A stretch of DNA of 64,000 nucleotides, taken from the NCBI GenBank assembly GCA_001599915.1, contig BCIG01000020.1:186001-250000 (forward strand), in the 5' to 3' direction. The translations under genes were made by a program, and so were the position numbers. The stretch comes from Symbiotaphrina buchneri (Eukaryota > Ascomycota > Symbiotaphrinales > Symbiotaphrinaceae). Positions 1-64,000 of the stretch are shown piece by piece (positions within the stretch are counted from its first letter, which is position 1; each line of letters opens with the position of its first letter). Under the pieces are notes generated by a model. That model saw only the letters and a program-made list of their open reading frames with translations. It was not told the DNA's origin and ran no database searches.

Positions 1-3000
1 ATACCCGTCTCCTTGGCGTAATGAGCGGCATGGAGTTCTCTGGGGTGGCGCAACGCTTCCTGACAGACTTGGAAACAATCCAGAAGGATCATGGGAATAG
101 GACAACAGTTAATAGGGATGTTGAAGGCCGCGCCGAACTCATCATCTCAGGCATGCAAAAGTTGCAGTTATCCGCAGATTCGCCGGATGCGTGGGAGAAG
201 TCTTGCAGCTTCATGGTCTCGATAGGGAGGCTCTTCGCCGACTCGCATGGCCAGCGAATCAAGCAAAGATACTGTCATGTGATATCTGGTCTTCTAAGTC
301 CTCTGATGACCAAGTCATCCTCTCAATTCAACACTCCGAAGTGGAAAAGCTTCCTGGAAATCATCAATCCGAGAGTATCACAGTTGCTACTGAAGCCTAA
401 GCATTGGCAATATGCATTCCCACTGTCAATAATTCTTTGTTGTACATCTCCGACAGACACGTTTGCAAGCCAATGGACTCAGGCTGTCTCCTCACTACAG
501 CCGAAACTGAAGGATCGAACGACCAGACCACCGGCATTGCAAGGTATCTGCAGACTGGTGTGGACTTATCTCTTTCGCACAAATGATTCTCCCAATGTCG
601 CGTTACGGAAGCTTGAAGAGGTCACGCGAATCGTCTTCCCCCCTGGGAGACGATCGTACCTTTCAACGGAACCATCAGTAGCCGAGCCCGTCATTCAGCT
701 TATTCGATTCATTGGTTTCAAACACCAGGATTTTGCTTTCAGGACAATCATTTTCCCCCTAATCAACTCTGATCTATTCTTGTCTGGGAAAGACTTGAAA
801 GTAGACCAGCTGGAACCGGAGAAAATGGTCATCGGTATTCGGGCCTTTTTAGCCATAATGTCGGACCTCGAGCAAAATACTGGAGACCACCTTCCGTTTC
901 CTCAAGCATTCGGATCTAGATCAGTAGTGGATCCGCAGCTGCCATCGCAAATACTTCCGGGCGAAGCCTCTGGCATTGGCCTGCAGAACGCGTCTCAAAT
1001 ACGAGAGGAGCGACTATCACGGCCAGTAATTACCAGCGGCTTTGCAGATAGCGCCAAAGAATACTACCAGCGGTTTTGTGAGATACTGGGCAAGATCACG
1101 ATCATTTGCGACAATGCCTTTGGTGGTCAAGCAGCCTTGGACGAAAAGTTTAGCGCACAGACACCGAAAACACCGATAGCTGAAACTTTTAGTTTCAGTC
1201 GACGAGACGATAGCCAGAATGTCAATGAACAGAAGCAAGGTTTCTATGATCTGCTCCATGTGGCCGTACAGGCATTGCCACGGTGCTTATCCTCTCACAT
1301 TCCGTTTAATTCCCTTATCAACCTGTTGTGTACAGGCACAGCGCATGTACAAACTAACATAGCTTCATCTTCCGCCCAGTCGCTGAAGTCGATTGCACGG
1401 CAATCCCATGCCCAGCAGGTGACAATTGGGTTTGCAAGGTTTATCTTCAACTTCGATGATCGTTATTCTACCATGTCGGACGGAGGCATGCTTGGTCCTG
1501 GGCATATTGAGAGTACGCTTCGGCTCTACGTCGAGCTTCTCCGCATATGGATTGAAGAGATTAAGCAGAAGACGAAGGGCCTGGGCAGTGAACACTCTGA
1601 AGATCATGGTGCCGGCAGTCGCGGCGTACATCTAGACTTCTCGGGTATCTGGGCGTACGTGGATGAAATCGAGAGCCACGGTCTTTTTTTCCTCTGCTCC
1701 CAATCTCGGGCTGTACGCTCGTTTGCTGTCACGGTGCTGCGCCTCATCACACAGTTTGACAAAGCCCTGGGCAAAGACACGCCGCGGTTTATACAGATCT
1801 TGGAAGGTGATTCCCTTCAGGTGCTGGAAATGAATGACGACCATCTCTCCGTCGCAGAGAGGACAAGGCTACAACGAGGAATGCGAAGGAGCAATTCCCA
1901 AACTACCTTGATCGAGCTTTGCAGCAGCGAAGTCTCGTACGAGATGACTCTATGGTCCAAAATCTTCCCCAATTTAATACGCATTGGATTTGAAAAATGT
2001 CCGTTCTCTATGACACTCGCCCGGGATATCATATGTGCAAGATTAGGGCAAATGCATCCGAGCATTCAGCTACTCGCCGACGCGCCCCGGGGACCACAGT
2101 TTGCTACTCTAGATATGATCTCAACTCGGTCAGCTACACGACACATTTCACCCCAACCAGAATCGCTAGTGGAACAGTGGAAGCTGTACCTTGTCTTCGC
2201 TTGTACGACGATGCTTAACCCCGGTTCCCAGCAACAGCAACAACTCCCCAGTCAGATCCATGCACGCAAAGCGTCGAAAATCCAGCAACCTAACCATGAT
2301 AAGATAACCACGGCTACGTTGCTCTTTGGTCGGGTAATCCCACTATTGTCAGCATCTTCAAGCTCTGTCCGCGATGCTGTGGTCATGGCACTTGGCTCTA
2401 TCAACATGAATTTGTACAGGACCCTCCTCGAATCTCTCCAGGAAGCGGTCATCAGGTGCAATCAAGAAGCAAGGCAGCGTATCGGCACGCATCAGCGCAC
2501 TGGAAGCAGCCCCCGTAGAAACCGCGAGAATGACCGCTTACGGACTGAGATCACCCATGTCTATAAATTGACTTCGCATTTCCTAAAGCAGAAGGAGGCG
2601 TACACAGACGAGTGGATTCTGAACAACCTTGTTACCTACACCAAGGAGCTGAGGATTTTCTTGAGTGATGCAGAAGTGCAAAATGACTTTGAATTCCAGA
2701 GATTAAGATGTCATTACTGTGGTCTGATGGAGGAACTTTTCGAAGGAATCAACCGCACGAAAGATCCTAGCAGGTGGATGCCTTTTGAATCCCGGAAGTC
2801 TGCTTTCGCGCTCATGGAAGACTGGTGCGGGTATTCGCCAAATCGTAGTCAGATAAGAGAGCGTGAACATACGATGCGGCGATCCGTTCTCGAACAGCGA
2901 CGAGACCTTGCAGACAAAGGTACAGTAACTGCCGCTATGGAAATCGAAAAAAGGAATCTGAAGACAGCGGCTTTGAGTGCTATGGCTGCACTTTGTGTAA

Positions 3001-6000
3001 GTTGGCCCTCCCCTCCTTGCAAGCATAGATATATCTAATCTTCGCTTAGGGAGGCCCTGTCAGTATCACCACCGAGAGCAGCCGAAACTTGCAGTTCGAT
3101 GTAGGTCGGATGCTGTCGTGGATTGACACTATCTTCCAGACAATCAGTGATAGGATGCACGCCATCGGACGCAGGGCTCTTACGAATCTCATCGTGCATA
3201 ACAAAGGCTACCCTCTACTTCTGGAACGCTCGGTGGGAATGTGCTATCTCGCTGATACCCCGAAAGCCCTGGGTAGCTACTTTGAGGTTGTGTCCCAAGT
3301 TTTGTCTGTTCACGAGGACTACCCACTACCATTTTGGAGAGCATTAGCGGCATGTTTGTTTACCCTCGGCAACGAGGATAGCGAGATTCGATCGAAATCT
3401 GCTCGCCTTCTACGAACTCTGGAAGAGCGTCAGCAGAAGTCATCCAAGGTTCAAGATTTTGACGTCAGTGTCTCAGATAAGACCAAGGCTGTATACAAGT
3501 TGGCGCAATTCGAGATCTCTAAACGATGCTCCAAGCAGCATTCACCCTTGGCATTCCTTGTCTTCTCAGAATTTGCTTCCTATTTCAAGGATCTGCAAGC
3601 GGATCACCAGAGAAACATGGTCGCGGCAATACTGCCCTGGATACAAACAATTGAACTTCAACTGGACCCGAATGGAGGTCCAACTGCGTCGTCATATATG
3701 GTCCTGGCAAACCTGCTCGAGATCACCATCAAATCGAGTGGGAACCTGCATAACGAAGTGCAAGCTTTATGGCAGGCACTCGCTACTGGCCCTCATGGTG
3801 GTAATGTTCAGGTTGTCCTAGACTTCATTATCAGCCTGTGTCTAGATAAGAGGGAGCAGAATTTTGTCAATTTCGCCAAACAGATCGTCGTGTTCCTCTC
3901 AAGCACACCGGCAGGGCTCAAAGTAGTAGAATTTCTTCTACTTCAGATCAATCCAAAGACCATGGTCCAAGAAAAGCGTGAACCGATTGCGCCTCCTCTT
4001 GAGGTATTCGGCTTACCGTATGTTGCTAACCTCTCACTGGCTCTACCGGGGGGAAACAAACAAGTGAGTCAGATCTAGCTACGACTGTTCATCATTTACT
4101 GACAATGCGACAGTCAGGATTCTCTTTGGGACAATTGGCTTTGATCTTACTTGTGGATTTAATGGTGGCTCCCGTGGAACTTTCTCCGGACACTGTTCCC
4201 CTACTTCTACAGGTGGTCCTCATCCTGTGGGACCATTATATTCCCCTAGTACAAGAGCAAGCAAGAGAAATGCTCATACATCTGATTCACGAACTTGTAA
4301 TTTCGAGACTTGATGACGGGTCTGCAGGTGCGGCCAAGCGCTCTGCCGAAGATTTCATCGAGTCTGTACGCCGGCATGACAAAGCTGTACTGTGGACTTA
4401 CGATGATGACAACGGAAAGGATATCCAAGGTGATATTAAGGTACCAGCTGGCATGGAGCACGTTGCTTCGATGGTGGTTGATATCTTCTCGATTGCCTAT
4501 CCTGGTATCCGTGAGCAATGGGCCAAGATGAGCTTGACTTGGGCAACCACATGTGCAGTTCGCCATTTGGCATGCCGGTCCTTCCAGATCTTTCGCTGTA
4601 TCTTGACGTCTATCGATCAGATGATGCTCGCAGATATGCTAGGACGGCTCTCTAATACGATATCAGATGAGGATGCCGATATTCAAACTTTCTCCATGGA
4701 GATATTAACTACTTTGAAAACTATAATTGGGGAACTCGAAACGACGGATCTCCTACAGTTTCCCCAGCTCTTCTGGACGACGTGCGCTTGCCTGAACACG
4801 GTTCATGAGCGTGAATTCTTGGAAGGTCTTTCTATGCTGGAGAAGCTCCTGGATAAGATGGACTTGGCTAGTCTGACCACTGTCAAACTAATTTTGGAGA
4901 GCAAACCGCCAAAATGGGAAGGTGTATTCGATGGTGTGCAAGCTCTTGTTCACAAAGGCTTGAGGTCAGACTTGTCATTGCATAGGTCGCTTGACATGAT
5001 CAATAGGCTTGCTGTCATGCCTAACAATGAGCTCGTCGGCGATAAGAGTCGGATGCTGTTTGCTGTACTAGCCAATCTTCCACGATACCTTCACGCTCTA
5101 GATACAGCTACCTTGGACCAAGACTGTGTGGCGTCGATCGAGAAGTTAGCTGCGGCCGCTGAAATGCAAGGATGGGCGGATATGGCAGACGTCCTGACAG
5201 AATACTCGAATGCAGGCTACGACCGTGCTCAGGATTTCGCATCTGCGGCTGTATTGGCAATTCGGTCGTTTGTGTTCGCGGACTGGGATTTCAAATCGCT
5301 TGTCTTCCTGATGGGCTTATTGACAAACCGCCTGCCCTGGTACAAGTTGAAAACAATGCAAATCCTTTGCGTCCTCGTGCCAGATATTGATATGCGCAAA
5401 CCCGAGTTTGCGTCTCACGGACCGGATATCATCTCTCCTCTTTTACGGTTGTTGCAGACGGAATTCTGTCCTCAAGCTCTCGAGGTTCTGGACAATGTAA
5501 TGGTGATGTCTGCGACTCCTATGGATAAGCATATGATGCGCATGAGCATGGCCGGTTCCCAATCGCGAGCAATTCGGAAGGAATATGAGCGCACCAAAAG
5601 TCTGTTTGGTATCCCGGAAGAGACTGGCTGGTCGATACCAGAGCCGGCAACGCATTCAGCAACCACTAGAAATAATGTCCACGCCGTGTTTTACACATGT
5701 GGGAGCGCGGAGACGATAATAACGCAGAACACTGGTACCCCGGACGTGGAGTTCCACCTTGATGACTATCAGTATGACTACTTTGGTGAACGGACAGCCA
5801 CGATGATGTCCGAAGACGGTCGGGGCGAAAGTAATATGGGTGATCTAGTCATGAAACTTGATAGCCTGGACGACTTCTTCGACGATGTGACTGTGCATCC
5901 GGAGTCCACCTCTCGCAGCGTCGACCATGACAGAATCCACTTTCCGATAGATTCAATTGATGCTGGGGCTAGTGTATATGACCAGCAGACACTGCCCATT

Positions 6001-6456
6001 TTACAGAAGTCTTTGGAAAGGACGGCGAGTATTTCTTCATTCAAAAGTGGGTTCGAGGACCAGAGAACAATGTTTCGGAAGACCGGTATGATGAGCCCAA
6101 TGGCCTTTCCGATTTCTTCAATTGCACCCAGAAGGCCCGCCCTTCACTCGCGGTCTATCACTTCACCTGCGGCTGCCAACGGCTACCATTCCGCCGTCAA
6201 CCCAGAGCTGCTCTCTGATGAAGATGCAGACGGTGTCTTCTCGGATGATAATGGCGGAACTAACGCTGGCGGTATTTTTTCTCCTTCTGATGGGACGAGT
6301 TCTTCGGCCGGCAGAGGCAGCCGTTTCAATATGCCCCATATGCCTCGACTGCGCGGCGTCAGCAGTAGATCCAATAGGGATCCAAGACTGGGTGGACGAC
6401 TACCAGATTCGCCGGAGGTCCCGAAAATTCCGTCCAACTTTTTGCATAGGCGTTGA
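1..6456 (+). CDS. pag1: Cell morphogenesis protein PAG1/Tao3 (Furry family), 5' truncated by window edge
   Basis: Very large HEAT/ARM-like scaffold of the Furry/Tao3/Mor2 family, which in yeasts works in the RAM network with the Cbk1/Orb6 NDR kinase to set polarity and morphogenesis. The frame is open to the left edge, so the N-terminus (roughly 500 residues by family size) lies outside; about 2,100 residues are visible. Exons <1-2996, 3050-4063 and 4114-6456; introns of 53 and 50 nt have GTAAGT and GTGAGT donors, both phase 0, and the first shows a CTAAT branch-like site. The first two visible exons carry long helical, leucine-rich stretches. The last ~250 residues are low-complexity, Ser/Asp-rich with SRSxxS-type basic patches typical of kinase-regulated tails. 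The protein ends in a basic stretch just before the stop at 6454-6456. Family assignment is from overall sequence resemblance, with no catalytic motif to confirm it. Confidence 0.88.
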
Positions 6457-7453
6457 TGATGATATGATGCTTGAGAGCCGTTTGCTTTGTCAGGTTGTTT
6501 TTGGCGTTTATCGCTGCATCTACTGGCGAACGGGAATTCCTTTGCATTTCCATGGCGCGAAATGTGCTTGCCAATGTCAGCTCACAGACATTTCGCGGAA
6601 TATGGCCAGGCGTTGGAATCAGAATTACAACCATGTACAATATTTGAGCCAAGCGGGCCTTTTTTTGTTCTACTAGCGAAGAATCCCTGCGGGGTGCATT
6701 ATCAAGGGTGCTTGTGAGGAGCTCTACCCACCCATCAGATCTCGTACATTGTGACTGCACAACATTGTCTTGCACCTTTGAGTCCTATTGGTATTCGAGT
6801 CAATAATTCAGACTAAGTAAAGGTAGGAGCCTTTCAGCATTCAATAGACTCTCTTCAGCGACTCATAGGAAATAAAGAGTAGTCAGTTTTCATCAGGGTG
6901 CCCGCCGATTGGCGGGTGCCTTGATTTTATGCCACTCTCATTGGCTGATTTCGAGGGAGCTCCCCCAAGGACCCGGGTTCATTTCCCGTCGTGGACATAT
7001 TTATTGCTTTTTTTTTGTTGCTATTCTTTTATTTTTATAAATAGTGTAGTCGTAAGGACGTACATCTTAGCCACGAATGCAGCAATCTGGCATCTAGCTG
7101 ACCGTTTTCCCGAATTATAGAGCGGCAGAGACGGGTGAACGCGCTTTTCTTCTATACACAATCGCTGATACAGTACGTAGGTATCGCTTGGCGCGATGCA
7201 GTTGGAAGTCAACATCTTGCCTGATCTGGCAAGGTCGCCGCATCTAAAAACTGGGGAAGGAAGGCACGGCTAGCGGTGCGGTGGGAACCAGTCAGGAAGC
7301 ACCAACCATCACGAATGCCGGAACTCATTCAGCGTATTTATATCCAGGCCAAGGCTTTGAATACAACAGAAAAGGCGATCTGAATGAAGACGACTTGAGG
7401 TAGAACAATGAGCATATGAAGCTGTGAAACCTTGCGATCCTCCATTTACCTGA
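6457..7453. other. Intergenic region, pag1 3' side / acyltransferase promoter
   Basis: No convincing coding signal in about 1 kb. It holds a perfect GC hairpin at 6901-6916 (CCCGCC, loop GATT, GGCGGG) and a T-rich tract at 7003-7040. The last ~450 bases presumably carry the promoter of the downstream acyltransferase gene. Short ORFs here lack splice-consistent extensions. Confidence 0.5.
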
Positions 7454-10363
7454 ATGGATGAAAAGCATGACGCCCGAGGTCCGCCGCCATCGGCACCGGA
7501 TCTAGACATCCTGGGAGACCAGGTGACAATCCATCCAAGCGGCTATCTCGAACCCCCGGGAAAAGAGGATCAGCCACACGAGCGGAATCTCGTGGAGCAT
7601 ATGGCTCGCTTTCGAGAGTCTCCCATCGACTTTCTGCGTGAAGTGAGCCTGCACGTTTCTGGCACTGGATGGCGGGCCTACGACGACGTCATTGGCCGTC
7701 CGATCTTCTATGCCGGGTTCACCGAGAATATGAAAACTGCTGTAGTGTCTGCGCCCATGTTGCAGGCTCAAATTGAGGATTTAGCTCAACGGCGGCTGCT
7801 CGTCGAGGAGCGCCAGGGTCTGCTCGACCCCTCCGATAAGTTTTATGCTCGTAAGAGAGCAGAAAGGAAGAAACAGCTGGTGTCAAGTCTCCAAGATGTT
7901 GCCGAGACTCTCACAGATGGCATGATCTGCAAATTCGAGAGCAAAACGTTCATTCGGGGTGCTTACTATCTGTGTACTCAATTGCTTACCAGGGCTTACC
8001 ATCAAGGTAAGAATGCACTTGGTACTCGGTAGAGATGCGCCTACATGCTCGGTACATATCACTACTCTACGAGCCTTTGCTGACTGCAGATGGCACCAGG
8101 AATCCACGTTTCCAGCGAAGAAGTACTCCGACTGCGGTCGGTGGCAGAAGTGGCAGCAAAGAAGAGACAGTCCATCATATTTCTTCCCTGTCACAGGTCG
8201 CATGTAGATTATGTCTCTCTGCAGATCATCTGCTATCGCCTCGGACTGGCTTTGCCAACTGTTATCGCCGGCGATAACCTGAACTTCCCTGTTGTGGGGA
8301 GCTTCTTGCAACATGCGGGTAATCGTCAACCGACTGGTCTGTTGCCAATCCGTGCGGCTTACATCTGTCAGGAGCCATGTACATCCGCCGAAGCTTTGGC
8401 GACGATATTTTATATACTACACTTGTTCAGGCCTATGTTGACACTCTACTAAGGGGCGGATATAACATAGAGTGTTTCATTGGTGAGGATCATTCTTACC
8501 TGCCCCGGAAATCAATCGCATATGACCGATAACTAATCTCGTGCAGAGGGCGGTCGGTCAAGGACCGGAAAACTTCTGCCACCCAAATTTGGCATTCTGC
8601 GTTTCCTGCTAGACAGTGTGCTGTCCGGCCGGGTAGAAGACGCGATCATATGCCCGGTTAGCACACAATACGACAAAGTTATAGAGACAGAGTCGGTAGT
8701 ACGGTCCGGCAAATCTGCATAAGTAGGCTGACACTTTGACCGCAGATCATATATCAACGAATTACTTGGACAACCCAAGCCTAAGGAGAATCTCCGAGGC
8801 TTCCTTTCAGCCTCATCCGTTCTGTCACTAAAGCTAGGCCGGGTTGACGTAAGGTTTTACGAACCATGGAGTCTGAGTGATTTCATAAAACAACAGCAAG
8901 CCCGGTTTAGCAAGAGTGCTGGTGACATAGGCCAGGCGACTGACCCAAACGCGCAAAGGGTACAGATTTTGCGTACCTTGGGCTACAAGGTACTGTCAGA
9001 TATAAACGCCGTATCCGTCGTGATGCCGACGGCCTTGATCGGGACCGTCCTTCTGACCTTGCGTGGCCGTGGGGTCGGTAAGTCGGAGCTCGTGAGGAGG
9101 GTCGACTGGCTACGCGATAGAGTCCGAGCCAAAGGAGGCCGGGTAGCTCATTTTGCGGGCGTGCCTACCAGTGTTGTAGTCGAGAGAGCGCTCGAAGTGC
9201 TTGGTCCAAAGCTTGTGGGTCTTCAAGGTGGTCTCCTTGAGGATACATATTATGCAGTTGACAGGTAAGCGCGATTTGAAACAGGAGCTCAAGGTCCGCA
9301 GAAGTCGCTCGGTGTATTTTTGCTGACACTGTTAGGTTTCAACTTTCTTTCTATCGCAATATGACCATTCATCTTTTCATCTCCGAAGCGCTCGTATCTG
9401 CGGCCATGTACACTCGGGTGAAGCAGGGTGGTGGACCAGATAACCAGAGGATAGCATATCCCACGTTGCTGACCCACGTCTCTTTCTTATCTCAGGTGAG
9501 AACAATAGCCTCTCGGGAAGCGTCACTTCGCTGAATGAACCTAGCTTTTCCGTGGCGAGTTCATTTTTCCTACCGAAGGACTCACCACCAATCTTGATCG
9601 GACACTACGAGGCCTAGAAGCAGATAACATCATCGCTATCACACGAACCTCGGATCGCACAGCAAGCGCTGGTAATCAGGAGATCATTTCGGTGGAGCTT
9701 ACAGCCGCGGAGAGAATGTGCGGCCGGGAGAATTTCGACTTCTATTGCTTCCTTATATGGCCATTCATCGAAGCCGCTTGGCTGGGCGCCGTATCGCTGA
9801 TGGGACTGACGCCTCCTGTCGGCATGACGGAAGAGGTGCGGGTGGACATGAAGAAAGCTCAAGACAGGGCACAGTTACTCGGCAAGACATTGTACCATCA
9901 AGGCGACCTCTCCTACTTCGAAGCAGTGAACAAGGAGACGTTGAAGAACGTGTACGAGCGGTGCGAGGAGGACGGCATCATCCTCGTTGTCAAAGATAGG
10001 GCGTCCAAGGCGGCGACGGTGAAGCTGGCCCCCGAATGGACGCCGAAGAGGGATCCGACCACGGGCAAGATCGTGCCGGAGGGTAAACTATGGGAGTTCA
10101 TCGAGATGATCGCCCAGTCGAGAAGGGAAGGGTAGGTCCTTCGACCCGCTAAGTCTACCTGAAAGAACATGACTAACAGCTGCAGGAAAAATCGACGCGA
10201 CGGCGCTACAGTGTCCACCAGGGTATTGGCCTTGGCTGACCGGACCGATCTGTTCGAGACGGCCGACGCGGCGTCGGACAGCAGGAAGAGCGAGGGTGAA
10301 TTGCCCGAGCCTCGACGGAGGAGAAGGAGGCGAAAGGACATTCTGACAACCGCACGCCTCTAA
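7454..10363 (+). CDS. PlsB-type glycerol-3-phosphate / dihydroxyacetone-phosphate acyltransferase
   Basis: Predicted 823-residue acyltransferase of the PlsB/GPAT/DHAPAT superfamily, which transfers a fatty acyl group to the sn-1 position of glycerol-3-phosphate or DHAP at the start of phospholipid and ether-lipid synthesis. Exons 7454-8006, 8100-8318, 8372-8482, 8547-8691, 8746-9264, 9336-9495, 9545-10131, 10186-10363 (2,472 nt, in frame). The catalytic HxxxxD block reads HRSHVD at about residues 216-221. The substrate-binding block FIEGGRSRTGK (about 293-303) is split by the intron at 8483-8546. A PVSTQYDKV block follows. The C-terminus is a basic RRRRRRR tract. Intron 8692-8745 needs a GTCGGT donor to keep the frame; using GTCCGG at 8704 would add four residues. 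No membrane span was obvious, so a peroxisomal or ER-peripheral DHAPAT-like role and a true GPAT role cannot be separated here. Confidence 0.85.
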
Positions 10364-10734
10364 TCTACTCTCATATATATGGGTGATGTGTTGGAAGATA
10401 TCATCGGCATGGTGCCGCTTAGTATGCATGATCTGACACTGGATAAGCCAAACTACGTTGAGGTTGTTCGGGAACGACGATGCATTTTGTGACGTCCTCT
10501 AACACACCCCAGGTATACTCCCATCCTTTTATTTTGGCCACCAGGAACGCCACGCCCGCCATGTGATAAGATAACCCGTCTCCGTTCCGTGCATGATTCA
10601 ATCCACCCTGCCAGATTTTCCCATACCAGGTTGTGCTACATGCAGATTGTTCGCTGAAAGGAATGTTATGAAAGGAGATGGTATCATGTTATATCAGAAC
10701 AGGCAAGGTCGGAACAAGATGAGGAACTAGCTTT
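10364..10734. other. Convergent intergenic region
   Basis: 3' ends of the acyltransferase (+) and the Zn2Cys6 regulator (-) face each other across about 370 bases. It presumably holds both 3' UTRs. I see no gene or repeat in it. Confidence 0.5.
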
Positions 10735-12915
10735 TCAGAAATTCATGTGGTTGTTGCGCGCATGTTGGCTCGGCGGGACGTAGTGAGACTGGTACGGGTG
10801 ATGTTGCGACGAGAAATCCGCCGTTGCCAGGAGCGGGTTCATGATCCCCGCCATTGGTCGCTGTCTAGGTTGTTGTGGTGGAGGAACCGGCGGGAGCGAA
10901 GTCTGAGCCTGCGCTTGTACCGCCTGCGCGTTCTGGTAATGTTGCAACGAGGACTGAGCAGACTGCTGCAGTAGGTTTGCTATGTTGTTGGTTTGTTGCT
11001 GTTGAAGGGCCTCTTCGTCGACCCACCCCCAATGAGTCCTCAGTTCCTTGAACAAGGACCCGATTCGCCAACCCGTCTCCTTTTGTATCTTCTCGAAGAC
11101 TTGGAAGACTTCTTCTTGCTCTCGACGAACGGTGAGACATTCGGCGGCGATCGCAAGAGACCTCAGCGCTACACTCGCAACCCCACTATTCCAGATCAGT
11201 ATGGATCCTAGAGAGAGCAAAAAAAAGGACACCGACCGGTCTTTGACGTGCGCAACAATGCCGCAGATCTGATGCGAATGGGACATTTTCATGTCATGCA
11301 TTTCCCCCACGTCCTTGGACATCAAGGGGTTGATCTGCGCCAATAGACACATGGCGGTATGATAAAATAGGCGGGCCACTACGCTGGTGCGCTTGATGAG
11401 CCTGCTCCTGTTAGCCGCTAGTCTGTGACCAAGGGGAATCTCATAGTTAAGATTACCAAACTTCAGGAAACGCCGACATATTTGCCGTTTGATGCGGGTA
11501 CAGATATGCTAAGGGGTGCATGGTCCTCGGAATGTTCTCGTTCCATGTATCACACAAATCTTTTAGCCTCTTCCACTCGGCATAGCGGTTCTGTAACCGC
11601 ATTTGCTCGTGATGAGCAGACGCCTCCTGAAACCTAGGGATAGATGCACGAAAGTTGGCAACCTTCGCAACAATATACACCATCTTATGGGTCCATGTCT
11701 CTTCCCGTCCTGCCTCTGTTTCGCGCGTGAAATCAAGATCGACACCCCAGTCGTCCGGATCCCAGGCGACCTGCCAGTTGAAATGCAGACAGCTGAGCAG
11801 CTCCATACCTACATTTAGCCAAAAGCAGGCTGCCCCGATACCAGACGACCTTGCGGTCCAGCCGCATTCTTTGATCAATGCACGGGCCCCGGCGATGTGG
11901 TTCATCCGCTGCATTGCTCGTTCGGACATCATTTCGTACACATTCAGTATCACGGCGGTCGTGGCGCATATGACGGTGTCTCTGTTAGGGTTTTGCAGTG
12001 ATTTCAGAAGCCCACGGGTCGCAGTGTCGTAGTAATGCAATGCTTTCTCCTCTGTGTAAGCGGCGTTCACTAAAGCAAGATGACGCGCGCCGCAGGCCAG
12101 GAGAGCGTTTAGGAGCATGGGTTCTCCTAAAGCATGGAAAGGCAGTAGTCGAGAAAACTGTGAAGGCGTCAGGCTCACTCCATCGGAGCTTCCAGAGGGG
12201 CAATACTAACGTGCTTCATTGCGTCAAGACTGTCCATCCATAGACCCACTTCCTCCACAAAGACTTGTAATAGTAGCACCTCCTCCTGGTCATTGAGCAT
12301 GTCTCGGGCCTCGTTAGGCGGAGTCAAAGGTCGTCCGGAGCCACCATAAGATGTAGAGGGAGCCGGTGGTGGTAGACCTTGTCCAACATAGTTGTGATCG
12401 TGATCAGGCCGTCGCTGAAGAGGCATTAGATCCCTCGTGTGGTCTTGCAAATCCATCTGGGCCGGATCTGAGAATCCACCGGGCAACAGAGGCTGTATTG
12501 GTGGTAATGACAGCTGGTGCATGACCTGCGAAGCACTCGGATCCCCGAGGAAGTCAAAGACGGCATCCTGCTTCGCCTCTCTCCTAGCTTCTCGATCCAG
12601 CGCAGCGTACTTCCCGATCCCACCTTTGTACTCTGAAGCAATTTCCCGCGACTCGTCCTGAAACAACACGTTCCATTCGAGAGTTGGCGGTGTGATCGGG
12701 GGCGAGCGAACTTGGGTGTCGATAAAGTTCAGTCGGACTCCACGTTTGCATATTCTGTTGGACTTCTGGCAATTCTGGCATTGAGGTAATCCTTCATCGC
12801 ATTTCAGATGACGCTCGCGACATGTCAGACAGCCCGTCCGGACCCTTTTCGGCCGACTCGCAGCTACGCTTCCCTTGGACGCATTGGTACCGCCTTTGTC
12901 TTCCTCCGCTGCCAT
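10735..12915 (-). CDS. Zn2Cys6 transcription factor with fungal-specific regulatory domain
   Basis: Predicted 675-residue binuclear zinc cluster regulator. Exons (5' to 3' on the minus strand) 12915-12211, 12157-11457, 11407-11237, 11185-10735. The six zinc ligands are C29, C32, C39, C46, C49 and C56 in the standard CX2CX6CX6CX2CX6C spacing, preceded by the basic RPKRVR stretch. A proline-rich linker follows, then a helical fungal-trans-type middle region (exon 2), and a Gln/Pro-rich C-terminal tail (QQQQTNN, PPVPPPQQP) that could be an activation region. The zinc cluster resembles the Moc3-like group of fungal regulators, but I cannot name an orthologue. The third intron (11186-11236) is 51 nt, in frame and stop-free, with a GTCGGT donor; removing it restores a smooth helix (KDRGVASVALRSLA), so I favour splicing. 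Confidence 0.85.
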
Positions 12916-12984
12916 TGATCACTGCAATGGTGCAGATGGGCGGTATGCTGCCAGTCACTGCGGCAGAAGCGGTTGCCCGGCTTC

Positions 12985-13008
12985 CGCTGGGGCCTATATA
13001 AGGCCCGA
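12985..13008 (-). promoter_or_regulatory. TATA-like palindromic element upstream of the Zn2Cys6 gene
   Basis: A near-palindrome built around CCTATATAAGG (GGGCC on one side, GGCCC on the other) sits about 80 bases upstream of the regulator's ATG at 12915. Position and sequence fit a core promoter TATA box, or a binding site for a dimeric regulator such as the gene's own product; the latter is speculation. Confidence 0.4.
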
Positions 13009-14444
13009 ATAGCCCTTCGACTTTCGGCTAACCCAGCAGGAGGACGCTTGGAGGCGGGAACTCGACAAGGACGTTGACCTGAGAAAGTTGCCGAGGCGCG
13101 ACAGGGCAGTGAGCGTATAGCGCCCAGGTCGTGGGGTCAGCAACTAGGCCAGGGTACCGGCATACGGGCTCAGAGTAGTGACTCGAGCGGGAAATGCACA
13201 CGGACGGAGTTGGTCATATGTGTCATCCGAGCCATATACCAAGAGTAGATACAGCAGGAGTACACGACCCGGTGGTCTTTTGAGATATCCGTTGAAACAG
13301 GGGATGAACGATGTAGATGACCCAGTCTGGCGAGCTCTTATTTGTATCTTTTATTGTACCCTCGAGGGATTGGAACAATGTTCAAGGGTTCAAGGCTCAG
13401 GGCTGAAAAGTAATGACGCCGTTGGTCAGAGGTGCATAGGAAACAGGGCGAGTGGCAATCGTAACCGAGCTGATCCGCAGGGCGGGCGACGTAGAGCGTG
13501 AAGTCGCGTAGATTGCCGAGGAACGAGTGCGTTCGTGAAATGACGCTGAACCCTTTTCAAACAGCATCAGGCCACCACGACCCTGCTACCAAGGGCCCTC
13601 CCGAGTCCCCTTACTCTACGAAGCTTACGTCGCGGCGCCTCATCCGTCATCCGCATCATTAAATGATTATGATGATTCATGGCTTATTAACCACAAACAT
13701 GGGTTTATTCGACAAATGTCCGAAGGCCCCCAGAGTTGAGATGGTGATACGAGGAGAGTGTTTCTTTGCTGGGCTAGAATATCGCAGCCGTTCGTCAAGA
13801 GTTGTCAAAATAATAAATAATAAATACTTCAGACTTCCCTGTCAATCACAGCCAGTGATCCTCAGATGATCATCCGCGACCGGGAGACGGAGATGAAAGC
13901 CGGACGGAGGTTGACCAATCAGACTTGGTCTGGTGCCCAGATCAAGCAGTAATAGACGAGACGAGATCTGCGGGTAAGTTGGGGACACTGTGTGCCGAGC
14001 GCACGGAAACAGGCAGGGACAACAACACGTCGTTCGGGTCTGGACAACACTATGGTGTAGTTTATAACGTATCTGATGAACATCCGGCAGTCTTTCTAAG
14101 GCGAAAGACGTCGGGGCTTATGTGCCTCGGTTGTTGTTTCAGAGACTTGCTATTCGCATCTCCACAATCGCTTTTCTTGGCGATCCGGCAGTAGAAGCAT
14201 GCGGTAGAAACGCCATGGACAATATTACTGCTGTATGAGAGACCTCCATAACAAACCCACAAAATTTTTGAAGATCCCAAACCACTCCGAGCTGTTGCAA
14301 AATCTGACGTGCTGTATGAAATTCGCTTGAACCACTTGTAAAGTGTATTAGATTTTACCTATTTGAAGAAAGTGGCTTTTCGATTCCATCTCGTCGGATT
14401 TGAGGCATGCAACTGCTTCAATTGCTCTTCTCCAATCCTGGGTC
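13009..14444. other. Long divergent upstream region (Zn2Cys6 gene / asa1)
   Basis: About 1.4 kb with no supported gene. ORFs of up to 107 codons occur but have no recognisable product or splice structure. AT-rich patches lie at 13650-13690 and 13805-13830. It is long compared with most promoters in this window, as is common upstream of regulators. Confidence 0.4.
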
Positions 14445-16117
14445 ATGGCGGGCACTGGAATTAATCAGATACCTTCCTCTGGCAAGGGACAATGGCATGA
14501 TCCTCCTCAACCTAAGTACATCTTCAGAGGGCATGCTGCGCCCATTTATGCCGTCGAGTTCTTTCGATCGAATCTGCGTCTCATGACCGGAGACGCTGAT
14601 GGCTGGGTGGTTGTCTGGAGTATGACCACTAAGCGGCCAGTCGCTGTCTGGAGAGCCCATGAAGGTGCCATCCTGAATCTGGCTGCTTGGGGTCCTCATC
14701 GAATCATCACGTATGTTGTAGCTGATCTAAATATTAGGATAGGCTTTGCTAATGCGACTGTGCAGTCATGGTCGAGACAGCGCTCTGCACGTATGGAAGT
14801 TGACTGAGCAGCTGGAAGGCACTATGGATGTGACATTGCCCGTCGATGATCAGGACTCCCATAGAAAACAGCCTTGGCTGGAGTATTCTTTGCAGGTCAA
14901 TACGACCAACTTCTGTCCATTCGCCATGGGCCTCGGACCTACTACTACTGCGGTAGAAGCAGATCCAGGCGTTGGAATGCTGTCATCTCAAGACGACCCA
15001 TGTCCGATCTTGATTGCGGTACCCAGTTTGTCTGACTCTGAAGGGGTGAGGCCCGGCCACCCCTGAGCTGTCGTTCACAGGAACTAACTAGGGTTAAAGA
15101 TCGATATAATGCAACTGCCAAATGGCACAACTACCGAGACCATACCAAGCTGCAAAGCGTTCAAGACTGGTAAGCTATCTTCCCGTATCTACGCGAATTG
15201 ATACTGCGGGCGTTCGTCGACTGCGCTCTCATTGCTAGCATTTCTATTTGAGTCGTTTTGCTACATTTCAGACAAATGCCTGTACACCATGTCACGTTGA
15301 AGCCATATCACTTTATGCTATGAACTTATCGTCCCCTATCATTGCTTCTTTACGGCCGTCCGAGAAACCTCTGACTCGACCCAGGCATGGTCATGACCTT
15401 GCGCCTCAGGCCTACCGAAGGACGAGTGCTGCTTGTTGCTGGTTATGAGAGTGGCCATACGATCGTCTTCTCCCGCGAGCCTGACGGCAAAGAGAAGCCA
15501 GAAGGGTACGTGTGGGTACAGAAGTACGTTTCTCAAGCACATTCACAACCAGGTACGTTCCAGAATAAGACGATTTCAGTACATTATGTGGTTATTGAGG
15601 AAATGCTGAGCCATTACAAGTCCTCTCCGTAGATACGTGTCACGATGAATTCTTCTTTTCCTCGTCAGCAGATGCGGTCATTGCGAAGCATCCTTTGCTA
15701 TCCATCCTTCAGGATGGCGCATCGGACGTAGTTAAAGTGGTCAATACAAAGCATGCGGGCCAACAAGGGTTACGGGTGCGAGATGACGCTAGGATCCTCG
15801 CCACTGCGGGGTGGGATGCACGAGTCCGAGTCTACTCGACCAAGACATTGAAAGAATTGGCGGTGCTCAAGTGGCACAAGGATGGTTGCTACGCAGTCGC
15901 ATTTGCAGCGGTCGCAAGCATCGATCCAGATGTAATTGCAGAGGGACGGTATGAAGGATCTACTGAGCGTGAACAACACCCACAACCGAGCAGCTCCGGG
16001 ACAGTGACGCTTCGACGGAGTATTGTCGAGAATAACAGAATGAACAGGACAAGCACAACACACTGGCTTGCAGCTGGCTCCAAAGATGGGAAAATATCAT
16101 TATGGGATATCTATTGA
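14445..16117 (+). CDS. asa1: ASTRA-associated protein 1 (Asa1), WD-repeat
   Basis: Predicted 426-residue beta-propeller of the ASTRA complex, which with Tel2-Tti1-Tti2 supports maturation of PIKK kinases and chromatin functions. Exons 14445-14710, 14766-15045, 15100-15169, 15385-15552, 15621-16117. WD-like blocks are visible at the N-terminus ([14 protein letters not shown] ... DGWVVVWS), then HEGAILNLA, and at the end ([15 protein letters not shown], ending exactly on the last WD strand). Start chosen at the ATG opening MAGTGINQ, since the frame continues upstream only with a non-ATG codon. The third intron is unusually long (215 nt, 15170-15384), so a short exon may be missed there. Its stop lies 4 bases from the stop of dbp7 on the other strand. 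Confidence 0.87.
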
Positions 16118-16121
16118 GCTC

Positions 16122-18452
16122 TTAACCAATGTTAAACTCCGACGCCGCTGACATATGCTCTTGCATCTTCAATCTCATCTTCTTGGCAGCTTCTTGGCTG
16201 TCAGTCATGGGAACATCAAGATCATCGTCATTATGTCCTTTACGCTTGGTCGGACGCTCCTTGACAGAATGTCCCACACCAGCGTTGGCAGCGTTGGAGC
16301 CCCTGGAAGATCCCTTATCGGTCCGCAGACCCGGCACGTTGATGCTTCCTGGCTTATCACGAAGCGCGAAAGCCTTGGCTAAATGACCCAAATGCAGCGA
16401 CTTGATGTTAAAGATGTGCCTTTCAGGGGCTACATGTGTGGCATAGGCCCGGATGTGGCTTTGGTATGCACGGCGAGCCATCTCTAGATGCTTCGGAGAC
16501 TGAAGCGTCCACCGCTCGAGATCCAGCTGCCACTCGGTCGCTTTTTCCTCCCAATCTCTACCGGCGACGACCCCGGCAGATGTGAAACCTTTCTTCAGCA
16601 ACTCTTCAGAGTCCTCTCGGACAACGGCCTTTTTACCGTTCGGATAGCTCTCTTTCAAAATGTCGATATAGCCCTCTTCATCTCCAGGCAGAAGAAAGAT
16701 GAGCGCTCTTCCATCTTTGCCAGCTCTGGCTGTCCGACCGACTCGGTGGATGTGTTCATCTTTGCTGAATGGCGGATCGTATTCGATGACATAGTCCACA
16801 TTCGGCACATCCAGACCGCGTGAAGCGACGTCAGTGCTAATAAGGACAGCGGGGTCTTTGCTTGTCGCATAGGCGGATAAAGTAGCTGTTCGGACATTTT
16901 GTGGAAGGGAACCATGCAGTTTATAAACGTGGACAGGATTCTCTGAGCCGGATATGAACGGAGCCAAGGCGACGGTATCCTGAGTCAACGGCTTTTTAAC
17001 TGCATCTTCTGATGTGGGGTCTTTTTGACTGTCTGGCGATTGACGAGGGAAGACTTCAAACATGAAGTCAACACTGTCTGCACAAGATATGAATACAATA
17101 GCCTTCATTACGGACCCACGGCGCATAAATGCTCTCTTAAGCACAGCTGTCAGGGTGACCAGGCGGAGCTTTGCAGGAACAATGGTGAAAGCCTGTCGGA
17201 GCTGTGTCGGCGCTGAAAATGCAGTCTCATGTTCTTGCGCCCCAGCGTCATCCTCGGTGGGATCTGGCGATATGTGGACAGCATCTTTGAGACTTATTTC
17301 TCCAAGTCGCTGGACGTTCATTTTGAGTGTCGCAGAACACAGTACAGTTGTACGTTTTTTTGGCAATCCTCTGTAGATCGGATGATCGTTCGCCGACTGT
17401 TGTTTTGCGCTTTCAAGTTTCTTGATCAGTTTTTCGATCTCAGCATCGAAGCCGAGTTCCATCAAGCGATCGCCCTCATCCAGCACGAGCCACCGCACTT
17501 TGCTGACATCGAGAACCTCTGTGTTGTCTAGATGGTCCGCCAGGCGCCCAGGTGTAGCCACAAGGATATTCAGTCCTTTGCGCAAACGAGCCTTCTCCGA
17601 CTTTTTCTTCTCCCCACCCAGCACTGACCCTGCCACGATCCAATGAGCGCATCTTAGCAGACTCTCCAAGACCACGAATATCTGTTTACAAAGTTCCCGA
17701 GTGGGCGCCAGTATAATGGCAAACAATCCAGAATCCCGATGGATTTTCCCATCTTTGACCGCACCACTGGCGCCATCAACCCGTTCTCCCAAGGTCATTA
17801 ACCGTTGCACAATGGGAAGCAAGTACGCCAGTGTCTTCCCAGATCCAGTTTGAGCTTGGATGAATGCATCACTGTCTTCCTTAAGCAACTGAGAAACTGC
17901 AGCCTTCTGAATGGCGGTGGGAGTCTTTAAATCCAGCTTGTCGAGAAGATGAGCCGCTAAGATCGGTGACAACCCCAACGAAGTAAAAGTCTCGAGCCGG
18001 CTATCAAGAGGGGCATTTGATGGCTGGATGGTCTGCTCATCTTCTACAGTCTCCTCCGCAGCCGTCTTGGGTGCAGGATTGAATGAGAACAAGGAAGATA
18101 TAACCTGATGATTTTTGTCGGCTCCCCGGGAGGCACCAGACGAGGCTGGTCCACTCCGAGCTGCCGAAGGCTTCCTGTCCGCTTCCCCTTCGACCCGTTG
18201 TCTCTTGATATGCCGTTGCTCATGCCATTGCTCGTCTGGCTCTGCGGCGCCCTCTGAACGATCTTTTGGCCGGAATTGCTGCCGAGTCACAGCATCGCCG
18301 TTAACGGTTATACCCTGTTTCTTCTCTTGGTATCGACGTGCAGCCTTTTTGGCAGTCAATCGGTCCTTCCATCGTCCACCTTTGAAGGTAGGTTTCGCGC
18401 TTAACACATCGTCGCCCACGGAAAAGTTCAGCAACAGACCGTCGTCGGCCAT
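16122..18452 (-). CDS. dbp7: ATP-dependent RNA helicase Dbp7 (DEAD-box, 60S ribosome biogenesis)
   Basis: Single-exon 776-residue DEAD-box helicase. Dbp7 acts in the nucleolus on early pre-60S particles. Visible motifs in order: Q motif region (LSPILAAHLLDKLDLKTPTAIQ is the family pattern), AQTGSGKT (Walker A), PTRELC, TPGRLADH, DEGD in place of DEAD (usual for Dbp7), SAT within CSATLKM, STDVASRGLD, and HRVGRTARAGKDG. The N-terminal ~130 residues are basic and low-complexity, as in orthologues; the C-terminal part has the Dbp7-type extension with a KKMRLKMQEHMSAA end. Convergent with asa1, so the 3' UTRs must overlap. Confidence 0.95.
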   Translation of the reverse strand: MADDGLLLNFSVGDDVLSAKPTFKGGRWKDRLTAKKAARRYQEKKQGITVNGDAVTRQQFRPKDRSEGAAEPDEQWHEQRHIKRQRVEGEADRKPSAARSGPASSGASRGADKNHQVISSLFSFNPAPKTAAEETVEDEQTIQPSNAPLDSRLETFTSLGLSPILAAHLLDKLDLKTPTAIQKAAVSQLLKEDSDAFIQAQTGSGKTLAYLLPIVQRLMTLGERVDGASGAVKDGKIHRDSGLFAIILAPTRELCKQIFVVLESLLRCAHWIVAGSVLGGEKKKSEKARLRKGLNILVATPGRLADHLDNTEVLDVSKVRWLVLDEGDRLMELGFDAEIEKLIKKLESAKQQSANDHPIYRGLPKKRTTVLCSATLKMNVQRLGEISLKDAVHISPDPTEDDAGAQEHETAFSAPTQLRQAFTIVPAKLRLVTLTAVLKRAFMRRGSVMKAIVFISCADSVDFMFEVFPRQSPDSQKDPTSEDAVKKPLTQDTVALAPFISGSENPVHVYKLHGSLPQNVRTATLSAYATSKDPAVLISTDVASRGLDVPNVDYVIEYDPPFSKDEHIHRVGRTARAGKDGRALIFLLPGDEEGYIDILKESYPNGKKAVVREDSEELLKKGFTSAGVVAGRDWEEKATEWQLDLERWTLQSPKHLEMARRAYQSHIRAYATHVAPERHIFNIKSLHLGHLAKAFALRDKPGSINVPGLRTDKGSSRGSNAANAGVGHSVKERPTKRKGHNDDDLDVPMTDSQEAAKKMRLKMQEHMSAASEFNIG

Positions 18453-19001
18453 GGCTAAGATCCGTGTTTGTCGGTCAGTGATTGCAGCCGGGGTAGAGGG
18501 ACCCTGCGCTGCTCCAAACTGTTCGACGAGGACTGCCAGCGGCAGAAAAAGAAAACCTAGAACTCAGCCCTATGATAACACAGACTAGCGCAAGCTAGTC
18601 CGAACAGGGCATTCTGTCAAAACTCTCGGTAACTTCCGTAGAGCTTAGTCCCCGGTCTTGTCTCTCCACCATTCGAAGTTCGCGTCTCAGAATTACGGCG
18701 CAGTTGTGATCCCCGTTGAGCAGCCGTCAAATTTGCGCGAGCTCGCTCCATCACAGGTCGTCATGACTCACAATAGCTGCGACTGCAGTCTTGGAGCAAT
18801 TTGAGAAGGTCTATCGACCTCTATCATATTCTGAATTCTGCAGCACAGGGTAGCAATGGCGAGCTGGTACCGCCAATTCCGTGGTAGGGTTTCAATTTGG
18901 ATATTCGGAATTTTGAACTCGAGCCTTCTGACCCTGTCTTAGGACCTTCCTGTAGCCCAATACTGAGGGTAATTGCGCCATCTAGGCACAATGTACGCCT
19001 C
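18453..19001. other. Divergent promoter region dbp7 / pantoate ligase
   Basis: About 550 bases between the start of dbp7 (-) and the first in-frame ATG of the pantoate ligase gene (+). The ligase frame stays open upstream to about 18888 without an ATG, so part of this may be coding through an unseen upstream exon. No other gene seen. Confidence 0.4.
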
Positions 19002-20036
19002 ATGTCTACCCAGGTCTTCCGAGAGGTGAAACCGCTACGACAATATCGGCGAGAGTTGCTGTTGTCCGGCAAAACCGTTGGTCTTGTTCCGACGATGGGC
19101 GCGCTTCATGCCGGCCATCTCTCCTTAATTCGTCAAGCGGCCCAGGAAAATAGCCATGTCTTCGTTAGTATATATGTTAACCCGACACAATTCGGCGTGA
19201 ATGAAGATCTCGAGAGCTATCCTCGCACGTGGGCTACTGATCTCGAAGCATTGCATGAGTTGGACCAGGAACTCGCACAGTCGAATGAGGACGGCAGTGG
19301 ATCAGTTGGAAGGATTGCGGGGATCTTTGCACCTACGACAAAGACAATGTACCCAACACTGCCTCCATCCTCAGAAATCGACGGCGACGGGTCGTTTGTC
19401 GTGGTAAGGCCCCTATCCAAACTACTCGAGGGTGCCTCACGTCCTGTTTTCTTTCGAGGGGTCGCGACCGTCTGCACGAAACTGTTCAACATAGTGGCCC
19501 CGGACAGAGTATATTTTGGTCAGAAGGATGTGCAACAAACAGTCCTCATCAAGCGTATGGTCAAGGACTTTTGGATAGATACAGAGGTGAGGATCGGGTC
19601 GACAATAAGGGAGAAGGATGGTCTTGCCATGAGTTCGAGGAATGTCTATTTAGGGCAGCGAAGAAGAAAAGTTGCCATCGTACTGTATAGAGCTCTTAGG
19701 GCTGCAGAAGAGCAGTACAAGAAAGGTCACCGGAAAAGACCGGATATCCTGGGCCCTGCCCACGACCTCCTTCGTTCGGAGATGGCTAAGCAGCAGGGAC
19801 TACCTCCCTCCCAGCGGGCCGTCTTCACTCCCGATTACATCTCTTTAGGAGACCCGGACACGTTAGAGGAAGTTGAGGAGGTGGACTCGAGCCGAGGGGC
19901 CATTCTGAGTGGAGCTATCAAAATGCACCCGCTAGAAGATCCTCAGCCGGGTGAAGACACCGGCCTAGGAGGCGGAGTTGCACCCGTAAGGCTGATTGAC
20001 AACATAATTCTGGTAGAAGCCAGTAATATAATATAA
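19002..20036 (+). CDS. pan6: Pantoate--beta-alanine ligase (pantothenate synthetase)
   Basis: Condenses D-pantoate and beta-alanine with ATP to make pantothenate, the precursor of CoA. 344 residues from the first in-frame ATG (MSTQVFREV). Key blocks: VPTMGALHAGHLSLI with the HIGH-type HAGH motif, SIYVNPTQFG, YFGQKDVQQ, and the KMSKS-like DGLAMSSRNVYL. The enzyme is normally about 280-310 residues, so the C-terminal part contains an insert and tail (AILSGAIKMHPL...). The frame is open 38 codons upstream of this ATG and reads like an Arg-containing leader (APSRHNVRLMST), so an upstream exon supplying an organelle-targeting peptide is possible. Confidence 0.93.
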   Translation: MSTQVFREVKPLRQYRRELLLSGKTVGLVPTMGALHAGHLSLIRQAAQENSHVFVSIYVNPTQFGVNEDLESYPRTWATDLEALHELDQELAQSNEDGSGSVGRIAGIFAPTTKTMYPTLPPSSEIDGDGSFVVVRPLSKLLEGASRPVFFRGVATVCTKLFNIVAPDRVYFGQKDVQQTVLIKRMVKDFWIDTEVRIGSTIREKDGLAMSSRNVYLGQRRRKVAIVLYRALRAAEEQYKKGHRKRPDILGPAHDLLRSEMAKQQGLPPSQRAVFTPDYISLGDPDTLEEVEEVDSSRGAILSGAIKMHPLEDPQPGEDTGLGGGVAPVRLIDNIILVEASNII

Positions 20037-20347
20037 CGTCAACTCTTCCGCTAGTGCCCCTCCTAAAGTGGTGTGGATCTTATTCGAGCTCCTGCGCTCG
20101 ATTTCTTCGCAAAGCGAGTATCAACATCTCGTCAGTACAACTCGGGATGGTTTAGTGCTGGACAAGAAGGTGAGTAAATCGCGGCAGCCGTCTGGAGGCT
20201 CATGGACCTACCCGTTTGCCATGGCGGCCTTTTCCTCAACCGAGGCTCATAGCTCGGCTCTGCCGATAAGGATAGGGTGCAATGATGAGGAGAAGCTCTT
20301 CGATTGATCATTCTCTTCAGTAAAGGTATTCAACTCCTCGTCTGGTC
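20037..20347. other. Convergent intergenic region
   Basis: 311 bases between the stops of the pantoate ligase gene (+) and POP4 (-). No coding signal or repeat recognised; expected to hold the two 3' UTRs. Confidence 0.4.
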
Positions 20348-21084
20348 TCATAGGTCGTCATTTATGTGCAGCTTGAATTTCTTGTTGGCCCGATCCGGTG
20401 CCCGATTTTCGAACTGTGACCCATGAAGCTCAAACACTAGGGGCGGTCGTGCCTCAGATGCAGGGCCACCCTCGACCGCAGCAGGAACTGGCCGGGGAAC
20501 CTCGAATCTGAAGATGGAGTGTTCCTTTGGAATAGCTTTTCGAGATTAGCCTAGAAATTCGTGATGAACGGGAATTGTTACTTACTCTTGAAGTGGTCCG
20601 TCCTCGTAATAAGGTCGAATGTAAACTTGGTATCTTTGACCACGATCCCCTTGACGCCCACTCTGCTCACACATCGCGAGCGCACCACCTCCAGCTCTGC
20701 ACCATGGAAGTCGGCACTGACGAACTTGGCCGCCTGCTGGGGCGTGACGGGCCCGGTTTGTGAGCCCAGCACCTCCTGGATGTATCCAACCCACATTGCG
20801 TGCAGCGGTTCGTAGATGCGATATTTGCGGGCCTCCGGTGGGATCTCGTACACGCACAGGGCCCGTTTCTCGCGAGCCGTCAGCGGTTTCGGCTTCTGCT
20901 TCTTGCGCTGGAAGAGCTTCTTGCGGTTGCGCTCGCGGCGTCGCAGCTCGCGCGCATCGGCGACCTCGGTGTCGGTGGGGCGCAGGAAGAGCGGTTTCTG
21001 CTTGACCTTCTCCTCGAAGATGCGGTCCGCGTCGGCGGCCGGGAACACCTCGCGGAGCAGCTCTTGCGCAATGTGCCCCGGCAT
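20348..21084 (-). CDS. pop4: RNase P/MRP protein subunit Pop4 (Rpp29 family)
   Basis: 228 residues; exons 21084-20586 and 20535-20348 around a 50-nt intron. Pop4/Rpp29 is a core protein of RNase P (5' tRNA maturation) and RNase MRP (pre-rRNA processing). The middle is a basic helix-rich block (RRRERNRKKLFQRKKQKPK), followed by YRIYEPLHAMWVGYIQEVLG, the small Sm-like barrel (FHGAELEVVRSRCVSRVGVKGIVV), and the family signature FELHGSQFENRAPDRANKKFK near the C-terminus, encoded by exon 2. The acceptor AAAG|CT is required because the nearer TTTCTAG would bring in a stop. Confidence 0.92.
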
Positions 21085-21322
21085 AATGGTCCGTCCTGAC
21101 GAGTCGTCGACTGCCGAGTGGGCAGGAGGGTGAAGTGCCGCGTATCAATCACGATTTGCGCTTAGCTGTTGAACCGATCCAGAGCCATCTTAGGACCTCA
21201 AGCGCCTGCACGCTGTACTATTTCGCATCAGAAAAAAAATTAAAGAATAAATCCCTCGTTTTCCTAAGAAACACCCGGGTATTGTCAGCACAGCATCAAC
21301 AAAAAAAAAGTCAAAATGTAAG

Positions 21323-21408
21323 TGCCCCCTCTGCGATTTGAACGCAGGGCCTCATCATAACAGACTTCAAGGTACGAGTGATGCGCTCTACCCCTGAGCT
21401 AAGAGGGC
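21323..21408 (-). tRNA. tRNA-Thr (anticodon CGU) with 14-nt intron
   Basis: Minus strand. Acceptor GCCCTCT pairs with AGGGGGC (one G-U); D-arm GCTC/GAGC; anticodon stem CATCA/TGATG; T-arm CTGCG TTCAAAT CGCAG. Anticodon CGU is at 21374-21376; the 14-nt intron 21359-21372 lies at the canonical 37/38 position. A box (TAGCTCAGGGG) and B box (CGTTCAAATCG) are intact, and a T-run follows about 17 nt downstream. Discriminator base A at 21323. Confidence 0.93.
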
Positions 21409-21440
21409 AATCTTAATCAAAAAGGGCAATCTTAATCAAA
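21404..21440. repeat. Tandem duplication covering the tRNA-Thr 5' leader and first tRNA bases
   Basis: A unit of about 18 bases, AGGGCAATCTTAATCAAA on the plus strand, occurs twice in a row. The copy next to the tRNA includes its first five bases (GCCCT on the minus strand), so the 5' leader plus the start of the acceptor stem has been duplicated upstream of the gene. Confidence 0.85.
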
Positions 21441-21616
21441 AGCTCGCTAATTCACTTTAATAACCTACCCGCCAATTTCGCTGTACTTCACTTATCGATT
21501 GCCAATCTGCTGCGTATCCGTGAATGGCTTTCGATCCTCTAATCTCTGTGGTCATCAAAGCATCTCAGATGCATATTTATATACCATTTCTCTATGTCTA
21601 TCAATGCTATATATTC

Positions 21617-22483
21617 CTAATCATCCAGGAGAAACCTGAGGAACGCTTGCGCTACTGCAATTCCATCCTGAGGTTTCGTGACCCTCTCCATTGCATCCTC
21701 AAACTTGGCATCGTCGAAGATGCCGGATTTGTGTCTCGCAGTCAGCAGCTCCTTGACTATCGTTGCAGTAAACTCCGGGTGGCCTTGCACAGTAATGAGG
21801 CGCTTGGGGGCATAAATCCCCTGTACCTTACACCTCTCCGTTGAGCCCAGTGCTTCCACGCCTTCGGGATAGTTATAGACAATATCCCGATGCATCTGAT
21901 GCAGGCTCTGTCAAATGCCATCAGCATAAGTCTTGCTGAAAGAAGCTTTGGTGTCATGTAACTCACCAATGTGTCCTTCTTAAATATCTCTTTGCCCTTG
22001 GGCGACAGCTCAATTGCCGTGACTGACGTCTCCCAGCCATCGTCGTTGCGGTCAACCTTTGCGCCCAGTGCGCGCCCGACGATTTGATGACCAAAGCAGA
22101 CACCTATAACCCGTACCCGGTCCTGCTCAAGGACTTTCTTGACAAAGTCAACAAGCTTGAGTATCCAGGGGGAATTATCATAGGCATTGTTTCCTGTCCG
22201 GACTCATGTCAGATATGCTCACTTCCGTACCTATTGAAAACGTACTTGATCCGGTGATAAGGATGGCGTCAATGTCCTCCAGTTTCGGGTAGAGCTCCGC
22301 ATGCTCTACGTCAAAGGTGGTCAAATCCAAGCCCTCCTTCGCGGATAACCCTGGCACGTTCAGCGCATCGGCGCCAGCCCTGAGCATTGCGCCGAAGACC
22401 CCTCCATAGCTACCGTAACTCGCTTTGGTACCCTCGAGTGGGGTGTCGCATTCGAGGATTGCGATGCGCAGCGGCGGGCGCAT
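21617..22483 (-). CDS. Class-I glutamine amidotransferase domain protein (GMP-synthase-like)
   Basis: 251 residues; exons 22483-22246, 22193-21967, 21907-21617. Stand-alone class-I GATase fold like yeast YLR126C; the physiological substrate of this group is not settled. The nucleophile elbow reads GVCFGHQI (catalytic Cys), and the catalytic His lies in TVQGHPEF with the Glu two residues later (H-P-E). The first exon starts MRPPLRIAILECD; an upstream in-frame start would add about 40 residues with no family resemblance, so I reject it. The gene has its own promoter and is divergent from nothing nearby. Confidence 0.85.
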
Positions 22484-22919
22484 CGCCACTATCGAGATGA
22501 CCGGGTGAACTTTGTTTGCTTCTACCGATGTGAGGCACTCTCTATGCTCAGTACCAAAGTGCTCGAATTTGTGATTACTGTTGCCTTTTATCGGTGGTGA
22601 CACGGCAAGTGAGCGACATCATTCCTATCTATCTTATCGGCAAGCGGGGCCGAGCCTGCGGGCTTCTGTCTCCGAGAGTGCATATGCGTACAAAATTTTC
22701 GATAGAACAGTTTTTCGTGAATTAACGACCATAGCGAAAGCTATTCTATGGAGCCTCTAATTAGAGGCTGGGTATCTCATCACTAAGACCATCTATCAAA
22801 AATCCAAACCTCACCAAACGCCTTGCAATGCCCGCTGAATCGGCTCTCCCGCAATGTCAGACTCCTCCCTTTTACCCACGAAAATGCAAGCAAGTGAACA
22901 ATGCGCCAGGTGTGGATAT
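22484..22919. other. Intergenic region with 18-base perfect palindrome
   Basis: About 435 bases between the GATase start and the Sen34 stop, both minus strand. It contains AGCCTCTAATTAGAGGCT at 22752-22769, a perfect palindrome roughly 270 bases upstream of the GATase ATG. No gene seen. Confidence 0.5.
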
Positions 22920-23870
22920 CTACATCCCTCCCCATTCAACACAAAAGGTCCGGACCTTTTGACCGTCTTCCGTGCCCTCAGAAATTGCGGCCTCGGCGTT
23001 GGCTCTCTCAAGTCCGCCGATTAGATAGCCCTTTTTGACCCCTGTTCCCAATCTCCCACCTCCCACCAAGTCCAGAAGATCAAATTCGTCATCCCAGCCA
23101 GCGGATACTGCCAAAAAATGACTATGAAACCGTAGCGGGTCTCCTGGGTAGACAAGGTACTGGCAACCAAATCGGAGTCCCGGTGAGATGAAATAATCTT
23201 TGGAATGGAGATGTTCAAATAGTGGGTACGACGGGGGCACTTCCGGCTGCCTTGAACCGGTGTCCGGGGGAGGGCGCGCTAGGGGAGGGTAGGATGTAGT
23301 TGGCGTCACTCCATACGCCAATACATCCGTAGAACGTGGAGTCCCGGAAGATGGAGCATCGAGTGACTCTTCAAAGAGATCTCCAGACTGAGCTGATCCA
23401 CTGGTCTCCATGCCATTCCGATGGTCCAATTGTGTACTACCAGACGCGATGGAATCGGAGCGGTCAGTCCGGCCAAGCTTAGTCAATGCCTTCTCCTTCC
23501 GTGTCTCTGCCCGCTTTCGCGCAGCTTCAGCAGCCTCCAACCCTTGCTTTTGCAGGACATCCAGATAGGCTTGCTTCTCTTCGAGTCCTAACTGCTGTAT
23601 TCCTCTCTTGTGCCATTCCACATCATCAACAATGAAAGCTGCTCCTTTCTTAACCAACAACAGAGCTTCTTCCGGCATCAGCTCCAGGGGGATTCCTAGG
23701 AAGACATTCTGCTGTGGGACTTGTGGAATAGTCCCAATGAGCACACCGCATATATGATATTCCCTTCTAATGTACGTGACAGCATTAACGTCGTATAGAA
23801 GGTAGCGGTCAGCGACCCGAGAAATGGGGAAAGGCTCGGCCACTGTAGGCGGCAAATTGGTTTCCGCCAT
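22920..23870 (-). CDS. sen34: tRNA-splicing endonuclease subunit Sen34
   Basis: Single-exon 316-residue catalytic subunit of the Sen2-Sen15-Sen34-Sen54 endonuclease; Sen34 cuts the 3' splice site of tRNA introns. The N-terminal domain (DVNAVTYIRREYHICGVLIGT) is followed by a charged helix rich in Lys/Arg/Glu and a Ser/Thr/Pro linker. The C-terminal endonuclease domain begins YPLFEHLHSKDYFISPGLRFG and carries the Tyr-His-Lys triad in YLVYPGDPLRFHSHF and KKGYLIGG. Length and order match the family. Confidence 0.94.
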   Translation of the reverse strand: MAETNLPPTVAEPFPISRVADRYLLYDVNAVTYIRREYHICGVLIGTIPQVPQQNVFLGIPLELMPEEALLLVKKGAAFIVDDVEWHKRGIQQLGLEEKQAYLDVLQKQGLEAAEAARKRAETRKEKALTKLGRTDRSDSIASGSTQLDHRNGMETSGSAQSGDLFEESLDAPSSGTPRSTDVLAYGVTPTTSYPPLARPPPDTGSRQPEVPPSYPLFEHLHSKDYFISPGLRFGCQYLVYPGDPLRFHSHFLAVSAGWDDEFDLLDLVGGGRLGTGVKKGYLIGGLERANAEAAISEGTEDGQKVRTFCVEWGGM

Positions 23871-24308
23871 GAAAACCTATCATAACGTCAGCAAAGTTGC
23901 CCATACTCCGAAATTTGAGCAGCAATGCGAAGCTGTGCAATTCAGTTCATAAAACAAATGGTATCGTCAATGACCAATGTCTAGCCTAGGCCTCAGGGGA
24001 TTGACAGATTGATTGAAAAGATTTTTTAATCATTGAATAGCATATAAAGAGACATATATTTCAGTCACTCACCTGAGCGGTTTCGCACCTCGCCAGGGAA
24101 ATCCGGTGGCTTACGGTAGCTATCGATGAGTGAGTGAGGGCGGAGAATGATCTGCAGCTCGTACTTTTTTCCTGAAGCGAAAGCGGTGACGGTCGGCAGT
24201 TCCCGAACCTGCCGAGCGGCAACACTGCGAGCACTGGCCGGCGAGTTAAACTTCGACTCCGAGAGATGTTATTCAGCTCGTCAACTTTGATCCTGCGCGC
24301 CAGCTAAT
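23871..24308. other. Divergent promoter region sen34 / small membrane-protein gene
   Basis: About 440 bases, with an AT-rich stretch near 24000-24065. No gene or clear motif recognised. Confidence 0.4.
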
Positions 24309-24630
24309 ATGCCAATTCTATGGCTCCTTGCTTTTTTGCTGGGACTGCCCTTTGCTTTCTTTTTAGGTGAGCTGTTCCGCACTGATCGTACTGCCTACCC
24401 CTCGATTGCCGTGCTCACAGCGATCAGCATTTCTAGCAGCCTCGTCATGCTTAGGGGACGGTTTCCGCGCGCGACTTCGCCAGAGCTCGTTCCATCCACG
24501 GCGTGCACTTTTTGATCGGAATTACCTCAAGAATCTCGCCACGACTGGGCAGTCGTCTTGGGAGCAGATCGAAATGGAAGACATGGTCGACGACCCTATC
24601 GATGAAGATGGCGACGGGGAGCTGCGTTGA
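24309..24630 (+). CDS. Small predicted membrane-anchored protein, unknown function
   Basis: Two-exon model: 24309-24366, then 24437-24630 (83 residues) or 24428-24630 (86 residues); both acceptors keep the same downstream frame. The N-terminus is strongly hydrophobic (PILWLLAFLLGLPFAFFL), a signal anchor or single membrane span. The rest is a short basic region and an acidic tail (SSWEQIEMEDMVDDPIDEDG). I do not recognise the family. Supporting signs are a GTGAGC donor, a hydrophobic segment ending at the splice junction and a compositionally protein-like second exon. The unspliced frame gives a less plausible tail. Confidence 0.5.
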
Positions 24631-24736
24631 ATCCGAGAGGGCCTCTGAACGACATATGGAAAGCCCACAACCACGAAGTCTCGATTTGCGTGGCGGAGTA
24701 GGGCTTCAGAAAGCATCCAATCATATGATGGTCATA

Positions 24737-26070
24737 TTAAAACTCCATCGAGTCTTTCGAAGGCTGGGAGCCTTGGACATTGCCCTGTTGCGCCTCGGTG
24801 TCACCTTCCAATGGGGGGAGACTGAATGGCTTGATCACAAACTTCCGCCGGCTGACCGTGAAGGCGAGATCATCTCCCAGGTTGCTGGTGCCGCTTCCGC
24901 CGCCCCCTTTCTCATGGAAGACCGGTAGTCGATGTACTTTCAACATTCCTTGAAGCTGATCCTCCTGTGCAGTAGCCGCACCTGAGGTAGCGAGCTCGCT
25001 CTCGTAAGAGAAAGGTGCGAGTTCCAGGACCCCATCATTGAGGAGCTCCACCCACCGCACCAAGCCAGTCGACCGCTCATAAAGCTCCAACGGGAACGTC
25101 ATGAGTGCCGTGATCTGGCTGGAGAAACGCCTTAGAAGGCCACGCAGCGAATGCAGGAACGCTAGTAAATACTTAGGATCGCTCGCATGTATAGGGTACA
25201 TCGCAGGAGACAGAAGTGTGGGGACCACAATGCGATGTATAGTCTCAGGAGAAGACATATTGATGTGCTGTTCGAGGTTCTGGATTATACCGTGGAAGGG
25301 GCTACCATTCGGTTTCGAATGATTGATGGGCACATAGTTGATCTTGGTGCCGGGCTGGAACGCGAGCCGTTTGGTCAGATCGAAGGTATGGCAGAAAGCT
25401 TCCGGAGCAGCGGTGGCTTCAGATGAGGTTGAGGCGGTCGGTGACTTTTCAGGTGGAGGTGGGCCTAGTAAAAGTCAGCATGGAGGCTCCAAGGATGGAT
25501 AAAGGCCATGTTCTTTAGCAGGATCGATGCTTCTGCGGAGCCAAGCTGAATGTTATATACAAGGGGGAACCAACCTCGTTTGCCTGCCATCCCGCTGCCA
25601 AAATCACCCAGTCGTTCGTACCTCCAAGCAATCTTCATCTTTTCTTTTCCAGCACTGGAACCGCTCCTCTGAGAATCTCCTTCCGCGGCACTGGTCACAC
25701 CGGGCAGGTCTCGGCCCCAATGTTCTCCCACGCCGACAACATGGACCTTATGCCCTTGAACGATACCTTCAGCAGCATAATATCTCAGCAGAATCCCCGC
25801 ATAATCCGTGGTGCCATTCTCTTGAAGGAGTACAGAGTTTCCCAGGGCTAGCCCTGCATGCCCAGCAAGCAATCCGTCTAGAGTCGGCGTTCCTGTGGAG
25901 ATAGTCGGGCGCCCGTCAACTGGAGATGGGCGTACTCCCGGAGTAGAGGGTCGAGAAACTGTCTGTGCTGGTGCGCGCCGTATGGGGAGCGTCTCCTGAT
26001 TTGCTGCTGGTGGAGGAGCACGCCCTGCAGCGGATGGGAATAGACCTATATTCCGCTTTCGAAAGGACAT
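24737..26070 (-). CDS. elp4: Elongator complex protein 4 (Elp4/PAXNEB)
   Basis: 407 residues; exons 26070-25575 and 25464-24737. Elp4 forms the RecA-like Elp4-5-6 ring of Elongator, needed for wobble-uridine modification of tRNAs. Visible: MSFRKRNIG start, TISTGTPTLDGLLAGHAGLALG (RecA-like core entry), AWRYERLGDFG, then FCHTFDLTKRL and the C-terminal half with LLSPAMYP and the FVIKPFSLPP end. The 110-nt intron has a GTTGGT donor, forced by frame. An upstream in-frame start would add 25 residues; I chose the conserved MSFRKRN start. Shares a 244-base divergent promoter with rpb8. Confidence 0.92.
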
Positions 26071-26314
26071 GGTTACTGGAACTCGAGCTGCATCACAAAT
26101 TGGGATGGCATTGTGTCTGAAGCTGTCTTCCGTACCGAGCAACATAAAATTTCCCCACGTTATCGATAAGAGACTCTTAAAGCGGCGCTAGATCTGATCT
26201 GGTCGAACAATGAAAGCCGGCGCGCAACAAAGCTTTTCCACAGCCAGCAGCATAATTTCGAGCAAAAGACGGCATCTACCTCTGCTGCTCCTCTCGCCAG
26301 TCTCGGTCGCCAAC

Positions 26315-26797
26315 ATGTCTGACGCTCAGCTGTATGAGGATAACTTCACGATCAACTCGGTCAATTCCCAAAAGTACGACCGAGTTTCGCGCATCTCCGC
26401 CGCCTCGACTTTCGGAGACATCATCATCACACTCGACGTCAACAGCGAGCTGTACCCTTGCAGCGTCGGAGAGGTCTTCAGGCTTGTGCTGGCATCGACG
26501 TTGTCTCTGGATGGCACACGAGACGACGACAAGGGATGGAGAGAGGCAGCCCGAGGGGAGCTCAGTCTAGCCGATCAGTTTGACTATGTCTGCCATGGGA
26601 AAGTCTATCGTTTCGAGGAAGGGGAGGGTGACAACCTGTAGGTCCTATATTCGGTGGGGCACATTAGCTATCACGCTGACAACTTGTCAAGGAAAGTGTA
26701 CATCTCGTTTGGAGGCCTTCTTCTGTACATGGAAGGTCCCTACAAGAAGCTGACCCCATTGCGCATCGACTATGTCTATCTCTTGATGAAGAAATAA
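26315..26797 (+). CDS. rpb8: RNA polymerases I/II/III common subunit RPB8 (RPABC3)
   Basis: 142 residues, exons 26315-26637 and 26692-26797. Subunit shared by the three nuclear RNA polymerases, OB-fold. Starts MSDAQLYEDNFTINSV and ends SFGGLLLYMEGPYKKL...YLLMKK, the conserved last strand, encoded by exon 2. The length equals the family norm. An in-frame upstream ATG at 26210 would add 35 residues without family counterpart; the ATG at 26315 is preferred. Confidence 0.95.
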
Positions 26798-26929
26798 GGG
26801 CGCTGGCTTCTTACTTCTCTGGAAGGATTGGCTAGACGTACGAGCACAAGCATATGCATTGGAGGCGCTTGGGAGCATCTTGCGATGATGGGGGCGTAAA
26901 AGGGCGAAAAGCGAGTCAACGCCGATATT

Positions 26930-27988
26930 TCAGGCTGTTGGGAATTCTAATCGTCTATGTATTCGCGAAACGATCTCAATCAGATCCTTTTCGTTCGCAG
27001 CCGTCAAGATGCCGTGCCGGATGAAGAAGTCGAGCAGGACCAGTGCACATTTCGGCTTGAACTCGCTGTTGTGGAGTGCTTCCTGCACCCGGGCGACATC
27101 CCACAGATAGAACTGCTCAACCTCTGTATCGCAAGGTGCCGGTTTGACACTTTCGTCCAGCTCCAGGTCATAGATATACTGGCATTCGGGTTGCAGCAGA
27201 CCAGTCTCTCCTCCGGCTCTTTCGTCGCGAATGTGGAAGTAGGTAATCGTGCCGCAAGCAACGGCCCTCGGTCGAACAATGGATTCTGGCAATGACGCTT
27301 CTTCTTCGGCTTCCCGAACCAGGGTCTCCAGAGGTTCCTCCCCAGTGCTGATACCGCCGGCCACTGTATTATCTAGCATTCCACCATATGTCTGCTTGTT
27401 CCGTGCTCTTCGTGGGACCCATATCTTGATTACTTCTTTGGAGCGCACGTAGGCCGTTAGATGAACGCCGTATGTGACCACGCCGAAGAGCGGGCTGGCG
27501 GCACGTTCAATGTTGAAGAGCAATAGCCCACGTGGCGCGTAGACGGGATACAACTCATCGCGCCATCCTTGCAGAACCTGAAACCTCCCATCGGCTCTCC
27601 ATCTGTCGTAGACCGTAGCTGCCAACATCTTGCTACGCTGGACGACCCCGTCGGGCCCATCCGCCGTCTCTACCAGCCGGACGGTACGCGCATCATGATC
27701 GACCTGCCAGACGGGCGGGGCATAGTCCCCCTCTAGGAACTCGACAACTTCGGGTAGCAGGAAACCGAGCGTGAATTGCTTGTGCTTGAACTGGTAGTAT
27801 GTTGATAGAATGGCAGAGTAGGCGTGGAGGTCTGTGGATGGATAGGGGAAGCTGCTCGTTGGCCAACGTTAGCGACCCATGATTCGGGATCTATACACAA
27901 GCTTTGCGGATGACGGGGCGAAAGACCTATCACATTCGCTCACCAGCTGAAGGTTGCTCTTCATCGTGTGTGAGGGTTCGATTGTCAT
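26930..27988 (-). CDS. Nudix hydrolase, thiamine-pyrophosphokinase-related (DUF4743 + Nudix)
   Basis: 327 residues; exons 27988-27927 and 27851-26930. Resembles the yeast YJR142W-type proteins, an N-terminal DUF4743 region (ECDSFPYP ... FTLGFLLPEVVEFL) followed by a Nudix domain. The Nudix box GX5EX7REUXEEXGU is visible as GGISTGEEPLETLVREAEEE, with Ala/Ser near the usual final Gly. Members hydrolyse nucleoside-diphosphate derivatives or damaged thiamine diphosphates; the substrate here is unknown. The conserved ECDSFPY is created only by a GTCTTT donor at 27926. Two in-frame ATGs (27988, 27964) are possible starts. Confidence 0.82.
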
Positions 27989-27998
27989 TTTATTGACG

Positions 27999-28015
27999 GG
28001 CGGGGCGGGGCGGAA
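27999..28015. promoter_or_regulatory. GC-rich GGGGC tandem in divergent Nudix/Hikeshi promoter
   Basis: The 180 bases between the two ATGs contain a run of GGGGC-type units (GGGCGGGGCGGGGCGG), close to the Nudix start. It resembles a GC-box cluster or C2H2 zinc-finger binding site in a shared promoter; function inferred only. Confidence 0.35.
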
Positions 28016-28168
28016 CGGGATACCGACAGCATAAGTGCGTCACCGCGGGGTTGAGCAGCCGAAGATCTTTGTTTGCGCGTTTGTGGAGCAGCAGTATGTT
28101 CAAGCCTCCACGAAAAATATATTGCAATTCGACATCGACATTGGGCCACCATCGGATAAGTATCCGCC

Positions 28169-28819
28169 ATGTTCGGAGCCATCTGCGCGGGTCAACCTGT
28201 GCAGACCAATCTCCAAACAATTTCTGAGACACAATTTGCTTTCCTCCTCCCTGTCACTCCCGTCTTCCACCACCTCGTCGTCTTCCTTATACCAGGCAAT
28301 AGCCTGCCCCCGGACACCGCCGCTGGGGTCTATATACAGTTCCCTGGGAATCCAGAGTTCAAATTCCTCGGCGCCATTGGCAATGAGAAGCAAAGTGCAA
28401 TATTCAAAGTGAATCCGGGGAGGCCCGCAGGCGGTAGCACAGCAGAGGGGACAGATGACGTGATGGTGGATGAGACGGTGCCAAACGATGCCAGCGCCTC
28501 AGCAGGAGGTCCTGCGACAGGGAATATAGTCTTGGGTATCTCTGTGGAACCAGCTGCGAATATAAACGCCCAACTTGCCGCGGCGAAGAGCGCTGCTGCA
28601 ACCCCTGTCGCCTCTACGGACCTGGTGCGAAGGCCGCCATCTACAAAGGTTCTAGCTCAAAGGATCATCCGGGACGCTTTCAACTACCTTGCCAGTTTCA
28701 CAACCGGCCAGGGTGGAGACCAACTCGTACCCCTCAAGAGTTTTCAAGATTGGTGGAATAAGTTCGAGAAAAGACTTGAACGAGACCCGAGCTTCCTTGA
28801 AAGAGACGAAGATATTTAG
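28169..28819 (+). CDS. opi10: Hikeshi / OPI10 family nuclear import protein
   Basis: Single exon, 216 residues. Hikeshi proteins carry Hsp70 into the nucleus under heat stress by binding FG nucleoporins. The N-terminus MFGAICAGQPVQTNLQ, the FLLP and HHLVVFLIP strands, GVYIQFPG, FKFLGAIGNEKQSAIFK and the C-terminal LKSFQDWWNKFEKRLERDPSFL block all match the family. There is a Gly/Ala-rich insert in the middle, as is usual in filamentous fungi. Confidence 0.93.
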   Translation: MFGAICAGQPVQTNLQTISETQFAFLLPVTPVFHHLVVFLIPGNSLPPDTAAGVYIQFPGNPEFKFLGAIGNEKQSAIFKVNPGRPAGGSTAEGTDDVMVDETVPNDASASAGGPATGNIVLGISVEPAANINAQLAAAKSAAATPVASTDLVRRPPSTKVLAQRIIRDAFNYLASFTTGQGGDQLVPLKSFQDWWNKFEKRLERDPSFLERDEDI

Positions 28820-29111
28820 ATTTGGCATATTCGAGCGGCATAGCAATGGTGTACTGTCTAGGGCATAATGTTTGATATTTCTAAGAGACCGAAAATTAGC
28901 TCTCGGGGGAACTAAGCAGCAGAGAGTTGCGGGTATCATATAATTAGTTGTTGGCGGTCCCGAAGTAGGACTCAGTCGCTGCAAGCATATAACATACTCC
29001 CGACCCAGGCAAGTGAAGCAGGTACCTTTTCCCCCTGAACATGATATCTCCACACCGTTACGCCGAAAGATCCCTACACCAGGAGATAGAACAAAGGCAA
29101 GAAGCCTATTA

Positions 29112-30958
29112 TCAAGGGTCAATCAGAGAAGATTTCGGTCGAGGGCTTTTCAACCGCGTCGGGCTCCCAGTCCGGCTCTTGCGGCCCGACCCGGCCGCTG
29201 CAACGGCCAATCGCTCGCGGCTCTCAGTTCGAGCTCCTAACCCACCGACACCAGCGACTTTGACTCCTCCTGCAGTGCTGTCTCCAGAGGCTGCGTCGAA
29301 GTAACTTGGGAAGCCTTGATCATGAGTGATATCGACCCTCGGCGTTGCCAAGCCCGAGGGCCTTGCAAGCTGGTTGCTTCCGCTGCTGTCCGACCCCTCG
29401 TTCTCAGACTCTAGTCCATCAAGCTCGTAATCTCCCGCCGCTTCCCCATTTTCTAGCATACGATCATAAGGTGCTTGCCCATAAATGCTTTGCGCTTTCT
29501 GGATCCACTCGCCTTCCTGCCCAACGTTCCAGCCACGCGACGAAGAAGTCTTGTCCTTCTCTCGCGACCCAGGATAAGGAAGGCTGCAATTAGGACTATT
29601 AGGACAAAGAAGATGAGTCCAGGAATACGACGCTTCGAGTCCGAGCTGAGCAACCTGTTATGCCAATCTGCGTCGTCTTCAACCTCACTGCCGCCAGGTA
29701 GAAGGTTCGCTATGGAACCGGCGTACTGAAAGTCTGACGGGATTCCAGGCTCATTGCTGCCAAATCCCACTGGCAGAGCACCCTCGGCAGGGGGCACTTC
29801 GCTGGCCGCATACAGGACCATCTTTCCTAGCGTCCAGCTGACCTCCGTATCAGCAATCTTGTCGACGGCTTGAAAAGGATCAAGGAACCCTTTCTCCTTT
29901 GCGTGCTGAATGACTTCCTTCGTCCCATTATGGCCGTTTCCTCTAGTATCCTCAAGTCCTATGCGAGGAATGCCGATGCCGTCATGCAGCATGTTTATCA
30001 GCCATGACGCTTTGAAACAGACTTCGAGCGCGGTTTGAGCGTCGACCTTTTTACCCCATTTCTTCTTGTCGATGCCATTGGCGATGTCATCCCAGTCCTG
30101 GCTGCAGAAATCCTTCACTCGGGTCTGGTATGTATTGAAATCATAGCTCTTGTCCTTGTACGACATTTCGAAAACCTCATGTGTTGTATGCCAATACTCC
30201 GAAACACCGACGAAATGATTTACATCGAAGTCGATTGCAGGAACATGGACACCATTAAGTAAGCATGGGGAATCCAAACACGGAGCATCCTTTTCGAGCA
30301 GAGGGTAGGTCGAGCGCAAGCACTCGTCAAACCGTCCTGTGCCAGTCAAGTAGAGCGTGCCGCTGCTGGCAGGCGTGCCTGCAGGAAGAAGCTTGCCGTC
30401 CGTGGTAGTGTGGATGCCCGCTGGAAGGCATGGGTCAGGGATCTCTCCACTTGACGGCTCACCGCTGGCCTCCAGAAGTGCCTCGATATAGCGTCTTCGA
30501 GCTTCGTGGGCGCCGAAGCCCAGCCATGTCGTAACAAACACCCGGTACTCCTCTGGCTCGCCGTCGAGTGTCCTCAGTCTGACCAAAGTCAGGTCGTTGG
30601 CATGTTTCTCTGCTTCTGTCGCATTTGGGGCGAAGGCCAACTGAGCGGACGCGCCTCCCATGTCCAGAAAACCGTAGGTGTGGTGCCCTTTGCCATGGTC
30701 GTGTTGGTCTGGTGCGTCAAACCCGCCCAACAAGTAATTGGCCGCAAGCCAGCCGTACAATCCTTCGGTCTCACCAGGTATAACTTGGATGTGCAAGTCA
30801 CAGTCCGGCAGTAAGAAGTCTGTGTTCGAACGAGCGTATGCGCATATCTCTTCCAATAATGCCTCGCGCTCCAGATCTGGCAAAAGCCGCATCCCAGCTG
30901 TGGCTAGAAGAAAGATACTGGCACCTTCTTTACCCCATGTTTCTGACGGCGACGAGCG
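29112..30958 (-). CDS. Golgi apyrase-like (Ynd1/GDA1-CD39 family), N-terminus missing, C-terminal frame change
   Basis: GDA1/CD39 nucleoside-diphosphatase, acting in the Golgi lumen on UDP/GDP after glycosyl transfer. ACR2 (LLATAGMRLLP), ACR3 (GETEGLYGWLAANYLLGG) and ACR4 (GFLDMGGASAQLAF) are clear, and a C-terminal membrane span (LIFFVLIVLIAAFLIL) is present. The N-terminal ~100 residues with ACR1 (DAGSSGTR) are absent: only 128 bases separate this frame from the stop of the SNF2 gene just upstream. A short spliceable piece at 31021-31086 (intron 30959-31020) offers no ATG. The cytosolic tail (YDRMLENGEAAGDYELDG ...) continues in the -1 frame from about 29470 to 29112; a 68-nt intron 29474-29541 with a GTCGCG donor would join the frames, otherwise the frame is shifted. 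May be a decaying gene. Confidence 0.7.
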
Positions 30959-31086
30959 CTATCTGGCACCAGCCTTCTCCATTCCAAGTTCCCGGCATAC
31001 GTTCCGATACATGCATTTACCAACGTATGTGCCCTACTAGTTTGGAGTGAAGCATCAAGACTCTCTGGACCATGTTCCTTAAATAC

Positions 31087-34000
31087 CTAGACCGTACTTT
31101 GTACATGTAACTCGCCCAAGCCATGAGAAATCAAGCACGGACGACTTCCGGCAAGCCGTGATGGCGCCTCTGCTTCCCGGTAGAGTATTTGGCTAAGCAC
31201 AAACACACCATGATCTAGGTAGACATATTCTGCTGTCGGATTTTGCATCCGCCGCTGCATACATTGGTCCATCTGGTGCATGCATTGGGGATGGCATCGG
31301 CCAACAAAACGTTCATGTTTCTGCACTCCCGCCTCCAGTCGGCTCTCCGACTGGATGTCCCAGCAGCTTCTATATGTTTCCTCGTAGCGCCTCTCTTGTG
31401 CATCAGCCCATTCTTTGAGGCTCGCATTCTCTTCCATCGCTTTGACACAGTTATGGCAACTGACGTAGAAAGCCTGATTGACCGGTAGGAAACCCAACAA
31501 CTCATATTCGACCAAACTGTCGCCCACCAGTACCGCCTTGTCCCAGACGAGGTCGTCTTCACAGTAGCCTCGTTCGCACCAGCGGCAACGAAGTAGCAAA
31601 CCCCCAGCATCCGTTGTCTTTCTGTGACACTTGTCGCAGCGGTGTTGAGAACAGTAGAAGGCCCCTGCCTTGTACTCCGCATTAACCTTGTCCTGTTCAT
31701 CGAGACAGTCAACATGATAAGCCCTTGGGCATCCTCGACATTTGACCAGCCGCCCTCCAGTCCAACACACTTGACAGTGCTTTGTAGTGTAAGCATTAGC
31801 ACCGTCGCCTAGGTGGGTTCTCTAGATGGACTTACATCTTGATTAACCAGTGTGTACTTTTTGACACGTTTGGTATTTGCGAGCCGTGGATCTTTTCCGG
31901 CAAGTGTGGGAACCGCTTCTCCTTCACCACAGAGAATGCTCTCCTTGCTGACAGCAAATCCATCAACCATGACTGTCATTGTCTTTCTAACTCTCTTTTC
32001 TTCTTCAATACAGTCCTGGCATATCTCTGTGTTGGTCCGGGCTTTCTTTCCGTGGGTAAGTCTTTGACCATTGAAGATGGATGTCTCAACCTTTTCCATT
32101 TCGGACAGCCATGTCTGTTCCTTTTCGGCATCCACGACACCTCCATCTTCCAGGCCGCCCGTGACCGAGTCTTCCGCTTTGTCTTTGCATTTCTCGAGCA
32201 TGGTCGCGAGGTCCCAGGTTAACATCTCGGTAGCATCAATTTCGTCATGCGCCAGAGTACGTGCTCCGCGTCGTACGAGTGATATGAGTTGCCCGGTGCT
32301 TAGCCGCGGCATATCACCACTCTCAGTGTCATCAACGTGACGTTGCGGAGTTGTTTGAGCTGGAGTGTGTATATTTCTCATGGACTCCGCGACCTGTTCG
32401 GGCTGTCAGTGCACTGATCAGACCAAACACAGATCACGGGCAAGCGATAGTTACCTTGGCAGACAAATACATCTTCTTGTTTATTCTCCTCATCATCTGT
32501 TCTTCGACCGTACCTTGAGTGCACAATTTGTAGATTGTAACAGGGCGGGTCTGCCCGATGCGATACGCCCGGTCTTCAGCTTGCAGCCCCATTTGCGGGT
32601 TCCAATTCCTGAGGTTCTCAGTCCTATCTTGAACAAGGTACGGGGCTACCAAGACTACTTACTGGTCCAGCATAATGACATCGGATGCTGCTGTAAGATT
32701 AATGCCCAGGCCGCCAGCTTTAGTGGAAACCAGAATTACACGGTAGTCTATAGCAGGTTTAGCCGGCACCCGGAAGAAGAGTATATACAGGTCCCTACCT
32801 GATGCATAGTCGTTGAACAAGCGCATGGAAAGGTTCCTTCGAGGCCGATTCATCTTGCCATCAAGCCTCACATATCGAAAGACGGAGCCGTCCCCACCTT
32901 TGAGAACAAGAAACTCTTCACAACAGTCCAGCATGCTAGTAAACTCTGAGAAAATGATCACCTTTTTACGCTGTTTGATGACTAAATCAGGTACAAGCTT
33001 GTCAAGAGCACAAAACTTCCCTGATGCCTTAATGACATGATCCCCAAGGACGTACGGCTTTGGCTCGGCATGTGGGAGAAGGTATGGATGGTTACAGCAC
33101 TATACGAGTATCAAATTAACGGAAAGGCTTTGACGAAAGAGACTGGATGCACAAACCTTTCGTAATTGCATAAGTAAGTTCATCATTTTCCTGTAGTAGG
33201 AGCTTTTCTCCTCCATTTCACCTTCACCGGAATAGGACAGTGCTGGACTGGGTCTTGTTCCAATTCCGTTGACGTCAAGCGCCGTGAAACCGACAACTGA
33301 CTCACTGTTAGTGGGCTGCATTCCATGCACCACTCTGTCTTCTGACATATCGTCAACCCGCGATTGCTGAAATTTTTGCCTAGCATCGCGAAAAATCTCG
33401 TCCAAAAGTCCTCCATCCGTGCGCATTATCAAACGCGTATACCAGAAGCGCTGCATGGGCGTGAGAGGCACATAGAGTAGAACTTCGGACTTTGGAGGGA
33501 GGTTGAGGTCAACACCGGCACTATTCTTCAACCGCCGTAGCATGATCAATTCCAATAGACGCCTTGCGTGGTTCAGAACGGTGATGTCGATATGGCCTTT
33601 GCTCAAATCAAAGCACGTCTTGAAACGTTTCATAGTAGTCGGTGTAAAAACCTCCGGGTACAAAAAGTGGAGGAGAGCCCAAAGCTCGACAAGGTCGTTC
33701 TGCAAGGGTGTGCCGGTCAATATGAGGCGACGGTCAGCCCTCACACTTGCCAGAAGAACGGATATGGTGCTCTCGTGATTCTTAATGGTATGCGCTTCAT
33801 CCAGGACGACGTATCTCCAGACGGACTTCTTGAACCAACCATGCTCTGACCTGAACGCATCATATGTGGTGATTACTAGGTCGACGGTGTTACTCGGGAC
33901 TGGATCTGGATCCTCTTCAGAGTCACTAATAAGTGAAATGTAAACCCTGCCACCGCTTCGACGTTCATCACCATCCTTCCTTGCCAGCTGTGGAGCATTG

Positions 34001-35699
34001 CCGTGGATATCTTGCTTTCCTTCGATGAAAAGCTTTGATCGGGAGCGTTCTGCCGCCGACCCTTGGAACCTGACTGCTTTGAGGCCAGGAGCCCATCGTC
34101 GGACTTCCGCTAACCAGGAGTCAAGCACGCTTAGAGGACAAATCACTAAGAAGGGCCTCGCCTCGATAGCCGCTATTTGCGTATATTCATGTTCCTTCAG
34201 ATATTGAAAGAGCGATAGCGTCTGAAGCGTCTTGCCGAGACCCATCTCGTCACCCAGTATGCCAGACAGACCGTTTTTATGCAGATACACAAGGAAAGAT
34301 AGACCCGACAACTGATAGGGCTTAAGCACGGCGGTGAGTCTGAATTAGGTAAGTTTGGTAAGCTCATGGTCATGATCGGGAGAGGGGGCCTAACCCTTTC
34401 GGCTGCTCCTTCAGTTCCTCATACGGACGTATAGGCCAGTCAAGCTTGTTTGACTCATTTGCCGCCTGGTTGTAAGCAACACCTGACCGGCTGGCGCGTT
34501 TGGAGAGTTCCTTCTCTATGTAGTTGCCAGATGGAAGCAGCGGCAAGAATCTGTCCTTGTGATGCAGGAAAAAGTTGCGCCTTTGGATGGAAGTCCCGGA
34601 AGTTGACTGATATACAGTTTCTTTCGATTCGTCCCCATCAAGATCAATGACTTTTCCCTCCAGATTCATCTGTGACCACGGGGCGGCCATCAGCTTCCGT
34701 TTCTTCGTCTGCCGTTTCCGGATCTGAGCCCTTGGAGTCTGAGAAGATGATTGTTCAAGCGTCTTGGTACGGAGAGACAGCCGTCGTAATGATCGCTCTC
34801 TATCCAACCCAATTGATTTGGCGCTATCTTCCTCTAGTGTATCAGAATCAGAGAGCATGTGAGAACCTTTGCGCTTCAACTGCTGGGCCGGAGTATCATC
34901 CACTGATAGTCCTGTAATTCCAGAGGCGATATCTCCTTGCTCAGATTGGCCGCAAGAATTATTATTAGGCGGTGTAGCGAATACTCTGTCCGACGCGTCC
35001 TGCGAATGCACCTCCTGTTCATTGAGGGTGGACACCCCCAGTTGCTGCGAGACCATCTCCAGAGACTTGCCTGATGTAAACATTGGCACTCTGTGGAGGA
35101 GATCTTGACCCAGGATGACTCCGGGTAGTCAACCAGTCAGAAGCATAAATTTGTTGCAGCAGTGATGCTGTAGCGCCCAGTGAAAATGGGTGATACTCGT
35201 GTGTCTGCCAATGTTCAGCTGCGCCCTAAGAGCTGGCTGCGCTTGTTGCACATGTAGAGCCCTCACCTGGGTGACCAGCCTCAATGTTGCGAGTGAGCCA
35301 CTTGTTTCCAGACATAAGACGAAGAAGCAACAGCTGGTAGAGACAGGCAACGGCAGAGGATGTGTTATGGTGTACGAATAGGATCTAATACTTTCCCTTT
35401 GACTACGCTCCGAGGTGTGCAAGCTGGTCTAGGAACATCTGATCTGTGTCGACAGTGAATGCTCGCTGCGCCCAACAACCCTGAGCGCTGAGATCCGCAT
35501 GTGTACCCAAGCGCCCATGAGGGTCGCTGCAGGCAACATGCTCGTCTGCGAACATGCGGGCCTGTCGCCTACTGCCATGAGGGCTGATTCTGAGAATGTT
35601 GATTGCAGCAGGTGCATCTTTGTGTAAGGTATGTTCTACTTCAGACGGCGCTGACGGGGACAATGAACTGTGGAGAGATGGCACCATGCAGATAAGCAT
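31087..35699 (-). CDS. SNF2-family DNA-dependent ATPase with C-terminal PHD-like finger
   Basis: 1,320 residues from eight exons: 35699-35407, 35090-34395, 34339-33157, 33099-32799, 32747-32663, 32608-32455, 32393-31836, 31779-31087. Chromatin-remodelling type Swi2/Snf2 ATPase. Visible: Walker A DEMGLGKT, DEAH within VLDEAHTIKNHES, LTGTPLQN, MLRRLK, then the helicase C-lobe with STKAGGLGINLTAA, DQNWNP and AYRIGQTRPV. The C-terminus has a Cys/His-rich PHD-type finger (CQVCWTGGRLVKCRGCPRAYH...) followed by more CxxC pairs (CDKC, CRWC, CHNC). The N-terminal ~330 residues are low-complexity with a basic KRQTKKRK patch. The first intron is 316 nt and the phase match (LAHLGA|VPMF) supports it. Intron 32748-32798 is 51 nt, in frame and stop-free. 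Start uncertain by four codons (ATG at 35699 or 35687). Confidence 0.85.
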
Positions 35700-36037
35700 A
35701 AACAATTTACCGTATCTTAGCGTTATCGATGAGGATAATCCGAGAAACTAGACCTTGTAAAGTAAGGCGCGTTTGCTGCGGTTAAAGGTTTTTCCGAGAA
35801 ATCTAATCTCAAGTGGTTTGTATCTCACGATGATGGTCGCTGGCTGTATTGTCGTTTTGCGTCGTTCACTCGAGATAGAGTAGGCAGCCTTGCCATATAT
35901 GGAACGGCCCCGATTATATAGCTCGCCATATCGTCCCACCATGGTCCTCACCTGTCTTATCATTTCAACTTCCTGGATCATCGCATGACCCTGGGTCACA
36001 CCTCATCACCAGCTTGATTCATGCCACAAGGAGCGAT
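35700..36037. other. Divergent promoter region SNF2 gene / clr2
   Basis: 338 bases shared by two chromatin-protein genes. No TATA-like or repeated motif stood out. A putative ATG in another frame lies at 36020 (upstream of clr2) and could open a short upstream ORF. Confidence 0.4.
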
Positions 36038-38056
36038 ATGCCACCCAATAATTACTATCCTCTCTATGTCTTGAGGTCGGACGGGAAGGCCACGGTCTAC
36101 TCTTCTGTTACAAAAAAATATGAAGCGAACCGGCCCACTCCCGAGCAGCTGGACGATAAACCAGATGCCAAGGGCATCTCGGACTTTTACCGCAAGCTGG
36201 ATCCGAGTGATCTCAAGGAAGAAGACTGGCGACGGAAATTAGGTGGCATGCTGATGCGGGAGCTGGGCGGAACACCTGGTAGGTGCTTTATGGTCGATGC
36301 TATGTGCCGGAACGGTAGACTAAATGGCACAGAAGGGAGCAACTACATCTTAGCAGAATTGCCGGAGCATTACACATTGTACGAACACTTGAAAATCACG
36401 GCTGCTGCGGATGGGACCGTGCAAAAGTCCTCCAGGAACCATGCCAAAGGTGCAAGTGAACGCCAGGATGCTTACCTTTATGGGCATCCGTTGGGCCGCA
36501 AAAAGCGCTACCGAAGTCCTGGCGACTTCTTCCCACATCTGCTGTGGTTGGTGACTGACAAGGATGGAGATCCGAATAACTGCTCCTGTAAAATATGTTG
36601 TCCTGAAGATTTGCAACCTTCAGCGCCGGCAGAGACCATGCCAACCAATCCTTCGAACGATCAGAACCCGGAAACAAGAAAGGAGGGATCCAAGGACGCA
36701 CCTCAAAAGACCTCGTCATCCGGCGAAAGTCCGGCAACAAATTCCTTGAGCACTATAACCGTCGCTTCTCACACGGCTCAATCAAGTCAACGAGCTTCAC
36801 AGCCAACTGCTCCATCCAAAATGACTCCATCCGCAGCACAGCCTCCGGTATCTCGCGCCGCACATCCGACGCCTCTACCTGCTACAAGAAGCTTAGAGCA
36901 AGAACTTGATTCGCAATACAATCAATTCATGTTTCGTCTCGGAGAACTTGTGTGGTTCAACCGTGGGGCTGCCTGGGGCCTGGGCGTGTTAGCCCGAAGA
37001 GAATATGCCAAAGATCCGCAAGTATCAGGAGACAGGCGCAGGTATCTTGTACAGCCTCTATCACATCCATTCGCACCAGCACCTCCCCAGATCATTCCTG
37101 ACGAAGGACTTCTCCGCCCTTGGCTGGCCTGGAGTGCGCCGGCGCCGACTCACCCTGGGCTGTCTACACCAGGGCTGACATATGGTGCTATCGATTGGAA
37201 TGCGGTGATCCAACAACACTACGGCCAGGGCGATCCCGAGGTTGACGCCAGTATTTTCGCAGCCAAGGCTATTGACAGTAGCTTCACCCCATTCGGTCAG
37301 ATCAGCACAGGTCCGCAAGGAGAGGTCCATTTCAATGGTATCTTCCTTGGAGCAGAGAAGATCTGGTGCGGTGAAGCCCTGCACCTACGCAATACCACTG
37401 GTACAGCGCCCACCAGTGATATTCTAGTTCTACAGGCCATCATCGAAAGAGCCCGTCATGATCCAAATACGAACCAACCCAGCAGTGTTGTCTACGTGGT
37501 TGGCGATCACTATGCTTTCTCTTCCGTGGCTCACGATCCAAACAGACCGATCCCCGAAAATATGAACTTGCCTCTCCGAGTTCGGGAAGATCTCAAGTAC
37601 CGGAACACTGTCACGATCCCCTCGAAGGGCGTGGAAGGGTATTGGAAGCTCGTTCGTCCTCTGACGAGTCTCAATCTGACGGACATCCGGGGGAGGTGGT
37701 ACGAATCCAGCCTCTTGCTGCCGATACTACGTGGCGCCGTCGATTTCAACAACGACCTGCAAAGAGGTGAGATCACCGATGCTGGGCTGTGGATGAACGG
37801 TCGCGGAGATGCATCGGGCACTGTGAACAGGATGGGCCCGAAGTTGATGGACAGGCATGAGGCTTTCGGCAATGCTGTCCCGCGAGGCTTCAGGATCAGC
37901 CCAGGACTTGATGGTCCTCCAGAGCAGCCCTTGGAACAGGAGACCGCTGTCTCCAGGCAAGACGACGATGTGGACCAGTTTATGAACCTGGACCCTGTCG
38001 AGCAAGATGGGTATATGGCGCAATATGGGGGAAATGGGAGCCAATCCTTTACGTGA
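36038..38056 (+). CDS. clr2: Cryptic loci regulator 2 (Clr2-like, SHREC silencing complex)
   Basis: Single exon; 672 residues from the ATG opening MPPNNYYPLYVLRSDGK. Clr2 is part of the SHREC histone-deacetylase/remodeller complex that silences heterochromatin in fission yeast. The N-terminal region (WRRKLGGMLMREL ... NYILAELPEHYTLYEHLK ... HPLGRKKRYRSPGDFFPHLLWLV ... CSCKIC) and the central block (FRLGELVWFNRGAAWGLGVL ... YLVQPLSHPF) match the Clr2 N-terminal and transcription-silencing domains. Between them is a long Pro/Ser/Thr-rich linker. The C-terminal part contains a barrel-like segment with VVYVVGDHYAF and IRGRWYESSLLLPIL. Paired with a SNF2 ATPase on the opposite strand. Confidence 0.85.
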   Translation: MPPNNYYPLYVLRSDGKATVYSSVTKKYEANRPTPEQLDDKPDAKGISDFYRKLDPSDLKEEDWRRKLGGMLMRELGGTPGRCFMVDAMCRNGRLNGTEGSNYILAELPEHYTLYEHLKITAAADGTVQKSSRNHAKGASERQDAYLYGHPLGRKKRYRSPGDFFPHLLWLVTDKDGDPNNCSCKICCPEDLQPSAPAETMPTNPSNDQNPETRKEGSKDAPQKTSSSGESPATNSLSTITVASHTAQSSQRASQPTAPSKMTPSAAQPPVSRAAHPTPLPATRSLEQELDSQYNQFMFRLGELVWFNRGAAWGLGVLARREYAKDPQVSGDRRRYLVQPLSHPFAPAPPQIIPDEGLLRPWLAWSAPAPTHPGLSTPGLTYGAIDWNAVIQQHYGQGDPEVDASIFAAKAIDSSFTPFGQISTGPQGEVHFNGIFLGAEKIWCGEALHLRNTTGTAPTSDILVLQAIIERARHDPNTNQPSSVVYVVGDHYAFSSVAHDPNRPIPENMNLPLRVREDLKYRNTVTIPSKGVEGYWKLVRPLTSLNLTDIRGRWYESSLLLPILRGAVDFNNDLQRGEITDAGLWMNGRGDASGTVNRMGPKLMDRHEAFGNAVPRGFRISPGLDGPPEQPLEQETAVSRQDDDVDQFMNLDPVEQDGYMAQYGGNGSQSFT

Positions 38057-38382
38057 TGGATTTGAAAGACTTCAACTGTGCATAGCGGGCGGCGCTCAGG
38101 GTGTTTCACGCGTTTCTCCCTTCTATCCCTCATGTAAGATGACGAGTCGCTGAAGTCCACGGCGAGAGCGAAGAAGGAAAATGAGCTGTCTTTCAACGGA
38201 TAGAAAGGCTTTTTTTGCTCGACTTAGTATGGTGAGGAGACTGCGTCTGCGAGCTCTTCACAAGCCCCCTCACTCCAAGGGTATCCAAGCGGTCTATAGC
38301 TTCAACCTAGCATCGACCTAGTAATAAGAATAAAAATGATGCCGCAACTTTAACAAACTTCCAATCACATCAATCACATCAA
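38057..38382. other. Convergent intergenic region clr2 / rasA
   Basis: About 325 bases between the two stops. Near the rasA stop, at 38361-38388, a nine-base unit (ATCACATCA) is tandemly repeated; it runs into the stop codon at 38383-38385. Nothing else seen. Confidence 0.5.
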
Positions 38383-40256
<1,874 letters not shown>

Positions 40257-40796
40257 ATGATTTGGAAACGATCGACAGCTCTTGTTTATGGTGTTCAAAC
40301 TCCACTCCCCAGTACGAGGGATTCTCTAACCCTGCATGCCTCTCTGCTGCCAAAGTGGTCAACTCGTGAATTGAGCAGCTACCACTCTTCAACGTTGAAA
40401 ACCTTGCGGGACCAAGTCACTTCCTCGCTCCCATCTGCTAATTTGCATGATCTAGATAACTTAATCACCAACTGTTCCTTATTGTTTTCCACCAGGCCGA
40501 TGAGACATAACCTCAGCCAAAGAATCCGCTGCCAAATCGCCTCTTGCCTCTTGTTGATGATATATGCAGTCTCATGCAACACACCGCACTCATCAATAAT
40601 ACTCCCTTGTATGCGATCTGATCTGAACAGCCAACAGCCACGACTATGTTCAGGTACGTCCTTCACGTGGGCAGCGACAAGATGTGTTCAGCTCTGGTGC
40701 CTCGGTCCCAGCAAGCCCTCAATAGTCGAAATAGCTGCGAGTATAGCCCCACGCAAACCTCGCCAGCGAGTCCGCTTACGCTTGCGGTCTCCGTAA
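40257..40796 (+). CDS. Hypothetical ORF, unknown function (low confidence)
   Basis: An uninterrupted 179-codon frame in DNA not otherwise assigned. This is clearly longer than other orphan frames in the non-coding parts of the window (about 110 codons at most). The product is Ser/Leu-rich with several Cys, ends in a basic stretch (RKPRQRVRLRLRSP), and resembles no family I know. A plausible donor (GTACGT) lies near 40655, so a spliced alternative is possible. It is convergent with the MoaB/CinA-type gene (stop at 40834). It could equally be chance or part of a long rasA 5' region. Confidence 0.3.
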   Translation: MIWKRSTALVYGVQTPLPSTRDSLTLHASLLPKWSTRELSSYHSSTLKTLRDQVTSSLPSANLHDLDNLITNCSLLFSTRPMRHNLSQRIRCQIASCLLLMIYAVSCNTPHSSIILPCMRSDLNSQQPRLCSGTSFTWAATRCVQLWCLGPSKPSIVEIAASIAPRKPRQRVRLRLRSP

Positions 40797-40833
40797 GATG
40801 ACGCTCACAGTTATTGAAAGCCAGCACGATGTT

Positions 40834-41946
40834 CTAGTTCTCTGGGTCCACCTCTCCTTCGACATCATCTTCACCCTCAATATTCACTCGCCGGCCTTGC
40901 ACGTTCTTTGCAACTTCGTCTACTAAGCTCTCCATATAATCTTTATCCTTGCCTACGAGCGTGACTGTGTTACGCGCCTTGCCCCATCTCGGATAACTTC
41001 CGACCTTGATCCCATGTGGCTCAACCTTTGCCGCCAGCTCCGTCAGATAGCCAGCCACGGAGCTTTCGGCCATCGGCGTTGAGAAGAGGATCCGGTGGAT
41101 ACCTTTACCCTCAGGGTCAGTAACCCGGGGTAGTAATCTTGGCTTGAGCCCGTCGAGCATCTGTTCAAAAAGCCTCGGCACTCCAGGTAGAATATGTACG
41201 TTCCCATTGACAACACTGACTGGGACCCATAGGTTGTCACTGACAAAGATTGCTTGGTCCTCAAGCTTTCGGTTCTCGTCTATCGGTAATTCAACCATCC
41301 GTAATTTTGCCGTAAGCGCCGCGGATGGCGCTTCCCAGTCGAATTTTGGTTGCGAGGGGTGCGGTCTCGATATTCTCTTCATGCGGGCGAACGCTTCCTC
41401 GTGCAGCTTCAGGGGCAAATCGAAAGCTTTTGCTATTGATGCGTACGTTATGTCATCATGCCTAGAAGGCGTCAGCAACATCGCTCTCAGCCATAGTACA
41501 GACTGCCGTTCCACTGACGTCGGGCCAATTCCTCCAGATGTGACAACAAAATCGTAATCATTACTCATCCGTCTAGCGGCTTCTATAATCTCGTCTTCAA
41601 CGTCCCCAATCACTTCTATCCGTTTCAAATTGATCCCCAGAGCGAAGCAAAACTTGGCCATATAGGCGGAATTGGTATCGATGGTCTAAGTCAAGCATTT
41701 GCTCAGCCACCGAGCATCCTTTAGATGCCCAATCTCTCAATGACGTACCTTCCCACCGAGTACTTCATCGCCAATTATCAGGCACGCTGCAGTATGGATT
41801 GTTCTCCTCTGCTTCTCATCTGCCGCAGCAGAAGTTGCGGAGGACATCGTAAGACTTGTCTTTGGCAGCGCCGAAGCGGAGGTGTGGGCGTAATTTGGCA
41901 GTGGCCGAGAGAGATGTCGAGCAAGCTGGGATAGACGCGAAAACAT
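40834..41946 (-). CDS. Molybdopterin-binding (MoaB/Mog, CinA-type) domain protein
   Basis: 330 residues; exons 41946-41749, 41685-41519, 41461-40834. The core matches the MoCF-biosynthesis fold of the CinA-N type: CLIIGDEVLGGKTIDTNS, ALGINLKRIEVIGD, DFVVTSGGIGPTHDD, NVHILPGVPRLFE and FSTPMAESSVA. The C-terminal part fits the fungal/CinA N-domain extension. Family members act as nucleotide pyrophosphatases or have unknown roles, so I do not assign molybdenum cofactor synthesis. The N-terminus (MFSRLSQLARHLSRPLP, Arg-rich, no acidic residues) looks like a mitochondrial presequence. The second intron (41462-41518) is 57 nt, in frame and stop-free with GTCAGT donor; its removal restores the invariant GGIGPTHDD. 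Confidence 0.85.
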
Positions 41947-42357
41947 GAGGTCTTACCGATCAGAACCTCGTCAGTCCGGCAGCGAACTCGATGGATTGCG
42001 ACAAGTCTGGAGAGCAAAGGATGGAAGGTGGATGATGTGATGCGATAGGTACTCACTTTAGGTAGGGGATGCCCCGAGCTACGGGGCCGCGGGTTTCCCC
42101 GCTCGAGTGCCATCATCGCCGGGCCCGGCGCTCGGACCACGCAAGCAACCTAAGGTAGGATCATCCAAGCACAAGGCCGACCCGTAACACTTCGCAAGAT
42201 TTGTATTCCTTTTCAGGCTCGAATTCGGCGAAAACGAAGAAGCAGAGCAGGACCGGGCTTGGAAGCGCTTATTCCAGCCCTTGATCCTAAGTCGCCGTGA
42301 TACGAAGTGCTGCAGCATCCACCTTCGATCTCCTTTCAGCTACAAGAAGCACCGATC

Positions 42358-42966
42358 ATGGTAGGCCCCACCTCCAGACCGGCCGTCTAGCTAGAAAACT
42401 GACCCATACCGCTCCTAGGCTTCAGAGTCGCGACTGTATACATTCTCACCCGAGACCAAGGAGAAGCTACGAAAGTTCCGCCTGGGCACATCCCGGGCGA
42501 AGGAGCCACAAGCTGTCATCTGTCAGTTTTGACTGTCCCTTATCACCCCACCTTCTATCTGCAACGGCTGACAGCTGCTGTTCCGCTCCAGATCAGATTG
42601 ACAAGCATACTCTGGAAATCGCGCAAGCAGATGATGAGACCTACACCAGCCTTCAAGAGATCGCCGACGAGCTGCCAGACCATTCTCCGAGATACGTACT
42701 GCTAAGTTACCCGTATACACTGGTAACAGCGCGCTGCACCCATTGCTCGTGAGCTCTGTTAACATATTCCGTCATAGCCATCCGGCCGTCTATCTGTTCC
42801 TTATGTCCTCCTGTACTACTTGCCAGTCACCTGCAATGCTGAGATGAGGATGTTATACGCTGGCGCAAAAGAGCTGATGAGGAACACGGCGGAGGTAGGC
42901 AAGGTGTTGGAGCTGGAGTCGGCTGAGGATGTCGAAGATATAGAGGCACGATTGGGGGGAAGTTAA
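42358..42966 (+). CDS. gmf1: Glia maturation factor (ADF/cofilin-fold, Arp2/3 regulator)
   Basis: 141 residues; exons 42358-42360, 42419-42521, 42592-42722, 42778-42966. GMF debranches actin by acting on the Arp2/3 complex. The start codon stands alone: the first coding exon contributes only ATG, followed at once by a GTAGGC donor, and exon 2 begins GCT TCA GAG (ASESRLYTFSPETKEKLRKFRLG). The conserved PRYVLLSYPYTL|PSGRLSVPYVLLYYLP junction fixes the last intron, and NAEMRMLYAGAKELM lies in the last exon. The second intron has a GTCAGT donor, and its acceptor must be TCCAG at 42591 rather than the nearer GACAG. Confidence 0.9.
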
Positions 42967-43926
42967 CAAAGGTGCTGGAAGATGTTGGCAAAGCGCGTGA
43001 TGCGCTCTGCTCAAGGGCGCGGCGTCCGGCGTTTCGGGCGATAGTACACATTTCGACTTCGTCGACAATGTCATCCATCAATTCATTGATATGACCGACA
43101 GCTGCCGTATAATGCGTCAGTCTATCATGCGAATGTTCCGCTCGGAGTATGAGAGCGGTTGATCTAAACCCCGCGATATGACTCCAGATTCGGCCCACCT
43201 ACTGAAGCACCTTGGAAGGATCCCTCCATTCAAATTCCGTTGTAACTTGATGCAGCACAAGTAAGCTTGCATCCAAGTTTCATGACGGAGTTCGTCCACA
43301 ATAGGTTAAAAGGAGAGGGCAAGTTTCTTCCCAACTGGCTTAAGCTATGTATGATCTGATACACCGGATGCTACTCCCGCGCCCGCTCGCCGAGATGGCG
43401 AAGTAACCCCTGAGAAGCCCCTGAACTTACGCCCACGAACGCCTCCTCACCGCCCATTCTGAACTGAAGGTTCGCACGTAGGGCACTCCTCCCAAGATTT
43501 ACTACATTCCTACCGAACGATAAGCTGGAAGAGGATATCTGAAACGGCGGCAGGAATCGCAATAGGCAACTAAAAAAGCCCAGGGTTCGCCCGGTCCCAT
43601 TACCGTATTCGGGAACACTTGTAGCAAATCCACGTCCGATTTCCTAGAGTTCCTGCGTTTTACACTTGAAGCAATGCTTTCGACTATCATTACAATTCTT
43701 TGTTGCAATCTTTTGCTTTTCCTAAGAGCCTCGCTAGGGTGCGCACTGCAGTACAACGACTGGCTCGGATTCAAATCCTAGGTCTGCCGAACGACAGGAC
43801 CCCGTTGAACACCGTCAACTAAGCAAAAAAATCACATCACCGAAAAGCCATGTCGTGGAAATATCCAATCCACAAAGCAGAGTGTCAAAAAAAGGTCAAA
43901 AAGAGGCCAATAAGGCCCAAAAAAGC
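42967..43926. other. Gene-poor region left of tRNA-Gln
   Basis: About 960 bases without a supported gene. A B-box-like GGATTCAAATCC at about 43769-43780 lacks the rest of a tRNA. No repeat recognised. Confidence 0.4.
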
Positions 43927-44076
43927 AGGTCTTACCCGGACTCGAACCTAACCGTCGCAACCGGATTAGTGGTGTGTTTGATGAAATACAGCCTGATCTG
44001 AAACCTACCGGGGTTGTCGGAAAGTTTGATCACGAGGAATCAAAATCCGAAGTGCTAACCTCTACACCATAAGACC
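43927..44076 (-). tRNA. tRNA-Gln (anticodon UUG) with canonical 17-nt intron and a 61-nt insertion at the T-stem/T-loop border
   Basis: Minus strand. After removing 44023-44039 (17 nt, position 37/38) and 43947-44007 (61 nt, between positions 53 and 54) the product is a 72-nt tRNA with every stem paired: acceptor GGTCTTA/TAAGACC, D-stem GTGT/GCAC (one U-G), anticodon stem TCGGA/TCCGA with loop TTTTGAT, variable CAAC, T-stem CCCGG/CCGGG, T-loop TTCGAGT. It resembles yeast tRNA-Gln(UUG). The A box (TGGTGTAGAGG) is intact. The B box GGTTCGAGTCC is intact because the insert ends in AGG. Six Ts follow within three bases of the 3' end, a Pol III terminator. The insert begins and ends with TAGG. It is either a second, non-canonical intron or a disrupting insertion. 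Confidence 0.85.
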
Positions 44077-46043
44077 AATCATCGAGGCAAATAATGCGTT
44101 ATTTGCTTACTTAAAGCCTAGACGATTTTGTGCAAAAATTTTAGGCATGCTTCGGTAAGCTCGGTTAGCTTACTGTGTTATGTAAGCTTCGCGAATTCAC
44201 CCCCTTAAAACAGAGAAGCAGATTTCAGGGGTCGCAATCGGCAGATCGATGATGGACCGCTCTTGTGAATGGTTACCTTAGGCAGATGAGTTGGGATTAC
44301 CATAACACGTCGGTATTGGGCTTCCATCTACAGTGATGGTGAAGAGCTATAAGCGCCGTTGAAGTGAATGGTCCGCTCAAAACATCTCAATCCATTCCTC
44401 GGACTGCCTCAAGGCAGCGATTGAGGGGCAGATCGAGAGTCCATCTATTTCGACACGATCGGACAACATCCCCATATTTGTATGCTAATTTAAGGTCACG
44501 TCCATGGAATAATTCTTGTGGGATCTTTGCTGAGTCGGATTGTATATCTTTGTCTGCGAGTCCGGTTCCACCAAGAGTGAAATGTCCTGAAAATTCAAGA
44601 CTCGAAGGAGCTGCCCGTACTCCGTAAATTATCAAAAGTGGAATAAGCTCAAAATATAAATATCATCCGGATAAACATGTTTGTTCCATTTCTATTTCCT
44701 TGCCGAGTCAAAGCTCGGAAGCAAAGCAGTTTTGAGAGAATGAAAGGTCGACCCATGAACGGTCTTGAAGAGAAGCCGACAATATGTTCGGAAATAGCTT
44801 GACCGCATAGCAGTGAAGACGAGAAAATAAAATCGCAAGGTGGAAAGCAGTGATCATGACTGAGCGCGAAAGATCCATGGCATATGGATAATGCATTGGT
44901 CCTGTCCGCACCATTGATAGCCTTTGCCTTGCAATGACAGGTATAGACTATCTTCGAGTACAGAAAAGTACTCGCGCATCCAGGACTTGAAGCAGAGCAT
45001 TAGTTATCAGCTACCAGCAACGTATAGAGCTGAGTACGCAGTATGGCAGACAGCAACAGCAGCATTTTTGGCCAAAGTCTATCAGCACACTGGAGAGAAG
45101 CGCCGTGGAGGGTTAGCTGCAGGAGGGAAGCAACAACTGCAGCCGCCGGTGCATGCCGCTGGGCAATCATGCCGCGGAATGATGTTTATCTGCTCACCGA
45201 AGCTTTCGCACTATTTATGCTACTGGATGCATTTTTCTTTTGGGACGTAAGGTAGACATAAAAATGACAGTCGGACAGCATCTGTGATGTAGCTCTTCAC
45301 CGCCGTCGGACCGGGCGATGATGTGTCTTGGCCCTAGCGTGCGGAGAAGCAATTACCAAAGCGCCGGGTTGCAGGTTGCAGCTGCAACCAACGGGCAGGC
45401 TGCTGCTGCTCTAGGTTCGCGGATACGGGAGCCGGCCTGATTGGCGGAGAGCTGCATGATTTGGAATACGATTGCAGCGTTCTCCGTTGGAAAGGAAAAC
45501 GACGAAGTATGGCGGGAGGCAACTTTTGGGCGGCCACTGGTGAAGCCGGACATTTCACGGTGGACGAAAAAAGTCATCTTCCCATGCCTTATCACATGCG
45601 ATGGCAGTACCTCACATCCTAGCGACAGGTGATCGGCAATTTGTGTCCTTGCGAAGGTATCCGTGGGCAAACGAGGTGCGCCTGATACGCATTGTCAAGG
45701 TATGAGTGCACAAAAGCAGGAAACATCATAATCACGAGCAAATCCTAAGGTAGGTATTTTGGAGGGTAAAGCAGGCTAAGAGGACTTTGGATCCCGCCCT
45801 GTAGAGATGAGCAATAGCCTTCCTCTCCCCGTGCAGGCTGCAGGAGAATTGAACAGGAAGCGTGAGGTGAATCGGATTCAATTCCTGCATAGAAGGTCAC
45901 ACCCTACACAGCTATCAAGCACTCAGAACGCGCCATTCATAAAACTTATCATATCCAACTAATTTTCAGCTATGCTGAGTTGCAGTGTAACAATTGACGA
46001 CGGGCAGGGAGGATTAAACCGCAGCCCGGGGCAGTAGACGATG
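44077..46043. other. Gene-poor region right of tRNA-Gln
   Basis: Almost 2 kb without a supported gene. The longest orphan frame is about 108 codons (44924-45250, plus strand), with no recognisable product; an HTGEKR string inside it is not part of a C2H2 finger because the Cys/His ligands are missing. No transposon remnant recognised. Confidence 0.4.
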
Positions 46044-47285
46044 TCAAGAAGCAAGCTCAATCTGTTTCAATCTCTCTTCCAAGCTCCTGAGGACTTCGGG
46101 ATCCGGTGGAGGTCGAACCTTCTTCGGCCTATATACGAGTAAGCTCGGTCAAGAAGTAAGAAGTTGCAAGGGCCTCGTACGGATCGCGAGTACAGTCATC
46201 ACATCGTTCGTGCTGACAATTTTCACAAACTTTTGTTCTGTCTTTGAACAAGGTGGAGCAGTTGTGACATGTCCATTTCACCTTTCGCTTCGGCTTCCTG
46301 TAAATACGCTCCCTAACAGCATACGTCGTTCCAGGCTCAGACTCAGCTGGAGCATCGTTGGGATATCCGTGAGGGTATTTATGCGGATGAGCCCTACGAT
46401 CACGGTGAGCGACATGCAAAGATATTCAAGAAAGGAACTACTTACGGTTCCCGTGGGCAATCTCCACAGCGCACATGACCACACTTCGAACAAGTCTTCT
46501 CTCCATGCAGATACGTAGTTTCACATTGATGACATTTTCGTCGCACCACCCTTCTGATAGACTTGAGGACAACATCTTGCCCACCTGTTCTGGACGGCAA
46601 CGTAATCGGCTTCGACTTCCCCTTCGGCTTGACCGCCGCCTCTGAACCAGTGGCCGCACCTTCCATCGTTGCGCTAGCTTTTGATTGCTCCCCAGTCTTG
46701 GCCGCAGACTTCTTTACTGGATACCGCGGGCACTTCTTGCATCTAGTATGTCCACAATTGGTGCAGACCTTGTCATGACCATAGACCGTTTGGCATCGGT
46801 GACAGGTGCGTCGAATCCGAATTCGTACGAGTTTCTCCACCCTCTGCCCAGGCTCTTGCATCGACACTGGCCATTCATCGGGTTCCAATGTGAGACCGTA
46901 TTTCTCAAATAACGCACGAGCCTTTTCCCGCTGCGCCGCGGTCCTTGGTACCACTGATGTTGGGATGGTCGTCGCAGCCTCACCCTCCGCGGCAGGTGTG
47001 ACCGCCGTTCCGGTATTTGCAGGCCGCGCTGAAAGCACGGGTTCAGAAGCACGTCTGTACAAGTTTTAGACATTGTGTCAATTGGAGAATTAGAGTGAAG
47101 ACTCACGTCGCAGGCGCAGCTGGCCTAGCCGGCGCTGCAGAGACAGGAGCTTCTGCAGACGTGGAGCCCGGTTCTCCTTGGGAACGCCCACGTCGCAAAA
47201 TCGTCCTCGCCCTCTGGATATATCTCCCAAAACTTCTTCGCTTCTCCTGGCTACCAGCCTGATCTTCTGGAGGTTGGCTGCTCAT
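46044..47285 (-). CDS. Cysteine-rich protein with three CxxC...CxxCxHxRCxxC modules, unknown function
   Basis: 361 residues; exons 47285-47107, 47054-46446, 46393-46181, 46128-46044, each intron 52 nt. Three similar zinc-binding-type modules occur: CHRCQTVYGHDKVCTNCGHTRCKKC, CHQCETTYLHGEKTCSKCGHVRCGDC and CHNCSTLFKDRTKVCENCQHERCDDC (quoted here only as patterns CxxC-x9/10-CxxCxHxRCxxC). Such modules resemble RanBP2-like or zinc-ribbon folds. The N-terminus is basic (RRSFGRYIQRARTILRRG), and Ala/Ser/Thr-rich linkers separate the modules. The last coding exon (PPKKVRPPPDPEVLRSLEERL) is supported by phase and composition. The family seems widespread in filamentous ascomycetes, but I know no function for it. 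Confidence 0.82.
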
Positions 47286-50200
47286 CTTGCTTGTCTACCG
47301 ATGGCACTCCGGTGCAAAAGCGCAGTGTCACCTCGATGCTCACCCAAGCCCGCGATTGATGACCGAAAACCGAAACCGGCTTATGTTACCAGTACCTCCA
47401 ACAAGCCTTTGATCGTGAGAAACTGGATAATTTCGCACGGTCAACACCTCGGCGACATGTGGATTGCGGTCGGTGAGGTGGGCGTGGCAATGGCTTGCTC
47501 TTGCAAAGACGGAGGAGGATAGCGAAAGGAGCGAGCGGAACAGGGACTGGTTCCAGCAAAGAAGCGGAGAGAGCGCGCGAGGGCACGGGCTTTGGGCGTG
47601 GGCACCGGTCGGTATATACTTCGCACTTACGGGGAAAGCGCCCAGCGGACGGGTACAACTACGAACTCCTCCGCTTATGAACGAGGTACATTGTATTATT
47701 TTGTATGCTGGAGAGAAAGCCTTTTTTCAACTAAATTTCTCGGCTTCCCGAGCCTGCCAGCTCTCGTCAAGAATCTAAGGCAAGGCAAGCATGCTACAAC
47801 TGCTCGTACTCGACAGCGCTAATGCTACCTTCTGCGACTGCCCTGGTCCTTTTTGCCCCTGTCAGATGTGAAGTGCGGAACAGCCTGGGATCCTAAGAAG
47901 ACGACCGGGGCCTTTCAAGAGAAGACTTTGTTTGACAGCTAACAATTTCGGGGCACTCGGCCGATCCTCGTAAGGTTGGGTGCAGGGAGAGCACGGCCGA
48001 GACTGAGAGGGGACAGATGCACAATAATAGTCGATTCTTTGCGATGATGCTAGGCTCAAGTGGTTTTTGCGACCGTTTTGTCTTCCTCTTGGAGTCCATC
48101 TCCGCTCTTACCTGACCGGGAGGTCCTCGTTCGTACTCGTACTTTACCCTCCAGCTGGAGCGCGCAGACATTGGCTGTTTGCTGCACGCTGCAGGCTCGT
48201 ACATGGCTTATGCGAGCGCGTTCCCTCACCACAGCTTTGGGATCGAGTGGCACGGTGGATGGGCCCCCCTTCTGTTCCTTGTGTGTCGTACAAGGTCCGG
48301 TCCCTAATTGGACCATTCTAGAAAATGTGGGAGTCAGCGGCTAGTACTCTTGTCTTTCATTCCGCCTACCACGATCGCGTACAGATGGATGTCTTGAATC
48401 AAGGAAGAAGAAATGTACGGGATGGATTGATCCGTACCCCTGGGGTCAAGTTGTGAAGCTTCTTCTCGTTCCCGACTTTAGGCCTGCCCCACTTCCGCTG
48501 ACAGCGGGTACCTCGACTTCGGGTACCGAGGCAGACAAAGAAAGGCTTGTGTGTTCTCTAGCGGCAGACAGCGAGCGCATCTTGTCCTTCGCGGTCGCTT
48601 GGCAGCACTAGAGCTGGACCCAGTCGCCCATCACAGCAGTTGTGCCCGCGCTCAGACGTGGCGTGGTTGGTGGGATCGGCCCCAGCGTCTCTCAACTGAC
48701 TACCGTAGTACGAGTACAGTACCGTATTCCGTGGTTGGGGGTTTCGGGAAGACGGAGAACCGAAAAGTGTCACCCGCTCCGAGGGCCTAACCGGCTCGGT
48801 TACAGTTGGCTGCCGCTCTTTTGACTTTCTTGCTGTCACACGCGCCAGACGCTAATCCTAACATGAGGGGAAGGCAACGTCGTTATTTCCGACGATAATT
48901 CCCCGTCCAGCCAATCGAATGGAGAGCCCGAGTCCTGAAGGCATGGAATGAGAGTACGGCAGCTCTCAACATTGACACCAACGCTATCGACGATAGCCAA
49001 AAGCAGCGGCGCCAGCATGGCATACCAGCGGAGAAGTACTCGCTCGTACAATAATACTGTCCTCATGTTACGGAGTAGACTTGGCAGAAATGACAACTTC
49101 TGTTGGCCTACCACTTCGCGTATGGTACTCTCTCCTCAGGTATCCACTGTTACTTTGTTCGTCCAGGTGCAGGAAGCGGGCAGAAGCAACAATGCTCGCT
49201 CAGTTCTGCTTCATGCGATGCAAAAGTTGATATTGCTAAAGCGGGGAGTTAGAGTGACAAGATGCGAGTTTGGCCGATGATGAGTTGCCCTGATTGTCGT
49301 ACGTGTACGTGCCATAGCAATGGACCACCTTTGCTCGAATAGGTCGGGCCAGTCATTCTCGAGGGCCGTGAAGCCTGTTATTGAGATGCAAGGACATGAG
49401 TATGGAGAATGCGGTGTGTGTGCGGTCGAGGGTCCCTTCGCTTGGTGCCAGCCTGCCAGGAATGAGAGGTACATGTCACACGGCATCAATCAGTCAACGA
49501 TCATACATAGAATCATGCGACTTCTTGAAACTCGTGGACTCTAGTCCTCATAACTTGGAGTCGCATCAGGTTTGCCGTTTGCCGTGTGATCCGCAGGACG
49601 GATAACAGGGTTTCGCGCCGTTGGACGGGACGTGATCAGGTCCTAGGATCCTAGCTCCTTCTCCCTTGTCGGACGTGCAAATCAAAGCCGGCACATCTCG
49701 TTCAACTGCCGTTAGCCGAACAAACTGCGAATCTGGGTTCTCCCTTCTCCTGCGTGGTTTGATGCTGTCGAGCCTAACCGGAAACTCCCGCTCCCGCTAT
49801 TTGCAAGGATGGACCCGGTCACTTTGGGAAGCCGCATCGCATCCCAGGGTCGGCGCATTCCCTGGATGAAGCATGGACTGTTTGTCGCTCCCAACGGCCC
49901 GCCTCGACCTGGATCTGTAAGGAAGGCTTTCCGCGCCCCTTCTCATTTGCCTTGCTCAAACATCAGTGGCTTGGGTAGGGTGTTTTGCTCGCCTCGGTCT
50001 CTCCTATAAAAGCACGGTTATCTCCGGAGACATATCCGGTGCTTCAAAGTGGTACAGTAGGCTTTAGCAGATGTTGTCTCATCTTCGCCATCAAAAGGGG
50101 CTGGGTGCCAATCCGATCCTGATCTAGTGCTAGGGAGCTTTGGCTCTGAGGATCTTCGTTGAGCTTCAAGCAAGTTAGAGCCATGGTCGCTTGTACCGCA

Positions 50201-50382
50201 ATGGAGGATGGATATCTTGCTAGATACTGAAAAGTAACGAGTATTTTATAATAATGATAAGATAGGGACAACAGCGATGCTGTTCACGCTTTGTCTCATT
50301 TGGTATTGCAAGGTCTTGTATCTATACTCTTCTCTGTGCGGAGCGGAACAGGAGCATCCAGCTTAAAACAACGGCAGACTAT
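47286..50382. other. 3.1-kb gene-free region
   Basis: The longest stretch without a supported gene. The largest frames (103-114 codons) have no recognisable product. A TATAAAA at about 50006-50012 faces plus-strand sequence that contains no long ORF. Several short GTAC-rich inverted motifs (GTACGAGTAC at about 48709-48718 and similar strings near 48132 and 49300) recur. This could be a long promoter for the cysteine-rich gene, a non-coding transcript or degraded DNA. Confidence 0.4.
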
Positions 50383-51719
50383 TCAAGCGTTCCCGCCTAA
50401 ATATCTGTAGACCACAGAGAAATCCTTGCCCTGGCAAGCTTCATCATTTTCGACTGCCTCGTATACCTGCCTCGCGCTCTCAGCGAGCTCAAGTCGAGCA
50501 TTCACCTCTTTGGCCGCGCTGATGGCAAGTTTGAGATCTTTCTTCATCAGGCTGACGCCGAAGCCACCGGTGTAGTCCCTGGAGGCAGGTGCTCCTTCAA
50601 CGACACCAGGGACGGGATTGTTCACTTCACTAGGCCAGCATCGCCCGGTGCATGCGTTTATCATGTCCCCTAGAACTTTCGGATCAAGGCCCCATTTCAC
50701 CCCAAGGTTCATGGCCTCCGCCGTTGCAATGTTGTTGATGGCCAATGAATAGTTGTTGGCGAGCTTGCCGGAAAGACCGGCACCCTGCTCGCCAAGGTGA
50801 AAGACTCGCTTTCCCATCATAGCCAAGATTGGTGTTATGCGGTCGACAAGCGTTACAGGTGCCCCTAACATGAACGTGAGAGTCCCGGCCTGCGCACCAA
50901 CAACCCCTCCAGACATAGGCGCGTCAACGAAGTGCCCTTGACATGTTGAGTGGACTGCATTAGCCACTTCCCGTGATGATGCAGGATCGATCGTCGAGCA
51001 ATCAATAAATAGTCTGCTGCTCGATCCTGATCTGGGTGGCATTTGCGGATGCAGTATATCCTGAAAGACACCCTTGACATGGGACGGCTCTGGTAGAACG
51101 GTGATGACAGTGTCCTACACCTCACCTGTCAGCTCAAAGGACTTCCAAAGGTCTGCAGAAGATAGAATGCAATTTAATGATCGAATTCATCATTTCAGAG
51201 GATTGGCTTTAGTAGATAATGTAGAATCAGAGAAAGGGCTGTCCGGAGACAACCCCCAACTTAGATCATAGATAGAACAAACTCATCACATGATTGAGGA
51301 AGAAATTGAATCGAGTTGCTGGGATCCACTCACGGACTGTTCTGCAAGGTGTCTCGGGCTCTCCGCCACTGTTATGCCAGACCCTCCTCGATCAGCGCCT
51401 GCACCAGATGCTGGGCTATCGCCGATTTCTTGAAGAAACCTCTCCGTTGCCGCCAATCTGACATCAAAGATAACCATGTCATCTGTAGGAGGAAGTCTAG
51501 CACGGAGATTCTTGGCCATCGGGAACCCTGAACACATGATTAGAACCCCGTGGATGCGACAAAATTAAACGGTTTGCACATACCCATTTGACCTAGTCCG
51601 ATAAAGCCCCATGAAGCAGACTTTGGTGTCGAGGTAAGGAAAGACCTACGAACCGACCGCGGGAAGACGACATGGCTTTTTGATATTACAGGCCTTGAGC
51701 CAACCGCAACAGTACACAT
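50383..51719 (-). CDS. 3-hydroxyisobutyrate dehydrogenase (mitochondrial, valine degradation)
   Basis: 353 residues; exons 51719-51584, 51527-51334, 51114-50383. Oxidises 3-hydroxyisobutyrate to methylmalonate semialdehyde with NAD. The start ATG gives a presequence rich in Arg/Ser (GSRPVISKSHVVFPRSVRRSF) before SWGFIGLGQMGFPMAKNL, the Rossmann GxGxMGxxMA motif. The substrate block DAPMSGGVVGAQAGTLTFMLG and the catalytic-Lys block KLANNYSLAINNIATAEAM are present, as is GFGVSLMKKDLKLA. The second intron is long (219 nt, 51115-51333), so a missed exon or alternative splice is possible. The N-domain linker (SPASGAGADRGGS) is an insertion. Confidence 0.9.
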
Positions 51720-52254
51720 GGTAATTGATAGTCGCGTGTGGAGTTCCGGTTCCTGAACAATGGAGAGGGAACATAAGGGTGTGGGGGTCGCAAGATCGAC
51801 GTTCAGACATGCGGAGATAGGACAGGGCCAAAGCCGAGGTGCGCCGAAGTGCCAGTCATCCGCTAGGTGGTAGCATTGCTGATGGTGCGTTCATGCAGAT
51901 CAACTTGAGGGCCACGTTGGACATACTGAAATGCCTCTCGATGGAACGGTCTTGCAGTGAAGCTAGACTGAGTACATGCGAAGATTGGAATGAGAAGCGA
52001 TATCCGAGGGAGAATAAAGGGAAGCAGAAGAAGCACAGAAAAGAATCGCAGGAAAAACTGAGTGCCAGGGGAAAGCGAAGATTTCGAAAGGGAGGTCGGC
52101 TTTTTAACCGAAACGATTAGATTAGATCTTACGTCCTAGAGCGAGGGTGGAGCTCCACTGCTTCCCCGTTCCCGTTATATCTTACAGCACCATCCGTCCA
52201 AGCTTAAGCCGATTGCCAGATTTTTCCACTATCATCAAGAGCAGCTCCGGCACA
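51720..52254. other. Divergent promoter region HIBADH / ddb1
   Basis: 535 bases. A purine-rich tract (52000-52095, plus strand) with GAAGCAGAAGAAG-type repeats precedes ddb1. No gene recognised; the 60- and 93-codon frames here are out of context. Confidence 0.4.
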
Positions 52255-55200
52255 ATGGCCTATCTCGCTCCAATACATAGGCCAAGTAGTGTCCGGCATG
52301 CTCTCAAACTCAATTTCCTCTCTCCCGAAGAGGAGTGTCTCGTGCTTGCGTGGGTGCTAATGTGGATGTTATCGTTGAAACCATGCTGACGATTAGCTTG
52401 TAGCAAGGCCAATCGTCTCGAATTCTACAGACAAACTCAAGATGGGCTCAATCTCCAGCATTCAAAGGCGATCTACGGCAAAGTTACCATGTTACAAAAG
52501 CTACATCCGGCATCAGCACTTACCGATCACCTCTTCGTGGGAACGGACCGTTTTATGTACTTCACCTTATCCTGGGACCCCTCAACAAGTCAGCTACGGA
52601 CAGAGAAAGCATATGTGGACCAAGCAGACAAAACAGCCCGAGATACCCAGACAGGGGATAGGTGTTTGATGGACCCAACAGGACGTTTCCTTACTTTGGA
52701 GCTCTTTGAAGGCATAATAACAGTCCTTCCGACAGTTCAAAAGACGCGAAAGAAGATCGATGCTGAGATCGGCAGCTTGTCAGATCCAGTGCCTGCTCGG
52801 ATACCGGAGTTCTTTGTGAGATCCTCCGCGTTCCTCCACTTCCCAGATGCAGAGAGGGAGAAGCCGAGGCTAGGCCTATTATATGAAGACTCACAGAGCC
52901 GAGTGCGGGTAAAGGTACGCGAATTGACTTATACTGCTGGTGGAAGTGGAGATCCTGGCAGCGTAGAGTTGAAAGATATGGAAAGCCCACAAGATGATTT
53001 AGAGCTCGGTGCGAGTCACCTCATACCGATACCCAGCCCTACCTACGGTCTTCTTGTACTAGCCGAGACTTCGATCATTTACTACTTCCCTGACTTCCGA
53101 CGGGGTCGTATCACAAAGCCATTGGCACAGGCGACCATCTTTGTTGCATGGGAGAGAATTGACTCACAACGAGTCCTCTTGGCTGATGACTATGGCAAGC
53201 TATATCTCATGATGCTCTTGTTGGACAGCTCCAATGCGGTTAGGGACTGGAAAATTGATGAGATAGGCACGACCTCTAGGGCCACGGTTCTTGTCTATCT
53301 GGGAGATGGTGTCGTATTCGTTGGATCTCATCAAGGGGATTCTCAATTGATACATATCGTCGAGCAGGGGATTGAGACTATTCAGACATTCTCGAATATA
53401 GCTCCTATTCTTGATTTCACAGTCATGGATATGGGAAATCGATCAGGCGAAGGTCAAGCAAACGAGTATTCATCTGGCCAAGCTCGAATTGTGACTGGTA
53501 GCGGCGCGTTTTCAGACGGCAGCTTACGCAGTGTTCGAAGTGGGGTCGGCATTGAAGACTTGGGCCTCCTCGGCGAAATGGAACATATCAGAGACGTCTT
53601 TAGTCTTCGTTCCTCGGGTAGCGGTGTGTTCTTCGACACACTTGTCGTCTCCTTCGTAGACGAGACAAGGGTGTTCTGCTTCAGCCCCGAAGGAGAGGTT
53701 GAAGAAGTAGAAGAGTACAAGTCATTGGTACTGACTGAAAGTACACTTCTGGCTGCAAATGCACGGGATGATAAGATCATCCAAATCACGCCGTCATCCG
53801 TGAGGCTAATAGACGCTGAAGGTGGTACAGTCTTAGCCCAATGGTCGCCTTCTGCTCCAGCCGCTATCACCGCTGCAGCAGCCAACGACGACTCTGTTGC
53901 CTTGTCTATAGGAGGCACCAATCTTACCATACTGGACATAGCGTCTGACTTTTCCGTTACATCTCAAAAGACATTCGAAGCTGACAGTCAAGTCGCATGT
54001 TTGACAGTGCCAGCTCAATTACCTGAGATTTGTGTTGTTGGCTTTTGGCAAAATGCCTCGATATCCATACTGCGGCTTCGGGACTTGGAACCACTGCAGA
54101 CTGAAGTTGTTGGGGAACAGGGCGTCTCCGTGCCCCGCTCTGTACTTTTGGCCAATCTCTTCCAAGACCAGCCACCTACCTTATTTGTTGCAATGGCAGA
54201 TGGCCATGTTGTGACATTCACGTGCAATCGCGACACCTACGCCTTGTCTGAGAAGAAAAGCACCGTTCTCGGGACACAGCAAGCAACTTTCAGAGCATTG
54301 CCGAAAGAAGATGGCCTGCTTACCGTCTTTGCGACATGCGAACATCCTAGCCTGATCTACGGATCCGAGGGTCGTATTGTGTACTCGGCAGTCACAGCAG
54401 AGAATGCATCATGTGTCTGTCCTTTCAATGCGGAAGCCTATCCTGGCTCAGTCGTGTTGGCGACCTCATCCGATTTGAGAATCGCTCTAATAGATACAGA
54501 GCGCACCACGCATGTCCAGACACTCCAAGTGCATGAGACCGTGCGTCGCGTCGCGTACTCACCAAAACTGAGGGCTTTCGGGCTCGGTACCATCAAGCGT
54601 ACATTAGAGGATGGTGAAGAGATAGTCAAGAGCCACTTCAAGCTGGCGGATGAAATTCTCTTCCAGGAGCTTGACACCTACGCGCTGAACGAAGATGAAT
54701 TGGTGGAGAGTGTCATAAGAGCAGAATTAGACAACGGCAGGGGTGAATTAGAGGAGAGATTCGTTGTGGGTACAGCATACTTGGACGATAGCAGAGACGA
54801 GTCAATCAGAGGGCGTGTAATCGTTCTCGAAGTGACAGAGGATCGGCAACTCAAGCTAGTCACGGAGCTTGCTGTGAGGGGAGCCTGCAGGGCCCTCGCC
54901 ATGGTACAAGATAAGATAGTAGCCGCTCTCATCAAGACTGTAAGACTACGCTCCATGGGACCGAAATCTGAGCGGTCACATACTGATCTTTACTAGGTTG
55001 TCATATATGGACTGGACGTCGAAAATTCAAACCAGCCTCACCTTGTCAAGAGCGCCAGTTACAGAACTGCCACAGCTCCTATTGACATAGCTGTCACCGG
55101 CAACCAGATTGCTGTAGCGGATTTGATGAAAAGCGTCTCCATTGTCGAGTACAAGCGTGGCCAGGAAGGCTTTCCAGACAGCCTTCAGGAAGTGGCGCGC

Positions 55201-55813
55201 CATTTCGAGACGGCTTGGGGCACGGCTGTAGCACATGTGGCGGAAAATACCTTCCTCGAGAGTGATGCAGAAGGCAATTTGATTGTACTCCATCGCAACG
55301 TCAACGGTGTCACAGAGGATGATAAACGAAGGTTGCAAATCACGAGCGAGATGCAGCTTGGGGAGATGGTCAACCGGATTTGGAGGATAAATGTGGAAAC
55401 GACTTCAGACGCCAGCGTCGTTCCACGTGCGTTTCTTGCGACTGTAAGTCCCCTCCGTGCTGCGATCGGATATCACTATAGCGGTCGGTTTGCTAACGCG
55501 ATGAGCCGAACAGGTCGAAGGGGCAATATACTTGTTCGCGCTGATCCACCCGAAAAAGCAAGATCTCCTTATGCGTCTGCAATCGAGCATGGCAGATCTT
55601 GTTCAGAGCCCAGGACACGTTCCCTTCAATAGATACCGAGCGTTCAAGAATCAAGTGCGAGAGGCAGAAGAGCCGTTCCGATTTGTGGACGGTGAGCTGA
55701 TCGAGCGTTTTCTGGACCTGGCAGAGCCTGTCCAGACGCAAATTGTCGAGGGGTTGAACCTTGATGTGGAAGCTGTGAGGACGATGGTCGAGGGGCTGAG
55801 ACGATTACATTGA
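52255..55813 (+). CDS. ddb1: DNA damage-binding protein 1 (DDB1/CPSF-A family)
   Basis: 1,125 residues; exons 52255-52349, 52404-54939, 54997-55443, 55514-55813. DDB1 is the triple beta-propeller adaptor of Cul4 ubiquitin ligases for nucleotide-excision repair and, in fungi, heterochromatin (the Rik1 relative) and DNA methylation pathways. Visible: MAYLAPIHRPSSVRHAL start, KANRLEFYRQTQDGL (exon junction), long propeller repeats, and the C-terminal CPSF-A region (VVIYGLDVENS ... IAVADLMKSVSI ... VHRNVNG-type block ... RFVDGELIERFLDL). Length is close to animal DDB1 (about 1,140), which favours DDB1 over CPSF160 or SF3B3. Confidence 0.9.
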
Positions 55814-55969
55814 TCTGGCCTTGTATGACACGGAATGCATAGATGAGCACTTGATACGGGATTTTCCGAAAATCAAGGACGATGGCACATGTAGATGGCA
55901 TGACGGGACTCGCAGGCGTCAAGGAATAGGATCATTATCTACAGTACATCTGATGGGGGATCAGGCTAC

Positions 55970-57263
55970 CTAGGGTTTCAGCAGCAGTTTGCCGGTAGTC
56001 TTTCTTCCCTCAAGATCCTATCGACGCTAGTCAACAAACAAGTCACGGAGCACACTGTAGGTGGAGCAATTACCTTGTGGGCTTGGGCGACCTCTTGAAG
56101 AGGATACACTTTGTGAATCTGGACGTTCATCTTGTCCACCATCATGAAGTCGAACAACTCCTTGGTGTAATGCTCGTATTCCTCCCTTGTAGTAATATAA
56201 CCGAAAAGTGTGGGCCGCGTCAGCTTGATACACTTCGGGCTCAGGCGACTATATGTACAGTCAGTCGGCGGTTCAGCTTGGTATCAGGAGAAGATGGATA
56301 CGCACGCAATGGTAACAGGAGGCACAGCCCCGCTGGCATTCCCGAAGCTGACCAAGCTACCTTTGCGGGCAAGTACTTCGAGATCAGAGTCGAATGTGCT
56401 CTTTCCCACACCATCAAAGACAGCTGCTACACCCTCACCACCGGTGATCTCCTTGACCCTCTGTACCAGGTCCTCATGGCTGTAATTGATCATGTACTCA
56501 GCCCCGTTGGCCTTTGCCAGCTCGATCTTCTCGGGCGTTGACGCAGTCCCGATCACCTTCGCGCCAATCGCCTTCAGAATCTGGCAGAACCACAAGCCCA
56601 CACCACCGGCGGCGGCATGGACCAGAACCCACTCGCCCTTCTTCGTCGGGTGCGATTCTCTGGCGAGGGTGAGGGCAGTCAGGCCCTGAAGGAGGGCCGC
56701 CGCCGCATGACTCGCGGGAATCTCGTTCGGGATCTTGTAGGCCTTTTCGGCCGGGGCGGCTGTGTACTCGGCATAAGCACCTGTCCCCAGCCAGATGACG
56801 CGGTCCCCGGGTTTGAGTCCGTAGACATTCCCGGATCCGACGGCGACAACGGTGCCTTCGCCTTCACGGCCGAGGATCTCGGGCTTTGGGGCGGGGTAGA
56901 GACCGGTGCGGAAGTACCTAGTATCAATGTCAGTTATCCTCCGAATTGGCAGTCGCACCGGCGGGCCCTGTACGTGTCGATGTAGTTGATGCCAATGTAG
57001 TCGTTCTTGACTAGGACTTCACCCTCCTTAGGGGTTGGAACGGGCAGGTCCGTCTTGTACTCGAGCACTTCGGGGCCACCAGTCTTCTCAATTAGGACGC
57101 CCTTCATCGTCTTCGGGATGGAGGTGGAGGCCATTCTGGAAAATGACGTGATTGGTGAAGGCGCGAGCAAGGGCGGTCTGAGCTGGGACTGGAGGGCAAA
57201 GAGTCTGGTAGTGGCAGTCAAAGGTCGCGAAGCTCTGGAGATGGCCCTGGAAGTAAGAGACAT
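55970..57263 (-). CDS. NADPH:quinone oxidoreductase (zeta-crystallin type)
   Basis: 374 residues; exons 57263-56974, 56917-56306, 56248-56074, 56017-55970 (last exon 48 nt). Medium-chain reductase without the zinc sites, reducing quinones with NADPH. Visible: LPVPTPKEGEVLVKNDYIGINYIDT, GREGEGTVVAVG, GDRVIWLGTGAYAEY, and the nucleotide site VHAAAGGVGLWFCQILKAIGAKVIGT. The end DLEGRKTTGKLLLKP is typical. The N-terminus (SLTSRAISRASRPLTATTRLFALQS) looks like a mitochondrial presequence, with a second ATG (MASTSIPKTMKG) for a possible cytosolic form. Confidence 0.92.
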
Positions 57264-57624
57264 TCACAATTGCTGGAAACAAGTGGGAGGACGTCACGAC
57301 GGAAGAGATGTTGCCGGTCAAGAGCGGGCCGAGAAGGTTCGCGGGCTTTTGGACGCTGGACAGTTTACGGTACGAAGGCATTATTAATGGGACTGAGGGA
57401 CTGTGAGGGGTATTTCGTTATCTCACATGTTCGTCGCTGCTGGTTGAGCTTCGACCAATGGATAAGCTCGCTCGGTACAAGATTAACTTTACTCGGTCGA
57501 AACTTCCCCTGGATCAACGACGGGCCCTATTCCCCTTTCCCCTTTCCCATTTTTCGCAACTGCCGGTAGCTAAGCAAACTGTCTAATGTGCGGTAACGCA
57601 TTCTATTGGGATCATCTCAGATCT
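57264..57624. other. Intergenic region upstream of quinone oxidoreductase, 3' of arb1
   Basis: About 360 bases with pyrimidine-rich tracts (CCCCTTTCCCCTTTCCC near 57531-57547). No gene recognised; it should hold the oxidoreductase promoter and the arb1 3' UTR. Confidence 0.4.
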
Positions 57625-59326
57625 TCATTCATCCACTTGGTCCTCACCCTCTTCTGTGTTCCTGACCTCGCCCTTCTCCCGTGGCTCTAATAGTTTCGGC
57701 TCCTTCCAGCTCTGATACAGCTCGTTCTCAATAACGGTGTAAAAGGAACAGTAAGGGACACCGACGCAATCGAAATACTTCACGCCGCAACTGAGCTCTT
57801 TTACCGACGCCTCGAACTTCATCCCACGGAAACAATGATGAAGCACTTTCTCCTCAACCCAAAATTCGTGCAGCTCAAAAGGGTCGAGGTCCAGGTCCTC
57901 TTCCCCGTCTTCGCTGCAGTCTTCATCTGCCCATCGATCATTGACCCAGCGCTTGGCTAGCAACCTCCCCAAGACTGGTAGGTTGTCGTTGAGTTTCACA
58001 TGATAGAAGTTCCTGGTATCTGAGTCGGCATATATGATGTTCGTTACCTCGAAACCCATCCAGTATTCCCTCACCATTCTCAGATTGCCATCAATGACTT
58101 CACGAACTTGGTCTTCTGTGCCATTCGCTGCCAGACCTGCCATGACGACTTGCTTGGCCTCCGTATCTGAGATGGCACACGCGCTCTCTATGCCTTGGGC
58201 CCACTCGGCATCCTCGCCACGTCCGACCTGGAATTGCCCACCGTAAAGGGTCGAGCAAGCCTTGTTGAACTTTCCTGGAAGCATGACCTTGAGGTTTGCG
58301 ATCTTGACGAGTTCGACCTCGGCCATGTTACAAACAGCTCGGGCATCTTCGACCTGGGCCTTATACTCTGGACACACCTCGTGATGTAGAAGGTAGTTCA
58401 GGAAATTGCGGACGACGGACACACAGGCTTTGATCTGCTGTTCTTCCTCTAAGAACAGGAACTCCTGCACCCTACAAGAGCTGTTTCTCCTTATTAGCTC
58501 CAGGTTCTGAACATGGCTACCTTTCCAAGAACTTACAAGAATGCCTTCGCTATAGCCACGAAATCGATGGCCCATGGCGAGTCATCCTGGCCTGCGTAGA
58601 ATTTGTCGGCGCCCACATGGTTCGTAGCTGTCATGGCTGTGATATCTGCCGCCGTGGCCTCCTCCATGTCAGCCTGCGTGATCCCGCCGGTGAACATCTT
58701 TGGCTCGCTGTCCACACCACCGAGCCTCATGTACTTGTCGAAGATATCCTTCCGCTCGCTGTCGAACTTGCGCTTGGCTTTGTACCGTTGAATACAGTTC
58801 TCGATACGACTGCAGTGTCACGATCAGTAAGGGTCAACGGTCCTTCTTTAGTCATAGCACGTACGTTGCAAAAGATTGGCGTCTACTCCTGGTTAGCAGA
58901 CCGTTCATCCCAGACACTTGCAACTTACGAATCATAGAGTTTGCGCTCCTCCTCATATTCAGCTGGCGTAAGTGGAGCTTCAGCATAGTTCTCTTCGAAG
59001 CCGGTCGGCTGTCTCTGAGAAAACGTGAGCCAACGTGACATGAAAATCACAGGATCTTAGCTCATGCGATGACGGACCGCCTTGCTCTTGCTCTTCTTCT
59101 TCTTCTTCTTCTTGGGCGCGGCTACAGGTTGCAGATCTGTTTGACCCACATCGTCGCCCGCATCGTCATCCTGATGGCTAGGGATATCAGGTGTTGCCAG
59201 CGTTTCATGAGAATCATGAGTGTCTGGCTTCGCCTCGTCTGCTTGATGGGCGCCATTCGTGGCCTCCTTCGACATATCCTGAGGCTCGCTCTGGGCCATC
59301 TCGCAATCACCTGCGGCAGTATCCAA
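57625..59326 (-). CDS. arb1: Argonaute siRNA chaperone complex subunit Arb1
   Basis: 484 residues; exons 59326-59078, 59014-58929, 58809-58537, 58471-57625. Arb1 holds Argonaute with duplex siRNA in the ARC complex and is needed for heterochromatin. The N-terminal 83 residues are acidic/low-complexity and end in a Lys run (KKKKKKKSKSK) coded by CTT repeats on the plus strand. The family core starts PTGFEENYAEAPLTPAEYEEER and continues RIENCIQRYKAKRKFDSERKDIFDKYMRLGG, and ends with the YFDCVGVPYCSFYTVIENELYQSWKEP block. The first intron (59015-59077) needs a GTCCGT donor, because the next frame-keeping GT follows a stop. Confidence 0.88.
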
Positions 59327-60083
59327 GTTGGAGAAGAAGCTAGAACTGTCCGAGCGGTGGATGGAAAGGAGGGCAAGAGGAAGTGGCGCGGCAGAGAGTA
59401 ATAGACTGAAGGCTCAGATGTAGCACTCCAATTGAAAGGCTTTCTTTATGGTAACTGGGAGTCGAGTACAGCGGCAAATGGACAATGGATCCTCCTTATG
59501 AGGGTGTAAGTGAATGAAGAGGGCGGAGAGCGGGGTTGATCTCTCACATCCAACCAAACGTGCTATTGGAGGACGAAGTGAGTCAACGATGTTGAAATAG
59601 CTCATCAAGAGGTTGACAGATTCTAATTCAATAAGGGAGAGTAATGTGTACATCTATGTATCTTACTGCACCGTTTGCCTCGTAGATGTGCCCATCTCTG
59701 TCTCCCTTTGCGTTTGTGCACGCGACCCCTTTCCACTCCAGCAAACAAAACAAGCAGTGCAGCCTGATCTCGCTCGCCTTCCCAAGACATGTTTGGCGCA
59801 TGTTGACTCGCCCAGCCTTGCGGAGCGTCGCGGGTCCCGGGTCCCGATGACCAAATTATCTGATGAGATGTCGTTGCAGACGTTGCTGGTTCCTAGACGG
59901 AAATGAAGGTTCGACGGCGTCCACTTGGCGTTGAACTTGACAGCTGCACCATGCGCGCTCGTGCTTCTCGCGTTTTCAACATCTCAACCTGCGAAATGCC
60001 ATTATCTACCTTATATTTCATATGTGATAATCTCTTTGGCCCGCTTTGACCACAGGCTGCATCTGCTCTCGGCAATTGGCATA
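59327..60083. other. Divergent promoter region arb1 / inositol polyphosphate kinase
   Basis: About 760 bases without a supported gene. Contains a direct repeat CGGGTCCCGGGTCCCG near 59831-59846. A 5' UTR for the kinase is expected on the right side. Confidence 0.4.
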
Positions 60084-61276
60084 ATGGCGCAACTGGCACT
60101 CCAACCTTCCGAGCTCGTGGCCTTCGATAGTGCGGCCGCCGGCCAGTAAGTGCGGAAATTTATATTTGAGATTCATGCAGCTAAAGCGTCTCTAGTGAAG
60201 GAGTCCTCTCCGACGCAGGAGGGTCAGTGGTGATCAAACCTTGCACGGCCGCCGAAGTCGCATTCTATGAGTCCGCTAGAACTTCCCATCCGGACTTGGC
60301 CGCCTGCATGCCAGAATTCATGGGTACTCTCACCCTTGCTCCACCAGAAGCGGCACAGGCTTTGAAAGACGCAGAGAGCGGGAGCGCTCCCGACGAGCCC
60401 TCGACTACTTCAGCTCCCTCCCCCGTAGACAACGTAGCTTTGTTGCCTGGTTCAGCAGTGCCGTCAGCTTCGACGGAGGTTGAGACTCCAGAGAGACGCC
60501 GGCACGGCAAAAAACTGGAGACTGGATTAGCCATAATGCTTTCCAATGCGGCTGCAGGCATCCGGAGACCGAACATCTTAGACATCAAGCTAGGTGCTCG
60601 ACTCTGGGATGAAAGTGCTCCGCCAGCAAAACGCGCAAGGCTGGACAAAGTGGCTGCCGAGACGACGAGTCACAGCCTTGGCTTCCGAATAGCGGGCATG
60701 AGGGTATGGCAAGGCCCTGTGGCAGATGAGCCTCCAGTAGAAACTCCGTCCAGGGATTTCGTACATCTTGAGGCCGGTTATAAAGTCTACGACAAGTTTT
60801 ACGGAAGAAGTTTCTCAGCGGACAATGTCGTACAGGGCTTCAAGGAATTCCTACATGTCCCAGCTGCCGGGATCACAGAAGAGTTGGGAAAGCAGGTGGG
60901 GAGTAGGATGCTCCAAGAAGTCAAACACATACTTAGTGTGTTAGAGCAGAAAGAGTTGAGGATGGTGTCTGCAAGCATCCTCTGTGCATATGAAGGAGAT
61001 GGGGCGGCATTAACCAAGGCGCTAGAGGAGGAGCGGAATGCACGGGCAAGCGGGGCTGTAGCAGGTCAAGAAGAAGAAGACGATGATGATGCCGAAGACG
61101 ACGAGGACTATAGTGGATCGGAAGATGAGGAAGAGCCGAGAATACTTGAGGTGAAGCTGATCGACTTCGCGCATGCCCAGTGGACTCCGACAGAGGGCCC
61201 CGATGAGAACACTCTGCAAGGTATCCGGGGGTTCATAAAAGTCCTTCGCCAAGCGCTCGAAGATCCATGGAGGTAG
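60084..61276 (+). CDS. arg82: Inositol polyphosphate multikinase (Ipk2/Arg82 type)
   Basis: 380 residues; exons 60084-60145 and 60196-61276. Phosphorylates Ins(1,4,5)P3 to InsP4/InsP5, feeding inositol pyrophosphates and mRNA export and arginine regulation. Visible: AAGHEGVLSDAGGSVVIKPC (N-lobe, exon junction), the inositol-binding PxxxDxKxG motif as PNILDIKLG, GYKVYDKFYGR, SASILCAYEGD, and the catalytic IDFAHAQWTPTEGPDENTLQGI. The insert between lobes is acidic (EEEDDDDAEDDEDYSGSEDEEE), like the poly-Asp run of yeast Arg82. A Ser/Pro/Ala-rich insert lies near residues 65-100. Confidence 0.92.
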
Positions 61277-61409
61277 TCTAGATGCAGGGCATTTGAAGCG
61301 CTGTCCTAACCTTACGACAATATACATACTTGATGAATGGCCATGGAAGCTCGGGAGACATACTTATCGGATCTTTGTGTCGACCTATCAAGATTTATTT
61401 GTTGTTCAT
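61277..61409. other. Short convergent intergenic gap
   Basis: 133 bases between the kinase stop and the clp1 stop; nothing seen. Confidence 0.4.
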
Positions 61410-62985
61410 TCAGCCTACTAGATCTGCTATGGGTTCTGGCCAGGTTCCCCAGATCAAGGGTCTGTTGGGAACCCTGCCTGATACAGGAGTCAACATCCTG
61501 AGCTTGCGCTTCTTCTCATCCACATCAGCGACATATACGAAACCCATTACGCTGGCATCTCTTATTGCCTCAGCACTATCGGCAGGGTCCGCATGCATGA
61601 TTGCCAAAATGCAATTCTGGAGAAGTGTGTTGGGCTCCACCTTGTCAAATATTGGAGCGTTTCCATGACCTCCTTCATCCTCCTCACCTCCAGGCAGAAG
61701 AGAAGTCATCATTTCGGAACCTATAGGGGTCGTGAGCGTTTCAACGGGATCGACAAGAAAAGCGACTGGTGCTCACCTTCAATGACCTTATAGATATGGA
61801 GCTGGGAAAAGTCCACAAGCTGTGTATGCGGGCTCAACGTTCCTTTGGAATCACCAAAGAAGTATTCCCTCACTGATGCTTGCCGAGCTTGCCTCATGTA
61901 CGATGCATCCCGGTCCACGCAACCACCAGATTTTGGCAGCTTGACAACAGACATAGGTTCATCTAGACCCGTCTGGCGTTTATCGAACCGGCGCAGCATA
62001 TCACTGTAGAGACGTTCAGATCCGAGGGCAAGAAGGACATTGACTGCACTCTTCCGTTAATACACACGCTGCCTCTGAAATTAGAAAGTTATCTCACCAG
62101 AAAACTCGGAAACGATATGCTGGACAATATCATATCCATTTTGCCCTAGGCTTATTATACCGGGCGTATCGATGATACATCCGCTTTCCTTGACGTCAAT
62201 ATCATCCGCTAAACGGCCCGTAGCAGTCAAAGCTAATCGAGTCACGATGGGCTTGAACATTTTGGGGTCATCTAGAGGACTTGGTAGTCCATAATAGTAG
62301 GCTAGGGGTAATTTGACTGGCACAGGATTAGGCCCGGATGTGGGACTACTGCCCCATCCTTCTTCAACATCCAACTGTGACGCGAACACCGTTGCTGTGA
62401 GACTGCCTGGTATGCTCAGGACTCCCTCTGTGGAATCCAGGTTGATCACCATCGGCTGGCGACCAGCCTTCACCGCATATCCAGTCAGTAATTTGACCAA
62501 ACTGGTCTTGCCCGCATTGTCTGGCCCAACCACAAGCACCCTAGGACCCTCTTTGCCATTGATAGCGGCCCGCTGGCGCATATCTTCCAAGGCGAAGTGC
62601 ACGTTGGCATATGTCGCCATTGGGGTCTCCTCGGCGGTATATTCGACCAGACATTGGCCGGTCACCTCAATGCGACACCCATGCCACGTGAAGACCGCCG
62701 CTTTCGTTCCGTTGAAGGTGTAAGTCTGCTGTGGGGCAAGCTCTGTGCCGAAAATCTCGGCCGTCCCGGAAAGTAACTATCGCACGCCAACGTCAGTTAT
62801 ATCAAGCTGTCAATGGAGAGGAGCTGGCGACGCACTTTGACCTCAACATTGGTGCCGTAGGCCACCTCGAATCGCCATTCGGACTGCGGCTGCAGCTCCT
62901 GTACGTTTGGGGCAGACGCGGCGGGGACAGCGGCGGGCGCAGCTACCTCGGAGGGCGCAGATAACCCGAGTCCAGGAAGGGACAT
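61410..62985 (-). CDS. clp1: mRNA cleavage and polyadenylation factor Clp1 (polynucleotide kinase fold)
   Basis: 468 residues; exons 62985-62836, 62776-62098, 62043-61777, 61720-61410. Clp1 belongs to cleavage factor IA; its human relative is a 5'-OH polynucleotide kinase tied to the tRNA-splicing endonuclease. Visible: MSLPGLGLSAPSE start, EWRFEVAYGTNVEVK|LLSGTAEIFGTELA, Walker A GPDNAGKTSL, NLDSTEG, PLAYYYGLPSPLDDPKMF, IIDTPGIISLGQNGYD, and the C-terminal GFVYVADVDEKKRKLRMLTPVSGRVPNRPLIWG. Walker A is complete, so nucleotide binding is likely; fungal Clp1 usually lacks kinase activity, and sequence alone does not decide. Confidence 0.93.
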
Positions 62986-63654
62986 CTCATGTCTCTCGAG
63001 GCTACGGGATGGGCTGTGCCCTGCGACGTCTTGTGTGTGTATTGAATCCGACTTCCTTGAAAGGGTAGATGACAGGATGGCGGGCGTCGGTTCAGGAACA
63101 AGGCAAGCTCCGTTAGTCGCCCTAGTACGGTTGCGGTTAGAACACAGCAATTGAAGGGCTGAACTGTTTAAGCTCAGCCTTATGGAGGGTCCACCGCGAT
63201 TCAGGCGCATTCGCTGGTCTAAGGTGCTCTCGCGCGGGGTACTATCCCTCCTTATGGTACTCAGGGGCTAGGTTCTTGGTCGAATGTATTAAGTACGTCA
63301 AAGCGCCAAGGGCGGTCTTACAACAGAATAAAGTATGGATCAAGTGCTTGATGCTATCGGTAATCTTTTCTCCTTTTCAACGATACTCAGTTCGGCACTA
63401 TCTGCAACAGCAGCGCCTTGGAAACTGTCCCCACTCGCCACATACCATACGGTACAGAGAGGGTGGTGCAAAGAGCCACAACTTATTCCTTCCAGAACCC
63501 CTTAGCGAAAAACGAAGCCAACGCACTGTATTTGAAGGGTATTAGATCGGACTGCGAAAAGGAGATCGCAGAGGTAGAAGCGTCTACCGCGAATTAAGGC
63601 CTCCGTGTAGAGTCAAAAGCCTTACGAAATGCTGGGACTATCCAGCGTCGGGTC
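62986..63654. other. clp1 upstream region
   Basis: About 670 bases between the clp1 start and the stop of the next minus-strand gene. The clp1 frame stays open upstream but without family resemblance. No gene recognised. Confidence 0.4.
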
Positions 63655-64000
63655 CTAAAGGATGTAGGGAATGATGGCGCTGTCCAAGTCAGTGAACTAG
63701 CCCAAACTCGCCGATGTTTCACACTAACCCTATGGCCAGAGTTGCACTCAATCCGATCAGAGCTTTTGTCTTGATCTTTTCCTTCTTCAACTCCTGTTCG
63801 AGCAGACGCGCTTTCTTGGCCGGCTGTATCACAAGCAGCACCCCTTCCTCGTCGTCGTCATCAAGTTCATCCGCTTTGCGTTTCGAGCTTCTGACACCAT
63901 TGACATTGCTCTCGAGCTTCTTGGCCTCCTCGACCATTTCTTTAGCCTTCGCTATCATTTGCTCAGGGTTTTCTGGGAGCGACAGCTCTGGAGACTCCGC
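63655..64000 (-). CDS. C-terminal end of a nuclear-membrane-anchored protein (Bqt4/APSES-like?), truncated by window edge
   Basis: Only the end is visible: exon 64000-63729 (open to the window edge) and last exon 63679-63655 (25 nt) across a 49-nt intron with a GTTAGT donor. Sequence: PENPEQMIAKAKEMVEEAKKLE helix, a Lys-rich nuclear-signal-like segment (SSKRKADELDDDDEEG), QPAKKARLLEQELKKEKIKTK helix, then a short hydrophobic tail (ALIGLSATLAIGAIIPYIL) ending at the stop, a tail anchor. This layout resembles fungal Bqt4-type KilA-N/APSES proteins of the inner nuclear membrane, but the diagnostic N-terminal domain lies outside the window, so the name is tentative. Confidence 0.5.

Follow-up and report, generated by a model that had tools for sequence, protein, structure and literature searches.

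Candidate spliceosomal introns in nuclear tRNA genes of a pezizomycotine ascomycete

The 64-kb window, the whole stretch of DNA that was analysed, carries a tRNA-Gln(UUG) gene with two introns on the minus strand (Table 1). The Rfam tRNA model aligns positions 43927-44076 with two inserts at 32.9 bits, compared with a gathering score of 29. Removal of both introns leaves a product of 72 nt, which ARAGORN reads as tRNA-Gln(UUG). The preliminary description of this locus had arrived at the same product, and its coordinates for the 17-nt canonical intron agree with ours. ARAGORN called no gene in the raw window. This miss is not specific to the Gln(UUG) gene because an ordinary intron-bearing tRNA-Thr (21323-21408) was missed as well. 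The fold of the unspliced gene is unremarkable (z -1.49). A box and B box were assigned by their consensus sequences. The B box is intact because the second intron ends in G; it and the T6 terminator had already been described as intact. An open reading frame with a tRNA intron endonuclease catalytic domain is located about 20 kb from the tRNA gene. Its product, presumably the Sen34 subunit, is expected to be part of the enzyme that cuts 37/38 introns.

The 61-nt insert has four cut positions that are tied by structure. It had been described as 43947-44007, which has the right length and is one of the four. A shift by one base, to 43948-44008, yields GT...AG ends. Cut in this way, the insert reads GTAGGTTT...CACTAATCC...GGTTAG, and this cut was ranked first of 2820 substrings by an intron model. 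With the internal CTAAT, these ends resemble the layout of short spliceosomal introns in fungi. The similarity of the two insert ends looks like a similarity of the junctions CCCG/GTAGGTTT and TTAG/GTTCGA, rather than a target-site duplication. At gathering scores, Rfam detected two tRNAs only in the window, with no group I or II intron match. Group I and II introns usually have sizes far above the 49-69 nt of the inserts described below. An assignment to these classes was rejected on the missing Rfam match in the window and on insert size.

The assembly of this pezizomycotine ascomycete comprises 23,383,419 bases in 82 contigs. The DDB1 protein encoded in the window is 64-67% identical to those of Pycnora, Pleopsidium, Sarea, Xylona and Candelaria, the best-scoring named matches. 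The fungus thus belongs to the Pezizomycotina, and none of these named matches comes from a close relative. The tRNA model had 27 matches in the assembly at E 0.001 and 30 at E 10, and 62 of 613 first-look candidates were scored. Further tRNA genes came from B-box patterns and from short stretches around matches. All 91 places with GGTTCGANYCC and 46 of 81 with GGTTCAANYCC were scanned; acceptor partner and A box were assigned by rule, and the remaining pieces were judged by eye. This resolved 42 nuclear-type tRNA genes. Two of them (L003 and L059) were counted as insert-free by sequence reading and stand outside the 40 entries analysed for canonical introns. Genes for Met-i, Met-e, Phe, Ser(GCU), Ser(CGA), Ala(UGC), Pro(CGG), Val(CAC) and Leu(UAA), all nine presumably present in this genome, were not found in this incomplete catalogue. 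Phe and initiator Met have B boxes that deviate from the pattern. A B-box search misses split or deviating B boxes; that no introns were seen 3' of position 54 is therefore in part an ascertainment effect.

Six loci were excluded from the 42. Three have no assigned isotype. L058 (identical to L034, C1 near 519000) has good acceptor, D and T arms, a B box and a T6, with TTGTGACACAA at the place of the anticodon arm. The anticodon loop seems to be missing, and ARAGORN prints 'tRNA-???'. L018 (C12:528725-528886) matches the tRNA model at 48.6 bits and has a long insert and no placeable U33. L133 (C25:154443-154717) has a TGTCCAG/CTGGACG acceptor and a good T arm; no pairing was found for its anticodon stem. 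The other three, L007 (C3), L014 (C1) and L113 (C9), are tRNAs of mitochondrial type with a high AT content. All three lie on large contigs, L007 and L113 near N positions, and they may be nuclear copies of mitochondrial DNA or misjoins.

Inserts outside 37/38 are present in 15 of the 42 resolved genes, which carry 16 of them. Fourteen of the 15 genes were first found without recourse to splice signals, either by a B-box pattern or by the tRNA model. The exception, Ala(AGC) L099, was first found by a CTAAY...AG pattern and is present in the B-box list too. The genes are spread over nine contigs of 0.49-1.32 Mb (C1, C9-C13, C20, C22 and C27). As raw sequences and with the intron option, ARAGORN missed eight of them and called seven with a wrong identity. 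The preliminary description had also considered a recent insertion in a single gene. This is contradicted by the 14 other tRNA genes of the genome with the same type of insert.

The insert positions in tRNA numbering were assigned by hand. They range from 11/12 to 53/54 and include the D, anticodon, variable and T arms. All 16 lie outside 37/38, so that the inserts were rejected as canonical eukaryotic tRNA introns. These have a fixed position and coexist with the inserts in 14 of the 15 genes. Fifteen inserts have GT-AG ends and one has GC-AG ends, and each cut restores a tRNA (16/16). The 5' hexamers are GTAAGC (4), GTGAGT (4), GTAGGT (2), GTTAGT (2) and GTCAGT, GCAAGT, GTTAGA and GTGGGT (1 each); the 3' ends are CAG (10), TAG (5) and AAG (1). 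Insert lengths are 49-69 nt (n=16). An exact CTRAY motif was found in 14 of 16 inserts, with its A at 10-18 nt from the insert end. In the six T-arm inserts, the intron end adjoins the B box. The final G of the intron is G52 or G53 of the tRNA in Gln, Pro(AGG), Arg(UCU) and Ile, and the internal promoter is therefore readable. Downstream of each of the 15 genes, a run of four or more T starts within 43 nt. Short blastn at E 0.01 found no similar pairs among the tRNA inserts, the Gly pair included. A recent introner burst is not suggested by this comparison, which covered the tRNA inserts only.

Table 1. Features of the window and tRNA genes of the assembly with inserts outside position 37/38
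Feature	Position in window	Strand	Insert position (tRNA numbering)	Details
tRNA-Gln(UUG) gene, exons and two introns	43927..44076	-		Rfam RF00005, 32.9 bits; spliced product tRNA-Gln (ttg) by ARAGORN
Canonical intron, 17 nt, Sen-type	44023..44039	-	37/38	coordinates from sequence
Spliceosomal-type intron, 61 nt	43948..44008	-	52/53, slides to 53/54	GTAGGT ... CTAAT ... TTAG
Putative branch site CTAAT	43965..43969	-		branch A 18 nt from intron 3' end
B box GGTTCGAGTCC	43938..43948	-		first G is last base of insert
A box TGGTGTAGAGG	44059..44069	-		read from sequence
T6, Pol III terminator	43919..43924	-		starts two bases past gene
ORF with tRNA intron endonuclease catalytic domain	22920..23876	-		PF01974, 49.8 bits
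DDB1 mRNA intron 1, 54 nt	52350..52403	+		GTGGGT..CTGAC..TAG; intron-model score 18.9
DDB1 mRNA intron 2, 57 nt	54940..54996	+		GTAAGA..CTGAT..TAG; intron-model score 16.6
DDB1 mRNA intron 3, 70 nt	55444..55513	+		GTAAGT..CTAAC..CAG; intron-model score 22.5
tRNA-Arg(CCG), L025			19/20	
tRNA-Ile(AAU), L026			53/54	
tRNA-Trp(CCA), L027			51/52	
tRNA-Thr(UGU), L038			32/33	without exact CTRAY
tRNA-Ala(AGC), L088			13/14	
tRNA-Pro(UGG), L089			23/24	without exact CTRAY
tRNA-Pro(AGG), L090			52/53	
tRNA-Arg(UCU), L091			52/53	
tRNA-Val(AAC), L093			15/16	GC-AG, GCAAGT
tRNA-Ser(AGA), L094			15/16 and end of variable arm	two inserts
tRNA-Ala(AGC), L099			51/52	
tRNA-Gly(GCC), L114 and L118			11/12 in both	
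tRNA-Asp(GUC), L136			30/31	

Canonical 37/38 introns were present in 36 of the 40 analysed tRNA gene entries. Their lengths are 9-62 nt; none of the 36 has GT-AG or GC-AG ends, and three contain CTRAY. The mRNA introns of the DDB1 gene in the window served as reference. They were located by tblastn of two DDB1 homologs and a frame-consistent spliced open reading frame, with the exact ends chosen by hand. The tRNA inserts of 49-69 nt share the anatomy of these introns of 54, 57 and 70 nt, a reference set of three. The median intron length in Fusarium is given as 57 nt (PMC5677156). The mRNA introns predicted by a small codon-based gene finder were weak and did not enter the reference set, and Golgi apyrase homologs provided no clear intron set.

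The choice of the cut was evaluated by structure, by the intron model and by the tRNA products. In the structure-only test, every deletion of 40-80 nt was scored. For 11 of 16 inserts, the top-scoring cuts included a GT-AG or GC-AG cut; one of these, Arg(CCG), had 51 ties. The other ten have at most five tied cuts, and each tie set contains a GT-AG cut; at 1/256 per cut, the chance of this is near 10^-20 in a post hoc calculation. For the remaining five (Thr, Ala L088, Val and both Ser introns), the structure score favours another cut by 0.5-3 points, and the cuts used here were picked by hand with the splice signals in view. Among about 2,400-4,000 substrings per gene, the intron model placed the tRNA-restoring cut first in 12 of 16 cases and second or third in four; its weights were set by hand after the inserts had been viewed. 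Real inserts scored 15.3-21.0 (n=16). The best scores of shuffled genes had a median of 11.3 and a 95th percentile of 17.8, and four of the 16 real scores are lower than 17.8. For insert-free tRNA genes (n=21), the top score had a median of 10.0 and a maximum of 16.0, and one of these control genes, L006 with 16.0, lies above the weakest real insert.

Removal of both kinds of introns gave ARAGORN tRNAs with the expected anticodon for all 15 genes. With removal of the new inserts only, ARAGORN also reported a tRNA in 15/15. Four had another anticodon because ARAGORN misplaces the 37/38 intron. By comparison, 215 intron-like deletions in other fetched stretches produced one tRNA, the known Thr(UGU) gene L038. 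Splice signals and restored tRNAs are seen in the sequence itself. After insert removal, the expected junctions are CCCG/GTTCGAGTCC for Gln and TTAGG/GGTTCAAG for Trp.

With a probability of roughly 0.88, the insert is a U2-type spliceosomal intron within a tRNA gene transcribed by Pol III, whose 37/38 intron is removed by the Sen endonuclease. The preliminary proposal of a non-canonical second intron finds support here. It compared the insert with ectopic introns of archaea and algae and overlooked the GT...CTAAT...TAG signals. Transcription, the splicing reaction, the order of events and the identity of the machine are deduced from sequence, and the pathway may be as follows. The internal A and B boxes would direct transcription of the precursor, in which the spliceosome would recognise GTAGGT, CTAAT and TTAG. 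The 61 nt would leave as a lariat, and the T arm would be restored. The Sen endonuclease and a tRNA ligase would excise the 37/38 intron, before or after the spliceosome step. Transcripts of at least 14 further tRNA genes would be processed likewise. Very likely, spliceosomal introns have become widespread among the nuclear tRNA genes of this fungal lineage, and translation would depend on the spliceosome for Trp, Gln-UUG, Val-AAC, Ser-AGA, Pro, Gly-GCC and Ala-AGC, with two unrelated machines acting on single precursors. Among the points against the spliceosomal reading, the spliceosome usually acts on transcripts of Pol II, and the U6 gene that was found lacks an intron.

The inserts may instead be ectopic tRNA introns that are cut by the Sen endonuclease via a bulge-helix-bulge (BHB) motif or a relaxed form of it, like those of archaea, Cyanidioschyzon and nucleomorphs. 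Overlapping positions are described for such introns, that is, 30/31 and 53/54 in archaea and the D and T arms in nucleomorph tRNAs (PMC4090602), and some are described as forming no defined BHB (PMC3978253). The endonuclease open reading frame in the window also fits with this explanation. A full BHB central helix was present at none of the 16 exact insert junctions. Within three bases of the cut, it was found for 5/16 inserts, compared with 12.5% of random cuts. A strict BHB with both arms was found within this distance for 2/16, compared with 1.3% of random cuts. Both excesses count against the spliceosomal reading. The two cases with arms are the first intron of Ser(AGA) and the intron of Pro(UGG), at a slide of 1-2 bases, but the structure of Pro(UGG) permits no slide. 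Cleavage by Sen leaves the GT/GC-AG ends and CTRAY motifs unexplained, as well as the narrow length range, and all of these distinguish the inserts from the canonical set. The inserts were rejected as BHB introns, and this explanation is considered improbable.

Dead genes are a further explanation: the interrupted copies would be pseudogenes or recent insertions, and other copies would supply the tRNAs. A review of 2014 described eukaryotic D-arm and T-arm insertions as occurring mostly in one of many synonymous genes and as taken for pseudogenes (PMC4090602). In agreement with this, uninterrupted sister genes exist for Ile(AAU) and Asp(GUC) (L006, L021). For the other 11 of the 13 affected isoacceptors, no uninterrupted copy was found among the resolved genes, in a catalogue that lacks nine expected isoacceptors. 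An intact second copy of tRNA-Gln(UUG), which had been proposed as a sign of a disrupted gene, was sought. BLAST of the spliced sequences on the assembly listed one locus each for Gln(UUG), the locus described here, and for Trp(CCA), and no other Gln(UUG) was among the resolved tRNA-model matches (62 of 613 first-look candidates scored). Trp has no alternative anticodon to fall back on. The two Ala(AGC) genes in the catalogue carry their inserts at different sites. Mature sequence and intron site are the same in both Gly(GCC) genes; their introns match in 41 of 60 aligned columns and have diverged, yet GTGAGT, CTAAT and AG are kept in both. This pattern would be the outcome expected from selection for removable introns; gene conversion may also have kept the exons alike. 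With readable tRNAs from all 15 spliced genes and so few intact copies among the resolved genes, the inserts were rejected as marks of pseudogenes, and dead genes are regarded as quite improbable. An assembly artefact or contaminating sequence is hardly conceivable. Large contigs of the 82-contig assembly do contain tRNAs of mitochondrial type and single N positions, but the 15 genes are distributed over nine large contigs, and the insert sequences are dissimilar (blastn, E 0.01) yet have boundaries of the same kind.

Spliceosomal introns in RNAs other than mRNA have parallels. The nuclear rDNA introns of lichen-forming ascomycetes are likewise of the mRNA type and are described as being removed also in yeast rDNA; their host is a Pol I rRNA without an endonuclease-cut intron in the same RNA, unlike the Pol III tRNA here (PMC8527467). 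The U6 snRNA of fission yeast also carries a spliceosomal intron in a Pol III transcript. It concerns one RNA only and is thought to originate from reverse splicing near the catalytic bases of U6 (PMC10484740). Fungal U3 snoRNA introns are spliceosomal introns in a small structured RNA as well, called mostly by their signals, but they reside in a snoRNA and almost exclusively in one stem-loop (PMC5832005). Interruptions of the D, anticodon and T arms, sometimes by several introns, are described for tRNAs of archaea, Cyanidioschyzon merolae and nucleomorphs. These are protein-spliced via BHB-like motifs or unexplained, and the descriptions cited mention no GT-AG ends or branch site (PMC4090602, PMC3978253).

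No report of spliceosomal introns in nuclear tRNA genes was recognised in the open-access literature, a scope that mostly excludes subscription papers and preprints. Spliceosomal-type introns across a fungal tRNA set are a real and, as far as could be seen, undescribed feature. Splicing of tRNAs by endonuclease and ligase is regarded as distinct from spliceosomal splicing, in a 2026 review as well (PMC13149111). If the spliceosomal reading is true, both splicing machines meet in one Pol III transcript. The fungus would be a natural system to study spliceosomal recognition of very short exons, a few dozen bases long, in a Pol III RNA, and the way in which introns enter structured RNAs. It also raises the question of a link between splicing capacity and the supply of tRNAs; for the lichen rDNA introns, such a link to ribosome supply was proposed (PMC8527467). 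In tRNAscan-SE 2.0, the search for non-canonical introns is described for the archaeal model (PMC8450103). Together with the failures of ARAGORN on the raw genes, this may be a blind spot, and other fungi could therefore hide the same introns.

The assembly has a single U6 snRNA match (C13:78988-79086, 85.8 bits). No intron interrupts it; a TATA-like stretch lies upstream of it, and a long T-run is present. The window also encodes two genes of the heterochromatin/RNAi type: Arb1 (PF09692) at 57625-58581 on the minus strand and Clr2 (PF10383, PF16761) at 35879-38056 on the plus strand.
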